64,000 bases of DNA, taken from NCBI GenBank assembly GCA_904396495.1, contig CAJFOJ010000004.1, forward strand, positions 1-64,000. Direction: 5' to 3'. Below the pieces are notes generated by a model, which was not told where the DNA came from, made no database searches, and saw only the letters and a program-made list of their open reading frames with translations. The stretch comes from an uncultured Oscillospiraceae bacterium. GTDB taxonomy: Bacteria; Bacillota; Clostridia; Oscillospirales; Ruminococcaceae. Of this stretch, positions 1 to 64,000 are shown one piece after another. The position numbers and the translations under genes are program-made. Positions within the stretch are counted from its first letter, which is position 1. Every line of letters starts with the position of its first letter.

Positions 1-2
1 CG

Positions 3-36
3 GGCAAAACATTAACATATTTGCGAATGTTTTGCC
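3..36. repeat. 11-bp perfect inverted repeat (hairpin)
   Basis: GGCAAAACATT at 3-13 is the exact reverse complement of AATGTTTTGCC at 26-36, with a 12-base loop. No clear T-run follows on either strand. It could be a terminator of a gene outside the window or a protein site. The rest of 37-250 shows no gene that I can support and is AT-rich. Confidence 0.5.
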
Positions 37-250
37 TATAAAATCACCCCAAATACACTCCCATATACTTGAATTTGCCGAGTGGGAGTGATGAATGCAC
101 CTGAAAAGCCTTGACTTTAGGTCACATTTCTAGGTTGTAAGTGTCTATTCAATGATTAGAGATGCTAATAAAACCACTTCCCAGCATAAAAATGTTTAGT
201 TTTTAAATAAAATCATACAAGATAAAAAAGTAGTGTTCAATGTAAATAAT

Positions 251-708
251 TCAATCAATAAAAATAGACAAGTTAAGATACCCTGCAAATGTTACCCACA
301 AGAGATACGGGAGCATGAGATAACCAGACAACTTTGAAATCCGAAAGAACATAATCGTTGTCGTTAGAACTAACAACCACAGCAATACAAGCCAAATAAA
401 AGCAAACAAGTATGATCCCATATTGAAAAAATAATAGACCAGAAAAAATTAACCGCCAATTGTAAGCCATAAAATAAAAGGGCCTTCTGGTTTTGTTTGC
501 TTGATGTGTATACTAAATATGAGGCAATCCCCATTAGCATATAAAGCACAGCCCATACCACTGGAAATAACCACTCTGGAGGATATAGGGGAGGCTTGTC
601 AAACATTTGGAATGCATCCATGCCTTTTCGGGTCAAAAGCGCGGAAAGCCCACCGACTGCAAGAGGGATGGCAAGGAAAAGTATTAACTTCTTCCATTTT
701 ATTTTCAA
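251..708 (-). pseudogene. tspO: TspO/MBR family membrane protein, frameshifted
   Basis: The first part reads as a typical TspO/MBR (tryptophan-rich sensory) protein with several membrane segments and the family stretch PPLYPPEWLFPVVW. After NFFWSIIF the frame runs out, but adding one T to the A/T homopolymer (six A on the plus strand at 426-431) restores the family's C-terminal half. The third frame then reads LLWLLVLTTIMFF and LPYLLWVTFAGYLNLSI and stops at 251. The whole would be about 150 residues, the normal family length. The likely start is TTG at 708, because GAGGTGA lies just upstream; a GTG at 717 is inside that Shine-Dalgarno. TspO proteins bind porphyrins or similar ligands and are stress-related. 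This is either a recent one-base deletion or a sequencing error in a homopolymer. Confidence 0.85.
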
Positions 709-753
709 AGAAATCACCTCGAACCATATGCATAATTGTCACACCTTATGCTG

Positions 754-765
754 GTTAGTACTAAC
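754..765. promoter_or_regulatory. 12-bp perfect palindrome upstream of tspO
   Basis: GTTAGTACTAAC lies about 50 bases upstream of the tspO start, where a promoter would be expected. It could be an operator for a dimeric regulator. No regulator gene that obviously matches is adjacent. Confidence 0.35.
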
Positions 766-835
766 TGGTCTGCACCGGTCATTCAATTCGCCAAGGCCCT
801 CTCAACAAAATGGACAACGAAGTTGTTTATGTCGC

Positions 836-877
836 AAAAAACAGCCTGCCCACTATTGTTAGCGAGCAGACTGTTTT
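836..877 (-). terminator. Rho-independent terminator of lexA
   Basis: Read on the minus strand, 877-862 pairs with 853-838 as a stem of about 16 base pairs that includes G-U pairs, with an 8-base loop. It is followed by a T-run (the A-run at 836-841 on the plus strand). It sits just past the lexA stop codon. Confidence 0.75.
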
Positions 878-890
878 GAAAATAAATCAC

Positions 891-1472
891 TTAATAATTC
901 CGGATTAGAGAAACGACCTTCCCCAAAATCGTCAATTGTTCTACGATAATTGGCTCAAAATCCGGGTTTTCCGGCATCAAACGGAAACTCTTTTTATCCT
1001 TATAAAACCGCTTGACTGTCGCCTCGTCTCCAATTAGCGCAACAATGATTTCTCCATTACGACAAGAAGGTGTCTTTTTGACGATGACGATATCCCCATC
1101 TAAAATACCGGCATTCTTCATACTTTCTCCCCGTACGTGAAGGGCAAAGTAGTCCTTAGAATCTCCCCTTAGGTTGAAAACAGGAATAAAATCCTCAACC
1201 TCTTCAATGGCAGTAATCGGAATTCCGGCAGTTACTGTGCCCAACAAAGGGACGCTAATGGAACCGCTAGAGGGCAGTTTTATAGTGCGCTTTTTAAACT
1301 CATCTTTGACAATATACCCTTCTTCAGTCAGACGTTTTAAGTAATAGTGTACAGTGGAAGTGGAGGGAATCCCCACCTCGCGGCAAATTTCCCGCACAGT
1401 GGGGGAAATGTTGTAATTTAAAATACACTCCCGAATGTACTCGTATATTTTTTGTTCCTTGTCGTTTAACAT
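891..1472 (-). CDS. lexA: LexA repressor (SOS response)
   Basis: LexA represses DNA-damage genes and cleaves itself when RecA is activated. The 193-residue protein has the N-terminal winged helix-turn-helix (about 1-65). The self-cleavage bond is Ala82-Gly83 in VTAGIP, the catalytic serine is Ser117 in RGESM, and the lysine is Lys154 in ATVKRF, so the protease dyad is complete. The length is close to the Gram-positive norm of about 205. The ATG start has AAGGAG upstream. It lies 15 bases behind a trkA-like gene on the same strand and is probably co-transcribed with it. I see no clear GAAC-N4-GTTC box directly in front of it. Confidence 0.97.
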   Translation of the reverse strand: MLNDKEQKIYEYIRECILNYNISPTVREICREVGIPSTSTVHYYLKRLTEEGYIVKDEFKKRTIKLPSSGSISVPLLGTVTAGIPITAIEEVEDFIPVFNLRGDSKDYFALHVRGESMKNAGILDGDIVIVKKTPSCRNGEIIVALIGDEATVKRFYKDKKSFRLMPENPDFEPIIVEQLTILGKVVSLIRNY

Positions 1473-1487
1473 GAAGGCCGCTCCTTT

Positions 1488-2150
1488 TTAGTCATCCAGT
1501 CGCAGTTTATCCTTTATCTTATGCAACACCGAATTTTTTGCCATGATAAGCAGTTTATCCCCCGAATAAACGCAGGTGTTACCACGGGGGATAATAATCT
1601 CGCCATCCCGGTCAATGGAAACAATGATCGACTGATCGGGCATTTTGATATCAGTGAGTTTTTTTCCATCGTATTTAAAATCCTCCGGTAGCAACACTTC
1701 ATTGAGAGAGGACTCTCCTTGATTGAGAGATACCAATTGCCGAATACGGGAAAAATCCACCTCCCGTTCAATAAGCCTCGTAATGTTGTCAGTACTGGAA
1801 ACGGTGATATCGATACCCAGCTTTTTCATCACTTCTGCATTTTTAGGGTTGTTGACTTTAGCAATGGTCCGTTTGATATGGAACATCATCCGGGCCAATT
1901 GGCAGGCGATTAAATTATTTTCATCCTGCCCAGTGACGGCAATTAAGGCGTCCGCCTGCTCAATTCCGGCATTGACCAACATCTCAATGGCAGTGCCGTC
2001 ACCGCAGACGATTGGAGCATCCAAATCGTCAGCTAAAAAGCTGCAAAGCGCTTTATCAATCTCGACAATCGTGGGCTCATGATGATGCTCAATCAGCGCT
2101 TTGGCAAGATAATAACCCACTTTTCCGCCGCCTACAATCACAATTCTCAT
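1488..2150 (-). CDS. trkA: TrkA-family K+ uptake regulatory protein (TrkA-N plus TrkA-C)
   Basis: This cytoplasmic RCK subunit gates TrkH/KtrB-type potassium channels by binding NAD(H) or ATP. The 220 residues hold a Rossmann TrkA-N domain (about 1-125) with the glycine motif GGGKVG at residues 7-12 and the family stretch ADALIAVTGQDENN. A TrkA-C domain (about 135-220) includes IKMPDQSIIVSI and IIPRGNT. It is the second of two tandem trkA-like genes, and lexA follows after 15 bases. No TrkH/KtrB membrane subunit lies in the window, so the channel must be encoded elsewhere. Family assignment is firm; the transported ion is inferred from the family. Confidence 0.92.
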   Translation of the reverse strand: MRIVIVGGGKVGYYLAKALIEHHHEPTIVEIDKALCSFLADDLDAPIVCGDGTAIEMLVNAGIEQADALIAVTGQDENNLIACQLARMMFHIKRTIAKVNNPKNAEVMKKLGIDITVSSTDNITRLIEREVDFSRIRQLVSLNQGESSLNEVLLPEDFKYDGKKLTDIKMPDQSIIVSIDRDGEIIIPRGNTCVYSGDKLLIMAKNSVLHKIKDKLRLDD

Positions 2151-2210
2151 ATTTGTTTTTCAAACCTTTCCCATTTAAACGTTTGCCGATTCAGTCAATT
2201 CAAATAACAA

Positions 2211-2828
2211 TTAACTGATAATTTTCGACACCACCAACTGGTCAGTTGCCTGCAACATGACATTTGTCTTGTTGGTGAGGACCATTGTCCCGTCGGCATG
2301 TAGCACAGCGAATACTGCCTCCCGCTCATTCCCCTGAATTTCGTCGGTGTGAACCCCGATCAGCCGCTTGGGGACAGGGAAGGTGTGGAAATCTACAGGA
2401 TTGCTCTCAAATTCGACACTTTGAAGTTCCTGCTTCAGCAAAGCGCTCTTGACGGAATCCACCGTAATGTTGGTGGGACAGATGGTATTCAATCCAAAAT
2501 GGCGAAAGACGTTTTCCCTTTTTGGGTCATAGATACGGGCGATGACAGTATTGATATGGAAAAACTCCCGAGCCAATTGGCAGACCATAATGTTTACATT
2601 ATCGTCCTGGCTCACCGCCGCGACAGCGTCGCAGTTTTCAATGCCCGCCTTCCGCAGTACATCTTGATCAATGGGCACTCCCACTGTAATATACCCGCTG
2701 TAGTCCTCTGGCAGTAAGTCAAAGGAACTTTCATAACGGTCGATAATGGAAACATCGTGGCCCTCCCGGCTCAATACACCCGCCAAGGTGGAACCCACTT
2801 TTCCACAACCGACAATCAGGATATTCAT
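2211..2828 (-). CDS. TrkA-family K+ uptake regulatory protein (first copy)
   Basis: This 205-residue RCK-type protein has a Rossmann fold starting at once with VGCGKVG and the family stretch VAAVSQDDNVNIMVCQLA. The C-terminal part (about 135-205) is a short TrkA-C-like domain with VFAVLHADGTM and MLQATDQLVV. It and the downstream copy probably act as a pair on one potassium channel, as tandem trkA genes do in other Firmicutes; that pairing is inference. The ATG is only 2 bases after the stop of a 50-codon reading frame (2831-2983), so translation may be coupled to it. Confidence 0.9.
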   Translation of the reverse strand: MNILIVGCGKVGSTLAGVLSREGHDVSIIDRYESSFDLLPEDYSGYITVGVPIDQDVLRKAGIENCDAVAAVSQDDNVNIMVCQLAREFFHINTVIARIYDPKRENVFRHFGLNTICPTNITVDSVKSALLKQELQSVEFESNPVDFHTFPVPKRLIGVHTDEIQGNEREAVFAVLHADGTMVLTNKTNVMLQATDQLVVSKIIS

Positions 2829-2830
2829 CG

Positions 2831-2983
2831 CTAAGATCCAGCCTTTCTCAAGTACTTATAAACACGGAAAAACCGGTAGTCGCCCGGAATATTTCTAAGA
2901 TATTCCAGTTCGTTCCGGTGGAATCCCTTTGATTCAGTATCATTGTAGAAGCTTTTCCCCAAAAAGTCAATAGATATGCGCAC
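2831..2983 (-). CDS. Possible 50-residue protein coupled to trkA
   Basis: A GTG-started frame of 50 codons ends TAG 2 bases before the ATG of the trkA-like gene, in the pattern TAGCGATG. The product is basic and aromatic, with YNDTESKGFHRNELEYLR and DYRFFRVYKYLRKAG, and has a normal codon texture. I do not recognise the family and see no membrane segment. No good Shine-Dalgarno precedes the GTG, and an in-frame stop lies five codons upstream, which weakens the case. Reasons to believe it are the codon usage and the tight spacing. It could instead be a leader that couples or attenuates trkA translation. Confidence 0.45.
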   Translation of the reverse strand: MRISIDFLGKSFYNDTESKGFHRNELEYLRNIPGDYRFFRVYKYLRKAGS

Positions 2984-3021
2984 CGTTGTTAATATTTAAT
3001 TTATATTTTAATTGACATTGC

Positions 3022-3050
3022 TTGATTTTTTGAAATTCTCCCACTATACT
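3022..3050 (+). promoter_or_regulatory. Sigma-A promoter for ybaK-cca
   Basis: TTGATT (3022-3027), a 17-base spacer and TATACT (3045-3050) form a near-consensus promoter about 100 bases upstream of the ybaK start. Confidence 0.6.
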
Positions 3051-3079
3051 GAAAATAAAAAGCTGCAATAAGTGCTTTC

Positions 3080-3109
3080 TATAGAGTTTCTCACAAATTC
3101 TTATGTCAA
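3080..3109 (-). promoter_or_regulatory. Candidate promoter for the trkA-trkA-lexA operon
   Basis: On the minus strand TTGACA (3109-3104), an 18-base spacer and TCTATA (3085-3080) could drive the divergent trkA operon. The -10 element is imperfect. Confidence 0.4.
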
Positions 3110-3148
3110 TCTATAAAACGGCTATTTTTAAAAAGGCGGTCATACTAT

Positions 3149-3628
3149 ATGTCACAGGAAAAGACCAATGTGATGCGATTATTAGATCGGGCAAAAATCC
3201 CCTATACCCCTCACTATTACGACCATCGGGACGGGGCCATTGACGGCGTCGCCGTAGCCCAAAAGTTAGGGCAGCCTCTGGAGCAGGTCTTTAAAACGTT
3301 GGTAACCAGAGGGAACCATAGTCTTTACGTTTTTGTCATCCCGGTGGCGGAAGAGCTGGATTTGAAAACCGCGGCAAAAACCTGCGGCGAAAAGTCAGTG
3401 GAAATGGTCCACGTCAAGGAACTAATCACTCTTACCGGCTACATTCGGGGAGGCTGTTCGCCTATCGGAATGAAAAAGGCCCTGCCTACCTTTGTGGATG
3501 AATCGGCAAAAAAGCAGCCCGCTATTATGGTCAGCGCCGGGAAAATTGGCACCCAGGTAGAGCTTTCCCCCGCTGATTTAACTGCCCTAATCGGAGCCGA
3601 ATTCGCTCCCCTTATTAAACAGCGTTAA
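3149..3628 (+). CDS. ybaK: YbaK/EbsC-family Cys-tRNA(Pro) deacylase
   Basis: YbaK enzymes trans-edit tRNA by hydrolysing Cys-tRNA(Pro) made in error by prolyl-tRNA synthetase. The 159-residue single domain has the family signatures VFKTLVT near residue 47, a lysine-containing DLKTAAK, and GYIRGGCSPIGMKK around residues 97-110. Length and motifs fit the bacterial YbaK group rather than the ProX/INS group. The stop overlaps the region just before cca, which is 18 bases downstream, so the two tRNA-quality genes form an operon. The start is ATG with AAGGCGG about 10 bases upstream. Confidence 0.92.
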   Translation: MSQEKTNVMRLLDRAKIPYTPHYYDHRDGAIDGVAVAQKLGQPLEQVFKTLVTRGNHSLYVFVIPVAEELDLKTAAKTCGEKSVEMVHVKELITLTGYIRGGCSPIGMKKALPTFVDESAKKQPAIMVSAGKIGTQVELSPADLTALIGAEFAPLIKQR

Positions 3629-3645
3629 TGGAAAGGGGGCTTCCT

Positions 3646-4980
3646 ATGAAAGTCCATCTGCCTTCTTTTGCAGGGCAGGCCATCAGCCGGCTCAACGCCG
3701 CGGGATTTGATGCCTATGTTGTCGGTGGATGTGTCCGGGACAGTCTGATTGGACGGGTACCTGACGACTGGGATATCGCCTCATCTGCCACACCAGAACA
3801 AACAAAGGCAGTTTTCGAAGACTTGCCTGTCATAGAAACGGGCATACAGCATGGAACTGTAACAGTGCTTTTGGAAGGACGGCCACTGGAAATTACCACC
3901 TACCGGCTGGACGGGCAATACAGCGACGGCCGTCACCCCGACCAGGTCCATTTCACCAAAAAGCTCAAAGAAGATTTGGCCCGCCGGGATTTTACCGTCA
4001 ACGCCCTGGCCTATCATCCAAGGTTAGGAATTGTGGATTGTTTCGGAGGAGTCGAGGATTTACAGCAAGGCGTTATCCGTTGCGTGGGGGAGCCAGATAG
4101 GCGGTTTCAAGAGGACGCGCTGCGGGTTATGCGGGGAATCCGTTTTGCCTCCCAATTGGGTTTTTCCCTGGAGGCAAAAACTGAAATATCTCTGCGCAAA
4201 CACGCCCCTTTACTGCAAAAAATCGCTGCTGAACGGCTACGGGTAGAACTGGTGAAGCTTCTGTGCGGCGCACAGGCGGAAAAAGTGCTGCTGAATTTTC
4301 CGGACGTATTAGCGCAGTTGATCCCCGAACTTCTGCCCATGGTGGGATTTGACCAGCGGACGCCCTATCATATCTATGATGTGTACCAGCACACTGCCCA
4401 CTCGGTAGGGGCGGTTGAAAGCGATCCAATTCTGCGGCTCACTATGCTGCTCCACGATATTGGCAAGCCGAGCTGCTTTACAGTGGATTATAAGGGACAA
4501 GGCCACTTCAAAGGGCACGGAGCGGTCAGCGTTAGGATGTGTGAGGAGATTCTTCCCCGTCTACGGTTTGACAACCACACTACCGAACGGGTATTGAAGC
4601 TGGTAAAATACCACGATGCAGTGATAGAACCGAGGGAAAATCTCATTAAGCGTTGGCTGAACCGCCTGACCCCGGATGGTTTTGAGCAGTTGATGAAGGT
4701 GAAGCTCGCCGACAATGCAGCACAAAATCCCATTTACGACCGAAGTGATTGTTACCGAGCAATCATCCGCATCGCCCACGAAATCCTCCAACGGGAAGAT
4801 TGCTTTTCCTTATCCTCCCTGGCTGTCAATGGAGACGATCTCATGGAGCTTGGAATTCCCGCTGGTAAAAAACTGGGGGAAACGCTTCAATTTTTGTTGC
4901 AGGCGGTTATCGACGAAAAATGTGTAAATGACCGGGAACAGCTTTTAGAATACTGCAGAAAATACCGGCAAATACCATAA
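3646..4980 (+). CDS. cca: CCA tRNA nucleotidyltransferase with HD domain
   Basis: This enzyme adds or repairs the 3'-terminal CCA of tRNA using CTP and ATP. The product is about 444 residues. The N-terminal poly(A) polymerase head has VVGGCVRDSL and the metal-binding DDWDIA. A template/neck region with ALRVMRGIRFASQLGF follows, then an RNA-binding part. A C-terminal HD phosphohydrolase section carries HTAHSVGAV and LLHDIGKP. I chose ATG 3646 because AAAGGGGG sits 6 bases upstream and MKVHLPSFAGQAI fits the family. An in-frame ATG at 3628 overlaps the ybaK stop and has no ribosome site. Confidence 0.95.
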   Translation: MKVHLPSFAGQAISRLNAAGFDAYVVGGCVRDSLIGRVPDDWDIASSATPEQTKAVFEDLPVIETGIQHGTVTVLLEGRPLEITTYRLDGQYSDGRHPDQVHFTKKLKEDLARRDFTVNALAYHPRLGIVDCFGGVEDLQQGVIRCVGEPDRRFQEDALRVMRGIRFASQLGFSLEAKTEISLRKHAPLLQKIAAERLRVELVKLLCGAQAEKVLLNFPDVLAQLIPELLPMVGFDQRTPYHIYDVYQHTAHSVGAVESDPILRLTMLLHDIGKPSCFTVDYKGQGHFKGHGAVSVRMCEEILPRLRFDNHTTERVLKLVKYHDAVIEPRENLIKRWLNRLTPDGFEQLMKVKLADNAAQNPIYDRSDCYRAIIRIAHEILQREDCFSLSSLAVNGDDLMELGIPAGKKLGETLQFLLQAVIDEKCVNDREQLLEYCRKYRQIP

Positions 4981-5047
4981 CTGGGAACAAAAATTCCGTT
5001 ATATTTTGCAATTCTCGACGAAAAAGGGAAATTCCCTCTGTTTTCTG

Positions 5048-5076
5048 TTGACAAGCCCTCTTTCCTTGGGTATACT
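5048..5076 (+). promoter_or_regulatory. Consensus sigma-A promoter for the metK riboswitch transcript
   Basis: TTGACA at 5048-5053, a 17-base spacer and TATACT at 5071-5076. Transcription would start near 5083, a few bases before the SAM aptamer. Confidence 0.85.
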
Positions 5077-5091
5077 GATAAATGATAATTA

Positions 5092-5185
5092 CCTTATCAA
5101 GAGTGGCGGAGGGACAGGACCTGTGAAGCCACGGCAACCTGCTTTTGCAAGGTGCCATTTCCTGCGACGCAGTCGAGAGATGAGG
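5092..5185 (+). ncRNA. SAM-I (S-box) riboswitch aptamer
   Basis: The aptamer shows the S-box core in order: CTTATCAAGAG, GGCGGAGGGACAGG, CCTGTGAAGCC, CGGCAACCTGC, AAGGTGC and TTTCCTGC, ending GAGAGATGAGG. Stem P1 pairs 5092-5098 with 5179-5185. High S-adenosylmethionine should stabilise P1 and let the downstream terminator form, lowering metK expression. The class, position and following terminator agree with known Firmicutes metK leaders. Confidence 0.97.
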
Positions 5186-5203
5186 TTTACTGGGAAACTG
5201 TAT

Positions 5204-5235
5204 GCACTCGCTCACAGGCGGGTGCTTTTTCATTT
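5204..5235 (+). terminator. Riboswitch-controlled intrinsic terminator
   Basis: GCACTCGC (5204-5211) pairs with GCGGGTGC (5218-5225) and is followed by five T. It is the expression platform of the SAM-I riboswitch, 130 bases upstream of the metK start. Confidence 0.88.
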
Positions 5236-5364
5236 TGAGATGGAGAGACACTCTTTTCATCCGATTCGATTGCTAAAAGCTGGATGTTCCCTTCCCCTGG
5301 AATATTTGGTCAACTACGGTGCGAAAACATTTCGGTTTATCGCCAGAAAGAAAGGAACGAAAAT

Positions 5365-6546
5365 ATGTCGAAAATTTTGTTTACATCGGAATCGGTGACT
5401 GAAGGGCACCCTGATAAAATCTGCGATCAGATTTCCGATGCGGTTCTGGATGCCATCCTCTCCCAGGATCCAGACGGTCGCGTCGCCTGTGAAACCTGCT
5501 GTACTACCGGTATGGTCATGGTAATGGGAGAAATCTCCACTCAGTGCTATGTGGACATTCCAAAAATTGTCCGGGAGGTGGTCTTGGACATCGGCTATGA
5601 CCGGGCAGAGTACGGCTTTGATGGCAATACCTGTGCAGTGCTCACCAGCATTGACGAACAATCTAAGGACATCGCCATGGGTGTGGATAAAGCGCTGGAG
5701 GTCAAAGAGGGCAAGGACTTGGACGACGAAAACGGTGCAGGCGATCAGGGCATGATGTTTGGATACGCCTGTGATGAGACTCCCGAGTTAATGCCCATGC
5801 CTATCTCCTTAGCCCACAAGCTGACAAAGCGCCTCACCGAAGTTCGGAAAAACGGCATGTTACCCTACCTTCGTCCCGACGGAAAATCCCAGGTCACCGT
5901 CGAGTACCAAAACGGCCGCCCTGTCCGGGTAGAGGCCGTGGTCATTTCCTCTCAGCACGCTGATGATGTAGCTTTAAATCAGATTCGTAAAGATATTGTA
6001 GAGCAGGTGATTTTACCAGTCATTCCAGCGGAACTTTTAGATGAAGATACCAAGTATTACATCAACCCTACTGGGAGGTTTGTCATCGGCGGTCCTCAGG
6101 GAGACAGTGGCCTAACTGGGCGGAAAATCATTGTCGATACCTACGGCGGCTATGCCCGACACGGCGGCGGCGCTTTTTCCGGAAAGGACCCAACCAAGGT
6201 GGACCGCTCAGCCGCCTATGCGGCCCGCTGGGTAGCGAAAAACATCGTAGCGGCGGGACTCGCCAAAAGATGTGAGGTAGAGCTCGCCTATGCCATCGGC
6301 GTCGCCCGTCCGGTTTCCATCATGGTGGACACCTACGGCACAGGGCGCTTTGCTGACGAGGACATCGAAAAAGCAGTGGAAAAGGTCTTTGACCTACGTC
6401 CGACGGCTATTATCAAGCAGCTCGATCTGCGCCGCCCCATCTATCGAAACCTCGCTAAATACGGTCACATGGGCCGGGAGGACTTAGAGGTCAGTTGGGA
6501 AAAAACCGATAAAATTGAGGCCTTGAGAGCGGCAATCGAAAGGTAA
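5365..6546 (+). CDS. metK: S-adenosylmethionine synthetase
   Basis: MetK makes S-adenosylmethionine from methionine and ATP. The 393-residue protein has the usual three domains, with SEGHPDK-type start [28 protein letters not shown] in the middle, and the phosphate-loop [16 protein letters not shown]. Length is typical. ATG 5365 is preceded by AAAGGA, and [12 protein letters not shown] matches family N-termini; the open frame extends upstream only through the leader. It stands alone behind a SAM-I riboswitch, so it should be repressed by its own product. Confidence 0.98.
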
Positions 6547-6597
6547 ACCTCACCTTTTTTTCCTTTTTTTCATATACTGTCCCACGAGGTGATTGCC

Positions 6598-6942
6598 GTG
6601 CTGATTGCATTTGGACTGGGGGCAATGATTCTCCTCGCCCTCATCGGGGCAGTGGAAGTCATCTGCCTGCTGTCGCGCAAATTCTGGCGCAAAGGTGCCG
6701 CTGAGACGGTGACGCTGTCAATTATTCCGGCCAAAGGACATATGGACAATATCGAATACTTAGTCCGAGCGGCGCAGGCCGACCTGCATTGGCTGGAAAA
6801 CTCTAGAGGACGGCTCATCGTATTAAACCTTGGGATGGATGAAGAAAGCAAACGGCTGATAACAGAGATGCGTGGGGTGGAGCTGTTGGAGGAAGAGGAA
6901 CTATGTCCTTTGTTGCAAAATACTCTCATTGGACAGAATTAG
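6598..6942 (+). CDS. Small membrane-anchored protein of unknown function
   Basis: The roughly 114-residue product has one N-terminal membrane helix (about 1-28, very rich in L, I and A) followed by a basic stop-transfer RKFWRKG. A small soluble alpha/beta domain of about 80 residues follows, with LSIIPAKGHMDNIEYLVRAA and LIVLNLGMDEESKRLI. I do not recognise the family. I chose GTG 6598 because GAGGTGATT lies 7 bases upstream; a GTG at 6589 is inside that site. It stands between metK and recD2 on the same strand, and its end is 16 bases before recD2. Confidence 0.7.
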   Translation: MLIAFGLGAMILLALIGAVEVICLLSRKFWRKGAAETVTLSIIPAKGHMDNIEYLVRAAQADLHWLENSRGRLIVLNLGMDEESKRLITEMRGVELLEEEELCPLLQNTLIGQN

Positions 6943-6958
6943 GGGATATCAAAGCAAA

Positions 6959-9211
6959 ATGGATGGGGACTTTTCAGATACACCCCAGAACCGAGGGACT
7001 ATGGAAAGACAATTGGTGCAAATCGAAGGCATGGTCGAAAACGTGGTATTCGGAAACGAAAATACCGGGTTTGCCGTCATCGAGCTGAATACCGGTGAGG
7101 AAATCCTGCCGGTGGTGGGGGAACTCTACGGCGTGGAGGAAGGTGAGGAGCTGAAAGTCACCGGCACCTACGCCTCTCATCCCAAATTCGGCTACCAGTT
7201 CAAAGCCGAAGTCTACGAGCGGAGCCTCCCCGCAACGGCAACCGCCATCAAGAAATTTCTGTGCTCTGGCGCTGTCAAGGGAATTGGCAGCGTCCTGGCC
7301 CAGCGGATTGTCGACGTGTTCGGAGAGGACACCCTTAATATTCTCGAAGAAAATCCCCAGCGACTTGTGGAGGTCAAGGGAATTACCCAGAAAAAAGCTG
7401 ACGCGCTCGCTATTGAGTTTCATCGGCTTTTTGGCATGCGTTCCGCCATGATGTTTTTTTCCACCTACGGCCTGACCCCTAGCCAGAGCATCCGCATCTG
7501 GAAAAAGTGGGGCGTCATCTCGGTAGACGTCATAAAGGACAACCCCTACCTGCTGTGTGAGGACGACATCATGGTGGAATTTCGCACTGCCGACCAAATG
7601 GCCCTTTCTTTAGGCATGGACGAGCATTCTGGCAAACGGATTTTCGGGGCTATCCAGCACGTGCTACGCCATAACCTAAAAAACGGCCACACCTGCTTGG
7701 CAAGGGAAACGGTTTCCTCCTTGGTGAGCAAACTGCTCGCAAATGTGGGAACCGACCCCATCGAAATAGAGATTGATAATCGCATTGCAGATGAGGAACT
7801 TTTTTCAGTCCAACGAAAGAGGGAATTTCTCTTTTTGCCATCCATGTATGGGGCAGAGCGGTACATCGCTTTACGGCTTTCCATGATGCTTCAAAACAAA
7901 TTTTTTGTCCACAAAGACATCGATCTAATGATTAATAAAGTGGAAGAGCAGAAGGGGATCCGATACGAAGGCCTTCAGCGGGGGGCAATTAAAGAAGCGC
8001 TCCAGCAGAGCATCCTACTTTTAACCGGCGGCCCCGGCACCGGCAAGACCACCACCTTAAACGCCATCATTGAACTGTTGGAGCAGGAGGGACTTGCCAT
8101 TGCCATCGCGGCCCCCACCGGCCGGGCCGCCAAACGGATTTCCGAGGTGACAGGAAGAGAGGCCAAAACCATCCACCGCCTCTTGGAAGTGGATTTCAGC
8201 GGCGGGGATACCCTCAAATTTATCCACAACGAAAAAAATCCTCTCAAAGCAGACGCAGTGGTTATCGATGAGATGTCGATGGTGGACACTACTCTCTTTG
8301 AATCACTACTTCGAGGGGTCAAGATGGGGGCCAAGCTAATTCTCGTAGGCGACTCCGACCAGCTGCCGTCGGTGGGTCCGGGCAATATTCTCAGAGACCT
8401 CATCGACAGTGAAGTGATTCCCACTGTGCAGTTAAAACAGGTTTTCCGGCAGGCTGCCCAAAGCCTCATCGTCACCAACGCCCACAGAATAGTAAGCGGC
8501 GAGATGCCGGATTTGAGTCAAAAGCACAACGACTTCTTTTTCATGCAGCGGGGAAGTGAAACAGCGGTTGCTGAAACTGTTGTCGAGTTGGTTTCCAAAC
8601 GGTTACCCAAAAGCTATGGTTTTTCACCAATAGCCGACATCCAGGTGTTGACGCCTCAACGGCAGGGGAATCTGGGCGTCTATGTTTTAAATAGCCAGCT
8701 TCAAGAGGTGATCAACCCCAAATCCGCTGCAAAAAAAGAGTTTAAGGGCATCTTTTGTACCTTCCGAGAAGGGGACAAGGTGATGCAGATTCGCAATAAC
8801 TACGACATGGAGTGGACAAAGGGCGACGAAGACGGACTGGGAATTTTTAACGGCGATATTGGTATCATTAGGCTCATTGATTCCGCCACTGCCACCATGG
8901 TCATCGACTTTGAGGATCGCATCTGCCATTACCCCTTTGAAATGGCCGCAGAGCTAGAACTGGCCTACGCCGTCACCGTCCACAAAAGCCAAGGCAGTGA
9001 GTACGACGCGGTTATCCTCCCCATCTTTGGAGGCTTTGATAAACTCTATTTCCGGAACCTTTTGTACACCGCAGTCACGCGGGCCAAAAAGCTTCTCATC
9101 ATCGTGGGGAGCAGGGGCAGGGTAGAATACATGGTACAAAATAACCGAAAGATGTTGCGGTACACCAATTTGCGAAATTTTTTGGTTGAGGCGGTAGAAC
9201 ATGGAAGTTAG
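6959..9211 (+). CDS. recD2: RecD2-type SF1B DNA helicase
   Basis: RecD2 is a 5'-3' DNA helicase related to RecD but found without RecBC; it helps DNA repair and replication-fork handling. About 750 residues contain an N-terminal OB-like region, tandem helix-hairpin-helix motifs (GIGSVLAQRIV, VKGITQKKADAL), Walker A GGPGTGKTTT, Walker B VVIDEMSMVD, motif III GDSDQLPSVGPGN and motifs V/VI in AYAVTVHKSQGSEY and YTAVTRAKK. The start is uncertain: ATG 6959 has AGGGGA at long spacing, while ATG 7001 (MERQLVQIEG) is closer to family N-termini but has a tight GAGGGA. It overlaps comF by 11 bases. Confidence 0.95.
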   Translation: MDGDFSDTPQNRGTMERQLVQIEGMVENVVFGNENTGFAVIELNTGEEILPVVGELYGVEEGEELKVTGTYASHPKFGYQFKAEVYERSLPATATAIKKFLCSGAVKGIGSVLAQRIVDVFGEDTLNILEENPQRLVEVKGITQKKADALAIEFHRLFGMRSAMMFFSTYGLTPSQSIRIWKKWGVISVDVIKDNPYLLCEDDIMVEFRTADQMALSLGMDEHSGKRIFGAIQHVLRHNLKNGHTCLARETVSSLVSKLLANVGTDPIEIEIDNRIADEELFSVQRKREFLFLPSMYGAERYIALRLSMMLQNKFFVHKDIDLMINKVEEQKGIRYEGLQRGAIKEALQQSILLLTGGPGTGKTTTLNAIIELLEQEGLAIAIAAPTGRAAKRISEVTGREAKTIHRLLEVDFSGGDTLKFIHNEKNPLKADAVVIDEMSMVDTTLFESLLRGVKMGAKLILVGDSDQLPSVGPGNILRDLIDSEVIPTVQLKQVFRQAAQSLIVTNAHRIVSGEMPDLSQKHNDFFFMQRGSETAVAETVVELVSKRLPKSYGFSPIADIQVLTPQRQGNLGVYVLNSQLQEVINPKSAAKKEFKGIFCTFREGDKVMQIRNNYDMEWTKGDEDGLGIFNGDIGIIRLIDSATATMVIDFEDRICHYPFEMAAELELAYAVTVHKSQGSEYDAVILPIFGGFDKLYFRNLLYTAVTRAKKLLIIVGSRGRVEYMVQNNRKMLRYTNLRNFLVEAVEHGS

Positions 9212-9920
9212 CAAGAAAGAACTCCTTATCTCCATTTTCTTTCCAAAGCATTGTCCATTTTGCGGTCAACCAATGGAAGCCGACCGGACGTACTGTAAAG
9301 CATGCAAAGATCAGCTGCCTTGGATTATGCCGGGTACCCTTTGTCCCTCTTGTGGGAAAAAGGACTGCATCTGCCTGGACAATCCCTGTTTAAATCGACT
9401 TTATGTCCCGCTGCTCTATAAGGGATCTGCGGCAAATGCCATCAAAAATCTCAAATTTTATGGTAAACGGAGCTATTCCCGCCCGTTAGGTGAGCTTTTG
9501 GGGAACTTTATCCGAGCAGAAAGCCCAGTACCCCACTTCGATTGTATTATTCCAATCCCCATGACAAAACGGGACATCCGGAAACGCGGATATAGTCAAT
9601 CGACACTGATCGCCCGCTTCATCGGTCAATCGCTTGCCATTCCCGTCGAGAAAAAAATTCTTGTAAAAGTCCACCAAACGAAAAAGCAGCACTGTTTAAA
9701 TGCAGAAGAGCGAAAAATCAACTTAAAAGGCGCTTTTGTTGTCACAAATCCCCAGATGCTGAAAGGGAAATCTGTTCTCCTCTGCGACGATGTCCTCACC
9801 ACTGGTGCCACTTTACAGGAAGCGGCAAGGATGCTGAAAGAGGCGGGGGCCTCTGATATCAGTGCAGTTGTCGTCGCCACAACGGAAAAACTTGAAATAC
9901 ACGCCGAAACCGTGGTATAA
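9201..9920 (+). CDS. comF: ComF family protein (phosphoribosyltransferase-like)
   Basis: ComF proteins take part in DNA uptake during competence and may also act in recombination. The 239 residues begin with a zinc-finger region of paired cysteines (CPFCGQPM, YCKAC, LCPSCGKKDC, about 18-55). A type I phosphoribosyltransferase fold ends with the PRPP-loop motif VLLCDDVLTTGATLQEA near residue 198. The overlap of 11 bases with recD2 indicates translational coupling and a joint role in single-strand DNA handling. The start ATG lies inside the recD2 end. No other competence genes are in the window. Confidence 0.92.
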   Translation: MEVSKKELLISIFFPKHCPFCGQPMEADRTYCKACKDQLPWIMPGTLCPSCGKKDCICLDNPCLNRLYVPLLYKGSAANAIKNLKFYGKRSYSRPLGELLGNFIRAESPVPHFDCIIPIPMTKRDIRKRGYSQSTLIARFIGQSLAIPVEKKILVKVHQTKKQHCLNAEERKINLKGAFVVTNPQMLKGKSVLLCDDVLTTGATLQEAARMLKEAGASDISAVVVATTEKLEIHAETVV

Positions 9921-9928
9921 TATTTACA

Positions 9929-9951
9929 GGTGGCACACAAATTGTGCCACC
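9929..9951 (+). terminator. Hairpin after comF
   Basis: GGTGGCACA (9929-9937) and TGTGCCACC (9943-9951) form a perfect 9-bp stem with a CAAAT loop. It lies 9 bases past comF; no long T-run follows, so it may be a weak terminator or an mRNA-end stabiliser. From 9952 to 10172 I see no gene, only the leader of the MreB paralogue. Confidence 0.5.
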
Positions 9952-10172
9952 GCCTTTGGTGTAAGGTGTTATATTGCAAAATTTTTTATGCATTAAAAAT
10001 CAAGCTCCATCCAGCAGGTTATCTGCCGCCATAGAGGATTTGCTGAGAGGGCGGCCTTATTAAACGACACAACCACCTACTCCGCAGCGCGATTTGTAGT
10101 ATACCCGTTAAATAATGACAGAATCCGCGCGGAAAACGCAGTAAAATAACATAAATGTAAGGAGGCTCATTC

Positions 10173-11189
10173 ATGGCAGGTGTAGATTTGGGCATCGATC
10201 TGGGCACGACAAAAATTATTATTTACCGATACGGCAAAGGTATTGTACTGGAGGAGCCCAGCGTCGTCGCTTATCATACAAAAACAGAAAAAGTCGTGGC
10301 CGTCGGGCACGAGGCATTGCGGATGTTGGGGAGGACCCCTGCTTATATCCGCACCGAATGCCCCATCCGGGACGGTGTCATATCAAACCATTTGTTTACC
10401 GAGTACTTAATCAAGGAATTTGTCAAAAAGGTTTCCAAAAGTTTTCTCATAAAGCCGCGCATAGCCATCTGTATTCCTTCAGCTATCACCGATGTGGAAG
10501 CCCGCGCCGTAGTTGAGGCAGCCATGAGTGCCGGTGCCCGGAAAGTGTATCTTGTCGATGAACCCATCGCCGCCGCCATCGGGGCAGGCTTGGACATCAC
10601 AAAGCCCAACGGCCAGATGATGGTGGATTCCGGTGGTGGGACCACTGACGTGGCGGTGATTGCTTTGGGCGGCATTGTCGCGTCTTATTCTATGAGGGTA
10701 GCGGGTAACAGCTTCGACGAAGCCATCGTTAAATACCTGCAAAATCAGTACAAACTGGCGATTGGAACCAGCGTGGCTGAGCGGATTAAAAAGGAAATCG
10801 GCTGTGTATTTGATCCGTCGGAAGAGGTGACTACTACCGTAAAAGGGCGTAACCTGGTGACCGGTTATCCAGAGCAGATCACCATTAACCAACTGGAGTT
10901 ATTTGAGGTGCTCCGACCCTTTGCGGCGGAAATCGTCATGGGGGTCAGAAACGTTTTGGAGCGCACACCGCCGGAACTCACCGGTGACATCTATCAAAAC
11001 GGTATTACAATGACGGGTGGCACTTCCCAGCTAAAAGGGTTAGACAAGCTCATCGAGGAAAATACCGGCGTCAGTGTCCAGGTTGCGGAAAACCCACGGG
11101 ACTGCGTCGGCATCGGCACTGGTAAGTGCTTTGATATGTTAGACGAGTTGAAGGAAGGCTTTACCCGTGCCTCCACCTATATTCATTAA
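10173..11189 (+). CDS. MreB/Mbl-family actin-like protein (paralogue)
   Basis: MreB-type filaments direct cell-wall synthesis along the cell length. The 338 residues show the actin-fold phosphate-1 loop GIDLGTTKI, the phosphate-2 region MMVDSGGGTTDVAVI, and the adenosine region ITMTGGTSQLKGLDKL. It is clearly related to, but distinct from, the mreB inside the mreBCD cluster at 36.5-37.5 kb. It stands alone behind a strong AAGGAGG site and before two hairpins, so it is an independent transcription unit. Firmicutes often have several paralogues (MreB, Mbl, MreBH), and I cannot say which this is. Confidence 0.9.
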   Translation: MAGVDLGIDLGTTKIIIYRYGKGIVLEEPSVVAYHTKTEKVVAVGHEALRMLGRTPAYIRTECPIRDGVISNHLFTEYLIKEFVKKVSKSFLIKPRIAICIPSAITDVEARAVVEAAMSAGARKVYLVDEPIAAAIGAGLDITKPNGQMMVDSGGGTTDVAVIALGGIVASYSMRVAGNSFDEAIVKYLQNQYKLAIGTSVAERIKKEIGCVFDPSEEVTTTVKGRNLVTGYPEQITINQLELFEVLRPFAAEIVMGVRNVLERTPPELTGDIYQNGITMTGGTSQLKGLDKLIEENTGVSVQVAENPRDCVGIGTGKCFDMLDELKEGFTRASTYIH

Positions 11190-11195
11190 TTTCAA

Positions 11196-11240
11196 TTAAA
11201 ATACCCTTTAGCCTATGAAATAGGCTAAAGGGTATTTTAA
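11196..11240. terminator. 20-bp perfect inverted repeat, bidirectional terminator
   Basis: The arms at 11196-11215 and 11221-11240 are exact reverse complements around a TGAAA loop, with A/T-rich bases (TTAAAA and TTTTAA) at the ends. The hairpin lies between the MreB paralogue and the convergent sugar-acid operon. Confidence 0.88.
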
Positions 11241-11266
11241 CATATAGACCTTCTTAGTGAAAAGGG

Positions 11267-11313
11267 CAAAAGGAAGGCCTTGAGGACTTCATCGTTCCTA
11301 GGCCTTCCTTTTG
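11267..11313. terminator. Second convergent terminator hairpin
   Basis: CAAAAGGAAGGCCT (11267-11280) is the reverse complement of 11300-11313. It ends in TTTTG on the plus strand and TTTTG on the minus strand. It probably ends the minus-strand sugar-acid operon 31 bases past its last stop codon. Confidence 0.8.
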
Positions 11314-11343
11314 TGTGATAAACACGGTTCTATCATAGGGGGT

Positions 11344-12021
11344 TTAGTCAAATTCCGCAATCATTGTCACAGGGGAGGCGTCTAAGCCTACCAAACGCAG
11401 GGGAATGCCATACACTGTACAATAACCTTTATGCCCCAAAATAGGGATAAAATTCATACACTCATATATGAGGAGCGGACGCAGGCCGTCCTCTCTTTCA
11501 TCCAGCAAAACGTGGTGATTGGCAAAGCCGGTGGCAAAACCGTCGGTGCCATCCACGCTCAAAGTATCTAACGCGATTGCTTTCAGATTGGGTAATTCCT
11601 CCCGGAGGTACCGGGCCGCCTCCAAGGTGAGGGCTGGGAAATCATCCCGGTAAACCTGCTCATTATTAAGGTACTGGGAATACCCCATATACAGCATCAA
11701 AAGGTCGGCGTTTTCGATTCCTGACCGCTGCTTCAACTGCCCTATCTGGATGCGTCCACCTTTGGATGACCGGACATCAACCAAAAGTGCCTTGCGGAAG
11801 ATAAAATCCTCTACCTTAACCCGATCTATGGTTTCTCCCGACTCACAAAAATGGTAGGGAGCATCCACATGGGAACCGCCGTGGGTAAACAAGCTAATCA
11901 CCGTCTGGTTGTTGATATCGCCGGATTGAATCCTGGTAAAAGGCGTAAAATTTGGTCTGGGTGTCGCTTCATCGTATCGGACGATATCCGGAGAAATAGG
12001 AATCGACAATTCGTACAGCAT
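11344..12021 (-). CDS. Cyclase-family (kynurenine formamidase-like) metal hydrolase
   Basis: The 225-residue protein belongs to the putative cyclase/KynB family of metal-dependent amide or lactone hydrolases. The signature HGGSHVDAPYHF (around residue 47) is the metal-binding HGxHxDxPxH motif, and a later ALDTLSVDG and NHHVLL fit the fold. It is the last gene of the sugar-acid locus, 12 bases after an SDR gene. From context it may hydrolyse a sugar lactone or a related ring, but that is inference; kynurenine formamidase is the alternative by homology and fits the neighbours poorly. Confidence 0.82.
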   Translation of the reverse strand: MLYELSIPISPDIVRYDEATPRPNFTPFTRIQSGDINNQTVISLFTHGGSHVDAPYHFCESGETIDRVKVEDFIFRKALLVDVRSSKGGRIQIGQLKQRSGIENADLLMLYMGYSQYLNNEQVYRDDFPALTLEAARYLREELPNLKAIALDTLSVDGTDGFATGFANHHVLLDEREDGLRPLLIYECMNFIPILGHKGYCTVYGIPLRLVGLDASPVTMIAEFD

Positions 12022-12033
12022 AACGTTCCCCCT

Positions 12034-12807
12034 TTAGTAGTGGGGCTGCCCGGTGTGGCAGGTGATCCCGCCATCCACGGGCAGGTTGACGCCGTTTAAA
12101 AAGTCCACCTTCCTCGCCGCCAAAAACAGAGCTACTTCGGCGATTTCCTCCGGTGTAGCAAAAGTATGGGTGGGGTAGGCCTCCCGGTTGACCTGCTCTG
12201 CATAGTCGATTTTCCGGAAGGTGTATTCCAACATCTCGGTCCGAACCGCTCCAGGGCAGATGGCGTTACAGCGGATTCCCTGATCGGCGTAATCGATGGC
12301 GATGGCCCGGGTTAAGTTGGTAACGGCGCCTTTGGCCGTGTTATAGGCCGCCATAGAATAGTCGGCGCAGATTCCTGACACAGATGACATGTTGATAATA
12401 GTCCCGTATTGCTTCTTCACCATCATCGGCAGAAAATAATAGCAGGCAAGGTACACGCCGCGGCAGTCAATGGACATAATTCTGTCAAACTCTGAGGGAG
12501 GGGTCTCTAAAATCCTTCCCGCCAGGTGAATTCCCGCGTTGTTAAATAGCACATCGCAACCGCCGAACTCCTTTTCCACATATTCCGCCATGGCCTTGAC
12601 CTCATCTTCTACGCTCACATCCATCTGATAAAAGCGCACACATGCCTCTGGATATTTTTCGGCACACTCTTTCTGAAGGGCTTCCCCTTCCGTTTTTTTC
12701 CGCCCTGCAAACACCACGTTCGCCCGGTTTTCTGCAAACAGCCGCACCGTCGAAGCGCCAATTCCCGTTGTCCCGCCGATGATGACGGTGGTTTTACCCT
12801 GTAGCAT
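12034..12807 (-). CDS. SDR-family NAD(P)-dependent oxidoreductase
   Basis: This is a classical short-chain dehydrogenase of 257 residues. The cofactor motif is GGTTGIGAST (about 11-20), followed by the stabilising NNAG near residue 90, the catalytic serine in MSSVSG, and the YxxxK pair in AYNTAKGAV near residue 160. Sitting between an enolase-superfamily dehydratase and a cyclase-family hydrolase, it probably reduces or oxidises a sugar acid such as a hexuronate or ketogluconate. The substrate cannot be read from the sequence. It starts at ATG 12807, 24 bases after the dehydratase. Confidence 0.88.
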   Translation of the reverse strand: MLQGKTTVIIGGTTGIGASTVRLFAENRANVVFAGRKKTEGEALQKECAEKYPEACVRFYQMDVSVEDEVKAMAEYVEKEFGGCDVLFNNAGIHLAGRILETPPSEFDRIMSIDCRGVYLACYYFLPMMVKKQYGTIINMSSVSGICADYSMAAYNTAKGAVTNLTRAIAIDYADQGIRCNAICPGAVRTEMLEYTFRKIDYAEQVNREAYPTHTFATPEEIAEVALFLAARKVDFLNGVNLPVDGGITCHTGQPHY

Positions 12808-12831
12808 TTATAGTCACCTCTCCCTTTCCGA

Positions 12832-14199
12832 TTAACTCCACAGCCTATCATGGGACCAGAGATAGTCCCAATCACTGGTGTCCTCCCACAGTCCCTTGAC
12901 ACGGGAATGCATATGCTCTTTCAAGACCTCGTCATCAATATCGGTAATGCCCAAACCGGGAGCAGTGGGCAGCTTCGCCTGGCCGTCCACAATAATCGGT
13001 TTGTCACATCCCTTTACAATGTCGTTCCACCAAGGAATATCGTTTGAATGATGCTCCAAAGCGAGGAAATTCCGGGTCGCGGCCGCCACATGGACCGCAG
13101 CTAGGAATGCGATGGGGCTCTCCGCATTGTGGATGGCCATAGCCACGCCGTGCTCCTCTGCGATTTCGCCGATCTTCTTGGTTTCCAAAATTCCGCCCGC
13201 TGTCAACACATCGGGGTGGATAACCGAAAAAGCCCCAGAGGAGACGATTTCCCGGAAAGCCTCCTTGCCGTAGGTGTCCTCTCCTGTACACAGAGGCACA
13301 GCGGTCGCCGCGGCAATTCTCTGCCACTGGTTGAGATACTGCCAGGGGAGCAAGTCCTCCGCCCAGGCAATGTTGTACTTTTCAAGCCGCTTTAACAGCC
13401 GGATACAGTCCTCCACACCGATGTGGCCAAAGTGGTCAATGCTGATGGGAACCTCATAACCTACTATCGATCTAGCGTCGGCAACATACTGTTCCAAATA
13501 GTCAAGACCCTTTTCAGTGAGATGGATGCCGGTAAAGGGATGCTCGATGTTATACAGATCGTAGATGGCTTTTTCTTTTAGGTTTTCCTCCACAGTGTGG
13601 CCGCCGCGCTTAAAGATGGGCATATCGGCGTCCTGCCGCATGGCGTCCAAAATCCATTGGGGGCCGCAGAGAGTGCCCGGCTCATCTAGCAGCAGGTCAA
13701 TCCCCACATCCATTTTTAAAAACTTAAATCCCTTTTCCATCCGTTTTTTCAGCGCCGCGCCCATAGCCTTGCCGTCGTGCTTTCCATACACATCGGTGTC
13801 GCAGTACACCGTCACCGTGTCTCGGTACTTTCCGCCGATGAGCTGATACACGGGAACCGAATACGCTTTTCCCACAATGTCCCAAAGCGCCACTTCAATC
13901 CCACTGACGCCGCCGCCCTGCCGGCCATGGTATCCAAACTGCTTAATCCGATTAAACAGGCGATCCACATCACAGGGATTTTCGTTGATGAGCCTGCTTT
14001 TCAGCATCAACGCGTATTGCTTGCAAGCGAAATCCCGCACCTCGCCAAAGCCCACAATTCCCTGGTTGGTATACACCTTGATCAGCGAATTTTCAAAGGG
14101 TCCCCCTTCGATATCGGTAAACCGGATGTCGGTAATTCTTAACTGAGAAGGGGCGGAGCAGGTATTGACGTTTTCCTGGATTCTTTCTTTGATCTGCAT
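12832..14199 (-). CDS. Mandelate racemase/enolase-superfamily sugar-acid dehydratase
   Basis: About 455 residues form an enolase-superfamily capping domain plus a (beta/alpha)7-beta barrel. KMD in the barrel strand FLKMDVG resembles the KxD/KxK base position. Likely metal ligands are the acidic residues in SIDHFGH, WAEDLLP and CTGEDTYG, and HPDVLTAGG and IHNAESP follow. Members with this context usually dehydrate aldonic or uronic acids to 2-keto-3-deoxy acids, which the kinase and aldolase in this locus could then use. The protein is longer than the usual 380-410 residues, partly through an insertion around PGTLCGPQWI. I chose ATG 14199 (MQIKERIQ) with AGAAAGGA upstream; the frame remains open to 14310. 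Confidence 0.87.
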   Translation of the reverse strand: MQIKERIQENVNTCSAPSQLRITDIRFTDIEGGPFENSLIKVYTNQGIVGFGEVRDFACKQYALMLKSRLINENPCDVDRLFNRIKQFGYHGRQGGGVSGIEVALWDIVGKAYSVPVYQLIGGKYRDTVTVYCDTDVYGKHDGKAMGAALKKRMEKGFKFLKMDVGIDLLLDEPGTLCGPQWILDAMRQDADMPIFKRGGHTVEENLKEKAIYDLYNIEHPFTGIHLTEKGLDYLEQYVADARSIVGYEVPISIDHFGHIGVEDCIRLLKRLEKYNIAWAEDLLPWQYLNQWQRIAAATAVPLCTGEDTYGKEAFREIVSSGAFSVIHPDVLTAGGILETKKIGEIAEEHGVAMAIHNAESPIAFLAAVHVAAATRNFLALEHHSNDIPWWNDIVKGCDKPIIVDGQAKLPTAPGLGITDIDDEVLKEHMHSRVKGLWEDTSDWDYLWSHDRLWS

Positions 14200-14323
14200 T
14201 TCCTGACCATTCCTTTCTCCGCGTTCCACGCCGGCGTAGTCATTCTTTAAAGCCGGCCCATGCGCAGAATGTTTCTTAATTTTATAAGTATATGAAAGCT
14301 GAGCAGCCAATCTATGAGAGTAT

Positions 14324-14346
14324 GGCAGCCGACCGAATGGGCCGCC
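14324..14346 (-). other. Hairpin between ABC ATPase and dehydratase genes
   Basis: GGCAGCC (14324-14330) pairs with GGCCGCC (14340-14346) using one G-U pair when read on the minus strand. The 179-base gap between the two genes holds no other gene. The hairpin may set relative expression of importer and enzymes. Confidence 0.4.
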
Positions 14347-14378
14347 AACATTTTTCTTCGCTTTTGCCCCGGGTTTTA

Positions 14379-15866
14379 TTAAATTCCGGATGCTTTCTCC
14401 ATTATTGCTTCCTCGGTCGCCTCATCATGGCCGAACTCAGAAACTAGTTTTCCTTCGTACATCACCAAAATGCGGTTGCTCATCTGCATGACTTCCGGCA
14501 ATTCGGAAGACACCATGATAATGGAGTGACCGTTTTCCACCAGCTTGTGGAGCAACTCATAAATCTCATGTTTGGCGTTGACGTCGATCCCTCGGGTCCC
14601 CTCGTCAAACAAAATGATCTTCGGCTCGATGAAGAGCCACTTGGCCAACACCACCTTCTGCTGGTTACCACCGCTGAGGTTTACGACCTCTTGTTCCACA
14701 TGGGGAGTGGCAATCCGGAGGCTTTCAACAAAACTTTGGGCCACCTGCCGACTCTTTTTTCCGGAAATTACTCCCAGCCGGGTCAATTTATCCAGGCCCA
14801 CATAGCCAATATTTCGTTCTACACTGTCATCCAGGATAAGCCCATCGTAATGTCGATCCTCGGTGACAAAGCCAAAGCCTGCGTCAATTGCATCCTTGGG
14901 TTTTTTCGGAGCATAGGGGTTGCCGCGAAGGGTAATCTTGCCAGAGGTAATTTTGTCCAATCCAAACAGAGCCCGGCAAATTTCGGTTCGGCCGGAGCCC
15001 ACTAGGCCCGCAAAGCCCAAAATTTCCCCTTGATGCAATTCAAACGAGACGTCCTTGACAAAATTAGTGGAAAGTCCTTCCACATGCAGGACGGTTTCTC
15101 CAATTTCGGTATGGATAGGGGGATAAATATTCTTAATTTCCCGTCCCACCATATACTGAACCAAGTCAAACTGGTTGACCGAATGGACATCGTCAATGTT
15201 GACGACGTTTTCCCCATCTTTTAGCACTGCGATAGTATCGGCGATTTCAAACACCTCGTCCATGTGGTGGGAGATATAGATGATTCCTACACCGCTTTTC
15301 TTTAGTTTCCGAATAATTTGAAACAATGTTTTTACATCGTTTTCCGGCAATACCGCTGAAGGTTCGTCCAGAATCAAAATTTTCGGGGTAAACCGAATCG
15401 CTTTGGCAACCTCAACCCGCTGGGCGTTGGCCACCGAAATGTCGGATACCAGCTTGGTCGGATCCAAGTCCCCAAATCCCAGGGAATCCAACAATTCCTT
15501 AGCCTCCCGGTTCATCCGTTTCCGATCCAGAATGCGCGCTTTGTTAATGGGAAGTTCGCTGAAAAACAAGTTTTCTGCCACCGACATTGTAGGGATCAAG
15601 GAAAAGTGCTGTTGCACCGCGCGGATCCCAGCTTTTTGTGCATCCAATGGGTTTGATATATGTACTTCCTCCCCATCGATTGAGATGGTGCCCTCATCTT
15701 TCCGAATGACGCCGCAAAGCGTTTTGATAAGCGTACTTTTGCCCGCTCCATTTTCTCCCACTAAGGCCAGTACTTCGCCTTTGTCCAGTTCCAGATCCAC
15801 ATGGTTTAATGCGACTACGCCGGGGTATCTCTTGGTAATTCCCTTCATCGAAAGCAACGATTTCAT
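14379..15866 (-). CDS. Sugar ABC importer ATPase, two-domain (RbsA/MglA type)
   Basis: This 495-residue protein has two fused ATPase domains, the mark of CUT2 importers that take up simple sugars. Domain 1 has Walker A GENGAGKST and Walker B ILILDEPSAVL. Domain 2 has GLVGSGRTE in place of a standard Walker A, signature LSGGNQQKV, and IILFDEGTRGIDV. ATG 15866 (MKSLLSMKGITKRYPG) is preceded by AAAGGAG and overlaps the permease stop by ATGA; the frame extends further upstream but only inside the permease gene. It works with the permease and binding protein next to it. Confidence 0.95.
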   Translation of the reverse strand: MKSLLSMKGITKRYPGVVALNHVDLELDKGEVLALVGENGAGKSTLIKTLCGVIRKDEGTISIDGEEVHISNPLDAQKAGIRAVQQHFSLIPTMSVAENLFFSELPINKARILDRKRMNREAKELLDSLGFGDLDPTKLVSDISVANAQRVEVAKAIRFTPKILILDEPSAVLPENDVKTLFQIIRKLKKSGVGIIYISHHMDEVFEIADTIAVLKDGENVVNIDDVHSVNQFDLVQYMVGREIKNIYPPIHTEIGETVLHVEGLSTNFVKDVSFELHQGEILGFAGLVGSGRTEICRALFGLDKITSGKITLRGNPYAPKKPKDAIDAGFGFVTEDRHYDGLILDDSVERNIGYVGLDKLTRLGVISGKKSRQVAQSFVESLRIATPHVEQEVVNLSGGNQQKVVLAKWLFIEPKIILFDEGTRGIDVNAKHEIYELLHKLVENGHSIIMVSSELPEVMQMSNRILVMYEGKLVSEFGHDEATEEAIMEKASGI

Positions 15867-16822
15867 CTTGAAGACTCCTTTTTGCGAATGGAACTGGCAT
15901 ATACCGCCACCAGAATAATCAGGCCCTTGATGATCTGCTGCCAATAGATGCTGACACTTAAAAGGTTCATAATATTGCCAATTAACCCCATGACCAAGGC
16001 ACCTACAATGACGCCACCCACCGTTCCGATACCGCCTGTCATGCTGGCGCCGCCGATGACAACCGAAGCGATGGCCGTCAGCTCCCAGCCGTCTCCAACC
16101 GAGTTGGAACCCAGGGTCAACCGGGACGCCATCAACACGCCGCCAATGGCACAGAAGAATCCGGAAACAGCGTAAGCCGACGTTTCCACCCGTTTGATAT
16201 TGACACCACTGAGGCGAACAGCTTCCTTATTGCCACCAAAGCCCTTTAAGTGTCTTCCGGCTTTGGTATGTTCCAAAATGTGATTTAAAATAATGGCAAT
16301 TACAAACCATATAACGGCCATTAGTGGAAGAAACCAGAAAGAAATATTTCCGATTTTTAAAAAAGAAGCGTATTTTTCGTTATCGTAAAACACCTGGCGA
16401 CCGGTTGACAACAAAAGTCCAATGCCGCCAAAGACATTCAATGTAGACAACGTCGCAATAAAAGGAATAATTTTAAATCGGGTTACCAAAATGCCGTTGA
16501 TCAGTCCTGCTACCAGGCCCACAATTAAAGTCAAACCAATTGCTAGGGGAATGGGCATGCCAGCTCTCAGCATCAGCGAGACGACAACCGTTGTCATCGA
16601 GACAATGGCACCTACCGAAAGATCGATGCCACCTGTCAAAATAACCAGCAATTCACCCAGCGCCACAATGCCCACCGCTGCGTTTTGCTTAAACAGGTTA
16701 GAGATATTGGTGGTGGTAAAAAATTTATCGCTGACCAGCGCAGAGATGACAACCATAACGATCAGTAAAATGTATTTGGAGTTTTTTACGAGCAGTTTCT
16801 TCAGATGAATTTCTCTTTTCAT
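15863..16822 (-). CDS. Sugar ABC importer permease (RbsC type)
   Basis: The 319-residue membrane protein has about 8-10 hydrophobic segments and the CUT2 permease stretches GGIDLSVGAIVSM, NGILVTRFKIIPFIATL and GGKDMSGG-type GGASMTGGIGTVGG. ATG 16822 (MKREIHLKKLLVKN) follows GGGAGGATAG. Its stop overlaps the ATPase start by four bases. One permease gene is enough because CUT2 permeases form homodimers. Substrate is not readable, but the surrounding catabolic genes point to a hexose-derived acid. Confidence 0.94.
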   Translation of the reverse strand: MKREIHLKKLLVKNSKYILLIVMVVISALVSDKFFTTTNISNLFKQNAAVGIVALGELLVILTGGIDLSVGAIVSMTTVVVSLMLRAGMPIPLAIGLTLIVGLVAGLINGILVTRFKIIPFIATLSTLNVFGGIGLLLSTGRQVFYDNEKYASFLKIGNISFWFLPLMAVIWFVIAIILNHILEHTKAGRHLKGFGGNKEAVRLSGVNIKRVETSAYAVSGFFCAIGGVLMASRLTLGSNSVGDGWELTAIASVVIGGASMTGGIGTVGGVIVGALVMGLIGNIMNLLSVSIYWQQIIKGLIILVAVYASSIRKKESSR

Positions 16823-16886
16823 GTTTCTATCCTCCCGCCCTTGGCGTTGGCAAGCAGGGTTGCTGCTTGCCAACGCCCCATATCGC

Positions 16887-17942
16887 TTAGAAGCCGTATT
16901 CCATATATTCGTCTACATTTTCATAGCTGACGATAATGACGGGGATCAAATATTCTGCTTCCACGGGCTCTCCATTGAACATGTCGTCCAAAACATCCAT
17001 GGCCATTTCAGCGATCATATCCGGGCTGTTTAGACCGGTGACCAAGTCGGGGCCATTGGCTCCACCTTGATTTTCCTTCATCTTCTCAAAGAAGGCTTTC
17101 TCTCCGTCAAATCCTGTAACTACTTTCACATCAGTGCGGTTGGCGTTTTCGATGGCGGTCAATGCGCCCAATGCCTGCGCGTCGTGATGCGCAATGACAA
17201 TGTCAATCTGATCGTTGGCAGCTAGCATTTCTTCCATCTGGCTCATTCCGTCGGACTCGCCCACATCGGTGGGGGCATAACGCTCGTCGATGAGGGAGTA
17301 TCTAGCCATTTCGCCCTGATCGGACATGCCGCCCATAATACCGCCAAATCGGAAAGCAGGAGAACCAGTATCCGTGGGGGTACTGCGTACATAGACCATG
17401 TTGCCGCCATCATATTTCTCAGCAACATATTGTCCTATGCCGCGGGCGATGGCAAAGTTGTCAATCCCCACATAGGTATATCCCGACCCTGCAGAGGTAT
17501 TGTCTACACAGATTAACGGGATGCCGGCGTTTTCACAGAGTTGCACTACAGAAGGCACAATTTCATCGCCTACGGGGTTTAGCACCAGGGCCTCTACGCC
17601 CTGTGCAATCAAGTCTTCTGCCAACTGGAGCTGTTCTTCCGCGGTGCGGTTCTGGCTGACGGTCATGCTGACGTCTACGCCTTTTTCCTCCGCCAGTTCT
17701 TCAAACCGCTCACTCATAGCGGCATGATAGGTCGTTCCCAACGTCAGCTGGATAAAACCGACCTTATGACCCGACGCACCTGCTCCTCCTGTACTGGAAT
17801 CCCCGTCGGATTCTGACACAGGCGCAGAAGAATTGCTGCCATCAGAAGACAAATTGGCAGCCTCATCCTGACATCCGGAAAGAGTCAGGGAAAACACCAT
17901 CGCACATGCCAATACCGCACTCAATAATCTTGCCTTTTTCAT
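16887..17942 (-). CDS. Sugar-binding lipoprotein of ABC importer (RbsB type)
   Basis: The 351-residue periplasmic-binding-protein-like lipoprotein begins with a signal peptide and lipobox LTLSGC (cysteine near residue 24). A serine/glycine-rich linker and a type I sugar-binding fold follow, with VGFIQLTLGTTYHAAM and EDLIAQGVEALVLNPVGDE. It captures the substrate outside the membrane for the permease and ATPase encoded next. AGGAGGATAAC precedes the ATG. A 311-base gap separates it from the aldolase gene upstream, so it may have its own promoter or a processed transcript. Confidence 0.94.
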   Translation of the reverse strand: MKKARLLSAVLACAMVFSLTLSGCQDEAANLSSDGSNSSAPVSESDGDSSTGGAGASGHKVGFIQLTLGTTYHAAMSERFEELAEEKGVDVSMTVSQNRTAEEQLQLAEDLIAQGVEALVLNPVGDEIVPSVVQLCENAGIPLICVDNTSAGSGYTYVGIDNFAIARGIGQYVAEKYDGGNMVYVRSTPTDTGSPAFRFGGIMGGMSDQGEMARYSLIDERYAPTDVGESDGMSQMEEMLAANDQIDIVIAHHDAQALGALTAIENANRTDVKVVTGFDGEKAFFEKMKENQGGANGPDLVTGLNSPDMIAEMAMDVLDDMFNGEPVEAEYLIPVIIVSYENVDEYMEYGF

Positions 17943-18253
17943 TGTTATCCTCCTTTGTACCTAATCATCTGCCTTAAAACGTCGCAAATGATTTGATTAT
18001 ATCTTCGTCTTTTATTCTGGAACCGTCTTGGTTTTCAGCGAGCGCCGCGCATTGTATAAGCATACAATCCCCCTTTGCTTGAAACTTGGAATCAATGTCC
18101 TATGCGCTTTCAAAATTTTTTAACTGGATCGATCAACAAAAATGTCGTCGTAATACCTTGTGTACACTTACGCTCACTGTCAATTATCAACGCAAACCCG
18201 AACAAAAGGCGTTTTGATACCTATTTTTAAGACCAGCCAAACAATCTCTGTCT
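17943..18253 (-). other. Intergenic region upstream of the binding-protein gene
   Basis: This 311-base stretch has no gene I can support. It contains an inverted repeat ATTGTAT-AAGC-ATACAAT at 18051-18068, an interrupted repeat AACC/GGTT near 18021-18034, and GTGTACAC near 18160. None gives a clear -35/-10 pair. A promoter for the importer genes or a terminator/processing site for the upstream enzymes would be expected here. Confidence 0.4.
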
Positions 18254-19171
18254 CTATTTTTGTAGAATATAGAAGTCAAAGCCTCCTATTTTTTTCGGCA
18301 AAATACCCATATTTTCCTTTTGCAAACCCTTCTGCTGCAACTTGACGCCGCGATATCGTAAATATGCTTCCGTCCGGCTGAAATTGTTGACTGAAATACC
18401 GACAGCGCCCTTTGGGTTAGAATTCTCTCCCCATCCACTGTCTACAAAATTTGTTTGTATCATGTCATCCAGTGACAAGGCCCACAACAATTTTTCGACA
18501 TCAGAGGGTAGTTTCTCGTGGAACACCACCCGAGATATGGAAAATCCCTGGACCTGCTGTACCGCTTGCCGCGTAAGACGTTCTATTTGCTCATATTGCC
18601 CCTGGGACACCATTTCCCGCGGACAAAGCCAGCTTCCGCCGCAGGCACCTACATTGGGTAAATCAAGATACGCTGACAGGTTTTCTATCCCAATGCCCCC
18701 TGTGGGGATAAATGTCACTTCCTGATAAGGGGAGGAAAGGGCTTTGAGCATCCTCGTTCCACCTGACGCCTCAGCCGGAAAAAACTTCAGTTCCCGAAGC
18801 CCCATGCCCATCGCCGCCTCCACCTCAGACGGAGTGGCTACACCGGGAAAAACCGGAACGCCTGCCTGTTGACACCATTTCACCACCTCTGGATTGAACC
18901 CGGGGCTTACAATAAACTGGGCACCTGCGGCAACTGCCTGTTCCGCCTGCTCGCAGCAGAGCACTGTCCCCGCTCCAACAAACATCTTCGGGTAATTATT
19001 ATGGATTGCTTCAATAGCACCGATTCCGGCGTTGGTGCGCAGGGTGATCTCCACGCAGGATAGCCCGCCACTCCACAGTGCACGTGCCAAGGGGATAGCC
19101 TGGCGGGCATCGTCAATTACCACTACCGGCAACAACCCATTTGCATAGAACACTTGCATCGCGTCAGTCAT
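18254..19171 (-). CDS. eda: KDPG/KHG aldolase with C-terminal VOC-like domain
   Basis: The N-terminal 205 residues are a class I 2-keto-3-deoxy-6-phosphogluconate aldolase. CVEITLRTNAG carries the catalytic glutamate, VSPGFNPEVV and VPVFPGVATPSE follow, and LKFFPAE carries the Schiff-base lysine. It should split KDPG (or 4-hydroxy-2-oxoglutarate) to pyruvate and glyceraldehyde 3-phosphate. The remaining 100 residues resemble a glyoxalase/VOC domain, with ISRVVFHEKLPSDVEKLL, GISVNNFSRTEAYLRYRG and IGGFDFYILQK. Normal Eda is about 210 residues, so this is a fusion. The ATG overlaps the kinase stop by 8 bases, matching the metabolic order kinase then aldolase. Confidence 0.9.
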   Translation of the reverse strand: MTDAMQVFYANGLLPVVVIDDARQAIPLARALWSGGLSCVEITLRTNAGIGAIEAIHNNYPKMFVGAGTVLCCEQAEQAVAAGAQFIVSPGFNPEVVKWCQQAGVPVFPGVATPSEVEAAMGMGLRELKFFPAEASGGTRMLKALSSPYQEVTFIPTGGIGIENLSAYLDLPNVGACGGSWLCPREMVSQGQYEQIERLTRQAVQQVQGFSISRVVFHEKLPSDVEKLLWALSLDDMIQTNFVDSGWGENSNPKGAVGISVNNFSRTEAYLRYRGVKLQQKGLQKENMGILPKKIGGFDFYILQK

Positions 19172-20132
19172 TTGGCTTTCTCCAATCCGGTCGTCCTTTT
19201 ATAAAGGCATCAAGTTCCTCTATATCGGGTAGTCCATCGTTGTCGCCCCTGCTCATTACCTGGATTGCGCCGATGGCGCATCCAATCTTCACCGCCTGCT
19301 CAAGAGGCTTACCGTCTAAAAGTTCTGACAGCACACCCGCCGCAAAACCGTCTCCCGCTCCAACCGTGTCTACAACCTGCGATACAGGGAACCCGTCTAC
19401 ATATCCGGTATTTCCCCGGCAATCCGCATAATAGGCTCCCTGGGCTCCTAATTTTACGATAACGGTTTGAGTGCCCATCTCCATATAGCGGCGTGCGACC
19501 TCCTCCGGGCGGTCTTCTCCAATTAATATTTTTGCTTCGTTGATTCCGGGGAGAAAAACATCCGATTTAGCAGCCATTTTATTGATGTATTCTGTCATAG
19601 CAGATGTTGAAGGCCACAACTGCGGTCTCAAATTTGGGTCAAAGGAGAATAGACATCCATCTTCCCTCGCTTTTTTGTTCAACGTTTCCGCCATTTCTCG
19701 GCAGGACTCGGAAAGGGCTGGAGTAATCCCCGTCAAATGGACAATGCCATATTGTCTAAAGTCAAGTCCTTCGACATCCTGTTTGCTCAAGCTGGAAGCT
19801 GCGCTCCCTTTACGAAAATAAAAGATACCCGGGTCTCCATGGTCCACCTTTTCCTTCAACATAAAGCCAGTGGGAAGAGAATCGGAAAACAGAATTTGTC
19901 CAGTGGAAATCCCTACTTGGTTCATCACATTGACAATCCTTTTTCCAAAGGGATCATCGCCCAGCTTTGTCAGATAGGTGACGGGTTTATGGAGCCTGGT
20001 GAGGCCTACAGCGACGTTAAATTCCGCTCCACAGGTGGTCAGGCTGAATTCATTCACATCTTCCAAACGCCCTGTTTCATTGGCGATAAACAGCCCCATG
20101 GGTTCACCTACTAGTAACACTCTTTTTTCCAT
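19164..20132 (-). CDS. kdgK: PfkB-family 2-keto-3-deoxygluconate kinase-like sugar kinase
   Basis: This ribokinase-fold kinase of 322 residues has the N-terminal GEPMGLFI and AEFNVAVGLTRL region and the C-terminal ATP/anion-hole motif DTVGAGDGFAAGV with its catalytic aspartate. Overlap with the KDPG aldolase gene makes 2-keto-3-deoxygluconate the best-supported substrate, giving KDPG. Related PfkB kinases act on fructose, ribose or tagatose, so the specificity is inferred. It begins 21 bases after the LacI-type regulator gene. Confidence 0.88.
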   Translation of the reverse strand: MEKRVLLVGEPMGLFIANETGRLEDVNEFSLTTCGAEFNVAVGLTRLHKPVTYLTKLGDDPFGKRIVNVMNQVGISTGQILFSDSLPTGFMLKEKVDHGDPGIFYFRKGSAASSLSKQDVEGLDFRQYGIVHLTGITPALSESCREMAETLNKKAREDGCLFSFDPNLRPQLWPSTSAMTEYINKMAAKSDVFLPGINEAKILIGEDRPEEVARRYMEMGTQTVIVKLGAQGAYYADCRGNTGYVDGFPVSQVVDTVGAGDGFAAGVLSELLDGKPLEQAVKIGCAIGAIQVMSRGDNDGLPDIEELDAFIKGRPDWRKPND

Positions 20133-20153
20133 TCAAATGGCTCCTTTTTGCAC

Positions 20154-21212
20154 TCATTTGCCTTTCAACTGAGTGGATTCCCGGGCATTTAGCACACAGT
20201 GCAGAGAAATTTCTTCCGGAAGGAGATCGGGATGCTGAAGCTTTTGCAGCAGCCTTTGAGCCGCTCGGTATCCGATTTCGGTGGAAGGGACTTTCAAGGT
20301 GGTAACATGGGGCCGGATCATATAGGGCCAGTTTAGTTCATTGCTCCAGTCCCAGTCCTCCGGGCCGCACAGGCCTATTTCATCTGGCATAGACATGCCA
20401 AGCTCCGATATTCCGTGATAGGCCCTGGCGGTTGTAATAGAGTTTGTACCGATAACTGCAGGGACGTCGTCCTCTTTCAGAGATTTCTTCAATCGTTGTA
20501 GTTGGGAAACAGTGGAGATCCCCTCGCTGTGATCAATGATAAAAATGTCCTCCTGCTCTTTTGGAGAATATCCGTAAATCTCCTCCACCGCCTGTATAAA
20601 GCTCTCTCGTCTTCGCATACGAGTGGAATTCTGTTCGCAATTTTGAGTGAAAAGAACGGGGCGGCTGTACCCCTTTTCCCGTAGATGCTGGATCAGTGTC
20701 CGCATTCCCGCTTCGTGATCCGATGTCACCACATCCAAGGTATAATTGCGGATTTTCCGGTCGCAAAGGACAATTGGTACCCCTTTACAAGAGGTTTCGA
20801 TCAGAAAATCGTTGTCATAGGCACTGGTGTTAACCAAAAGTCCGGAAGCCCCCTTGGAAATCAGCGAATCGATATTGTTTTTTTCCTTTTCCAAAGAATC
20901 ACCGCTATTGGAAATCAGTAAGGTGTACCCATTTTCATCCAAGCATCGGCTGATACCCATGATGAGCGCCACCGAGAACGGGGAGGTAATGTCGGCAATG
21001 GACACTCCGATTAAATTAGTGGTTCGCTTTTTTAAATTACTGGCGATGGCGCTGGGCTTGTAGTCACTAACCCCAATTACCGTTTTAATTCTTTCCCAGG
21101 TTTTTTCACTCATCAGTTCCCTGTGTCCATTTAGATACCGGGAAACCGTCGCTTTTGAAACACCTGCGGCAGCCGCAATATCATCTATGGTCAATTTTTT
21201 TGAAGAAGCCAT
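20154..21212 (-). CDS. LacI-family transcriptional regulator of the sugar-acid locus
   Basis: The 352-residue protein has a LacI helix-turn-helix in residues 1-50 (TIDDIAAAAGVSKATVSRYL, hinge about 50-60). A periplasmic-binding-like effector domain follows, including IGVSIADITSPF and GLCGPEDWDW. It lies inside the operon between the RraA-like gene and the kinase. LacI-type palindromes with GAAA-NCGN-TTTC character occur upstream of the operon at 22063-22077 and 22207-22218 and are its likely targets. The inducer is probably an intermediate such as KDG, by analogy with KdgR regulators. Confidence 0.93.
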   Translation of the reverse strand: MASSKKLTIDDIAAAAGVSKATVSRYLNGHRELMSEKTWERIKTVIGVSDYKPSAIASNLKKRTTNLIGVSIADITSPFSVALIMGISRCLDENGYTLLISNSGDSLEKEKNNIDSLISKGASGLLVNTSAYDNDFLIETSCKGVPIVLCDRKIRNYTLDVVTSDHEAGMRTLIQHLREKGYSRPVLFTQNCEQNSTRMRRRESFIQAVEEIYGYSPKEQEDIFIIDHSEGISTVSQLQRLKKSLKEDDVPAVIGTNSITTARAYHGISELGMSMPDEIGLCGPEDWDWSNELNWPYMIRPHVTTLKVPSTEIGYRAAQRLLQKLQHPDLLPEEISLHCVLNARESTQLKGK

Positions 21213-21256
21213 TTGCTACGTCCCTTTCCACATTTAAAGATGAATCTTTTGGTTTA

Positions 21257-21910
21257 TTAAATTGCGCCGACCTCACCGTAGACTTTTTCTAGTGAATCGC
21301 CGTTCAGCAGGCCATCGCGAACCTGATCTTCTTTTTGAATGGTTTCCAAGGCTTGTTCAAATACCTGGTCCGCGATCTCCTTCGGGATGACTGCAACACC
21401 GTCGATATCCCCAAATATGATATCGCCCGGGCGGATGGTCACACCATCTAAAATAACCGGAATCTGGCACTCGTTAATCTCCGTCCTTCCTTTCGACGTC
21501 CGAGGGTCCCTACCGGCATAAAACAGGGGAAAATCCATCTCCTTGATAGCCTTCAAGTCACGAACATACCCATCTAAGAGGACGCCTGCGCCTTTTCGCT
21601 GCTTAACCGCAGTTGCAAATAATTCTCCAAAAACAGCGCAATTGTAATCGCCCCTAGTGACCAAAACGTAAATCTCCCCCTCGCTCAGCTGGTCTACCAC
21701 CTTACATTGGGCCGTCAGCGGGCTCTCCGGCATGGAGTAAACGATTGTGGCAATACTGGTAAATGCCGGGCCACAAATCACCGTGTCATCTGTCAGCGGC
21801 ATCAGTTTATTTCCGATCCCCTGGTTTCGGTATCCCATCCCGTCCATGACATCACACAAAACCCCAGAATAGAGCTTTTCCTTTAAAAACTCACTGTCAT
21901 ATTTAGCCAT
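21257..21910 (-). CDS. RraA-family aldolase/decarboxylase-like protein
   Basis: The 217 residues match the RraA-like fold, which includes 4-hydroxy-4-methyl-2-oxoglutarate aldolase/oxaloacetate decarboxylase and RNase E inhibitor paralogues. Visible motifs are GAGVLLDGYVRDLKAI and the metal-site region DIIFGDIDGVAVIP. As first gene of a sugar-acid operon it is more likely an enzyme on a keto acid than an RNase regulator. GGAGGG lies 7 bases before the ATG. It is the promoter-proximal gene behind the AT-rich operator region. Confidence 0.87.
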   Translation of the reverse strand: MAKYDSEFLKEKLYSGVLCDVMDGMGYRNQGIGNKLMPLTDDTVICGPAFTSIATIVYSMPESPLTAQCKVVDQLSEGEIYVLVTRGDYNCAVFGELFATAVKQRKGAGVLLDGYVRDLKAIKEMDFPLFYAGRDPRTSKGRTEINECQIPVILDGVTIRPGDIIFGDIDGVAVIPKEIADQVFEQALETIQKEDQVRDGLLNGDSLEKVYGEVGAI

Positions 21911-22062
21911 TGCATTTCCCTCCTATTATGAATTACTGTATTTTTAATACCTTTATGAAATAAAATGATATTGGCTCTGCCCCCTATGCCTTTTGCTCCT
22001 ATAAAACGCACCAAAGATCACCCATAATCTTGCGCTTACTTTTTCCATATAGAAATAAAATT

Positions 22063-22077
22063 TTGAAATCGTTTTCT
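22063..22077. promoter_or_regulatory. cre/LacI-type operator
   Basis: TTGAAATCGTTTTCT agrees with every position of the catabolite-responsive element WTGNAANCGNWNNCW. It is also a GAAATCG/TTTTC LacI-type half-palindrome. It is about 150 bases upstream of the RraA-like gene and downstream of a minus-strand TATAAT, so CcpA or the local LacI protein could block transcription here. Confidence 0.6.
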
Positions 22078-22206
22078 ATATTAGAAATTTAACAAATAAA
22101 AGATTATATTTTTATTTGTTACCTAACTAATTGAAAATTTTGGTATATTATATTGAAGTATTCTTTTTAATATGCTTTATTCTTGGTATAATAAGTTTGA
22201 AGTTTA

Positions 22207-22218
22207 GAAACCGGTTTC
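22207..22218. promoter_or_regulatory. Perfect LacI-family operator palindrome
   Basis: GAAACCGGTTTC is a perfect 12-bp palindrome with the central CG typical of LacI-family sites. It is flanked by TATAAT-like boxes on both strands (TATAAT just 5' of it on the minus strand). A weaker partner, with the half-site GAAATCG on the minus strand, lies near 22391-22402. Confidence 0.65.
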
Positions 22219-22482
22219 ATAAAATTATAAAAAAATAACTTTTATAATTATAATTTTTTCCTTCGATAGACATACATTAACATATTTCTACATTTTTGAA
22301 AAGCTTTTTTAAAAATATTCTATATATTTTATATATTATTTATTTTATTTTTGTATATTTTGTATATATAAAAATTTTTATATTGTTATATTAATCGATT
22401 TCATAATTTATTGATATAGTAGAAACATCTAACGAAATCCAGATCCGTCCTCTCCTCACGCATATCGAAACAAAAGCAATAG

Positions 22483-22511
22483 TTGACAAAAACTCCAGTT
22501 CACGTTATGAT
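22483..22511 (+). promoter_or_regulatory. Consensus sigma-A promoter for the CNNM/CBS protein gene
   Basis: TTGACA (22483-22488), a 17-base spacer and TATGAT (22506-22511). This falls where the reading frame could be extended, so the real translation start must be downstream, at TTG 22549. Confidence 0.75.
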
Positions 22512-22548
22512 GGGATTACAATTTATTTTATCATGGGGGTTATTAGTT

Positions 22549-23907
22549 TTGGACGACGGGCATGCGTGGTATTTGTTTATTGCGTTACTTTTACTGGTTT
22601 TGTGCAGTTACTTCACAGCCAGTGCATCCGCCATCGTAGGAGTCAATGACTCCGTTTTAAAAGAACGTGCAGAAAGCGGCGATCAAAAGGCAAAAAGATT
22701 ATTTGATTGTCTTCACAAAAACGACCATTATGTTGACCGCATTCGGGAGACTGCCTGGATTTGCGGCGCGGCCGCCGCTGGGGTGGGAACCGTTTTTCTG
22801 AGCACATTATTTTTTCATAGTCTTATCACAGTCCTTCCCCAACACGATTCACTTACAGCCGGCATCTCTGTTCTACTTGCCGTCGTGCTTTGTGTGTTCA
22901 CGGTGGTTTCCGTTGGGTTTCGGATTCCGCAGCAAATTGGAAACCGTTATTGTGAAAGCTTTGGGTATAGCACTGTAAGCCTTTTACGTCCCTTGGCAGC
23001 TTTGTTTGCTCCTCTGGAATTTTTGATTCGCGGTTCTTCTCATTTGATTTCGAAACTTTTGGGCGCGGACCCCACCAAGGCTCAGGAAGAAATTACCGAA
23101 GAGGAAATCCGGATGTTGGTAGACGTGGGCAATGAGATTGGCTTTATCGAGGAAAGCCAAAAAGAGATGATTAACAACATCTTCGAATTCGATGACACCA
23201 CGGCAGGTGAAGTGATGACCCATCGCACCGAAATAGTCGCCGTGGAACAAAATGCTAAGATCAGCGAAATTGTTTATTTGGCTATCAATGAGGGGTTTTC
23301 CCGCCTTCCTGTCTATGATAAGGATTTGGATAACATTATGGGGCTGATTTACGTCAAGGATTTGCTTTGCCTAGTTGGATGTAATTCCTCGGAGGATTTT
23401 CAGACAGCAGATTTTATAAGACCTGTATTATACGTTCCTGAATCTACAAAATGCCGTACTTTGTTTGCAGAATTTAAAAAAAGCAAGGCTCATATGGCAG
23501 TCGTGGTAGATGAATACGGCGGTACTGCCGGTATTGTCAGCATGGAGGACATCTTGGAATCTATCGTTGGCGACATTGAGGATGAATACGACGAACAGCA
23601 AGAAGATATCCAAAAAATTGGAGAAGATACCTATATCGTAGATGGCACTACCGATTTGGAAGATGTGAGTGTGTTGTTAAACCTGTCTTTTGAAGAGGAC
23701 GAGGATTTTGACACGTTGGGTGGTTTTATCATCCACATGCTGGGACGAATTCCCAAAGATGAGGAGACGCCGCAGGTTATATTTGAGGGATATCGTTTTT
23801 CAGTCCTTTCGATGAATGAAAAGCGTATTGACAAAATAAAAGTGCAAAAAATAGAAGAATCGTCCACCAACGATTTATCAGACGAAACCGTAGCCGCCGA
23901 TCAATAG
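22549..23907 (+). CDS. CNNM/CBS/CorC_HlyC-domain membrane protein (hemolysin-C family)
   Basis: These proteins are cation (mainly Mg2+/Co2+) efflux factors despite the old hemolysin name. About 452 residues: an N-terminal CNNM region with 3 membrane segments (about 5-30, 70-95, 105-130), a CBS pair with VMTHRTEIVAV and GFSRLPVYDKDLDNIMGLIYVKD (quoted in part), the linker MAVVVDEYGGTAGIVSMED and a C-terminal CorC_HlyC domain. I chose TTG 22549 because GGGGG lies 9 bases upstream and the upstream in-frame codons overlap a consensus promoter. A terminator overlaps its stop codon, so it is a single-gene unit. Confidence 0.9.
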   Translation: MDDGHAWYLFIALLLLVLCSYFTASASAIVGVNDSVLKERAESGDQKAKRLFDCLHKNDHYVDRIRETAWICGAAAAGVGTVFLSTLFFHSLITVLPQHDSLTAGISVLLAVVLCVFTVVSVGFRIPQQIGNRYCESFGYSTVSLLRPLAALFAPLEFLIRGSSHLISKLLGADPTKAQEEITEEEIRMLVDVGNEIGFIEESQKEMINNIFEFDDTTAGEVMTHRTEIVAVEQNAKISEIVYLAINEGFSRLPVYDKDLDNIMGLIYVKDLLCLVGCNSSEDFQTADFIRPVLYVPESTKCRTLFAEFKKSKAHMAVVVDEYGGTAGIVSMEDILESIVGDIEDEYDEQQEDIQKIGEDTYIVDGTTDLEDVSVLLNLSFEEDEDFDTLGGFIIHMLGRIPKDEETPQVIFEGYRFSVLSMNEKRIDKIKVQKIEESSTNDLSDETVAADQ

Positions 23908-23920
23908 GCGGCTATTTTTT
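23891..23920 (+). terminator. Terminator overlapping the CNNM stop codon
   Basis: TAGCCGCC (23891-23898) and GGCGGCTA (23907-23914) form an 8-bp stem, followed by TTTTTT. The stop codon TAG at 23905-23907 is inside the hairpin. Confidence 0.88.
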
Positions 23921-24179
23921 GAGTAGGGGCCAAAACTGCTATGATAAAGCTGTCGGCTAGTCGAAAAAGAGTTAAACCAGACTGCATAGCAAAATAATGA
24001 CAGAATAAACAAATGAAAATAAGGTCATACCCCTACAAACAAGAGACAAAGCCAACTATTTTTGCTTTGCGTTCATGCCCCCACAATCACTTCTTACCTG
24101 AAAAGGTGATAGCGGTTTGATATTTTTGTGTCTTTTGTGTAAATCATGAGAAAAGGGGTACTTTTTTAAAGATGTGCCC

Positions 24180-24208
24180 TTTACTTTTAAAACAAAGCGT
24201 GATAAAAT
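24180..24208 (+). promoter_or_regulatory. Candidate promoter for pyruvate:ferredoxin oxidoreductase
   Basis: TTTACT (24180-24185), 17 bases, then TAAAAT (24203-24208). This would give a leader of about 155 bases carrying the hairpins at 24293-24328. From 23921 to 24179 I see no gene. Confidence 0.5.
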
Positions 24209-24292
24209 TGTAACGATGAATTAAGGGGGATTTGCGCCTGTTTGAGCGCTGTTTTCCTTGATTTCCGGTAGGACGGCTGCCGGCGCCAAAGA

Positions 24293-24328
24293 CTTGAAAA
24301 AACGCTTGGTTTTTTCAAGCGCTTTTTT
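24293..24328 (+). terminator. Terminator-like overlapping hairpins in the PFOR leader
   Basis: CGCTTG (24303-24308) pairs with CAAGCG (24316-24321), extended by A6 (24297-24302) with T6 (24323-24328) around one bulge, which is a terminator shape ending in a T-run. The alternative CTTGAAAAAA (24293-24302) with TTTTTTCAAG (24310-24319) uses the same bases and is mutually exclusive. It sits only 43 bases before the PFOR start, so it could attenuate the gene. Confidence 0.6.
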
Positions 24329-24371
24329 GTGCGTAAAACACATCCGGATCAAATTGCAAGGAGGATATAAA

Positions 24372-27300
24372 ATGGCAAGAAAAATGAAAACCATGGACGG
24401 TAACAACGCTGCAGCCCACGTTTCATACGCGTTTACCGACTTGGCGGCAATCTACCCCATTACGCCCTCTTCCGTTATGGCGGAAGTCACGGACAAATGG
24501 TCTGCCGAAGGAAAGAAAAACATTTTTGGACAGGAAGTCCGCGTTGTCGAAATGCAATCCGAAGCGGGTGCGGCCGGTACGGTGCACGGCTCTTTGGCCG
24601 CAGGTGCCCTGACCACCACCTTCACCGCTTCTCAGGGTCTTCTTTTGATGATCCCCAACATGTATAAAATCGCAGGCGAGTTGCTGCCCGGCGTCATCAA
24701 CGTTTCTGCGCGTGCGCTGGCAAGCCACGCCCTCTCTATCTTCGGCGACCACTCCGACATCTACGCCTGCCGTCAGACCGGTTTTGCGATGCTTTGCTCC
24801 ACCAATCCTCAGGAAGTCATGGATTTGGGCGCTGTCGCCCACTGCTCCGCCATTAAGGGCAGAGTTCCTTTCCTGCATTTCTTCGACGGTTTTAGAACCT
24901 CTCACGAAATTCAGAAAATTGAGATGTGGGATTATGAGGATTTGAAAGAATTGGTGGATATGGACGCAGTTCAGGCATTCAGAAACCGTGCCCTCAACCC
25001 CAATCACCCCGTTTTGCGCGGAAGCGCGCAGAATCCCGACATTTTCTTCCAGGCAAGAGAGGCCTGCAACAGCTACTACAATGCTGTACCCGAAATTGTC
25101 GAAGAGTATATGAATAAGGTCAACGCCAAAATCGGTACTGACTACAAACTCTTTAACTACTACGGTGCTGCCGATGCGGAACACGTCATTGTTGCAATGG
25201 GTTCTGTCTGTGACACCATTGAAGAGACCATCGACTATCTGAATGCCCAAGGTGGTAAATACGGTCTTGTGAAAGTAAGATTGTATCGTCCCTTCTCCGC
25301 TGCCCACCTGATCTCCGCTATTCCAGATAGCGTGAAGCAGATCACCGTCCTCGACCGGACCAAAGAGCCTGGCGCTATGGGTGAGCCCCTGTATCTGGAC
25401 GTTGTAGCTGCTTTAAAAGACAGCAAATTCCACGACGTCCCCGTCTTCACCGGTAGATATGGTTTGGGCTCCAAGGACACCACACCCGCCCAGATTATCG
25501 CCGTTTACAAAAACAAAGAGAAAAAACAGTTCACCATCGGCATTGTCGACGATGTGACCCACCTGTCTTTGGAATTGGGCGAAAACCCCTCCACTACTCC
25601 CGACGACATCACCAGTTGTAAATTCTGGGGCTTAGGTGCCGACGGTACAGTTGGAGCCAACAAAAACTCCATCAAGATCATCGGTGACCACACCGACATG
25701 AACGCACAGGCCTACTTTGATTACGACTCCAAGAAATCCGGCGGTGTCACCATTTCCCACCTCCGTTTCGGTAAGTCCAAGATCAAATCCACCTACCTCA
25801 TCAACAAGGCGGACTTCGTCGCCTGCCACAACCCGGCTTATGTGACCAAGTACGAAATGGTCCAAGATGTTAAACCAGGCGGTACCTTCCTTTTAAACTG
25901 CGACTGGACCGATGAGCAGCTGGAAGAGCACATCCCCGGCCAGATGAAGCGGTACATTGCCAACAATAACATCAAATTCTACACCATCGACGGTATCAAG
26001 ATCGGTAAGGAGATTGGCTTGGGCGGAAGGATCAACACCGTTTTGCAGTCCGCTTTCTTTAAACTGGCCAACATCATCCCCACTGAAGATGCCATCAAGT
26101 ATATGAAAGACGCCGCTACCGCTTCTTACTCCAAGAAGGGTGAAGCTATCGTCAAGATGAACCATGACGCTATCGACCGCGGTGCCACCGACGTTCACGA
26201 GGTAAAGGTTCCCGATTCCTGGAAAAACGCTCCTGACACCGACCTGACTGTTAAGGCCACTGGCAACCGCAAAGATGTTGTTGATTTCGTCAACGATATC
26301 GTCATCCCCGTTTCTTCCCAGAAGGGCAACGAGCTTCCGGTTTCCACCTTTATTGGCGACCGGACTGACGGTACCTTCCCACAGGGTACTGCTGCTTATG
26401 AAAAACGCGGTGTCGCGGTTGACGTCCCCGTTTGGAACCCCGACAACTGTATCCAGTGCGGATTCTGCTCTTTGGTTTGCCCCCATGCGGTTATCCGTCC
26501 TTTCGCCATGACTGAGGACGAAGCAGCTAATGCCCCTGACTGCCAGGCTTCTATTCCCATGACCGGCATGCCCGGTATGAAATTTGCCATCGGCATTTCG
26601 GTTCTTGACTGCTTGAACTGCGGCCTCTGCGCAAATGTCTGCCCCGGCAAGAAGGGCGAGAAGGCCCTCACTATGGTTTCTTTGGACAGCCAGCGCGAGA
26701 AACAAAATGGCTTCAACTATCTGTTTGATCTGCCTGAGAAACCCGAAGTCCTTGAGAAATTTAAAGAAACCACTGTCAAGGGCAGCCAGTTCAAACAACC
26801 CCTGTTGGAGTTCTCTGGCGCTTGTGCTGGATGTGGCGAAACCCCTTACGCCAAACTCGCCACCCAGCTCTACGGTGACAGAATGTATATTGCCAATGCT
26901 ACCGGCTGTTCCTCTATCTGGGGTGGTTCCGCACCTTCTACTCCTTACACTGTAAACAAGTCCGGATTTGGTCCCGCTTGGGCCAACTCCTTGTTTGAGG
27001 ACAACGCCGAGTACGGTTACGGCATGTTCTTGGCTCAGGACACTATTCGCAGAAGCCTAGCTGATCTGACTAAGGAAATGATCGCTGTCGACTACTGCGA
27101 CGCAGATTTGAAAGCTGCCGCTCAGAATTGGCTGGACACTATGGATGAAGGCGCTGCCAACTCCGCTGCCACCGCCGCTTACGTCAAAGCGTTGGAGGCT
27201 TGTGTTGACCCTGAAGGCAAGGAATGTCCCTGCGAGGCCTGCACCAAGGGACGCGAAATCCTCAAGAAGAAGGATTACCTGGTCAAGAAGTCCGTCTGGA

Positions 27301-27932
27301 TCTTGGGCGGCGACGGCTGGGCCTACGACATCGGTTTCGGCGGTCTGGATCACGTCATCGCTTCCGGCCAGGATGTAAACATTTTGGTATTCGATACCGA
27401 AGTTTACTCCAACACCGGCGGACAATCCTCTAAATCCACTCCCACCGGCGCAATCGCTCAGTTTGCCGCTGCTGGTAAAGAAGTGAAAAAGAAAGACTTG
27501 GCTGCTATCGCCATGAGTTACGGTTATGTTTACGTCGCTCAGGTCTCCATGGGCGCCGATTACAACCAGTGCTTGAAAGCCTTTGTCGAGGCAGAGCACT
27601 ACCATGGTCCTTCCTTGATCATCGCCTATGCCCCCTGTATCAATCACGGCATTAAGGGCGGTATGGTTCAAGCTCAGGCTGAGGAAAAGCGAGCGGTTCA
27701 GGCCGGCTACTGGCACCTGTTCCGTTACAATCCCGCTCTGAAAGCGGAGGGCAAGAATCCCTTCCATTTGGACAGCAAAGCCCCCACCGCTGCATATAAG
27801 GACTTTATTATGAACGAAGTTCGTTATAATGCGTTGGCGCGGTCCAATCCTGCCCGTGCAGAAGCCCTCTTTGACAAAGCAGAAGAGGCTGCTGCTGAGA
27901 AATACGCCCGTCTGGCTGCAATGTCCGACTAA
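24372..27932 (+). CDS. nifJ: Pyruvate:ferredoxin (flavodoxin) oxidoreductase, single chain
   Basis: PFOR converts pyruvate and CoA to acetyl-CoA and CO2 and reduces ferredoxin; it is the central step of anaerobic pyruvate use. The 1186 residues run in the usual order: domain I from YAFTDLAAIYPITPSS, domain II, a gamma-like domain, and a two-cluster ferredoxin domain with CIQCGFCSLVCP and CLNCGLCANVCPGKKG. The TPP domain carries ACAGCGETPYAKL, ATGCSSIWGG, GGDGWAYDIGFGGLDH and NTGGQSSKSTP. All cluster cysteines are present. ATG 24372 follows AAGGAGGATATAAA. Codon use is strongly biased toward C-ending codons, consistent with very high expression. It forms a single-gene unit. Confidence 0.98.
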   Translation: MARKMKTMDGNNAAAHVSYAFTDLAAIYPITPSSVMAEVTDKWSAEGKKNIFGQEVRVVEMQSEAGAAGTVHGSLAAGALTTTFTASQGLLLMIPNMYKIAGELLPGVINVSARALASHALSIFGDHSDIYACRQTGFAMLCSTNPQEVMDLGAVAHCSAIKGRVPFLHFFDGFRTSHEIQKIEMWDYEDLKELVDMDAVQAFRNRALNPNHPVLRGSAQNPDIFFQAREACNSYYNAVPEIVEEYMNKVNAKIGTDYKLFNYYGAADAEHVIVAMGSVCDTIEETIDYLNAQGGKYGLVKVRLYRPFSAAHLISAIPDSVKQITVLDRTKEPGAMGEPLYLDVVAALKDSKFHDVPVFTGRYGLGSKDTTPAQIIAVYKNKEKKQFTIGIVDDVTHLSLELGENPSTTPDDITSCKFWGLGADGTVGANKNSIKIIGDHTDMNAQAYFDYDSKKSGGVTISHLRFGKSKIKSTYLINKADFVACHNPAYVTKYEMVQDVKPGGTFLLNCDWTDEQLEEHIPGQMKRYIANNNIKFYTIDGIKIGKEIGLGGRINTVLQSAFFKLANIIPTEDAIKYMKDAATASYSKKGEAIVKMNHDAIDRGATDVHEVKVPDSWKNAPDTDLTVKATGNRKDVVDFVNDIVIPVSSQKGNELPVSTFIGDRTDGTFPQGTAAYEKRGVAVDVPVWNPDNCIQCGFCSLVCPHAVIRPFAMTEDEAANAPDCQASIPMTGMPGMKFAIGISVLDCLNCGLCANVCPGKKGEKALTMVSLDSQREKQNGFNYLFDLPEKPEVLEKFKETTVKGSQFKQPLLEFSGACAGCGETPYAKLATQLYGDRMYIANATGCSSIWGGSAPSTPYTVNKSGFGPAWANSLFEDNAEYGYGMFLAQDTIRRSLADLTKEMIAVDYCDADLKAAAQNWLDTMDEGAANSAATAAYVKALEACVDPEGKECPCEACTKGREILKKKDYLVKKSVWILGGDGWAYDIGFGGLDHVIASGQDVNILVFDTEVYSNTGGQSSKSTPTGAIAQFAAAGKEVKKKDLAAIAMSYGYVYVAQVSMGADYNQCLKAFVEAEHYHGPSLIIAYAPCINHGIKGGMVQAQAEEKRAVQAGYWHLFRYNPALKAEGKNPFHLDSKAPTAAYKDFIMNEVRYNALARSNPARAEALFDKAEEAAAEKYARLAAMSD

Positions 27933-27974
27933 TTTGACGCAGTTCATAAAAATTAGGTAGTTTCTGCAAAAAGA

Positions 27975-28011
27975 CGCCTCCTGATGTAGTTCTTGTCTAC
28001 ATCAGGAGGTG
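27975..28011 (+). terminator. Terminator of PFOR
   Basis: The arms 27975-27989 and 27997-28011 form a 15-bp stem with one G-U pair and a 7-base loop. It is 43 bases after the stop codon. Only a broken T-run follows (TTACTATTTG). Confidence 0.75.
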
Positions 28012-28111
28012 TTACTATTTGTCGATAACTTGCAAAAGCCGAATTATTTCGTGAAAAGGTTAAGGTAGGGGAAGAAACAAACTGGGAAATAACAAAAAAT
28101 ATTTTTTGACC

Positions 28112-28152
28112 AAACGGCCGCACTCCAATTTTAAACAGGAGTGCGGCCGTTT
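28112..28152. terminator. 15-bp perfect inverted repeat between PFOR and aspS
   Basis: AAACGGCCGCACTCC (28112-28126) and its exact complement at 28138-28152 flank an 11-base loop. It lies 77 bases past the aspS stop on the minus strand and probably ends the long envelope/division/tRNA-synthetase transcript. The stretch 28012-28111 holds no gene. Confidence 0.75.
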
Positions 28153-28228
28153 CATATCAAATTATTCTTCGTTTGATGCTTTTCTATATCTAATTTAACA
28201 ATAATGATCCAATAGGGTATATTGTTCG

Positions 28229-30013
28229 TTATTCCTGTTCTGGTCTGACGATCGATAATGCCAATTCATCCAGTTGCGATTTGTCGATTTCAGAAGGGCA
28301 CTGGGACATGAGTTCGCTGGCGTTTTGCACCTTTGGAAAGGCGGTGACATCACGGATGTTATCCGCCCCACATAGAATCATGGCAAGCCGATCCAGGCCG
28401 ATACCCATACCGCCGTGAGGAGGCGCGCCATAGCGGTAGGCGTCCACCAAAAAGCCGAACTTCGCCTCGATTTCCTCGTCCGTGAGACCCAGTGCACGGA
28501 ACATCTTCTGCTGAAGCTCAAAATCGGTAATGCGAATGGATCCGCTGCACAGCTCAACACCGTTGAGCACCAGGTCATAGGCTTTGGCGCGGACAGCACC
28601 TGGATCAGAATCCAGTTTATCGAGATCTTCATCCATAGGCATAGTGAAGGGATGGTGCATAGCAACCCAAGTTTTTAAATCATCATCCCATTCAAAGAAA
28701 GGAAACTGGGTAATCCACAAAAAGTCAAAACCATCAGGAATGATGTCCATCCGTTTCGCGGTCATGAGACGAAGGGCGCCCAGTACCGGCAAAACAACCT
28801 TGTTTTTGTCGGCGACAATGAGGGCCACATCCCCTTTTTCGCATTGAAGTCGAGACAGAATGGCGTTAAGCTCCCCTTCGCCCATAAATTTTGCAAAGGA
28901 GCAGTTGGGCGTGTCATCCACCCATCTAATAAAGGCCAATCCTTTGGCGCCGATGCCCTTCGCTTGCTCGGTCAGCTTGTCGATTTCCTTGCGGGTATAG
29001 GTGCCAGCTCCGCCTTTGACGACAATACCGCGTACGCTACCTCCCGCTTCTATGGCGGAAGTAAACACCCCAAAACCACAGTTCTTTACCAAATCCGAAA
29101 GGTTGATGATTTCCATGCCAAAGCGGGTGTCAGGCTTATCTGAGCCGTAGCGCTCCATAGCGTCTTGATAGGTGAGACGGGGCAGGGGGAGCTTTACATC
29201 GACATCCAAAACCTCTTTCATCAGGTACTGAACAAATCCCTCGCCGATTTCCAGCACATCTTCCATATCCACAAAGGACATTTCCATATCGATCTGGGTG
29301 AATTCTGGCTGGCGGTCAGCGCGCAGATCCTCATCCCGGAAGCAACGAGCCAACTGGACATACCGGTCGAATCCAGAAATCATCAGCAGTTGCTTGTACA
29401 TTTGTGGCGACTGGGGTAGGGCGTAAAATTTGCCCGGATGGACACGGGAAGGGATGACGTAATCCCTGGCCCCTTCCGGCGTAGATTTGATCATCATGGG
29501 GGTGTCGATTTCGATGAAGCCATTTTGGTAAAAATATTCTCTGGCAGCGCGGGCGATTTTACCCCGGCGGATCAGGTTTTCCTGCAGATTTTTCCTCCGC
29601 AGGTCTAGATATCGGTACCGTAGCCGCAGCTCCTCGTTGGTGTCGGTATCATCGGTGATGTGAAAAGGAGGCGTTTGGGCCTTGGCGAGAATCCGCAGGT
29701 CGGTGACAAACACCTCGATTTCACCAGTAGGGATGTCGGGGTTAATACTTTCCCGGCGGCGCACCGTGCCCTTGGCCATTAAAACATATTCTGAGTGAAC
29801 CTCTTTGGCCTTGGCGATTACGTCCCGATCGGACTTGTCGTCAAAGGTGAGCTGGATAATACCGGAACGGTCCCTGAGGTCGATAAATACCAGTTCCCCC
29901 TTGTCCCGCTGTTTCTGAGTAAAACCGGCAACTACTACTTCTTTGTCGATGTCGGCCGTGGTCACTTCGGTACAGTAATGGGTGCGTTTTAAGCCCTTCA
30001 TCGTGTCCGCCAT
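28229..30013 (-). CDS. aspS: Aspartyl-tRNA synthetase
   Basis: AspRS charges tRNA(Asp), and in some bacteria also tRNA(Asn). The 594-residue class II enzyme has the N-terminal OB anticodon-binding domain (about 15-110), motif 2 FRDEDLRADRQPEFTQIDME, the bacterial GAD insertion (about 290-420) and motif 3 GIGLDRLAMIL. Length is typical of bacterial AspRS. AAAGGAG precedes the ATG. It follows hisS by 36 bases and is the last gene of the cluster. Whether it is discriminating cannot be judged here. Confidence 0.97.
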   Translation of the reverse strand: MADTMKGLKRTHYCTEVTTADIDKEVVVAGFTQKQRDKGELVFIDLRDRSGIIQLTFDDKSDRDVIAKAKEVHSEYVLMAKGTVRRRESINPDIPTGEIEVFVTDLRILAKAQTPPFHITDDTDTNEELRLRYRYLDLRRKNLQENLIRRGKIARAAREYFYQNGFIEIDTPMMIKSTPEGARDYVIPSRVHPGKFYALPQSPQMYKQLLMISGFDRYVQLARCFRDEDLRADRQPEFTQIDMEMSFVDMEDVLEIGEGFVQYLMKEVLDVDVKLPLPRLTYQDAMERYGSDKPDTRFGMEIINLSDLVKNCGFGVFTSAIEAGGSVRGIVVKGGAGTYTRKEIDKLTEQAKGIGAKGLAFIRWVDDTPNCSFAKFMGEGELNAILSRLQCEKGDVALIVADKNKVVLPVLGALRLMTAKRMDIIPDGFDFLWITQFPFFEWDDDLKTWVAMHHPFTMPMDEDLDKLDSDPGAVRAKAYDLVLNGVELCSGSIRITDFELQQKMFRALGLTDEEIEAKFGFLVDAYRYGAPPHGGMGIGLDRLAMILCGADNIRDVTAFPKVQNASELMSQCPSEIDKSQLDELALSIVRPEQE

Positions 30014-30049
30014 ACAATAAAACTCCTTTATAATCGATTAAAATTCAGG

Positions 30050-31363
30050 TCATTTTCCGCTTTCTTCCATGGACAGCGCTTCGGTCATTTTTTGGATCTG
30101 GTCGTCGTACAAAAATTTAATGAGCGATTCATCCAAAGCGATTTCAAGGCTTTCGCCGGTCTGCATGTTCTTGATATTGGCTTTGTTGTCAGCGAGCTCA
30201 TTATCCCCTAAAACCATCGAAAACTGAGCCTCGATCTTATCGGCGTATTTCATCTGCGCCTTGACGCTGCGACCCATAGTATCGCATTCGGCGTAAAAGC
30301 CTTCATTGCGAAGATCGGTTACAAGCTGAAGCGCCCTGATGGAAGCTTCCTCTCCGATGGAGGCAATGTAAAGGTCACAGGGCTGGGGGGCAGGGATTTC
30401 CACTCCCTGAGCTTCCGCCACCATGAGGAGCCGTTCAATCCCCATAGCAAAGCCCAATGCCGGTTGATCGTTGCCACCCAAGCTTTTTAAAAGGCCGTCA
30501 TACCGTCCGCCACCGCAGACAGTGCTTTGGGCGCCAATGTCGCCGGAGACGAACTCAAAAACTGTTTTGTTATAATAATCCAATCCCCGGACGATGCGGG
30601 GATTGACCACATAGGCGATGTTTAAAGCATCCAGCCGCTTTTTGAGCCCTTCAAAGTGGGCCTTGCAGTCATCGCAGAGGTAATCTAGCACTACGGGGGC
30701 ATCTTTTGCGATTTCCTTGCAAACGGGGCTCTTGCAGTCGAGTATCCGCATAGGGTTTTTGTCCAGGCGGGTGAGACAGGTGTCACAAAGCTCGTCTTTA
30801 CGTCCCTCAAAATACTGTTTTAACGCAGCGTGGTACTCCCTGCGGCAGGTGGGACAGCCGATGGAGTTGATTTCCAGCGAAAGCCCCCCAATGCCCAGAA
30901 TGGCAAAAAAGTCATTGACAAAGGAAATAACTTCCACATCGGCGCTGGGAGAAGCGGAGCCAAACATCTCGACACCCAGCTGGTGGAATTGACGGAAGCG
31001 GCCAGCCTGGGGCTTTTCGTTGCGAAAGCATGAGATGTTGTAGCTCACCTTGACGGGCAATGCCTCATTGATGAGACCGCTTTGCAAGACAGCGCGGTTG
31101 ATACCCGCAGTGCCCTCCGGGCGCAGGGTCAAATCCCGCCCTCCCTTGTCGGTAAAGGTGTACATCTCTTTCTGCACCACATCTGTAGTGTCTCCTACCG
31201 AGCGGGTAAAGAGTCGCGTTTCCTCAAATACAGGGGTGCGCATCTCCTTAAAGCCATAGAGCCTTGCCGTGTCAAGGAACAGCCGCTCCACAAACTGCCA
31301 TTTATAACTTTGAGAAGGTAACACATCCTGGGTCCCTTTGATGGATTTGATTTCTAAAGCCAT
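30050..31363 (-). CDS. hisS: Histidyl-tRNA synthetase
   Basis: HisRS charges tRNA(His). The 437-residue class II enzyme shows motif 2 in CFRNEKPQAGRFRQFHQLGV, the histidine-specific loops GLDYYNKTVFEF and FAMGIERLLM (motif 3), and a C-terminal anticodon-binding domain (about 325-430). A cysteine-rich insertion with CPTCRREYH and CDTCLTRLD (about 165-205) is common in bacterial HisRS. AAAGGAG lies ahead of the ATG. No T-box leader is visible in the 90 bases between it and mgsA, so it is read from upstream or from a weak local promoter. Confidence 0.97.
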   Translation of the reverse strand: MALEIKSIKGTQDVLPSQSYKWQFVERLFLDTARLYGFKEMRTPVFEETRLFTRSVGDTTDVVQKEMYTFTDKGGRDLTLRPEGTAGINRAVLQSGLINEALPVKVSYNISCFRNEKPQAGRFRQFHQLGVEMFGSASPSADVEVISFVNDFFAILGIGGLSLEINSIGCPTCRREYHAALKQYFEGRKDELCDTCLTRLDKNPMRILDCKSPVCKEIAKDAPVVLDYLCDDCKAHFEGLKKRLDALNIAYVVNPRIVRGLDYYNKTVFEFVSGDIGAQSTVCGGGRYDGLLKSLGGNDQPALGFAMGIERLLMVAEAQGVEIPAPQPCDLYIASIGEEASIRALQLVTDLRNEGFYAECDTMGRSVKAQMKYADKIEAQFSMVLGDNELADNKANIKNMQTGESLEIALDESLIKFLYDDQIQKMTEALSMEESGK

Positions 31364-31453
31364 ATGGAAACTCCTTTTACGTCTTTTGGCAAAGAAAACA
31401 AGCTCATCGAGTCCGATAAGCTTACTTTCGATCCGCTATTGTTTTTTGAACCG

Positions 31454-31858
31454 TTACAGCCCTTGGTTGACAATCATTCTCCAATCTAGGTCGCCGCGCT
31501 CCAGTCCGTGGATGAGGACCTCAGCAGTGGCGATGTTGGTCGCCATGGGAATATTGTGAACATCGCAGAGCCGCAATAAGGTGGTCTCGTTGGGCTCGTG
31601 GGCTTTGGGAGTCAACGGGTCACGGAAAAACAGCAACAGGTCGATTTCATTGCAGGCAATGAGAGATGCGATCTGTTGGTCGCCACCCTGAGAGCCGCTT
31701 AAAAAGCGTTTGATATTAAGGCCGGTGGCCTCGGCGATGAGTTTGCCTGTGGTGCCGGTGGAACACAGATTATGATGGCTCATGATGCCACAATACGCAA
31801 TGCAAAACTGCACCATCAATTCTTTTTTTGAATCATGTGCGATTAATCCGATATTCAT
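31454..31858 (-). CDS. mgsA: Methylglyoxal synthase
   Basis: MgsA turns dihydroxyacetone phosphate into methylglyoxal and phosphate, a bypass that relieves sugar-phosphate stress. The 134 residues have GTTGKLI near the start, the phosphate-binding [13 protein letters not shown], the catalytic aspartate in FFRDPLTPK, and the histidine in [14 protein letters not shown]. Length is typical of 120-150. It follows the minD-like gene by about 39 bases on the same strand. Association of mgsA with the mre/min cluster is common in Clostridia. Confidence 0.96.
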
Positions 31859-31897
31859 AATTTTGTTCCTCCTTGTCGTTTTTTATTTTAAGGTAAC

Positions 31898-32629
31898 TTA
31901 ATTCACCAGTAAGGGGATGTATTCGCCTTCGATGCGCAAAGCGATGGCCTTGCAGATGCGTACGATGCGAGTATCCTCTGTTAGGGGGAGGCCTTTAGAG
32001 GTGCAAACCTGCATCTCCTGATCTTCGGGCAAAACGCCGATTAGCTGAGAGCCCACCCCGTCAATCACCTCGTCCAAATCAGAGACAATCTGTTTTTTTA
32101 CCAGCTTGCTGTTCACCCGGTTGATAACCAGGCGGTGGTTGTTCATATGGGCTTTCTGTAAAGCGCCGACTACTTTGCCACCATCCCGGACGCAGACCGA
32201 ATCAGGCGTTGCCACCACCAATGCCAAATCTGACGTAGAGGCAATGCGCATACTAAATCCCAACCCCGCAGGCGTGTCCAAAATGATGATATCAAAGTGA
32301 GGGCGCAGTCCTGCAACCAAAATATTCACATCTTCTATGGAGATGGAAGACTCCATAGAAACCGGCGCCACGATGACGTTAAGGTTTGGGTTCCACGGGG
32401 ATTCCACAATCGCTTTGTTGATATTGCAGCGGCCCTCCAGCAGATCTCCCAAGTCGTAGACAATCCGATCGGAAATGCCTAGCATCAGGTCCATCCCACG
32501 CAGGCCAACATCGAATTCAATCATTAAAACGCTTTTTCCAAGAAGAGCGTAAGCCATTCCAAGTCCGACACACAATGTGGATTTACCCACGCCGCCTTTG
32601 CCGGAAGTAACCGACAGGACTCGCGCCAT
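31898..32629 (-). CDS. minD: MinD-family division-site ATPase
   Basis: MinD is a membrane-cycling ATPase that helps to place the division septum. The 243 residues have the deviant Walker A GKGGVGKST, the ParA/MinD GLRGMDLMLG, Walker B DIIILDTPAG, and RIASTSDLALVVATPD. I chose ATG 32629 (MARVLSVTSGKGG) with AAAGGAA upstream; an in-frame ATG at 32668 has no ribosome site. The C-terminus ends LRIEGEYIPLLVN, without the basic amphipathic membrane-targeting helix of E. coli or B. subtilis MinD. Neither minC nor minE is adjacent, so a MinD-like ATPase with another role is also possible. Confidence 0.82.
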   Translation of the reverse strand: MARVLSVTSGKGGVGKSTLCVGLGMAYALLGKSVLMIEFDVGLRGMDLMLGISDRIVYDLGDLLEGRCNINKAIVESPWNPNLNVIVAPVSMESSISIEDVNILVAGLRPHFDIIILDTPAGLGFSMRIASTSDLALVVATPDSVCVRDGGKVVGALQKAHMNNHRLVINRVNSKLVKKQIVSDLDEVIDGVGSQLIGVLPEDQEMQVCTSKGLPLTEDTRIVRICKAIALRIEGEYIPLLVN

Positions 32630-32784
32630 GCAATTCTTCCTTTCGCTTCTAAGCATAGAGTCCGGCATTGCAGCCTATCGATTTCCAAGAAAAGGATAGC
32701 TGTTGACCGCTAACCTTCTTACATTTTACCATATATTTTGCAAGAATACTATAGCCAGAAAACCTCTTTTTAAAAATTTTCACA

Positions 32785-34893
32785 TTACTCCTCTTGAGAG
32801 CTTTCGTTAGAAGATGAATTTTCCTCCTGAGAGGACGAAGCGCCGCTCTCTCCATCTGCATTCTCCTTCGGCTGCTCTTTGATGCCATAGGCACTGTCCT
32901 TGCCGTGAGTGGAGTAATAGGCGTCTAAAATTTGACGCACCAGGTAGTTGGCGTTTTCCCCCTCCTCCAGCATAACGCTGAACGCGATTTCCGGATCGTC
33001 TACAGGGGCGAAACCAATGACGGCAGAGTTTGTCGTGTTGTTGTCCACCTGGGGAGAACCGGTTTTGATGGCCACCTGATACTCTAAATTACTCAGGGAA
33101 TATGATCCGCCCAGCTTTTCCGCCGCGCCGATCATGCCATCTACAATGGCTTGGTAGTTTTCCGGATGGATTTCAACCTGGGAGGCGATTTCCGGCTCGG
33201 TGGTGGAGAGGACTTCTTTATCATCGTAACTGCGCACCTCTTTGATGAGATGGGCTTTGTATCGGGTGCCTCTATTGGCCAATGTCATAGCCTGAATGGC
33301 CATTTGCAGCGGCGTAACCGAAGTGTCCATCTGTCCGATGGCGGCTTGTACCACATTGCCCTGAAACCAGGTCGATCCCAAAGCCTCAGAACGTGCTGGA
33401 CTGGATAAAGCCCCTTGCTTGGATGGGATTTCCAATCCAGTTTCTTCTCCCAGCCCTAAAAGGCCGGCGTATTCATTCATTTTGTCGATCCCCAATCGGC
33501 GTCCCACATCGTAAAAAAAGATATTGCAGGATTCTGTCAAGGCCTTGGAAACATTTACTACCCCATGCCAACCGAGGCAAGTAGGACGGAACTGGTTATT
33601 GGGCAGAATATCGTAGTAATAATAGGTATGCTGGCAGTTGACAGTAGAACTGGGATCAATGATACCTTCCTCCAGTGCTCCCACTGCAACTGCTGTTTTA
33701 AAGGTGGAGCCTGGACGATAAAGGCCGTCCGTCGCCCGATTGAATAAGGGATTATTGTCTGTATTTAAAAGCTCTGTATAGTCGGAAAAGTAATTATTGA
33801 TATCATAGCTGGGGTAGTTTACCATGGCTAGAACCCCACCGGTTTTCACATCCAGTACCACAACAGAACCGGCCTTGACATCGCTGCCCTTACCATCTGT
33901 GCGGGAGCGGAGCAATTCGATGTGTCCCTCCAGCGCATCCTTTACCTTCTGCTGAAAAGCAGCGTCAACCGTGAGAACCACTTTGTCTCCGGACTGAGGG
34001 GCCTGGGTCACTTCCTCACTGATAATGTCTCCATTTTTATTTTGCTCTACTGCACGGACACCGTCCACCCCATGGAGAGTGGTTTCCATGACCTGTTCAA
34101 TGCCGAAACGGCCCACTTGGTCATTCATTTTATACCCTAGATCTTTGTAGGTGTCTTCGTATTCCTCCGCGTACATGGCGCCGATAGTACCGACTATATG
34201 GGGCAAAAGGTCTCCATTTGGATAGGTGCGGATATCCTCTTCCACTACGTCCACACCGGGAAATTGATGGGACATTTCTTTCATTTTTAGAACAAATTCA
34301 ATGGGGACATCCTGGGCAAATACATATTGATTATTGTTAATGGAAAAATCAGAGATGACCATGCCGTAGCGTACTCCCGCGATTTTCCGGGCAGTTTCGT
34401 CGTCGTAGCCTTCGATGCCAAAGGTATCCAACAGGTAATACATGCAGTTTTCTGCAGTGGCGTAGACATTGAGTTCTAACTTTTTCTTTAAAGTTTCAAT
34501 TTCCTTTTCCTGATCGTCCATAAACTCTGGGGCGCCGGTTCGTGTAATGGGAAGGGGGTCGTTCCATTCTACGCCGTTTTCCTCGCAGAGCTCCACCAGC
34601 TCTCTTATAATGTCGTTTTGTTCATCCTGGGGGAGAAAGGCGTATTGGAACACAATGTTAAAGCCCGCCTTATTTTCCGCCAACGCTACGCCGTTACAGT
34701 CCACAATATCACCGCGGGCGGCCTTGATGGGCAGTTTACTGCTGGTCATTTGATGGGTTTGTTGGTTGAACTCTTCACCCTGTACAATTTGGTAGGACAT
34801 CAGCAATAGGACGAAAAAGGCCGAGAAAACGGCAGCCAAAATAGAAAGTACGACCAATCGGTTCCGTTCGGTTGGTTTTTTGGCGGTTTTCAT
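32785..34893 (-). CDS. mrdA: Penicillin-binding protein 2 (elongasome transpeptidase)
   Basis: This class B PBP cross-links peptidoglycan during cell elongation with MreBCD. It has a cytoplasmic start and one membrane anchor (about 15-40), a PBP dimerisation domain, and a transpeptidase domain. The active-site SxxK is in GSTFKTAV, SxN in TESCNIFF and KTG in AIKTGSPQ. Total length is 702, with a low-complexity tail rich in Ser, Glu and Asn (last 30 residues). It follows mreD by 80 bases and precedes minD. Confidence 0.95.
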   Translation of the reverse strand: MKTAKKPTERNRLVVLSILAAVFSAFFVLLLMSYQIVQGEEFNQQTHQMTSSKLPIKAARGDIVDCNGVALAENKAGFNIVFQYAFLPQDEQNDIIRELVELCEENGVEWNDPLPITRTGAPEFMDDQEKEIETLKKKLELNVYATAENCMYYLLDTFGIEGYDDETARKIAGVRYGMVISDFSINNNQYVFAQDVPIEFVLKMKEMSHQFPGVDVVEEDIRTYPNGDLLPHIVGTIGAMYAEEYEDTYKDLGYKMNDQVGRFGIEQVMETTLHGVDGVRAVEQNKNGDIISEEVTQAPQSGDKVVLTVDAAFQQKVKDALEGHIELLRSRTDGKGSDVKAGSVVVLDVKTGGVLAMVNYPSYDINNYFSDYTELLNTDNNPLFNRATDGLYRPGSTFKTAVAVGALEEGIIDPSSTVNCQHTYYYYDILPNNQFRPTCLGWHGVVNVSKALTESCNIFFYDVGRRLGIDKMNEYAGLLGLGEETGLEIPSKQGALSSPARSEALGSTWFQGNVVQAAIGQMDTSVTPLQMAIQAMTLANRGTRYKAHLIKEVRSYDDKEVLSTTEPEIASQVEIHPENYQAIVDGMIGAAEKLGGSYSLSNLEYQVAIKTGSPQVDNNTTNSAVIGFAPVDDPEIAFSVMLEEGENANYLVRQILDAYYSTHGKDSAYGIKEQPKENADGESGASSSQEENSSSNESSQEE

Positions 34894-34973
34894 GTACAGT
34901 ACGCTCCTTCCTCAAAAATAAAGGAAAAAAGACTCGCCAACGGCACAATACTTCCGATGCCGCTGACGATTAT

Positions 34974-35495
34974 CTATGTTCGGATCATGGTATTGAATTT
35001 TGTGGCGATCAGCCGGATGAGGTAGAACAAGGGCACAGCAAAAACGGTCGTGTACAAGGAGGTGAACAATAGCTGCACAAAACTGAGCCAAACCCCGCTA
35101 AATCCCCAGATGAGATAATAAAATAAAAAGTTCCAGATGCTGCAGATAAGGCTTACAGCTCCCACGGCGAGCAGGGCATTTATCACGTTTACTCGCACCA
35201 AATACATGGATAGAAGCGCTGCCAAAAGGCAACAGATCATCAACACCATGCCGTAAAATCCAAAGACCTTCCCAGAAGCAAAATCCCAGAGGAATCCGGT
35301 AACAAGGCCAAATACAGCGCTTCCGACTTCCCCTTCGTACAATGCAATACAAACGGCAAGTGGAATGAGCAAAACGGGTTTGACGTGATGAATGGTCAAA
35401 AGAGAGGGAGCGGTTTGGATACAGTAAAGCAATAGTAGCAATACCGCATAAATTCCCCATTTAATTACCGCTTTTGAAGTTTTGCCCAGCGTCAT
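34974..35495 (-). CDS. mreD: Rod shape-determining membrane protein MreD
   Basis: MreD is a small integral membrane subunit of the elongasome. The 173-residue product has 5-6 hydrophobic helices, with HHVKPVLLIPLAVCIALYEG in the middle, and no soluble domain. The start is ATG 35495, which shares one base with the mreC stop in the pattern TGATG; GAGGGG lies 5 bases upstream. An in-frame GTG at 35498 is less likely. Sequence conservation in MreD is low, so position in the operon carries much of the weight. Confidence 0.9.
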   Translation of the reverse strand: MTLGKTSKAVIKWGIYAVLLLLLYCIQTAPSLLTIHHVKPVLLIPLAVCIALYEGEVGSAVFGLVTGFLWDFASGKVFGFYGMVLMICCLLAALLSMYLVRVNVINALLAVGAVSLICSIWNFLFYYLIWGFSGVWLSFVQLLFTSLYTTVFAVPLFYLIRLIATKFNTMIRT

Positions 35496-36370
35496 CACGT
35501 CCCCTCGCTTTCATCTTGAGAGGATTCGTGATCCTGTTTGCCCAAAAAGTCGGTTAGTACAAACACATGCTTAATTTCGTAAATATCGGACACCGGCTTA
35601 ATGCTAGCCCAGGCTGTAATGCCAGATTCTTCTAGAGCAACTTCCTCCACGGTACCGATGACCAAGTCAGGGGGGTAGTATCCGCTGGTTCCAGCGGTGA
35701 CAATAATGTCGCCCTGTTTTACTTCAGTGTTTTTGGGAAGCAGCTCCAATTTGGCTAGGCCCTTATCTGCCAATGTAATTTCCCCGGTCAGGTTGCCAGT
35801 TTCCTTAGTGCGGATTTCCACGGCGCCCACGTTAATTTCGGGGCTCAATATAGTGACGACCTTGGCATAAGTAGGCCCGAGAGAATCCACATACCCCACC
35901 AATCCGTCACCGGTGATGACAGGATCCCATTTGGAAATGCCGTGGACGGTTCCCTTGTCAATGGTAAAGGAACCAAATCGATCGGAGGGGTCTCGGCCGA
36001 TAATGCCGGCGTCAATCATCTGTATATCTGGATTTTGCTCTTTTAAATCCACAATTTCCCGGAGCCGCTCGTTTTCCGTTTTGGTGTTTTCATAATCTAC
36101 CATCTGTTTTCGCAGTTCTGAGATTTCCTCTTTGAGCTGTTCATTTTCCTCTTGATTTGCTTTGGCATTGATAAAGATGGAAAAGAAATCGGTGATTGAA
36201 TCGGAAAGGGCTGCTGACGCCTTTTGAGCGGGCACGACGATAAAAGAAACAATTTTCTCCGGAATCGTCGCCAAGCCGCCAGTGGAGGCGGAATAGAGCA
36301 TGACGCCCACAATAACCGCCAAGACGGCCGCGATAATTTTAAAGCGGACGCTGCTGAAAAAATCGCGCAA
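35495..36370 (-). CDS. mreC: Rod shape-determining protein MreC
   Basis: MreC spans the membrane once (about 9-26) and links MreB with PBP2. The 291 residues continue with a coiled coil (about 65-105; EENEQLKEEISELRKQ) and a beta-barrel domain with GRDPSDRFGSFTIDKG, ILSPEINVGAV and VTAGTSGYYPPDLVIG. Length and order match the family. It lies 129 bases after mreB and overlaps mreD. The gap 36371-36499 contains no gene. Confidence 0.95.
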   Translation of the reverse strand: MRDFFSSVRFKIIAAVLAVIVGVMLYSASTGGLATIPEKIVSFIVVPAQKASAALSDSITDFFSIFINAKANQEENEQLKEEISELRKQMVDYENTKTENERLREIVDLKEQNPDIQMIDAGIIGRDPSDRFGSFTIDKGTVHGISKWDPVITGDGLVGYVDSLGPTYAKVVTILSPEINVGAVEIRTKETGNLTGEITLADKGLAKLELLPKNTEVKQGDIIVTAGTSGYYPPDLVIGTVEEVALEESGITAWASIKPVSDIYEIKHVFVLTDFLGKQDHESSQDESEGT

Positions 36371-36499
36371 GGCGCCACCCCTTTCTGATAAAGATCGAAT
36401 TGCCGAAAAGGAAAGAGCATACGGGACAACAGGCCGCCATGCATTAATGGAAGACCATGCATAAGCTGTTTGCCGTAAAAACGCTCTTCCCTTTTGAAA

Positions 36500-37519
36500 T
36501 TAATAGTGGGTTTCCTCTTCACTGAGGATGTCGGTAAGGCGATCGATGTTGTCGAGCACCATGCCGGTGCCATTCGCCACACAATCCAACGGCTCCTCCG
36601 CAATTTTAACCGGCATGCCAGTTTCCTGGTTGATGAGTTTATCGAGATTTTTAAGCAGTGCTCCGCCGCCGGTTAACGTAATGCCCTGGTCGATAATGTC
36701 CGCTGCCAATTCTGGAGGAGTGCGCTCCAAGGTGATGCGGATAGCCTCCAATACCATACTAAGCGGGTCCTCCAAAGCGCTGCGAATCTGGTCAGAGGTG
36801 ACGACGATGTTTTCTGGCAGGCCATTTAAAAGGTTCCTGCCCTTGATTTCCATTGACAGCTCTCCATCCTCTAACGGACAGGCAGAACCGATGTTGATTT
36901 TAATATCTTCGGCAGTGCGCTCGCCAATGAGGAGGTTGTACTTTTTCTTGATGAAGTTGATGATAGCAGCGTCGAATTCATCTCCGCCCACTCTTACTGA
37001 TTTGGCCGCAACGATGCCACCCAGAGAGATGACGGCAACTTCACTGGTGCCGCCGCCGATATCGACAACCATGGAACCGGTGGGCTCGGCGACCGGCAAA
37101 CCTGCGCCGATAGCGGCTGCCATGGGTTCTTCTATGATGGCAACCCGTTTGGCACCCGCCTGTTCGGTGGCATCACGGACGGCCCGGCGTTCAACTGCGG
37201 TGACGCCGGAGGGGATACAGATGACAACCCGTGCCCGCGTAAAGAAAGATTTTCCAATCGCTTTGCGAATAAATTCCTGTAACATGCTGGTTGTAATATC
37301 AAAGTCGGCGATGACGCCGTCTTTTAATGGCCGCACTGTGACAATGGAACCGGGGGTTCTGCCGATGACATCCTTAGCCTCCTGGCCCACGCATTTGACC
37401 TTGTCGTTTTTAATATCCACGGCGACGACGCTGGGTTCCCTGATGATAATGCCCTTTCCTTTCATATAGACCAGGGTATTGGCTGTCCCCAAATCAATGC
37501 CGATATCTTTTGAAAACAT
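36500..37519 (-). CDS. mreB: Rod shape-determining protein MreB
   Basis: MreB is the bacterial actin that guides cell-wall insertion. The 339 residues have phosphate-1 [17 protein letters not shown], phosphate-2 [18 protein letters not shown], and adenosine region [17 protein letters not shown], all standard. It begins the mreB-mreC-mreD-PBP2 block and has its own promoter-like sequence at 37585-37613. The second family member at 10.2-11.2 kb is more divergent (DLGTTKI in place of DLGTANT). Confidence 0.97.
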
Positions 37520-37584
37520 AAGTGCTACTCCTCTCGATACGGCCGTTTCTCTATTTACGCGGCCTTCCTTTTACCAATATTTTT

Positions 37585-37613
37585 ATTATAACCTTTTAAA
37601 GGGTATTACACAA
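37585..37613 (-). promoter_or_regulatory. Internal promoter ahead of mreB
   Basis: On the minus strand TTGTGT (37613-37608), 17 bases, then TATAAT (37590-37585) in the 100-base maf-mreB gap. It could uncouple mreBCD from the upstream zapA-maf genes. Confidence 0.6.
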
Positions 37614-37620
37614 TCTTTTT

Positions 37621-38211
37621 TTAAAAAATGCCCCCGTTTCCGATAAAATCCCGCAGTTCCCGCTTAAAACGAGCGACAGGGAACCCGACGACATTAAAGT
37701 AATCCCCATGGATTTCTTTGACCAGAGTGCTGCCATACCCCTGAATTCCATAAGCACCCGCTTTATCAAAGGGCTCGCCAGTGTCTAGATATTCGTTGAT
37801 GTCTTGCGGGGACAAAGGAAAAAATACAACCTCTGTCGAGGAGACAAAGGAACGGCTGATTTGCCCATAGATAGTCACCCCGGTTAGGACACGATGGGCT
37901 TTCCCAGACAAAGCGGATAGCATATGAAATGCCTCCTCCTGATTCTTGGGTATGCCGAATATGCAATTATCTGGAGACACCACCACGGTGTCCCCACCGA
38001 TGACAATAGTACCCTGGTTGCCGTTTAGAAAAACCTCTTGGGCCTTTTCAAAAGAAAGCTTTTCGACTAGTTGTTCCGGAGAAAGGCACTGCTTCATGAG
38101 TGGTTCTTCGTCAAACTGAGAGGGAACCACCGAAAACTCGGGGATAATGAGACGCAGCAATTCCCTTCTGCGCGGTGAACGAGAGGCCAATATAAAACGC
38201 TTCGTTTCCAT
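37621..38211 (-). CDS. maf: Maf-family nucleoside triphosphate pyrophosphatase
   Basis: Maf proteins hydrolyse dTTP, UTP or modified nucleotides to monophosphates and are linked to septum control. The 196 residues start LASRSPRRRELL, with the family motif SxSPRR, and include VIGGDTVVV and GSTLVKEIHGDYFNVVGFP, the catalytic and substrate loops. ATG 38211 shares a base with the stop of the DUF4321 gene (TGATG). Maf upstream of mreB is a widespread Firmicutes arrangement. Confidence 0.95.
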   Translation of the reverse strand: METKRFILASRSPRRRELLRLIIPEFSVVPSQFDEEPLMKQCLSPEQLVEKLSFEKAQEVFLNGNQGTIVIGGDTVVVSPDNCIFGIPKNQEEAFHMLSALSGKAHRVLTGVTIYGQISRSFVSSTEVVFFPLSPQDINEYLDTGEPFDKAGAYGIQGYGSTLVKEIHGDYFNVVGFPVARFKRELRDFIGNGGIF

Positions 38212-38474
38212 CAAATTTTTCTCGCCACCTTTGCATAGATGAGGATGGAACTGATGATGCAGAGAAGCTTTGCAATGTTGACTTCTAACACAAATCCGAA
38301 ATTGAGTTTGACAATCGCCAGATCAATGGACACTGGATTTGGATACCCAACTCCAATGGAATCCCCCCAGCAGAGCCATTTTAAAAAGGAAACGTCCTGC
38401 GCCAGATTGGTGATGATGGTTCCAAGGATAATCCCAGACAGCAAAAACAACAGAAATAGCAGTGTTTTTTTCAA
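38211..38474 (-). CDS. DUF4321 family small membrane protein
   Basis: The product of about 87 residues has two membrane segments (about 4-24 and 63-85) around a loop with FLKWLCWGDSIGVG and LAIVKLNFGFVLEVN, as in DUF4321 proteins found next to maf and mreB in Clostridia. Function is unknown. I favour TTG 38474, since GAGGAG lies 5 bases upstream; ATG 38492 overlaps the dut stop (ATGA) but has no ribosome site. It is translationally coupled to both neighbours. Confidence 0.8.
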   Translation of the reverse strand: MKKTLLFLLFLLSGIILGTIITNLAQDVSFLKWLCWGDSIGVGYPNPVSIDLAIVKLNFGFVLEVNIAKLLCIISSILIYAKVARKI

Positions 38475-38488
38475 TTCGTCTCCTCTTT

Positions 38489-38935
38489 TCATGATAGCTT
38501 TTCACGTCCGGTTGAACCGAAGCCTCCAGAACCTCTTGCAGTGTCGTCCAGCTCCACAACTTCCTCGATTTCAGGCAGTAGGATAGGGGAAACGACCAGT
38601 TGTGCGATACGGTCGCCGTTGTGAATGGTAAAGGGGGTATTTGAGTGGTTTGTGACCGGAACTAAAATTTCGCCTCGGTAATCGCTGTCGACGACGCCGA
38701 CACAGTTGGCCAAAGTGATGCCGTGTTTGGAGGCCAATCCACTGCGAGGATAAATAAGCCCCACCGTTCCCACTTCCAAACCGACGGCGATACCTGTGGG
38801 TATTTTCACGATTTCACCGGGGCGAATGATCACATCCTGATCCAAAAGAGCAGATAAATCGAGCCCCGCGCTTTCCGCCGTAGCCCGTTTGGGTATTACA
38901 GCACCAGCGCGCATACATTTGATTTTGAGTTTCAT
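38489..38935 (-). CDS. dut: dUTP diphosphatase (trimeric dUTPase)
   Basis: dUTPase hydrolyses dUTP to dUMP, keeping uracil out of DNA and feeding dTMP synthesis. The 148 residues carry the five motifs of the trimeric family, including AGLDLSALL, PRSGLASKHGITLANCVGVVD (quoted in part), RGEILVPV, GDRIAQLVV and the C-terminal glycine-rich GSGGFGSTGR that closes over the active site. It lies 12 bases after the U32 peptidase gene. Confidence 0.96.
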   Translation of the reverse strand: MKLKIKCMRAGAVIPKRATAESAGLDLSALLDQDVIIRPGEIVKIPTGIAVGLEVGTVGLIYPRSGLASKHGITLANCVGVVDSDYRGEILVPVTNHSNTPFTIHNGDRIAQLVVSPILLPEIEEVVELDDTARGSGGFGSTGREKLS

Positions 38936-38947
38936 AATAGGGATACC

Positions 38948-40999
38948 TCATTCTACGCCGCGGTAGTACAATCCGCGGGTGCATTCCTGCGAAAGTTTTT
39001 GTCCCTGCTGGAATGCCTCTACAATTTCTTTTGCCTGCTTTTTTTCTTCGATGGTAAAATCCAGCAGGATAAAGTGGATATTTGAAATTTCGCGCTGCCG
39101 GTCGCTGATGGAGAGGGGCAACGGGTTGTAAATAAAACTTACTTCCTCGTCGCAACGCACCGGAAATCGAAGTCCTTTGCGATCGATAAGATACCCCTTT
39201 TTCCCGCAAGCCTTACAGCCGATTTGAGCCTTGACGGGACAGTTGCGCACGGCCATCAACGGCAGATGGCCGTAGCCTACCATCCCCATTGCCAACGGTG
39301 TCTTTAGTTGCCGGATCCAGTCCAATTTTGCTTCAATGGAAACCATCGCCGATCGAAGCCCCAAATTTTTGCCAACTTTCAGGCTGTAGGAATTGGCAAG
39401 GTTTAAAAATGAACCGCCAAAGAGCTGCATTTCCGCCTGTTTTCCCAAGGTTATGTGGGAAAGGTTATCGCAATACAACGAGGTAAATCCCACCTGCCGT
39501 AACCGTTTTAACTGTGTCAAAGCCCTTTCTTCCCTGTGAAAAGCATATCGGGGCGCAACCAGTATAATTTTATCACAATAGGGAAATAATTCCTCTTGAT
39601 GCGCTTCCACCTCATGAAGCGGGAGCAAAATTTTATCCAAATACGGCTCTGTGTCCCAGGGAATCTGATTGTATCGCAGAAATTTTCCCCAGTAAACGAG
39701 AGGCCCGGTTTGGGCAATAGTTTCCACCTGGGGGAGAGGGCAATCCAAAAATTCCACCGGCATTCCGCCACGGAGCAAATCCAACTTTTTAACAGCCTCC
39801 CGGCGGACACTATTAAAAGCGGCGGAAGGAAGTGTCAAGCCGCTGTCTATTTCAGCGTCAAAGTCCTCCAAATAGTAAGGGGTTCCCCCCAGTTTAGAGA
39901 GGAATTTTTTGGAGATGTCGGCGGTCGCCGCGTTCCCCATGGTTTCTTGAGGGATTTCCCCCTCCGCCCAAACCGTGTGCCCGTCCAGGTCGTGGATTTC
40001 CAGTCGAATGGGTTTGTTCCTCTTCATAACAAAAGTCATTGACACCGGAATCAGGGGAGTCTGCCTATGATATAACTGGGCAAGGGGCTTTAAGACTTCA
40101 TTTGCTGCGACCACGTCTTCTTTTTTTCGGAACCCAAACATGGATTTGTCCAATTGGGCGTCAAAATAGCCACTGGTAAATCCGCTTCTGGAAAAGACTG
40201 CCTGTAAAGCTGCAAGGTCGGGTTGTTCTCCATCCAATGCCTTACGGCAGGCGGTCACGGCAGCGGCCACGTATTCCGGCCGCTTCATCCGGCCTTCGAT
40301 TTTTACCGAATTTACACCTATTTTTCGCAGGAGTGGAAGTTTGTCCACCAAACTCATATCCTTGAGGGAGAGGACGTTTTCCCCTTTTCCCATTGCAGTA
40401 AAAGGCAGGCGGCAAGGCTGGGCGCATTGCCCCCGGTTGCCGCTTTTTCCACCGAATAAAGCGCTCATATAGCATTGCCCTGAAACACACATGCAATGCG
40501 CCCCATGGACGAATACTTCCAATTCTAACGAGGTGCTTTGCCGAATGTGAACAATTTCCTCCCGCGAGAGTTCCCGGGCCAGCACCACACGGGAAAAGCC
40601 CATATCTTCCGCTGCTTTGACGCCGGCAGGAGAACAAATTGCCATCTGGGTCGAAGCGTGGAGAGCCACACTCGGCGCTAAAGTTTTGACAATGGATGCA
40701 ACGCCGATATCCTGCACAATAAAGGCGTCAACTCCTGCTTTGCAAGCCACTTTAATGCAATGCTTTAAGTTATCCAATTCATGATCAAATACCAGGATAT
40801 TCAGCGCTTGGTGCACCTGGACTCCACAGCGATGAGCGTATGTCACTGCCTCATAAAGCTCGTCCTCACTAAAATTCTGGCTGTTTTTGCGGGCGCTAAA
40901 ATTTTTTTGCCCCAAGTAAACCGCGTTTGCTCCACAGCGCACAGCGGCCTTTAATGCTTCCATCGAACCGACGGGCGCCAATAATTCCACTTTGTTCAA
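38948..40999 (-). CDS. U32 family peptidase / RlhA-like protein
   Basis: The 683 residues contain the U32 domain (about 1-340) with LLAPVGSMEALKAAVRCGA at the start, ASTQMAICSPAGV, and the conserved cysteine cluster HGAHCMCVSGQCYMSALFGG and GNRGQCAQPCR. A second half of about 300 residues resembles the longer U32 proteins with a collagenase-associated domain. It has further cysteines near CKACGKKGYLIDRKG. Family members include collagen-degrading proteases and RlhA, a 23S rRNA hydroxylation factor. The cysteine cluster and length make an RNA-modification role at least as likely as proteolysis. Confidence 0.85.
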   Translation of the reverse strand: MNKVELLAPVGSMEALKAAVRCGANAVYLGQKNFSARKNSQNFSEDELYEAVTYAHRCGVQVHQALNILVFDHELDNLKHCIKVACKAGVDAFIVQDIGVASIVKTLAPSVALHASTQMAICSPAGVKAAEDMGFSRVVLARELSREEIVHIRQSTSLELEVFVHGAHCMCVSGQCYMSALFGGKSGNRGQCAQPCRLPFTAMGKGENVLSLKDMSLVDKLPLLRKIGVNSVKIEGRMKRPEYVAAAVTACRKALDGEQPDLAALQAVFSRSGFTSGYFDAQLDKSMFGFRKKEDVVAANEVLKPLAQLYHRQTPLIPVSMTFVMKRNKPIRLEIHDLDGHTVWAEGEIPQETMGNAATADISKKFLSKLGGTPYYLEDFDAEIDSGLTLPSAAFNSVRREAVKKLDLLRGGMPVEFLDCPLPQVETIAQTGPLVYWGKFLRYNQIPWDTEPYLDKILLPLHEVEAHQEELFPYCDKIILVAPRYAFHREERALTQLKRLRQVGFTSLYCDNLSHITLGKQAEMQLFGGSFLNLANSYSLKVGKNLGLRSAMVSIEAKLDWIRQLKTPLAMGMVGYGHLPLMAVRNCPVKAQIGCKACGKKGYLIDRKGLRFPVRCDEEVSFIYNPLPLSISDRQREISNIHFILLDFTIEEKKQAKEIVEAFQQGQKLSQECTRGLYYRGVE

Positions 41000-41031
41000 T
41001 TCAAGGGCCCGCCTTTCGAATTGGTTTCAGT

Positions 41032-41406
41032 TTAGCTGTTATCCACTTTGTCTCGGAGGGAGCGAAGACCTAAGTCATTTTTTAAGGACTCGTTTTCACT
41101 TTTGAGTGCGTCGAGCTCTTTGCGGAGCTGATCTGCCTCGATACGCATATTAGTGGCCTCTTCCACATAGCCTTTGATCTGTGCGCGGATATTGTCCACG
41201 TCGGAGACTGACTTCATGTTGTCGTCCAGAAGAGAGAGTCCCACCATAACGGCGGCGGAAGTAAGGCTCGCGCTTTCGTTTTCGTCCATAAACTGGGTGA
41301 TTTTTTTGTCCAGGTCTTTGGCAAGCGTGATGACATAGGACGGATTTTCTTCCGTCTGCAGGTTATAACTTTTCCCGCAGATGACGACTTTCACTTTATT
41401 GAGCAT
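41032..41406 (-). CDS. zapA: Cell division protein ZapA
   Basis: ZapA bundles FtsZ filaments at the Z-ring. The 124 residues have the N-terminal ZapA domain (VVICGKSYNLQTEENPSYV, with the family Y/L pattern) and a long coiled coil (about 75-115). It is the first gene of the minus-strand cluster, 32 bases before the U32 gene. A hairpin with a T5 tract lies in its leader (41449-41501). Placement with dut, maf and mreBCD suggests a division/elongation regulon. Confidence 0.9.
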   Translation of the reverse strand: MLNKVKVVICGKSYNLQTEENPSYVITLAKDLDKKITQFMDENESASLTSAAVMVGLSLLDDNMKSVSDVDNIRAQIKGYVEEATNMRIEADQLRKELDALKSENESLKNDLGLRSLRDKVDNS

Positions 41407-41448
41407 ACCCTTTTCCCCCTAATGCGGCGGTAAAGCCACATTTTTTCT

Positions 41449-41501
41449 GCAAAAACTGCCTATTTGAAGGCCCTTCCGGCAAAATGAGACAGTTTTTTTG
41501 C
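41449..41501 (-). other. Hairpin in the zapA leader
   Basis: GCAAAAACTG (41449-41458) pairs with CAGTTTTTTTGC (41490-41501), with a smaller GAAGG/CCTTC stem inside. On the minus strand it is followed by AGAAAAAATG. It could be an attenuator or an mRNA stabiliser for the long operon. Confidence 0.4.
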
Positions 41502-41513
41502 ATATATACTATA

Positions 41514-41541
41514 ATTATATTATATTTTCCTCTAAATGCAA
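41514..41541 (-). promoter_or_regulatory. Promoter of the zapA operon
   Basis: On the minus strand TTGCAT (41541-41536), 16 bases, then TATAAT (41519-41514). This is about 110 bases upstream of the zapA start. Confidence 0.6.
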
Positions 41542-41611
41542 AGTAGTTTCATAGTTTTTTTATAATTTGCTTTCTTTTTCCCGCATTTTATATGGAAAAT
41601 CCATTCAAATG

Positions 41612-41638
41612 TTTTCAAAAGGCATTGCCTTTTGAAAA
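41612..41638. repeat. 12-bp perfect hairpin in divergent intergenic region
   Basis: TTTTCAAAAGGC and its exact complement at 41627-41638 flank a 3-base loop. It lies between divergent zapA and the acyltransferase gene, where a terminator is not expected. The rest of 41542-41808 has no gene that I can support. Confidence 0.5.
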
Positions 41639-41808
41639 AGTAAATTGTAAAATAATAGTTGCACCCCATATTACGGATGCACATGCCTGCTTAATTAAAC
41701 AATAGCGGGAACAAAATACCCGCTGCGACACTGTTTTTTAAACTTGCTATAGAGAGCGTCAACGTATATAGAAGAGAAGCGGCGCATTGAAAGGAAGTGA
41801 CGGCTCCA

Positions 41809-42567
41809 ATGGACAACCTTCCAAAGAAGCGGATCGTCCTACTGGATGAAATTCGCGGATTCGCAATCGTCTGTATGGTGATCTACCATTTTTTATATGA
41901 CTTGATTCAAGGGCAAATCCTATCAATTCCCATCTTCGATTCCGGCCCGATCAATTTTATTCGAGACATATTTGCGGGACTCTTTATGTTCCTTTCCGGT
42001 ATCAGCTGTCTTTTGTCGAGAAATAACCTGCGACGGGGCGTTTACTGCATGGGGGCGGCTTTTCTGGTCACTGGCGTCACCGCTTTATTTATGCCTCAAA
42101 TGCCCATCCGGTTTGGCATTTTGCATCTGTTAGGCACCTGTATGATTCTATTCGGCGTGCTGGAACCGCTGCTTCAAAAGATGAAGAGGCCCTTGTGGGG
42201 AATCGTGTTGTGCGCAGTGATGTTTTTGCTCACCTGGGGAGCAAAAGAGGGATATGTAGGAATCCCTACATTGCTGGAAATCTCCATCCCTGAAATTTTT
42301 TATCAAACCGAAGTGTTTTTCCCCTTTGGCGTCATGTCAGAAGGCTTTGTATCCGGGGATTATTATCCCCTTTTCCCCTGGATGTTCTGCTTTTTTGCGG
42401 GGGGATTTTTCGCCCTTTGGTACCGAAACCGCGAAATCCCCAGGTGGGCTTATAATACCCACTTGCCATTTTTGGCGCTGGCGGGAAGATACACCCTGTG
42501 GATTTATCTAATTCACCAGCCGGTACTGTTCGTGATATTAAAGCTCATTGAAATCATTCGATCTTAA
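41809..42567 (+). CDS. DUF1624 / heparan-alpha-glucosaminide N-acetyltransferase-like membrane protein
   Basis: The 252-residue integral membrane protein has about 7 hydrophobic segments. It starts RIVLLDEIRGFAIVCMVIYH, with the LDxxRGxA/H pattern of the DUF1624/HGSNAT transmembrane acyltransferase family, and ends with LALAGRYTLWIYLIHQPVL. Such enzymes move acetyl groups onto sugars or polymers across the membrane; the acceptor is unknown. ATG 41809 follows GGAAGTGA by 8 bases; a GTG at 41797 is inside that site. It converges with and overlaps the metallophosphoesterase gene by 14 bases. Confidence 0.85.
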   Translation: MDNLPKKRIVLLDEIRGFAIVCMVIYHFLYDLIQGQILSIPIFDSGPINFIRDIFAGLFMFLSGISCLLSRNNLRRGVYCMGAAFLVTGVTALFMPQMPIRFGILHLLGTCMILFGVLEPLLQKMKRPLWGIVLCAVMFLLTWGAKEGYVGIPTLLEISIPEIFYQTEVFFPFGVMSEGFVSGDYYPLFPWMFCFFAGGFFALWYRNREIPRWAYNTHLPFLALAGRYTLWIYLIHQPVLFVILKLIEIIRS

Positions 42568-43225
42568 TAATCTGCCGGTATACGGCTGTGTACCGGGGAG
42601 GAACCGGCTTGTCCAGATGGTACCGTCCAAAATACCAATGGGTAAATTGGCAACGGCTCGCCACCTCGTCAAAAAGGCTGTGAATAAAGCTTAGCTCATT
42701 GTCATCCATATATAGGAACTGCTTAATGGTCCCCGGGGCGTCATGAGTGACGATAAAGTCCACCCGATTGCGGTGGGCGGCCAACTGATCTAATGCATGC
42801 TGGGTTTCCTGGACAGAGGGCTGTTCTTCCTCCCAGAATGCCTTTTCCACATCGTTTAGGTCGAGAGCACGCTCCTTGGAATCCCCGCCGCCAAAGGCAA
42901 AGACTGACCTGCCGTCTATTTCATAGATTTCCCCACGCATGAGCTGGTAGAGGTTGCCGCTGATTTTCCGCGCCTTGCCTCCCTTGTAAGCGACGACGGG
43001 GTATTCTTTTAATAACTCGTAATTGTCGTGACATCCTTCGACAAAAAGGGTATCATAGCGGCGCTTGCCGATTTTTTTTAATATTTTCTGTTCTTCTTTG
43101 GAGCCATCCCACACAAATCCAAAATCGCCGCAGACGATGAGCACGTCCCGGCTTTTGAGTTTTTTCAGTTCCGGCACACAGAGACGGTCAAAATCTCCGT
43201 GGAGATCCCCCGTAATACAGATCAC
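42554..43225 (-). CDS. Metallophosphoesterase family protein
   Basis: The roughly 223-residue calcineurin-like phosphoesterase has the metal motifs ITGDLHGDF, VCGDFGFVW, EGCHDNYELL and, near the end, VTHDAPGT and HWYFGRYH. This GDxHG-GDxx-GNHD/E-H-GHxH-like set is complete enough for a two-metal site. The preferred start is GTG 43225, since AAGGGGAACGAGG precedes it; an upstream ATG at 43249 is possible. Substrate is unknown. It overlaps the end of the convergent acyltransferase gene. Confidence 0.85.
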   Translation of the reverse strand: MICITGDLHGDFDRLCVPELKKLKSRDVLIVCGDFGFVWDGSKEEQKILKKIGKRRYDTLFVEGCHDNYELLKEYPVVAYKGGKARKISGNLYQLMRGEIYEIDGRSVFAFGGGDSKERALDLNDVEKAFWEEEQPSVQETQHALDQLAAHRNRVDFIVTHDAPGTIKQFLYMDDNELSFIHSLFDEVASRCQFTHWYFGRYHLDKPVPPRYTAVYRQIIKIE

Positions 43226-43352
43226 AACCTCGTTCCCCTTTCCCAGCATATAACTTATTTGAATGCCTTTATAAAGCGATTTCCTCTATCCGCTATTATA
43301 CAATACTTTCATTTGAGGGGCAATAGAAAGAAGCTAAAACTAGATAAAAAGG

Positions 43353-43391
43353 AAAACCGATGCAGCCGAATTCCAAGGCTGCATCGGTTTT
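43353..43391 (-). terminator. Terminator of the ytrA-type ABC operon
   Basis: AAAACCGATGCAGCC (43353-43367) and its exact complement at 43377-43391 form a 15-bp stem with a 9-base loop. It starts one base past the permease stop and runs into a T-rich stretch on the minus strand. Confidence 0.88.
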
Positions 43392-43392
43392 A

Positions 43393-45570
43393 TTACAAGG
43401 CAATTCTGGTATCGGCACCGGGAAGTTCTTCCATCTCTTCCGAGTATAAAGCTCCACTTTGGATAAGCTCCCTCACCTGATCCTCGTATTGTGGGTAGAC
43501 TAAATAGTTGGTCCCTCCCAAAATGACGACGTCGTGGGGCGTTTCTGAAAAATAGATGGGAGTAATCATAGTGAGAAGTGATTCCAATTTCTCCTGGGTG
43601 AGCAGGTGAAATTCCGGCTTGTAAACGTCGGAAAAATACGGTCCACTGTACTTTTCCGGCATCCATTCGTCGTATTGAGCGCTTTGCCCCGTGCAGAAAA
43701 AGACAAGCCCGGTTTTATCGGGATATTGCATCAGTGTTTGCCGGTCTTCCTTAGGAATATAGGCGACGGCAGGAATTTCTTCAATGGAGGGCTCAAAAAA
43801 GTCAAAAGCGTTTCTCTGTAAAAAGGATAGGATGTATTTGTCGCTTGGATAAACGGAAAACTGGACGCCGATATATGCGTCCGCGGTGTTGAACAGCTCT
43901 AAAAATCCTACGGGGCTTTCTACAGGAGACATGTGAAAACTGCTGTCCCGGTTTCGGATATCGGTTTCAATGGCATTTTTTAAATCGTCCGCCTGCTCTG
44001 TCGTCATCGAATAGGAAACAGCGCCCTGACAGAGGTTACTGTACAACGAAACAGAATCAAACCGATCAAAATTCACTTTTTCAAGCCACTGTAAAAAGCC
44101 CTGCTTATAAGCTTCACTCTGTGCAATTTGGTATAAAGGCTTTGTTAGTACAAAGGGGCAACGGTTGTATTCCCGGTACATTTTAAATCCATTTTGAAGC
44201 GTATAGGTAATCCGCACCTGGCACTCCCCATAGTCCAATGAAGAATAGGTTCCGTCATCAAAAGAATAGGGGGTGTATTCTACAAACTTGTACTGAGGCG
44301 GCAAACGCGAGGAAGTCGCTTCAGAATCAAAAGACGGGTTTTCCTGTAAAGTATCAAGATTGGCCACTATGCTTTGATGAAAATCAAGAGCCCTTTGGAT
44401 ACTTTCCCGATCGGAAAGAATGATGCTGCTCCTTAGCGCAGAGGAAGCGTAGGAACCTGGAGCATCCCACTCAATTTGAACGCCCTCTACCTGCTGGATT
44501 GCGGGTATACGGGTTTCAAAGCCAAAGGTGTGAGTCAGGTTGCTGATTGCGAAAAAGGCGGTGGCCAACACGGCAGCAGCACAGCCTACGATAGCGGTTT
44601 GAGCGATTTTACGAAATCCCCGGTTGCGAATGGTGTCCAGCGCAAAGTAGGTGATAAGCCCTAGCAAGATACCCAACAAATAGGAGTAAATTTGTTCGCC
44701 GCCCAAGGCCAAAGACATTCCCAGACCGACGGTAATGGAAATGAGTAAACTCCCAATGTAAAATAGGGGAACGTAGGCAAAACTTTGCCCAGCGCTTTCA
44801 CTTTTGCGCTTTTGATACAGGTAAGCGCCTAGGAAGGCGACGATTACAGCAATAAATAACAGGGGGAGCAACTTCCACCACTGGTAGGACTGCCAGTCAG
44901 GGTAAAAGTACAAAAGCTGTCGCGCGGCAGAAAAGCTGTACAAAATGTCGCTGACGATATTCATCGAATGGGCCGGATATCCATAGGTATTGGAGGAAAC
45001 AAAGGAAAAGCCGGCAGATAAAAAGAGAGGATATCCGATATGCAGCATTCCAAAATAGGTGATGCTTTCAAACAACGTACCACAGTTAACCATGATAAAG
45101 ACCATGGTGCTGTAAAAGCAGATCATCGCCATAAAGATCAAGGGATAATCCACCTGTAGGGCGACAAAATCGTTGAGAAAACTCTGAATTGCCACTGTAA
45201 CCCCGCCAAACAGCAGGTAGGGAATGAGCAAAACAGTTAGACCAAACAGGTAATTCCCCCAAAAAAGGTTTTTTCTGCTGACAGGCAGGGAGTGAAAGAC
45301 ATCTACCGCTTGCCGGTTGTTGATGTACTGAAAGAGAATGAGGGGTAACGCAATGCTCATCCCCAAAGCCAGCAGATGGAACAACGCTTCAGTGGGAATA
45401 TAGACCCGTCCGGCGGCGGAATTTGACAACGCAGACAGCAACAGGGCCAGGGGCATGAGTAAAAACATAAGGATGGCATAGAGTATCCATATACTTTTAT
45501 ATCGGTGTAGGTTGTGGGTAAATACGCTACTCATCCGGTTGCTTTTAATGGAAGATAACATTGGCGTCAT
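43393..45570 (-). CDS. ABC exporter permease, large ABC-2 type
   Basis: The 725-residue protein has about 10 membrane helices in the first 400 residues. One stretch is FHSLPVSRKNLFWGNYLFG, the SRKxxFxxxYL hallmark of ABC-2 permeases in YtrA-type operons. A large extracellular domain of about 380 residues follows, without recognised motifs. GGAGGTGA precedes ATG 45570, which overlaps the ATPase gene by 26 bases. Together they would form an exporter, often for peptides or cell-wall-active drugs. Substrate is unknown. Confidence 0.87.
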   Translation of the reverse strand: MTPMLSSIKSNRMSSVFTHNLHRYKSIWILYAILMFLLMPLALLLSALSNSAAGRVYIPTEALFHLLALGMSIALPLILFQYINNRQAVDVFHSLPVSRKNLFWGNYLFGLTVLLIPYLLFGGVTVAIQSFLNDFVALQVDYPLIFMAMICFYSTMVFIMVNCGTLFESITYFGMLHIGYPLFLSAGFSFVSSNTYGYPAHSMNIVSDILYSFSAARQLLYFYPDWQSYQWWKLLPLLFIAVIVAFLGAYLYQKRKSESAGQSFAYVPLFYIGSLLISITVGLGMSLALGGEQIYSYLLGILLGLITYFALDTIRNRGFRKIAQTAIVGCAAAVLATAFFAISNLTHTFGFETRIPAIQQVEGVQIEWDAPGSYASSALRSSIILSDRESIQRALDFHQSIVANLDTLQENPSFDSEATSSRLPPQYKFVEYTPYSFDDGTYSSLDYGECQVRITYTLQNGFKMYREYNRCPFVLTKPLYQIAQSEAYKQGFLQWLEKVNFDRFDSVSLYSNLCQGAVSYSMTTEQADDLKNAIETDIRNRDSSFHMSPVESPVGFLELFNTADAYIGVQFSVYPSDKYILSFLQRNAFDFFEPSIEEIPAVAYIPKEDRQTLMQYPDKTGLVFFCTGQSAQYDEWMPEKYSGPYFSDVYKPEFHLLTQEKLESLLTMITPIYFSETPHDVVILGGTNYLVYPQYEDQVRELIQSGALYSEEMEELPGADTRIAL

Positions 45571-46447
45571 ACCCTTTCACCTCCATTTCGTACAGGAATA
45601 CTTCTTCTAATGTCAGCGGAAGCGCCTCCAGCGCCAGCGGCCGCAACGGATTGAGTTTTTCTTCGATTTCGGCTAAATTTCCCTTGACAATCAGCGTCAA
45701 AAAACGCCCAACAGCTTGATAAGACATGAGGGACACGGTTTGGGACAGCTGTTCTTTTGATAGATCGGATGCAAACACCACCTGAATTTTGTGGACCTCT
45801 CCTCGTAGGTCGTCCAATTGCTTACTATAGAGCAAATCACCTTTGTGCAGAATTCCCACTGTGTCGCAGATTTCATCCAGTTCCCGCAGGTTGTGAGATG
45901 AGATGACAGCGGTCATCTGCCGGTCGGCCATGGCGTCAGAGAGGACCTTGCGCACCACCTGTCGTTTTACCGGGTCTAAGCCGTCAAAGCACTCGTCTAA
46001 CAGCAGATAGTCCGGCATGGTAGACATTCCTAACAAAAACGCACTTTGCCGCTTCATCCCCTTGGAGTAGGTGGCAATTTTCTTGTCGGCAGGAAGGTGG
46101 AAAAGCTCGCACAGTTCTTGATACAGGCTTAGGTTGAAGTTAGGGTAAAATCGGCAGTAAAAATCCGCCATATTGTGGAGCGTATACTGGCCAATAAAAT
46201 AAGGCTCATCAGATACAAAAAAGACTTTCTGCTTCATTTCCGGGTTTTCAAAAATCTCTTTCCCTTCTACTAAAACTTTGCCTCCATCTGGAGCATAAAC
46301 CCCCGCAATCAATCGCAATAAGGTAGATTTACCAGCGCCATTAGAACCTACTAAACCGTAAATCGATCCTTTCCGAATTTCCATGCTGATGTGATCCAGT
46401 GCTCTCACTTCGCCAAACCGTTTTTCCACTTGGTTCATTTGAATCAC
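45545..46447 (-). CDS. ABC exporter ATPase (YtrB-like)
   Basis: The 300 residues carry Walker A GSNGAGKST, signature-like YSKGMKRQSAF, and Walker B LLLDECFDGLDPVKR, plus SSHNLRELDE. This is the pattern of YtrB/BcrA-type exporter ATPases with a C-terminal regulatory domain (about 215-300). The GTG start overlaps the GntR stop (GTGA), with AGGTGAGGA upstream. It pairs with the large permease downstream. Confidence 0.93.
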   Translation of the reverse strand: MIQMNQVEKRFGEVRALDHISMEIRKGSIYGLVGSNGAGKSTLLRLIAGVYAPDGGKVLVEGKEIFENPEMKQKVFFVSDEPYFIGQYTLHNMADFYCRFYPNFNLSLYQELCELFHLPADKKIATYSKGMKRQSAFLLGMSTMPDYLLLDECFDGLDPVKRQVVRKVLSDAMADRQMTAVISSHNLRELDEICDTVGILHKGDLLYSKQLDDLRGEVHKIQVVFASDLSKEQLSQTVSLMSYQAVGRFLTLIVKGNLAEIEEKLNPLRPLALEALPLTLEEVFLYEMEVKGYDANVIFH

Positions 46448-46827
46448 TTGTCCTCACCTGTCCTTCCATCCGCATAAACCGTCTCGATTATGCCCTCCAG
46501 CTCGCTCTGAGATACCCCAAACTGCTTTGCTTTTCCCGCAATTTTTAAAAAGTCCGCCAAAACCTCCTGTTTTACTGACTGAACAGAAAAAATATCGTCG
46601 GTGACAAAACTTCCCTTGCCGGAAACCGAATAGATGATTTTTTCATTTTCCAGTTCTTGATAGGCTTTGGAGACAGTATTGGGATTGATCCCCAGCTCTC
46701 TGGCTAATACCCGAACAGAAGGAAGCTGCTCATTGGGCTTTAACACACCCATACAAGCAAACTTCACCACCTGTTCTTTTAACTGTAAATAGATGGCTTC
46801 GCCGTTTTTTAGATTAATCTGAAACAT
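46444..46827 (-). CDS. GntR family regulator, YtrA subfamily
   Basis: This short 127-residue GntR protein has a winged helix-turn-helix at about 15-75 (LPSVRVLARELGINPNTVSK) and a small C-terminal dimer helix pair. That layout is typical of YtrA regulators of ABC exporter operons. GAGGTGA precedes ATG 46827. A likely autoregulatory operator lies at 46883-46903, inside the promoter region. Cell-wall antibiotics induce the Bacillus model; the inducer here is unknown. Confidence 0.92.
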   Translation of the reverse strand: MFQINLKNGEAIYLQLKEQVVKFACMGVLKPNEQLPSVRVLARELGINPNTVSKAYQELENEKIIYSVSGKGSFVTDDIFSVQSVKQEVLADFLKIAGKAKQFGVSQSELEGIIETVYADGRTGEDK

Positions 46828-46882
46828 GCCCTCACCTCGAAAAAGGATGGCTTTTCTTTGAATGGCACTCCTGCGTATTATC

Positions 46883-46903
46883 TGTACTAGTTTGATTAAT
46901 ACA
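46883..46903. promoter_or_regulatory. YtrA-type operator
   Basis: On the minus strand the site begins TGTATTA and ends TAGTACA, a 7-base inverted repeat with one mismatch and a 7-base spacer. It overlaps the region just upstream of GATAAT (-10 candidate), as expected for a self-regulating GntR repressor. Confidence 0.55.
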
Positions 46904-47031
46904 CTTTGAGTATATGAAAAACGCTAGGATAAATCAATGGCAATCATGCATAAATTTTAGGAAAATACATTGTATATTACCGCAATCAAAAACGATTTTA
47001 TATTTTTTACAGACTTTTGACACAATAAAGC

Positions 47032-47060
47032 TGGACTTTTTAAAAGTCTTTTAATATAAT
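47032..47060 (+). promoter_or_regulatory. Candidate promoter P1 of pyk
   Basis: TGGACT (47032-47037), 17 bases, TATAAT (47055-47060). A perfect GACTTTT-T-AAAAGTC palindrome at 47034-47048 overlaps the -35 and spacer and could be an operator. The 46904-47031 stretch holds no gene. Confidence 0.5.
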
Positions 47061-47159
47061 ATAATGGGAAAGATTTGGGAAACCTTTTAATAAGAATTTC
47101 TTTTATTTAAATTCAGCAATTCATTGTACTCGGTTTTGTACTTGTTTACCAAGTCAGAA

Positions 47160-47187
47160 TTGTTCCTACCATTTACCCTGTTATAAT
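47160..47187 (+). promoter_or_regulatory. Candidate promoter P2 of pyk
   Basis: TTGTTC (47160-47165), 16 bases, TATAAT (47182-47187), about 55 bases before the pyk start. Either or both promoters could be used. Confidence 0.45.
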
Positions 47188-47246
47188 TTAATGCCGCGGC
47201 AGACCGGCTAAAAATAGGCCTGTAAAAAGAAAGGATGATTGTTATT

Positions 47247-48674
47247 ATGAGAAAAACAAAAATTATCTGTACCTTGGGCCCCGCCTGCGACAGCGAGGAA
47301 ATGATCGAAAAACTGATGTTAGCCGGCATGAATGTCGCACGTTTCAATTTTTCCCATCAAACTCATCCTGAACACAAAGAGCGTTATGAGCGGGTTGACC
47401 GGGTGAGGAGAAAGTTAAACCTCCCAGTAGCCACTTTACTGGATACCCGTGGGCCAGAAATCCGCCTGCGCCTCATTGAAAATGGAAGGACGGAACTGCA
47501 AGAAGGCCAGGAGTTTACCCTCACTACCAAAGATATTCTCGGAAACAATCAAAGGGTGTCTGTGACATTTGATCGACTTCCCCAGGACGTCAACGAAGGG
47601 ACTCATATTCTCATCGATGACGGGTTAATCGATATGATTGTCACCTCGGTGGAAAAAACGGAAATCCACTGCAAGGTTTTAAACGGCGGTCCCATTTCCA
47701 ACCGGAAGGGAGTAAACGTTCCTGATACGAGGTTATCCATGCCCTTTATCAGCGATCAGGACCGGGAAGATTTGCTTTTTGGTATTCAAACAGGGTTCGA
47801 TTTTGTGGCGGCATCCTTTACGCGAACCGCCGACGATATTCGGGAGATGCGGAAAATTCTCGATGACAACGGTGGTTCCCACATAAAAATTATCGCTAAA
47901 ATCGAAAACTCCGAAGGCGTTTCTAATATGGATGAGATCATCCAGGTGGCCGACGGAATCATGGTTGCCCGCGGAGATATGGGAGTTGAGATTTCCTATG
48001 AAAATATTCCAGCCATTCAAAAAAAGTTGATAAAATGTGCGTATAATGCTGGCAAACAGGTAATTACGGCGACCCAGATGCTGGACTCCATGATGAAGAA
48101 TCCACGTCCTACCCGCGCTGAGATTACCGACGTTGCCAATGCAGTTTATGACGGTACTAGTGCTGTGATGCTTTCTGGAGAAACCGCCGCAGGATTGCAC
48201 CCTGTTGAAGCGCTGAAGACCATGGTAGCCATTGCCGAGCGTACGGAGGCAGACATTGATTATGCTAACCGTTTCCGTACCAGACCTGCCCAACGGGACC
48301 CCGATGTGACTGATGCGATTTCCCACGCTACCGTTACCACCGCCCTCGACTTAGATGCAAACTATATTATCACCGTTACCGTTAATGGCCGCACCGCCCG
48401 CCAGATTTCTAAATATCGGCCCAAATGTGATGTAATTGCCTGCTCGCCACGGGAGTATGCCGTACGCCAATTAAATTTGGTTTGGGGTGTGACCCCTATC
48501 CTGGTGGATGAGAAAAAAACCACCGACGAGCTGTTTGCCCACGCTTATGACAAGGTCATGGAACACGGTTTGGTCAAGAAGGGCGAGCTGGTAGTCACCA
48601 CTGCCGGTATTCCCCTTGGAATTTCCGGGAATACCAATCTGCTTCGGGTGGACACCATTGGTGAACAGGTGTGA
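47247..48674 (+). CDS. pyk: Pyruvate kinase
   Basis: Pyruvate kinase makes pyruvate and ATP from phosphoenolpyruvate and ADP. The 475-residue protein starts KTKIICTLGPACDS and has the ADP/Mg site region IIAKIENSEG (catalytic lysine), ARGDMGVEI and ATQMLDSM. A B domain (about 70-170) and a C-terminal allosteric domain (about 350-475) complete it. It lacks the extra PEP-utiliser domain seen in Bacillus and Clostridium enzymes of about 585 residues. Start ATG 47247 has AAAGGA 11 bases upstream; ATG 47235 lies too close to it. Confidence 0.97.
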   Translation: MRKTKIICTLGPACDSEEMIEKLMLAGMNVARFNFSHQTHPEHKERYERVDRVRRKLNLPVATLLDTRGPEIRLRLIENGRTELQEGQEFTLTTKDILGNNQRVSVTFDRLPQDVNEGTHILIDDGLIDMIVTSVEKTEIHCKVLNGGPISNRKGVNVPDTRLSMPFISDQDREDLLFGIQTGFDFVAASFTRTADDIREMRKILDDNGGSHIKIIAKIENSEGVSNMDEIIQVADGIMVARGDMGVEISYENIPAIQKKLIKCAYNAGKQVITATQMLDSMMKNPRPTRAEITDVANAVYDGTSAVMLSGETAAGLHPVEALKTMVAIAERTEADIDYANRFRTRPAQRDPDVTDAISHATVTTALDLDANYIITVTVNGRTARQISKYRPKCDVIACSPREYAVRQLNLVWGVTPILVDEKKTTDELFAHAYDKVMEHGLVKKGELVVTTAGIPLGISGNTNLLRVDTIGEQV

Positions 48675-48758
48675 TATCATCCAGTTTAAGAGTAGTCGTT
48701 TGTATTTTATGAGAATTTTTGCTTATGGAATCAGATGTGATAGATTGGCTATATTTAT

Positions 48759-48790
48759 ACCCCATTGCCGGAAAAATCCAGTAATGGGGT
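48759..48790 (+). terminator. Terminator of pyk
   Basis: ACCCCATT (48759-48766) pairs with AATGGGGT (48783-48790), with GGA/TCC able to extend inside the loop, followed by TTTAT. It lies about 85 bases past the pyk stop codon. Confidence 0.65.
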
Positions 48791-48849
48791 TTTATAACTG
48801 CACTTTTTTACCATTTTTTCAATTATTTTTCTCTTTTTTTAATTCAGTA

Positions 48850-48877
48850 TTGACATTCTAGCCGCCTCTTCTATAAT
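48850..48877 (+). promoter_or_regulatory. Promoter of the alpha-galactosidase gene
   Basis: TTGACA (48850-48855), 16 bases, TATAAT (48872-48877). It is 48 bases before the ATG. Confidence 0.8.
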
Positions 48878-48924
48878 AAGAGAGACAAAGCTTTCAATAG
48901 AAAGTGTGAAAGGGGCAATACAAT

Positions 48925-50076
48925 ATGTTGGCAAAAACACCACCCATGGGGTGGAACTCCTGGAATACCTTTGGAGCCGATATCAATGAAAAGTTGATTT
49001 TTGAAACAGCTGACGTCATGGCAAACGAGGGCTTTTTGGAAGCCGGATATGAATATTTGGTCATCGACGACTGCTGGTCATTAAAGGAACGGGATGAAAA
49101 CGGGTTGTTGGTTCCCGACCCTGAAAAGTTTCCCCACGGCATGAAATATGTAGCCGATTATGTCCATAGTAAAGGGCTTAAATTTGGAATGTATTCCTGT
49201 GCCGGAACGTGGACCTGCGCAGGTTACCCTTCCAGCTTTGACCACGAGTATCTGGATGCAAAGACCTTTGCAGACTGGGGCGTGGATTTTCTCAAATACG
49301 ATTTTTGTAACTTTCCGTCAACCGCCAATTGTAAGCACCGGTACCACCGGATGAGTATGGCTCTCAAAGCCAGTGGCAGGGAGATATTGTTCTCCGCCTG
49401 CAACTGGGGGAGAGAAGAACCCTGGAAATGGATGAAATCCATTGGTGCCCATATGTACCGGTCCACTGGAGATATCCGGGACAATTACGAATCCTTTAAG
49501 GGGCTTGCCTTGAGCCAGATTGAAAATCTGCCATACTCCAGCTCTGGAAGCTTTAACGATCCCGATATGCTGGTAGTTGGCATGTACGGTAAAGGGAATG
49601 TGGGCTTTGGCGGCTGTACCGATTTGGAATACGAAACCCATTTCTCCCTGTGGTGTATGTTTGGTGTGCCGTTAATGATGGGCGGAGATATGCGAAATAT
49701 GAGCGACGCCTCTCGCAACCTGCTATTAAACAAAGAATTGATCGCTATCGACCAGGATGAGGAGTGCCGTGCGCCAATGGTGGTCAGCAACAGTAAGGAT
49801 CCATATACTGGGGATCATTACATCATGTTCCGCCATTTGTCAAATAATGAATTTGCATTGGCGTATTTCAACTTCTCCGAGCAGGACGACAGGGAAATTG
49901 TCACCTATGGTTTTTCCTTTGATGATCTTGGGATTCCCTATGACAGTGGGTATGGTTTAGAACTGACCGATGTGCTCACAGGAGAGAATATCGGCGTCAA
50001 ACGGGATGTATTTATTCCACAATTGAAGGCCCACGGCTGCAAAGTATACCGCGGCAAACTGGTCAAGGTGAAATAA
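48925..50076 (+). CDS. Alpha-galactosidase, glycoside hydrolase family 27
   Basis: GH27 enzymes remove alpha-galactose from melibiose-type sugars and galactomannan. The 383 residues start TPPMGWNSWNTFG, with VIDDCW and KFGMYSCAGTWTCAGYP. The nucleophile aspartate is in FLKYDFCN and the acid/base aspartate in STGDIRDNY. Most GH27 members read KYDNC where this one has KYDFC. A C-terminal beta domain (about 290-383) is present. There is no signal peptide, so it acts inside the cell on imported sugars. A consensus promoter precedes it, and no transporter is adjacent. Confidence 0.93.
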   Translation: MLAKTPPMGWNSWNTFGADINEKLIFETADVMANEGFLEAGYEYLVIDDCWSLKERDENGLLVPDPEKFPHGMKYVADYVHSKGLKFGMYSCAGTWTCAGYPSSFDHEYLDAKTFADWGVDFLKYDFCNFPSTANCKHRYHRMSMALKASGREILFSACNWGREEPWKWMKSIGAHMYRSTGDIRDNYESFKGLALSQIENLPYSSSGSFNDPDMLVVGMYGKGNVGFGGCTDLEYETHFSLWCMFGVPLMMGGDMRNMSDASRNLLLNKELIAIDQDEECRAPMVVSNSKDPYTGDHYIMFRHLSNNEFALAYFNFSEQDDREIVTYGFSFDDLGIPYDSGYGLELTDVLTGENIGVKRDVFIPQLKAHGCKVYRGKLVKVK

Positions 50077-50099
50077 GAATATTGTGAAGGTGATTTTCC

Positions 50100-50297
50100 T
50101 TGAAAAATTGCTGTAGAAATTGTGGGCGTGTATTGACCCCAGACGAAATTGCCATCTATAAGCGGATGGTCAATCGGGGGGCTGAGGATTTTTTGTGTAT
50201 CACCTGTTTTGCAAAAGCCTACCGTGTGTCGGAAGAACTAATCCGGGAAAAGATTGAGCACTTTCGCGCCATGGGATGTACTTTGTTTCAAGTATAG
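50100..50297 (+). CDS. Small zinc-ribbon protein of unknown function
   Basis: The 65-residue product has CRNCGRVLTPDE (CxxC) and FLCITCFAKAY (CxxC), a treble-clef or zinc-ribbon arrangement, and a charged helix at the end. TTG 50100 follows AAGGTGAT by 6 bases. It lies 23 bases after the alpha-galactosidase and shares its terminator, so it is likely in the same transcript. No function is recognised; it may bind nucleic acid or a protein. Confidence 0.75.
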   Translation: MKNCCRNCGRVLTPDEIAIYKRMVNRGAEDFLCITCFAKAYRVSEELIREKIEHFRAMGCTLFQV

Positions 50298-50300
50298 ACA

Positions 50301-50333
50301 AAACCGCCGGTTTTTTAACCGGCGGTTTTTATA
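50301..50333. terminator. Terminator, 12-bp perfect stem
   Basis: AAACCGCCGGTT (50301-50312) and AACCGGCGGTTT (50317-50328) around four T, followed by TTATA. It serves the plus-strand zinc-ribbon gene and the convergent MATE gene. Confidence 0.9.
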
Positions 50334-50348
50334 TGTCTCAATGAACGT

Positions 50349-51722
50349 TTAGGAGTGGCTGACCAAGCTTTTTCGTTTCCAGCGCCCAGTGGCAAAATAT
50401 ATCCCGGCAATCAGACTTCCCAGTGCCCAACCGAAACCATAGGATAAAAACAAGTAATTTTTTCCCCAGTGTTCGGCGATGAAGTAGGCGATGGGCACCC
50501 GGGCAAACCAAAGAGCTACAAAGGAAGCAATCATCGGCACAATGGTTTCACCTGTTCCGCGCAGTGTGCTGTTAAATATAAACATAAAGGCCAACAAAAA
50601 ATAAAAGGGCAAAACACAATGAAGGTAGGAAATTCCAGCGTCAATGACATCCGGACTCTTGCTAAACATCTGCATCAAAAAGCCGCTGATTGGATACAAA
50701 GCAGCGCCGATGAGGACACTGGAACCGACTGTGATCACTGTCCCCGCCCGGATTCCCTCATATACCCGCGAATGGTCTCCCGCCCCAATATTTTGTCCTG
50801 TATAAGTAGTAATCGCAGCGGCGAAACTTTGAATCGGCATAAAGGCAAAGGTGTCGATTTTATTGGCACCGTTAAAACCGGCCATAAAGTTAAAACCATA
50901 GCTGTTAACCAGTGACTGCATGACCATGGTCCCCACCGAAAAGAGGGCCTGCTGGATGCCGGAGGGAATTCCCAGCTTAATCGCTTCCTTAAAAAGCTGT
51001 TTGTCAAAGAAAAAGGGGAAAAGACGGATGTGGATGAAGTCATACTGCTTATTGATGAATTGAATGCCGAACACCCAAGAGGATATTTGGGCGATAATGG
51101 TCGCAAGCGCCACGCCTGCCACCCCCATTTTTAGCGGGATGGCAAACAGCAAATCCAATACAATATTGATGACAGTGGCCACCGCCAAAAAAAGCAGAGA
51201 AGTTTTACTATCCCCAAGTCCCTGCAAAATTCCTGCGTTGATGTTGTATCCAAGGCTCCCGATCATGCCGATAAAAATGATGATCATATAGGTGTGAGCC
51301 ATACTAAGCGTACCGTCGTCCGGCACCTGAATCAACTGTAAAAGCGGTTTACTGGCAAAAATACCGATGAGGGAGAGAGGAATGATGCCGACGATCATGG
51401 AGGTGTAAATGGTTCCCACTGTTTCATTGACCCGCTTGAAATCCCTTGCCCCGTAAAATTGAGAGATCATCACAGTAGCCCCCACCCCAATTCCCATGAA
51501 GAGGGAACTCATCATAAAAATAATGGGAAAGCCCGTCCCCACGGCGGCCAGCGCCTTGTCGCCAATCACATTGCCTACGACGATACTGTCCACCATATTG
51601 TATAGCTGTTGCAGAACATTTCCAAAAAGCAAGGGAAGGGAAAATAAAAAAATTAACCGATAGGGATTTCCTTGCGTCATGTCCGTCATATTGCCTTGAT
51701 TGCCAACTCGCTTCTTTTTCAA
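50349..51722 (-). CDS. MATE family efflux transporter
   Basis: This 457-residue protein has 12 membrane helices and typical MATE patterns: PLLFGNVLQQLYNMVDSIVV, GIGVGATVMISQFYGA and AAITTYTGQNIGAG. Members export drugs or metabolites by Na+ or H+ antiport, and some flip lipids. The DinF/NorM-like group common in Clostridia is the best fit; the substrate is unknown. The start is TTG 51722 with AGGAGAG upstream. It is a single-gene unit facing a bidirectional terminator. Confidence 0.95.
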   Translation of the reverse strand: MKKKRVGNQGNMTDMTQGNPYRLIFLFSLPLLFGNVLQQLYNMVDSIVVGNVIGDKALAAVGTGFPIIFMMSSLFMGIGVGATVMISQFYGARDFKRVNETVGTIYTSMIVGIIPLSLIGIFASKPLLQLIQVPDDGTLSMAHTYMIIIFIGMIGSLGYNINAGILQGLGDSKTSLLFLAVATVINIVLDLLFAIPLKMGVAGVALATIIAQISSWVFGIQFINKQYDFIHIRLFPFFFDKQLFKEAIKLGIPSGIQQALFSVGTMVMQSLVNSYGFNFMAGFNGANKIDTFAFMPIQSFAAAITTYTGQNIGAGDHSRVYEGIRAGTVITVGSSVLIGAALYPISGFLMQMFSKSPDVIDAGISYLHCVLPFYFLLAFMFIFNSTLRGTGETIVPMIASFVALWFARVPIAYFIAEHWGKNYLFLSYGFGWALGSLIAGIYFATGRWKRKSLVSHS

Positions 51723-51937
51723 AACTTTTCTCTCCTATCTGGTTTTTAACATTCATTCAGAACCTTCTACCGAATTATTGCAAGGCAATTATACCATATC
51801 ATGCCTGGATTTAAAATGGAACAATTTGCACAAAGTGGATGGAAACAGCCCTTTGGTTTTCTATCCCGCCTTCTAAAAAGGCCTTATTTCTCATAAGATA
51901 ATATTGGTGACAATCTCGATAGAAAGAAGGACGTCTA

Positions 51938-52516
51938 TTGTTTAAGCGCTTTATACGCGGCCTTTTGGGGCTATATTTCGCCTTGCTGCTCTGCGGGGGA
52001 AAATCGGTTCCCGAATTGTGTTTTGAAAATATGCCTCCCCCACAAAACGCCTCTTTTTCCCCGATCTGTACGACGATGCCCCTTGCCCTCCCCTTACAGG
52101 AGGCCCGCCTCACCTCCCCCTTTGGGTATCGCTACCATCCGATCAGCGGGCAATTGGATTTTCATTATGGTCTGGATTTAGCAGCACCGGAAAAAACGAT
52201 GATTTTTGCCGCAGTGGGAGGAATTGTCCAAGTAGCCGACACTCATGACAGCTACGGAAATTATTTAGTCATCGATCACTACAACGGTTTTTCCACCTTG
52301 TACGCCCATTGCAGCAAATTGCTTGTCCAGAAGGGAGACCTGGTTGGAAGGGGAGAAAAAATCGCCCTGGTAGGACATACGGGAGAGGCAACAGGCGATC
52401 ATCTTCACTTTGAAATCCGTTTACACGGCATTCGGTACGATCCACTGTGGATTCTGGGCGACGGGGAAAAGCTCACCCTGATTCCGGAACCGGAATTGGC
52501 CCAAACAACCGATTGA
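51938..52516 (+). CDS. M23 peptidase, SpoIVFA-like
   Basis: The 192-residue protein has a membrane helix near the N-terminus (about 5-25) and an M23/LytM domain with FHYGLDLAAP (H and D zinc ligands) and GDHLHFEIR (HxH). TTG 51938 follows AAGAAGGA by 8 bases. Directly followed by a site-2 protease gene, it matches SpoIVFA-SpoIVFB, where the M23 protein holds the forespore-membrane protease in check. Unlike the degenerate Bacillus SpoIVFA, all zinc ligands are present, so it may still cut peptidoglycan. A stand-alone wall hydrolase is the alternative. Confidence 0.78.
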   Translation: MFKRFIRGLLGLYFALLLCGGKSVPELCFENMPPPQNASFSPICTTMPLALPLQEARLTSPFGYRYHPISGQLDFHYGLDLAAPEKTMIFAAVGGIVQVADTHDSYGNYLVIDHYNGFSTLYAHCSKLLVQKGDLVGRGEKIALVGHTGEATGDHLHFEIRLHGIRYDPLWILGDGEKLTLIPEPELAQTTD

Positions 52517-52540
52517 TCTTAAAAGAAAGGGCCGTTGATA

Positions 52541-53134
52541 ATGCTGTCTTTTCAGTTGGGAAAGGTCAGGGTCTATATCTGGTTTTCCTTTGTTGCCGTT
52601 GTTTGCCTTTTTTTTGCCATCGGGCAAAACCCGTGGGGTATGTGGTGTATCAGCGCCAGTATACTCCATGAATTAGGCCATTTGGCGGCATTTTTAGTAA
52701 AAAAGTGTCCTCCGTTGGAGCTTCACTTTGAATACAGTGGAATCCGGCTGATCCCCAAAAGGCAGATGTACCCTATCAAACGAGAAGTCTTTTTTCTGAT
52801 CAGCGGAAGTGCGGTGAATTTTATCTGCTTTTTGGCATTGTGGCTGCTAAGGCTACCGGTTCCCGCCTTTTTCCACCTGATTTTAGGTTTTTTTAATCTT
52901 CTACCTCTTCAGGGCCTCGACGGCGGGCAAATCCTTCAGTTGCTACTAGATTGGAAATTTGATCCGCGGATGGGTGCGTCCATTAGCACAATGATTTCAT
53001 GGATCGCCGATTTTTCCCTTGTTATAGGCGGCTTTCTCCTGTTTTGCAGAACCGGAAATTTTACCCTTTTACTGATTGTCATCTATTTTCTCATTTTGGG
53101 TTTCACTACTGATAAAAAGGTATCTAGTGGATAA
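52541..53134 (+). CDS. Site-2 protease, SpoIVFB-like (M50)
   Basis: An intramembrane zinc protease of about 197 residues with about 6 helices. HELGH in ILHELGHLAAF is the metal site, and NLLPLQGLDGGQI is the second family motif with the aspartate ligand. SpoIVFB cleaves pro-sigma-K during sporulation; the close M23 neighbour supports this. ATG 52541 or TTG 52535 could be the start; AAAGG is 10 or 4 bases upstream. If true, it implies that this is a spore former or a recent relative of one. Confidence 0.83.
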   Translation: MLSFQLGKVRVYIWFSFVAVVCLFFAIGQNPWGMWCISASILHELGHLAAFLVKKCPPLELHFEYSGIRLIPKRQMYPIKREVFFLISGSAVNFICFLALWLLRLPVPAFFHLILGFFNLLPLQGLDGGQILQLLLDWKFDPRMGASISTMISWIADFSLVIGGFLLFCRTGNFTLLLIVIYFLILGFTTDKKVSSG

Positions 53135-53179
53135 TTGGCGTCAAATTATTACAACTCGGTTAAAAATCACAGTCTTCTA

Positions 53180-53207
53180 TTGGATTTTAAGGGGATTATG
53201 TTATAAT
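53180..53207 (+). promoter_or_regulatory. Promoter of the lipoprotein gene
   Basis: TTGGAT (53180-53185), 16 bases, TATAAT (53202-53207). It is 125 bases upstream of the lipoprotein start. Confidence 0.6.
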
Positions 53208-53331
53208 AGGCGTAGGAAACTCGATATTTGTAATGTCACTCGCACAGAGCTTATTTTAAAGTTTCGTATCCTGTCGCACCGGTCAATTTTGTCCGGTTGC
53301 CAACAAATCCTGATAGAAAGGACTGAAAATC

Positions 53332-53895
53332 TTGAACAAGAAGTTAAGTTTGATTATCGCAGCAATTATGCTCACTGCCCTTGCAGTCTCTAGCTGTAAC
53401 AACAGTGATACCCCGTCTGAGCCCAGCTCTAGTGATACTTCGGTTTCCCAGCCCTCCAGCGAATCGGAAGAGGCACCGGAATCTTCTTCCCCGACCGTAC
53501 AGATTTATGACCCCGAAACCCAACAGGTTTCTAAAGTTCCCGTGGAAGAGGGAGAAAGCAACGCGGCAGCAGTCACCGATGAACAATTGATTGAAATTCT
53601 CAACGACCGATTCGCCTTTGAGGCAGGGGGAAACGAATTTAAAATCATCATCAATTCCATTGAGGAGGAGGGAACAGGCCTTCACATCGATTTTGCCGGC
53701 AATTCCATTCCAGCCGTCTCCATGGGCTCCACAGACGAAAACACTTGCTTGATTTCGATTGCAGAAACCCTTCTCCAAAATCACCCTTCCTGCTCAGAGG
53801 TGTATTATTCCATCGACGGAGGGGCCTATATGTCCGGCCACATTGAACTGGATATCAATGAACCCTTCCGGTACGATTCTAAACTTGCCCAATAA
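53332..53895 (+). CDS. Secreted lipoprotein of unknown function
   Basis: The 187-residue protein has a signal peptide with lipobox AVSSC (cysteine near 22). A Ser/Glu/Pro-rich linker (about 25-65) is followed by a compact domain of about 110 residues with ILNDRFAF and VYYSIDGGAYMSGHIEL. The last stretch is reminiscent of the GerMN sporulation/germination domain, but similarity by eye is weak. TTG 53332 follows AGAAAGGA by 8 bases. It is placed after the SpoIVF pair but has its own promoter. Confidence 0.8.
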   Translation: MNKKLSLIIAAIMLTALAVSSCNNSDTPSEPSSSDTSVSQPSSESEEAPESSSPTVQIYDPETQQVSKVPVEEGESNAAAVTDEQLIEILNDRFAFEAGGNEFKIIINSIEEEGTGLHIDFAGNSIPAVSMGSTDENTCLISIAETLLQNHPSCSEVYYSIDGGAYMSGHIELDINEPFRYDSKLAQ

Positions 53896-53902
53896 ATACA
53901 TG

Positions 53903-53932
53903 AAAAGCGCCTGGATTTTTCCAGGCGCTTTT
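53903..53932. terminator. Bidirectional terminator after the lipoprotein gene
   Basis: AAAAGCGCCTGG (53903-53914) and CCAGGCGCTTTT (53921-53932) form a 12-bp stem; T or A runs at both ends serve both strands. Confidence 0.9.
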
Positions 53933-53937
53933 ATCTT

Positions 53938-54699
53938 TTAGTGACAATGTCCGCCGCAATGATGTTCTTCCCCACAGTGGTGCTCCTCGCCGTGATGGTG
54001 ATCACAAGTCGCGTCATTATTAAACAGCAGGCTACCGTTAATATAAGCGTGAACAGCCCCATCCGCTGTCCCGCTGACGCCTGCCGCCAGTTGAACACCA
54101 GCTTGTCCAAGGGCCACTCGTGCTCCCGCTCCGATGCCGCCGCAGATGAGCAAATCCACCTGGTTCTGGGACAGCAATCCGGCTAAAGCGGAATGTCCGT
54201 TTTCACCGGCGCTTAATACCTGCTTACCGATGATTTCCTTTCCCTCCACGTCAAACAAGGTAAACTCCTTAGATTTTCCAAAATGCTGAAAGACGTTTCC
54301 ATTTTCGGTTGGTACTGCGATTCTCATAACCTTTTCTCCTTTTTTCAAATGCTGCTTCAAAGGCGGCTTTCCTGTCGCTCGCCGGCACCCAGAACAGTTA
54401 TTTGGAGGCCGGTCACAAATCGAGTAGTTTCCCCCTTCGATTTGCAGCGTATTTCCGTTTATTAGCGCCCGGGCCAGTTTTTGACGGGCAGAAGCGTAAA
54501 TGCGCTGGACAGTAGGGCGAGCCACATTCATTTGGTTTGCGCACTCTTGCTGGGTACAGCCCTCTAAATCCATGAGACGGATGGCCTCAAATTCTTCCAC
54601 TGTCATCTGAATCACAGCGGGATCAGGCCCGTCCAAAGCGCCGAAGCGGCGGCATTTGGGAAGGGCACACACCCTTCTACATTTCTGTGGCCGCGGCAT
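53938..54699 (-). CDS. DUF134 helix-turn-helix protein fused to NifX-type cofactor-binding domain
   Basis: The 253 residues hold a DUF134 putative DNA-binding domain (about 1-95; MPRPQKCRRVC and CTQQECANQMNVARPTVQRI as helix-turn-helix). A cysteine cluster with CDRPPNNCSGC follows. Next is a dinitrogenase iron-molybdenum cofactor-binding (NifX/NafY-like) domain (about 125-225; RIAVPTENGNVFQHFGKS, LICGGIGAGARVAL), and a tail of His/Cys repeats for metal. Such fusions are seen in anaerobes without nitrogenase and are thought to sense or carry iron-sulphur or metal. ATG 54699 follows AAGGGG by 8 bases. A near-perfect 24-bp palindrome covers its promoter, which suggests autoregulation. Confidence 0.9.
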   Translation of the reverse strand: MPRPQKCRRVCALPKCRRFGALDGPDPAVIQMTVEEFEAIRLMDLEGCTQQECANQMNVARPTVQRIYASARQKLARALINGNTLQIEGGNYSICDRPPNNCSGCRRATGKPPLKQHLKKGEKVMRIAVPTENGNVFQHFGKSKEFTLFDVEGKEIIGKQVLSAGENGHSALAGLLSQNQVDLLICGGIGAGARVALGQAGVQLAAGVSGTADGAVHAYINGSLLFNNDATCDHHHGEEHHCGEEHHCGGHCH

Positions 54700-54724
54700 C
54701 AGCATCACCCCTTGTACAACAATC

Positions 54725-54748
54725 TATAATGAACATATGCTCATTATA
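54725..54748. promoter_or_regulatory. 24-bp palindromic operator over the DUF134-NifX promoter
   Basis: TATAATGA (54725-54732) is mirrored by TCATTATA (54741-54748) around AACATATGC, with one mismatched pair in total. It includes the -10 box on the minus strand. The core GAACATATGCTC differs by one base from the Gram-positive LexA box GAAC-N4-GTTC and also resembles ArsR-type sites. Confidence 0.75.
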
Positions 54749-54771
54749 TACCCAAACCGTTTTCTTGTCAA
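54743..54771 (-). promoter_or_regulatory. Consensus promoter of the DUF134-NifX gene
   Basis: On the minus strand TTGACA (54771-54766), 17 bases, TATAAT (54748-54743): a perfect match to the sigma-A consensus, covered by the palindrome. Confidence 0.88.
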
Positions 54772-54775
54772 ATTG

Positions 54776-54805
54776 AAAAGAGGAAGCCAAATGGCTTCCT
54801 CTTTT
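54776..54805 (-). terminator. Terminator of the purine operon
   Basis: AAAAGAGGAAGCC (54776-54788) and GGCTTCCTCTTTT (54793-54805) form a 13-bp stem two bases past the purD stop; the T-run follows on the minus strand. Confidence 0.9.
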
Positions 54806-54807
54806 CC

Positions 54808-56073
54808 CTACTTGATTTTTCCAATGTCCTTGCGGTAATGGGCATCTTTAAAGTGTATTTTTGAAACCGCCTCATAGCTCTTTTGAATGGCTTCCTCTAA
54901 GTTTTGACCAATAGCGGTCACGCCTAAGACCCGTCCTCCCGAAGTATAAAATTTTCCGTTTTCGAATTTGGTTCCCGCGTGGAAAACAGTGACGCCGGGC
55001 GCTTGACCCTTATTGTCAAGTCCTTCGATTTCGTAACCAGTCTGGTACTTTCGAGGATACCCCCCAGAAGCCATGACTACACAGGCGGCGCTGCCACTTG
55101 AGAATTTAACCTCTACCTCTGCAAGCTGTTCATCACGCACCGCTTCAAAAATAGTGAGCAAATCGGACTGAAGCAAAGGCAGAACTACCTGGGTTTCCGG
55201 ATCTCCAAAGCGACAGTTGTATTCAATAACTTTTACGCCGTTTTTGGTGATCATCAAGCCAAAGAAGAGGCATCCCTTAAAAGGCCGGCCTTCTTTGTTC
55301 ATCGCTTCGACGGTGGGCAGAAAGATATTTTCCATACATTCCTTGGCCACCTCACCGGTGTAATAGGGGTTGGGGGCAATGGTGCCCATGCCGCCGGTGT
55401 TGAGCCCTTTGTCGTTGTCCAGCGCCCGTTTGTGATCCTTGGCGGACACCATGGGGACGATGGTGTGAGAGTCGGTAAAGGCCAGCACTGAAACTTCGGG
55501 GCCCTCTAAAAACTCCTCAATGACAATGTGGTTTCCCGATGCACCAAAGATTTTATCACCCATGATGGAGTGAATCGCGTCAATGGCCTCCTTCTCGTTT
55601 TGGGCGATGATGACGCCCTTACCCAGAGCCAGGCCGTCTGCTTTGATGACGGTGGGGTAGGTGTTTTCCGCCTTCACATAGGCGATAGCTGTTTCTTCGC
55701 TGTCAAAGGTCTCGTATTTAGCAGTGGGAATGCCGTACTTCTTCATCAGGTTTTTGCTAAACACCTTGCTTCCTTCCAAGATGGCCGCCTTTTTGTTTGG
55801 GCCAAAGGAGGGGATACCGGCCGCTTCCAATGCGTCCACCATGCCGAGGACCAGCGGGTCATCTGGAGCGACGACGGCGAAGTCAATATGGTTTTCTACC
55901 GCAAAGTCCACCATTTTCTCAATATCGGTGGCCTTGATGTCCACCGGAGTGCAGCAGGTGCTCATTCCGCCGTTTCCAGGGGCAACGAAAATCTCGTCCA
56001 CTTTTGGGTTTTGGAGCAGTTTGGTGACCAGAGCGTGCTCCCGTCCGCCGGAGCCAACAACCAGTAATTTCAT
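54808..56073 (-). CDS. purD: Phosphoribosylamine-glycine ligase
   Basis: PurD makes GAR from phosphoribosylamine, glycine and ATP (second step of purine synthesis). The 421-residue ATP-grasp protein begins LLVVGSGGREHAL and contains PTVIKADGLALGKGVIIA, GGMGTIAPNPY and YNCRFGDPETQVV, all standard. It is the last gene of the operon, 26 bases after the AICAR transformylase gene. Confidence 0.97.
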   Translation of the reverse strand: MKLLVVGSGGREHALVTKLLQNPKVDEIFVAPGNGGMSTCCTPVDIKATDIEKMVDFAVENHIDFAVVAPDDPLVLGMVDALEAAGIPSFGPNKKAAILEGSKVFSKNLMKKYGIPTAKYETFDSEETAIAYVKAENTYPTVIKADGLALGKGVIIAQNEKEAIDAIHSIMGDKIFGASGNHIVIEEFLEGPEVSVLAFTDSHTIVPMVSAKDHKRALDNDKGLNTGGMGTIAPNPYYTGEVAKECMENIFLPTVEAMNKEGRPFKGCLFFGLMITKNGVKVIEYNCRFGDPETQVVLPLLQSDLLTIFEAVRDEQLAEVEVKFSSGSAACVVMASGGYPRKYQTGYEIEGLDNKGQAPGVTVFHAGTKFENGKFYTSGGRVLGVTAIGQNLEEAIQKSYEAVSKIHFKDAHYRKDIGKIK

Positions 56074-56099
56074 AGCCAGTTTCCTTTCTCAGAGAGATA

Positions 56100-57275
56100 T
56101 TAGTGATGGAACAGACGAATGCCGGTAAAGGCCATGGCGATGCCGTATTTATCACAGATTTCAATCACATTGTCATCGCGGATAGAACCGCCGGGCTGGG
56201 CGATGTACTGGACACCGCTGCGATGAGCCCGCTCAATGTTGTCCCCAAAGGGGAAGAACGCGTCGGAACCTAAGGCCACACCCTGCATGGTGTTAAGCCA
56301 GGCACGTTTTTCCTCCCGCGTCAGGGGTTCCGGCTTCACGGTGAAGAAGTTTTCCCAGACACCGTCGGCCAAAACATCCATATAGTCGTCGGAAATGTAA
56401 ACATCGATGGTATTGTCCCGGTCGGGGCGGCGGATTCCCTCTTTAAAGGGGAGATTCATCACCTTTTCATGCTGCCTTAAGTACCAGAAGTCCGCCTTGT
56501 TGCCCGCCAATCGAGTGCAGTGGACTCTGGACTGCTGCCCCGCGCCGATGCCAATGGCCTGTCCGTCTTTGACGTAGCAGACAGAGTTCGATTGGGTGTA
56601 TTTTAGGGTGATAAGGGAGATGATGAGGTCGCGTTTGGCATCTGCCGGAAAGTCCTTGTTGGCGGTAGGGATATTGGCAAAGAGGCTTCCATCGATTTTC
56701 AGTTCGTTTCTCCCCTGCTCGAAAGTCACGCCAAAGACATCCTTGTGCTCGATTGGGGCAGGGGTGTAGCTTGGGTCAATTTTCACCACGTTGTAGCCGC
56801 CCTTGCGCTTTCCTTTGAGGATTGCCAGCGCCTCGTCGGTGTAATCAGGGGCTATAACACCGTCAGAAACCTCACGGGCGATGAGTTTCGCCGTGGATGC
56901 ATCACAGGTATCGGAAAGAGCAATCCAGTCCCCGTAGGAAGACATCCGATCGGCGCCCCGTGCTCTCGCGTAGGCGCAGGCCAGAGGGGACAATTCCATA
57001 TCGTCCACAAAGTAGATTTTTTTCAGGGTGTCAGAGAGGGGGAGGGCCAAAGCGGCACCTGCCGGGGAAACATGCTTAAAGGAAGCGGCGGCGGCGATGC
57101 TGGTGGCCTCTTTCAGCTCCTTGACTAATTGCCAGCTATTAAAGGCATCTAAAAAGTTGATATAACCGGGCTTTCCATTTAACACCTCAATGGGAAGCTC
57201 CCTACCGTCCTTCATAAAGATTTTCGACGGCTTCTGGTTGGGGTTGCAGCCGTATTTCAGCTCCAGTTCTTTCAC
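56100..57275 (-). CDS. purH: AICAR transformylase, stand-alone (PurH C-terminal function)
   Basis: This enzyme formylates AICAR with 10-formyl-THF to FAICAR. The 391 residues correspond only to the transformylase half of PurH: LKYGCNPNQKPS near the start, AAAASFKHVSPAGAALAL (Lys and His of the active site), SSYGDWIALSD, IGAGQQSRVHCTRLAG and FFPFGDNIERA. The usual N-terminal IMP cyclohydrolase half is absent and a separate PurO-type gene lies upstream. GTG 57275 follows AAAGGA by 10 bases; a TTG-started extension to 57296 is unlikely. Confidence 0.95.
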   Translation of the reverse strand: MKELELKYGCNPNQKPSKIFMKDGRELPIEVLNGKPGYINFLDAFNSWQLVKELKEATSIAAAASFKHVSPAGAALALPLSDTLKKIYFVDDMELSPLACAYARARGADRMSSYGDWIALSDTCDASTAKLIAREVSDGVIAPDYTDEALAILKGKRKGGYNVVKIDPSYTPAPIEHKDVFGVTFEQGRNELKIDGSLFANIPTANKDFPADAKRDLIISLITLKYTQSNSVCYVKDGQAIGIGAGQQSRVHCTRLAGNKADFWYLRQHEKVMNLPFKEGIRRPDRDNTIDVYISDDYMDVLADGVWENFFTVKPEPLTREEKRAWLNTMQGVALGSDAFFPFGDNIERAHRSGVQYIAQPGGSIRDDNVIEICDKYGIAMAFTGIRLFHH

Positions 57276-57296
57276 AATATATCCATCCTTTCGCAA

Positions 57297-57998
57297 CTAC
57301 TTCACATTCTTGTTGATAATGCGGGTCTCGGTTTTACCGGTTTTTAGATTGACAAACCGAGTGAACAGGGACACCTTGTTCGCTTCGTTTAAATTATCCC
57401 ACAGCATTTTGGTAAAGCATTCGATGCAGCCTTCAATCTCAACCTGCTTGGGCTCCCCAGTAAAGGACGGTATAGGATTGCCGTCGTGTTCATAAGTGTG
57501 GATGAAGTGGGCCTGTCCCGGTTTTGGGTTTTCGTACTCATAAAAATAGCGGCGAGCGGATTCGGGATTGCCCTCGTTGCTTTTGAGAATGGAGAGTCGG
57601 TAGTCGCCGTTTTCCTCTAAAAGCCCGGAGATGCGGGGAGTAAAGTTAGGACCGTCCGGTTCAAAGGTACGAGTGCGGAGGGCCTCCTCAAAGGTTTTCC
57701 CCGCTTTGAGAAAATCGTAAACCGTGTCTGTCTGGTCTCCATTTGTGACGATGGTGCGGCCGCCTAACACGCGAACCGGCCAATAGATGATAAGGCTCGG
57801 GTCGGAGAGCTTTTTCGGATCAAACGCTTCGGTACGGATGCCATTTTGCTCCTCTACAAAAACCCGATTACGACTGTTTTCGCTTCTACCCATGATGAAA
57901 TACCCGATAACAGCGTTCTCCCCGTCTGAACTCCTGCCTAATACGATGCCGCGGCCAGGATAACTGTTTTGCTGCAAATCCTTTACGATGTCGATCAT
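57297..57998 (-). CDS. purO: IMP cyclohydrolase, archaeal PurO type
   Basis: PurO closes the ring of FAICAR to give IMP, the last step of the pathway. The 233 residues fit the IMP_cyclohyd family first known in archaea: YPGRGIVLGRSSDGENAVIGYF (quoted in part), GRSENSRNRVF, YPVRV-like IIYWPVRVLGG, and NFTPRISGLL. It is unlike the MGS-type cyclohydrolase of PurH. ATG 57998 (MIDIVKDLQQNS) follows GAGGAA; the frame remains open upstream only inside purN. It precedes the transformylase gene by 21 bases, so the two halves of PurH are encoded separately but adjacent. Confidence 0.93.
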   Translation of the reverse strand: MIDIVKDLQQNSYPGRGIVLGRSSDGENAVIGYFIMGRSENSRNRVFVEEQNGIRTEAFDPKKLSDPSLIIYWPVRVLGGRTIVTNGDQTDTVYDFLKAGKTFEEALRTRTFEPDGPNFTPRISGLLEENGDYRLSILKSNEGNPESARRYFYEYENPKPGQAHFIHTYEHDGNPIPSFTGEPKQVEIEGCIECFTKMLWDNLNEANKVSLFTRFVNLKTGKTETRIINKNVK

Positions 57999-58012
57999 CA
58001 ATTCCTCGCTCC

Positions 58013-58639
58013 TCACTTTAAAATCCTTGTCTTGTTTCCCTCCACTACAATGCGATCCTCGCAAAAAAGCGAAACCGCCTTCGGCAGAAGCTTCCATTCC
58101 ACCTGCTCCATCACCCGTTTTTGCAGGCTTTCCGGGGTATCATCGTCCAAGACTTCGACGGCCCCCTGCAAAATAATTGGCCCACCGTCACAAATTTCGT
58201 TGGCGAAGTGGACAGTGGCACCGGCCAACTTCACCCCTTTTGCCAGCGCCGCCTCATGGACCTTGAGCCCGTAAAATCCCGGCCCACAAAAGGCGGGGAT
58301 CAGCGCCGGATGGACATTTATAATCTTGTTGGGATAGGCTTTGGACACTGTTTCGTCTAAGATAATCATAAACCCAGCATAGACGATAAGATCGGCCTCT
58401 TCCTCCCGTAGGGCCTTTAAAATCTCATGGCTGTAGTCGCCCCGGTCCGGGTAATCCTTTTTGGGGATGACACGGGTGGCAATTCCGTTTTCCCTGGCCC
58501 GGGTCAGCGCATAAGCCTCCCCATTGGAAGCGATGACACAGGTGATTTTGCCGTTTTTGATTTCGCTGCGCTTCTCCGCGTCAATGAGGGCCTGCAAATT
58601 GGTTCCACCACCGGAAACCAATACGACGATATTTTTCAT
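58013..58639 (-). CDS. purN: Phosphoribosylglycinamide formyltransferase
   Basis: PurN transfers formyl from 10-formyl-THF to GAR. The 208 residues show VLVSGGGTNLQALID at the start, the catalytic Asn-His-Asp set in NVHPALIPAFCGPGFYG and ATVHFANEICDGGPII, and length typical of the family. It overlaps neither neighbour: 14 bases to purO. GPGFYG replaces the usual CPGMYG form with little effect expected. Confidence 0.96.
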   Translation of the reverse strand: MKNIVVLVSGGGTNLQALIDAEKRSEIKNGKITCVIASNGEAYALTRARENGIATRVIPKKDYPDRGDYSHEILKALREEEADLIVYAGFMIILDETVSKAYPNKIINVHPALIPAFCGPGFYGLKVHEAALAKGVKLAGATVHFANEICDGGPIILQGAVEVLDDDTPESLQKRVMEQVEWKLLPKAVSLFCEDRIVVEGNKTRILK

Positions 58640-58725
58640 TTTGATTTTCCATGGACCTAAAATTCGTCCAGCCGTCCTTTCCTCAGAATACTATTTATAT
58701 AAAGAACAAATTATTCACTCCATGA

Positions 58726-59760
58726 CTATTCGAGGATGACACCTTCATCGCTTTCCACCAGTTCACCCAAGATGTATGCCGCTTCTCCAGCTGTCTGCAA
58801 GATGTTAAGGGCCAGATCAGCGTCTTCTTTGGCAACGCAGGCGACCATTCCCACCCCCATGTTGAAGGTGTTAAACATATCCCGTTCCGGAATATTCCCG
58901 GTGCGGGCGATCAAATCGAAAATGGGAAGGACTTTCACATCGGCACGATTAATTTTCGCCGAAAGCCCCTTTTTGAGAGAACGGGGGATATTTTCGTAAA
59001 AACCGCCGCCTGTAATGTGTGCCACCGATTTGACGGTGACTTTCTCAAACAGGGACAGCATAGGTTTTACATAAATTTTAGTAGGAGTTAATAGGGTTTC
59101 GCCCAAAGTGTTCCCTAAAGTGTCCACATATGTAGCAAGGTCGGTTTTTTCGATGTTAAACACCTTACGGACCAACGAAAAACCGTTGGAATGAACGCCT
59201 GAAGAGGGCAGGGCTATGAGGACATCCCCGGCTTTTTGGGTGCTGTTGTCTAAGATTTTGTCTTTATCGACAACGCCAACGCTAAATCCTGCCAAATCAT
59301 ATTCATCCACAGGATAGAAGCCGGGCATCTCCGCTGTTTCGCCGCCCACCAGGGCACAACCGGACTGGACGCAGCCTTCCGCCACACCGCTGACGATCTC
59401 CGCCACCTTTTCCGGCACGTTTTTGCCCACAGCCACATAGTCCAAGAAAAAGAGGGGTTTCGCGCCGCAGCAGATAATGTCGTTGACGCACATAGCCACA
59501 CAGTCAATGCCCACTGTGTTGTGTTTTTCCTGCAAAAACGCCAGTTTTAATTTTGTCCCAACGCCGTCGGTGCCAGAAACTAAAACCGGTTTCTGAACAC
59601 CGGTGAGATCCAACTCGAACAAGCCGCCAAAGCCGCCAAGTCCCGTCAAAACCGAACTGGTCATCGTCTTTGCCACGTGGGCTTTCATCAGTTCCACCGC
59701 TTTGTATCCGGCAGTCACATCGACGCCGGCCTTTTTGTAGCTCTCACTAAAACTTTTCAC
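58726..59760 (-). CDS. purM: Phosphoribosylformylglycinamidine cyclo-ligase
   Basis: PurM converts FGAM and ATP to AIR. The 344 residues are standard: [62 protein letters not shown], and GGETAEMPG. The start is GTG 59760. A gene for FGAM synthetase (purL) is not in the operon and must be elsewhere. It lies 130 bases after purF, with a hairpin in the gap. Confidence 0.97.
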
Positions 59761-59821
59761 AAACTTCCATGCCTTTCCGGGGAAATCCCCTGTCCATATA
59801 TAGAAGGCTTATCACAAGCGG

Positions 59822-59854
59822 AAATCTCCAGACAGTGTCCTGCTCCGGAGATTT
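59822..59854 (-). other. Hairpin between purF and purM
   Basis: AAATCTCC (59822-59829) and GGAGATTT (59847-59854) form an 8-bp stem with further pairing inside. It lies in the 130-base purF-purM gap. No T-run, so mRNA processing or stability is more likely than termination. Confidence 0.5.
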
Positions 59855-59890
59855 TGCCTATTTTCTGTGCCTGATCGCTTTTCTCCTAGG

Positions 59891-61300
59891 TTATTCCTCT
59901 CCGCTCCAACAATAGGTGCAGATTTGATCTCGGGGAAGGCCGATGGCCTCCAGCATTCCGTCCAATGTCTGATAGCGGAGGGTGGTAAAATCGAGCTTTT
60001 CCCCAATTTTTTTCACCATCTTCTGATAGCGCTCCGTCTTGTCGTCACAGTATTCGTCCAAATGATTGAGCGCCTGTTCCCCTTCCAATTCCGCAATAAC
60101 CCGACGGGTAATCAATTCCATCTCAGAAGTACTTCTGGAGAAGTTTAAGTATTTACAACCGAACATAATGGGAGGGCATGCGGAACGGATGTGAACCTCC
60201 TTGGCCCCGCTTTTGTAAAGAAAATCCACTGTTTCGCCCATTTGGGTGCCGCGGACGATAGAATCGTCGATAAACAAAAGGCTCTTGTCCCGGATCAGAG
60301 CATCCACTGGGATGAGCTTCATATGGGCCACCAGGTTTCTCATAGACTGGTTGGTCGGCATAAAACTCCTAGGCCAAGTAGGTGTGTATTTGATAAAAGG
60401 CCGGGCGAACGGAATGCCTGAGCGGTTGGCATAACCAATGGCGTGGGGCACGCCGGAATCCGGGATGCCGGCCACATAGTCGATGCCCTCATACTGATCG
60501 TGCTCGGCCAATATTTCGCCGCAGCGGCATCGCATAGCTTCAACATTTACGTTTTCATAGCTGGAGGTGGGGTAGCCGTAATAAATCCAGAGAAAAGCGC
60601 AGATTTTCATCGGTTTGTCTGGCTTTCGGAGCACCTGGACATTATTTACGTCCATCAGCACAATTTCCCCTGGTCCCAGCTCCCGATCCAGACCATATCC
60701 CAAATTCAGATAGGAAAACGACTCAAAGGAAACGCACCGCGCCCCGTCTTTTTTGCCCAGAATCACCGGAGTACGCCCCATCTTATCCCGGGCGGCGTAA
60801 ATGCCTTCCTTGGTGAGAAGGAGCATGGACATCGATCCGTCGATGCGCTCCTGGGCGAACCGAATCCCCTCGGGGATGCTGTCTTTCTGGTTGATAAGGG
60901 AGGCCACTAGTTCGGTGGCGTTGACCTTGCCGCCGCTCATCTCTAAAAAGTGGGTGCTGCCATTTTGAAAGGCACTGCGGATAAGTTCTTCTTCGTTGTT
61001 GATCCTTCCTACTGTTGTAATGGCGTAATTCCCTAAATGAGAGCGTACGATGAGTGGCTGGGGTTCATTGTCGCTGATACAGCCAATCCCCATAGTACCA
61101 GCCATTTCATTGACATCCTTTTCAAACTTTGTCCGAAAAGGGGAGTTTTCAATGTTGTGGATAGCCCGCTGAAAACCGGCCTCTTTTGAATACACCGCCA
61201 TGCCGCCCCGCCTGGTTCCCAGGTGGGAATGGTAATCTACGCCGAAAAAAAGATCCATCACACAGTCTTCCCGTGAAACGGCGCCAAAAAATCCACCCAA
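59891..61300 (-). CDS. purF: PurF-like amidophosphoribosyltransferase lacking the catalytic cysteine
   Basis: PurF normally makes phosphoribosylamine from PRPP with ammonia from glutamine. The C-terminal phosphoribosyltransferase half (about 240-450) is intact, with IPDSGVPHAIGYANRSG, LLFIDDSIVRGTQM (PRPP loop), and cysteines CKYLNF and CTYCWSG placed like iron-sulphur ligands. The N-terminal nucleophile fold reads MGGFFGAVSRED where PurF has CGVFG, so the cysteine nucleophile is missing. The usual HNGNLVN region reads TTVGRINNEEEL. TTG 61300 follows AGGAGG by 8 bases and gives MGGFFG. It may use free ammonia or a partner glutaminase. The operon position supports a PurF role. Confidence 0.88.
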   Translation of the reverse strand: MGGFFGAVSREDCVMDLFFGVDYHSHLGTRRGGMAVYSKEAGFQRAIHNIENSPFRTKFEKDVNEMAGTMGIGCISDNEPQPLIVRSHLGNYAITTVGRINNEEELIRSAFQNGSTHFLEMSGGKVNATELVASLINQKDSIPEGIRFAQERIDGSMSMLLLTKEGIYAARDKMGRTPVILGKKDGARCVSFESFSYLNLGYGLDRELGPGEIVLMDVNNVQVLRKPDKPMKICAFLWIYYGYPTSSYENVNVEAMRCRCGEILAEHDQYEGIDYVAGIPDSGVPHAIGYANRSGIPFARPFIKYTPTWPRSFMPTNQSMRNLVAHMKLIPVDALIRDKSLLFIDDSIVRGTQMGETVDFLYKSGAKEVHIRSACPPIMFGCKYLNFSRSTSEMELITRRVIAELEGEQALNHLDEYCDDKTERYQKMVKKIGEKLDFTTLRYQTLDGMLEAIGLPRDQICTYCWSGEE

Positions 61301-61382
61301 AACTGATTCCTCCTGTTCCGATTGCCCGCTCAAAATCGCGGGCTGTGTGCAACGGTGAGTGAGTTGCTGTAAATTTTACCGA

Positions 61383-62093
61383 TTATTCGCCCAATAGGCG
61401 TTTCATGATTTCCTTGTATGCGTCTTCCTCGCCGCCCATGTCTCTGCGGAACCGGTCCTTGTCCAATTTTTCATGGGTTTTGCTATCCCAGAATCGGCAG
61501 GTGTCAGGCGAGATTTCATCCGCCAAAACAATAGTGCCATCGGAGGTCTTGCCAAATTCTAATTTGAAGTCGATGAGTTCAATTCCCACATCCTTCAGGT
61601 AATCGGTAAGGAAGCGGTTGACGTGGAAAGAGTACGCCGCTATTTTGTCTAACTCTTCTTTGGTGGCAACGCCCAAAGCGGCGATGTGGTATTCATTGAT
61701 CATGGGATCCCCCAGGTCGTCGTCTTTGTAGCAGTACTCCAAAACGGTAGATTTGAGCTTGGTGCCCTCCGGCAGGCCCAGCCGTTTGGAAAGGGAACCG
61801 GCGGCGATATTCCTGACGATGACTTCTAACGGGATAATAGTCACTTTTTTGACCAGAGTTTCCCGGTCGGAGAGTTCTTTTACAAAATGGGTGGGAACCC
61901 CGTCTGCCTCCAGCAGCTTCATCAGGTGGTTGGTGACCCGATTGTTGATGATGCCCTTATTGTGGATGGTGCCTTTTTTTAGCCCATTTAACGCGGTGGC
62001 GTCGTCTTTATAATCGACGATGTACAGCTCAGGATCATCAGTTTTAAACACCCTTTTGGCCTTTCCTTCGTAAAGCTGTTCCAATTTTTCCAT
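61383..62093 (-). CDS. purC: SAICAR synthase
   Basis: PurC joins aspartate to CAIR with ATP. The 236 residues begin [19 protein letters not shown] and contain [18 protein letters not shown]-type [23 protein letters not shown] and [15 protein letters not shown]. Length is typical. ATG 62093 follows AAGGGG by about 10 bases; ATG 62114 has no ribosome site. It lies 31 bases after purE and 82 bases before purF. Confidence 0.97.
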
Positions 62094-62124
62094 AATGTCA
62101 TTCCCCTTTTCCAAAACTCACAAT

Positions 62125-62619
62125 TTATTTGTTGACTTCATTTTGAAGCTTTGCGTCTTTTTTGCGGACTTCCTCCGCCATGTCCTCTTTCATTTTCTCC
62201 AATTTGGCGCTGAGGGTATCATCACTGAGAGCCAAGATTTGGAGGGCTAAAATGGCGGCGTTTTTCGCACCGTTCACGGCGACAGTTGCAACTGGGATTC
62301 CGGAGGGCATCTGAACCGTGGCCAAGAGGGCGTCCAACCCCTCAAAGGAGGATTTAATTGGGATACCGATAACCGGCAAAGTGGTGTGGGCCGCCAAAAC
62401 ACCGCCAAGATGAGCCGCCATGCCGGCGGCGGCAATGATAACGCCGAAGCCGTTTGTTTTTGCGTTTTTAGCAAATGCACAGGCTTCCGCGGGGGTACGG
62501 TGGGCAGACATAACGTGAACTTCGGTTTCGACGCCGAACTCCTTGAGGCAGTCTACCGCTTTTTTGACAGTTGCCCAATCGCTGTCACTGCCCATGATGA
62601 CTGCAACTTTTTTCAGCAT
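62125..62619 (-). CDS. purE: N5-carboxyaminoimidazole ribonucleotide mutase
   Basis: PurE shifts the carboxyl group to give CAIR. The 164 residues show [17 protein letters not shown] at the start, [13 protein letters not shown], the GAAHLPG-like [16 protein letters not shown], and [20 protein letters not shown]. This is the class I form, which usually pairs with PurK; no purK is visible here, so CO2 may be used directly or purK lies elsewhere. It is the first gene of the operon, behind a structured leader of about 200 bases. Confidence 0.95.
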
Positions 62620-62652
62620 TTTTCTTCTTCCTTTCTCCTAAAAAACAAAAAA

Positions 62653-62698
62653 GCCGCGATTTCCCGCAGCCTGCAACAATGCTTTTATAAAACGCGGC
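62653..62698 (-). terminator. Attenuator-like terminator in the purE leader
   Basis: On the minus strand GCTGCG (62670-62665) pairs with CGCGGC (62658-62653), followed by TTTTTTGTTTTTT: a good intrinsic terminator 33 bases before purE. Upstream GCCGCG (62698-62693) can pair with the same CGCGGC, giving an exclusive antiterminator. I do not recognise a known riboswitch core (purine, PRPP or ZTP) upstream. Confidence 0.6.
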
Positions 62699-62736
62699 AG
62701 AGCGCACCTGTCCCCATTGAATAATAGCTTCCAAAT

Positions 62737-62799
62737 TCACAGCTTTGGTCGCCGCTTTGAAAAGAACCATTCGACAGAAACATCATGGGTACACCTCAT
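62737..62799 (-). CDS. Possible leader peptide of the purine operon
   Basis: An ATG 62799 frame of 20 codons ends at 62737, inside the leader and about 40 bases before the antiterminator bases. GCGGAAGA is upstream as a weak ribosome site. The peptide is unremarkable (MRCTHDVSV start, basic end SKRRPKL). It could act in attenuation, or be chance. Confidence 0.2.
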   Translation of the reverse strand: MRCTHDVSVEWFFSKRRPKL

Positions 62800-62825
62800 T
62801 CTTCCGCAGTTTTACTCATACTACT

Positions 62826-62854
62826 ATAATAATGCAAAAACACCGCCTTTTCAA
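62826..62854 (-). promoter_or_regulatory. Promoter of the purine operon
   Basis: On the minus strand TTGAAA (62854-62849), 17 bases, TATTAT (62831-62826). It is about 205 bases upstream of purE, giving the structured leader. Confidence 0.65.
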
Positions 62855-62909
62855 GCGCAAAAAATTCACAAATCCCACTACCGAAACCCATTCCTTTTGT
62901 GCATAGTGG

Positions 62910-62940
62910 ATATGCTTTCCAAGATAACTGGAAAGCATAT
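62910..62940 (-). terminator. Hairpin at the end of the HD-domain gene
   Basis: ATATGCTTTCCA (62910-62921) and TGGAAAGCATAT (62929-62940) form a perfect 12-bp stem touching the stop codon. It lacks a clear T-run. It probably insulates the purine operon from uvrC-HD transcription. Confidence 0.6.
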
Positions 62941-63599
62941 TACAAAAGTACCTGTCCATTGATGACCAGCTGAAACTTTAGCCCCAGCTTTTCAGCAGCC
63001 TTGCGACAGAGGATCATCCGATCAAGAAAGATCTCAAAGTAGTCCATCACCGCCGACATCTCGGTGTCGATGGTCAGAGCCAACAAAAACCGCTGATGAT
63101 CCTCAGTGATGTCGGCATAAGCGTGCTCGACAGCATAGTTAACACGGTCGTGGATGTCAAAGGTAGCAAAGTCGGAATTACGGACACGGGAGCGGCGCAC
63201 GTCGGTTTTGTCGGCCAAAATAAGGGCAGCGGCCACAGGGTTCACTGGCATAGCGGTGCCTTCGTCGTGGTTTCCGATGGCGCTAATAACAGTAGCGATT
63301 TCGTCGGCGGGCATTCCCAGCTTATCCAGAAGCCGGAACGCCATGACAGCGCCGCTCTGAGCATGGTCAATCCGGTTGACGATGTTGCCGATGTCGTGGA
63401 GGTAACCGGCAATCCTTGCCAGCTCCGCCTCCCGATGGGAATACTGAAGCTCCTCTAAAATCTGCCCCGCCTTTTCCGCAACCTTGGTCACGTGGGCAAA
63501 ACTGTGCTCGGTGTAACCCAAAGCGATTAGCGATTCATCCGCCTTTTGAATATAGGTCTTAATTTGGGGGTTGTTTTTGATTTGGTGAAATGTAATCAT
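62940..63599 (-). CDS. HD-domain phosphohydrolase
   Basis: The 219 residues carry an HD metal site: HSFAHVTKV (H), GYLHDIGNIVN (HD) and a later aspartate in LILADKTDV. NHDEGTAMP in the middle is the second histidine-containing stretch. This suggests a small-molecule phosphohydrolase (nucleotide or second messenger type). It follows uvrC by 14 bases, and pairing with uvrC is seen in other Clostridia. Substrate is unknown. Confidence 0.85.
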   Translation of the reverse strand: MITFHQIKNNPQIKTYIQKADESLIALGYTEHSFAHVTKVAEKAGQILEELQYSHREAELARIAGYLHDIGNIVNRIDHAQSGAVMAFRLLDKLGMPADEIATVISAIGNHDEGTAMPVNPVAAALILADKTDVRRSRVRNSDFATFDIHDRVNYAVEHAYADITEDHQRFLLALTIDTEMSAVMDYFEIFLDRMILCRKAAEKLGLKFQLVINGQVLL

Positions 63600-63613
63600 G
63601 CTTTTTCCTTTCC

Positions 63614-64000
63614 TTACATCTGCTGAATTACCCGGTAAAGCTCCGCAGCCGTCTCGTCGGAAATTTTCGCCACCTGCCTTAATTCGTCGGGCGATGCCTC
63701 TTTGAGCCGCTTTTTGGTGCGGAATTCCTTCATGAGCGCCTTGACCTTTGCCTCGCCGATGCCCTTCACCTTTCGCAGTTCGCTCTGGTAGGTTTCTTTT
63801 TTGTGAAGGGTTCGCTGGTAGGCGATGGCAAACCGATGGACTTCATCCTGAATGTTGGTGACCAGCGTAAACGCCGATTTGACGGTAGAGATGGCGATTT
63901 CTCCCCCCTCGCCTGTAATGGCCCGGGTGCGGTGCCGGCTGTCCTTGACCATACCAAACAACGGCACGTCGATCCCCAGTTCCTTAAGCAGGGGCTCTAC
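63614..64000 (-). CDS. uvrC: UvrABC system protein C, C-terminal part (cut by window edge)
   Basis: UvrC makes both incisions in nucleotide excision repair. Only the last 128 codons are inside the window; the gene continues past 64000. The visible part has the end of the RNase H-like 5'-endonuclease domain (GMVKDSRHRTRAI, DEVHRFAIAYQR) and the tandem helix-hairpin-helix end with VKGIGEAKVKALMKEF and ISDETAAELYRVI. The start is off the window. Confidence 0.93.
   Translation of the reverse strand, partial: VEPLLKELGIDVPLFGMVKDSRHRTRAITGEGGEIAISTVKSAFTLVTNIQDEVHRFAIAYQRTLHKKETYQSELRKVKGIGEAKVKALMKEFRTKKRLKEASPDELRQVAKISDETAAELYRVIQQM

Follow-up and report, generated by a model that had tools for sequence, protein, structure and literature searches.

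IscR is an Fe-S feedback repressor that regulates the Fe-S assembly genes together with its own operon. In Desulfovibrio vulgaris, the orp operons are controlled by sigma54, the enhancer-binding regulator DVU2106 and IHF (PMC3897727). Mrp/NBP35 proteins are Fe-S carriers (PMC6345978). For the DUF134 family (UPF0251, COG1342, PF02001), our literature search, which covered few subscription journals, found no functional paper and none on an operator sequence, in line with the original prediction that its ligand and targets are undescribed. The sole mention of UPF0251 was an insertion listed among the mutations of Thermoanaerobacterium rex strains after adaptation. A possible link to iron comes from Desulfovibrio alaskensis, where feoA, flavodoxin and Dde_3197-3199 change together (PMC10533852), Dde_3197 being a putative DUF134 protein. 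The family is widespread, scoring over the cut-off in 135 of 199 sampled Bacillota genomes.

Here, we analyzed a DUF134 gene in a stretch of 64,000 nucleotides (the window) from an uncultured Oscillospiraceae bacterium. ORF and Pfam analysis placed the gene on the minus strand at 53941-54699 (253 aa; stop codon at 53938-53940). We moved its start from the GTG at 54708 to the ATG at 54699, a choice based on the conservation of M-[AP]-R-P among orthologues, which keep the resulting N-terminus (MPRPQKCRR). The product had been described as a fusion with a His/Cys-rich tail, and both domains were indeed recognized on one ORF. The DUF134 domain (54418-54696, minus strand; PF02001, 72.7 bits against a Pfam cut-off of 27, and 74.4 bits in the genome-wide profile search) is a sigma-region-4-like helix-turn-helix with the recognition helix VARPTVQRIY. 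The NifX/FeMo-co-binding (ORP-like) domain, delimited with PF02579 and a model alignment, lies at 54040-54303 on the same strand (64.4 bits against a cut-off of 26.3, and 67.6 bits genome-wide). The tail (residues 232-253, CDHHHGEEHHCGEEHHCGGHCH) occupies 53941-54006, also on the minus strand. Profile searches of the 97% complete assembly found no further DUF134 or NifX domain besides the one of each in this protein.

Structural comparison agreed with these assignments. Residues 15-83 of the predicted model superpose on sigma region-4 domains with middling scores (Z 6-7), and the protein also matches Sigma70_r4_2 (26.3 bits, cut-off 25.7). The NifX domain matches the ORP structure 2wfb (Z 16.6) and PH0822 (2yx6, Z 17.8). 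A sequence search of solved structures returned only NifX relatives and no DUF134 structure.

The promoter of the gene carries two perfect sigma70 hexamers, a -35 element TTGACA (54766-54771) and a -10 element TATAAT (54743-54748), both on the minus strand and separated by a 17-bp spacer; the perfect consensus promoter that had been claimed was therefore read at 54743-54771. The near-perfect palindrome said to lie on it was found at 54725-54748, a strand-symmetric 24-bp operator (TATAATGAACATATGCTCATTATA) in which a single pair is mismatched and which overlies the -10 element. A probable ribosome binding site, AAGGGG, follows at 54708-54713 (minus strand). Upstream, an inverted repeat followed by a T-run (54779-54802) forms the terminator hairpin of purD, which separates that gene from the fusion gene and indicates that the latter is its own transcription unit. 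A Ser-rich lipoprotein-like ORF with no Pfam match converges on the gene (53332-53895, plus strand), and at 51938-53134 (plus strand) the gene of an M23 peptidase adjoins that of an M50 membrane metalloprotease, in an order like the sporulation pair SpoIVFA-SpoIVFB.

Only one other 24-mer as palindromic occurs in the 64 kb, namely the purD terminator hairpin. Base composition predicts 0.14 such 24-mers, so that the palindrome is by itself only mildly improbable, and one could see it as a structural element of RNA or DNA, or as a chance event, unrelated to the protein. We give this explanation a negligible chance, because the palindrome is conserved in sequence across genera and families, stands in the correct register and has independent matches genome-wide. 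It is this conservation in front of orthologues that makes us judge the palindrome real.

Of 78 DUF134 genes, 59 had the hexamer CATATG in the 110 bp preceding them; among the 837 other ORFs of these loci, 18 did (p 1e-59). Alignment on CATATG produced a symmetric motif with a consensus of about TTATTGACATATGTCAATAA and the clade variants TGRGCATATGYYCA and TCGACATATGTCGA; around the kept CATATG, the half-sites of orthologues read TGAC, TCGAC, TGGGC or GTGC. Altogether, an operator was found for 98 of 108 related DUF134 loci, a count that includes five with the site before the first operon gene or further upstream, and was not found at the promoters of the remaining 10. A position weight matrix (PWM) run over about 1 Mb of loci returned, above 14 bits, 90 sites at DUF134 promoters, 9 elsewhere and 0 in shuffled sequences, with the risk of circularity that its training sequences had been picked for CATATG; several of the 9 fell in the same operons or at misplaced gene starts. 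The window palindrome scored 20.2, and the runner-up within the window 7.2.

The motif was also recovered outside the training set. Thirty phylum-level DUF134 loci contained 22 sites above 12 bits, distributed over 13 loci, where dinucleotide shuffles predicted 0.2; the other 17 had no operator within about 1.5 kb. An 18-mer pattern with one mismatch allowed matched 50 of 198 Bacillota genomes (2 in the reversed control), and by our hand count from the tables 47 of them were among the 139 genomes that have DUF134 and 3 among the roughly 59 that lack it. Among 30 matches that we fetched, 26 lay at DUF134, DUF5320, NifX or Mrp/NBP35 genes, and two more adjoined a Fur-family gene and a gene for a metallo-beta-lactamase fold. 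A second pattern, applied within the window's own family, gave 14/62 versus 3/84. The original prediction was to be given up if orthologues lacked the palindrome upstream, and it clearly passed this check.

The original prediction also pointed out that the core of the palindrome resembles a LexA (SOS) box, in which case LexA rather than the DUF134 protein would control the gene. Indeed, the core (GAACATATGCTC) is one base away from GAAC-N4-GTTC, and the LexA gene of the organism (PF01726) is located in the same window (891-1472, minus strand). However, none of the orthologue half-sites is GAAC, and what is kept is CATATG, whose centre falls where a LexA box would have its unconstrained N4. The sites follow DUF134, NifX, Mrp and DUF5320 genes and covary with the DUF134 recognition helix. 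Bacillus-type LexA boxes show no enrichment in this genome (2 matches, versus 17 in the reversed control) and none precedes lexA itself. With GAAC-N4-GTTC not conserved at the orthologous promoters and no sign of LexA regulon membership, we rejected LexA control, which we regard as highly improbable. In the part of the window upstream of lexA there is no GAAC-N4-GTTC, and this lineage may consequently use another SOS box.

The operator accompanies DUF134. Where DUF134 is not the first gene of its operon, the site shifts to the gene that is, such as Mrp (L122) or, recurrently, DUF5320 (L134, L158, L234, L254, L264, L265 and L266), a Gly/Arg-rich protein of unknown function (PF17253). In L187, the site stands before NifX, in trans. 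Across all domain columns, the strongest mutual information with the base flanking CATATG was found for residue 62 (alignment column 65), in the recognition helix after the invariant Arg: Thr pairs with A, and Ala or Gly with G. The closest covarying pair is L048 (VARAT with GGGCATATGCTC) and L087 (VARTT with GGACATATGTTC). When the tree was computed with the helix left out, 7 of the 8 independent pairs behaved as expected (sign test p 0.035), the independent changes being few and L160/L162 an exception. Residue 62 is accordingly put forward as a candidate specificity residue. By our reading of the sequence, it probably takes the place of the Glu by which sigma70 touches the -35 element, and the half-site TTGAC is similar to a -35 hexamer. 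Comparative evidence of this kind shows the identity of the operator and its tie to DUF134. The autoregulation proposed earlier is well supported computationally, since the palindrome is conserved in orthologues, the LexA core is not, and the sites track DUF134 loci.

We next considered the position of the operators. The related promoters are of the sigma70 type and most are close to consensus. The centres of 113 of 124 sites fell between the -35 and about +22 relative to the -10 centre, at discrete positions: -19/-18 (on the -35), -11 (in the spacer), +9 (on the -10, the class of the window operator) and +14 to +16. Centres on the -35, spacer, -10 and start correspond to the geometry of steric repression and make negative autoregulation likely; it is from this positioning that we infer repression. 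Alternatively, DUF134 bound to the palindrome could activate transcription, or both activate and repress it, an option that draws on the paired sites of some operons (about 27-44 bp apart) and on the poor -35 hexamers of a few promoters (TTGCTT, TTGATG). As most sites overlap the -35, -10 or start of near-consensus promoters, and the window promoter is a perfect consensus, we consider it rather improbable and retain simple repression.

In this genome, a scan by pattern (not by PWM) found the only good operator at the gene's own promoter. The single full-length Mrp ATPase (ParA family PF10609, E 3.8e-88), encoded away from the window (C25, L200), had no operator when we searched for one, and DUF5320 is absent. 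Further own-genome targets were rejected, as the next-best palindromes lie within genes or score low. A perfect 22-bp palindrome elsewhere in the genome (TTAGTTAGCATATGCTAACTAA; L010, C21:7853-7866; PWM score 9.9) is probably the operator of another regulator. With the regulator and the NifX carrier fused, the gene would control only itself here.

Other lineages revealed more of the regulon. Where it is not fused, DUF134 shares operons with Mrp/NBP35-type ATPases and NifX, for which 60 loci held 25 and 31 ORFs, respectively, and L154 carries a full ORP-like set of NifX/ORP and two MinD-type ATPases with 4Fe-4S inserts. Given these partners and the carrier function of Mrp/NBP35, the regulon is best described as one of metal-cluster trafficking. 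Fur-family genes lie within DUF134 operons or directly under the operator in L206, L208, L261 and L267, which suggests crosstalk with the control of iron or metals. A metallo-beta-lactamase-like gene is a possible extra member: by sequence resemblance, one lies directly behind a DUF134-NifX fusion (L175), and Pfam places another under the operator in a different genome (L257). In L209, a hybrid-cluster (prismane) protein gene is located directly behind an operator-bearing DUF134 gene.

The candidate ligand sites are the conserved Cys and His residues of the NifX domain, the tail and the DUF134 part. In 44 orthologues, C232, H234, H235, C242 and C248 of the tail are kept at 90% or more, and H139, H169 and C186 of the NifX domain are well conserved; so are C7, C11 (present in 94 of 108) and a Cys group behind the DUF134 domain, where 88 of 100 scored proteins have at least three Cys. 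Against a sensing role one could argue that the NifX domain is a mere metal or cluster carrier, whose level DUF134 holds constant by simple autorepression. DUF134 without NifX, as in many family members, has the same operator, and the linker to the NifX domain is of low confidence in the model (residues 107-121, pLDDT under 50). However, the widely conserved Cys of DUF134 and the occurrence of fusions in many lineages, including one separate distant lineage (L221/L222), speak against this explanation, which we hold to be unlikely without dismissing it, and we continue to prefer ligand-switched repression.

Our model, which we regard as likely overall, is that the protein acts as a one-component autorepressor. 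Its N-terminal helix-turn-helix would bind the CATATG-centred palindrome over the -10/start region, probably as a dimer, and once bound would keep RNA polymerase from a promoter that is otherwise perfect. In Bacillota at large, the family would control a small carrier regulon consisting of itself, Mrp/NBP35 ATPases, NifX/ORP and DUF5320 proteins. An Fe-S or other metal cluster on the NifX domain, the His/Cys tail or the DUF134 cysteines would then probably switch DNA binding, creating an IscR-like feedback. We only infer the ligand and the switching; metal or Fe-S sensing is plausible, as it agrees with the domains and the gene neighbours, and we lean slightly towards it. More tentatively, and at somewhat less than even confidence, the DUF134 proteins may be one-component regulators of a new family, whose sigma-region-4 domain has been turned into a dimeric repressor that reads two inverted -35-like half-sites (TTGACATATGTCAA), with the NifX domain of the fusions sensing an Fe-S or heterometal cluster, a class not described before.

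If our model is correct, this is the first DNA target and the first gene set for a widespread family of unknown function. What would be new is the operator and the regulon of a one-component autorepressor, a kind of regulator that is itself already known. The DUF134 family becomes testable at once, as there are now an operator, a compact regulon (Mrp/NBP35, NifX/ORP, DUF5320 and sometimes Fur) and a candidate residue for specificity; they also open a way into the regulation, in strict anaerobes, of the little-understood ORP/NifX metal-cluster proteins.

How does this system compare with those already described? With IscR-type repressors it would share the logic by which the protein that regulates Fe-S assembly or carrier genes also governs the operon it is encoded in. 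In contrast, IscR carries an Rrf2 winged helix and DUF134 a sigma-4-like helix-turn-helix; Pfam and NCBIfam gave no Rrf2 match in the window protein, the operators are unrelated, and the DUF134 ligand is only predicted. With region 4 of ECF sigma factors the protein has in common the helix-turn-helix fold and sequence (Sigma70_r4_2), as well as a half-site, TTGAC, like the -35 hexamer. However, Pfam found only a region-4-type match in it (around residues 34-82) and no region 2; as the conserved site is moreover a palindrome on promoters, DUF134 is not a sigma factor. Some DUF134 operons, such as that of L154, share with the Desulfovibrio ORP clusters (DVU2103-2109) the core of NifX/ORP and two MinD-type ATPases. 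Whereas those clusters depend on sigma54, DVU2106 and IHF, the DUF134 operators cover sigma70-type promoters, and a related set of genes would consequently be under another regulator, DUF134. Finally, the ORP part of MrpORP (PMC6345978) is the closest relative of the window's NifX domain, matching NF041136 over that part only (81.1 bits, well below the cut-off of 450 for MrpORP itself). DUF134 shares its operons mainly with Mrp/NBP35 genes, and where MrpORP carries its ATPase, the window protein carries a DNA-binding domain.
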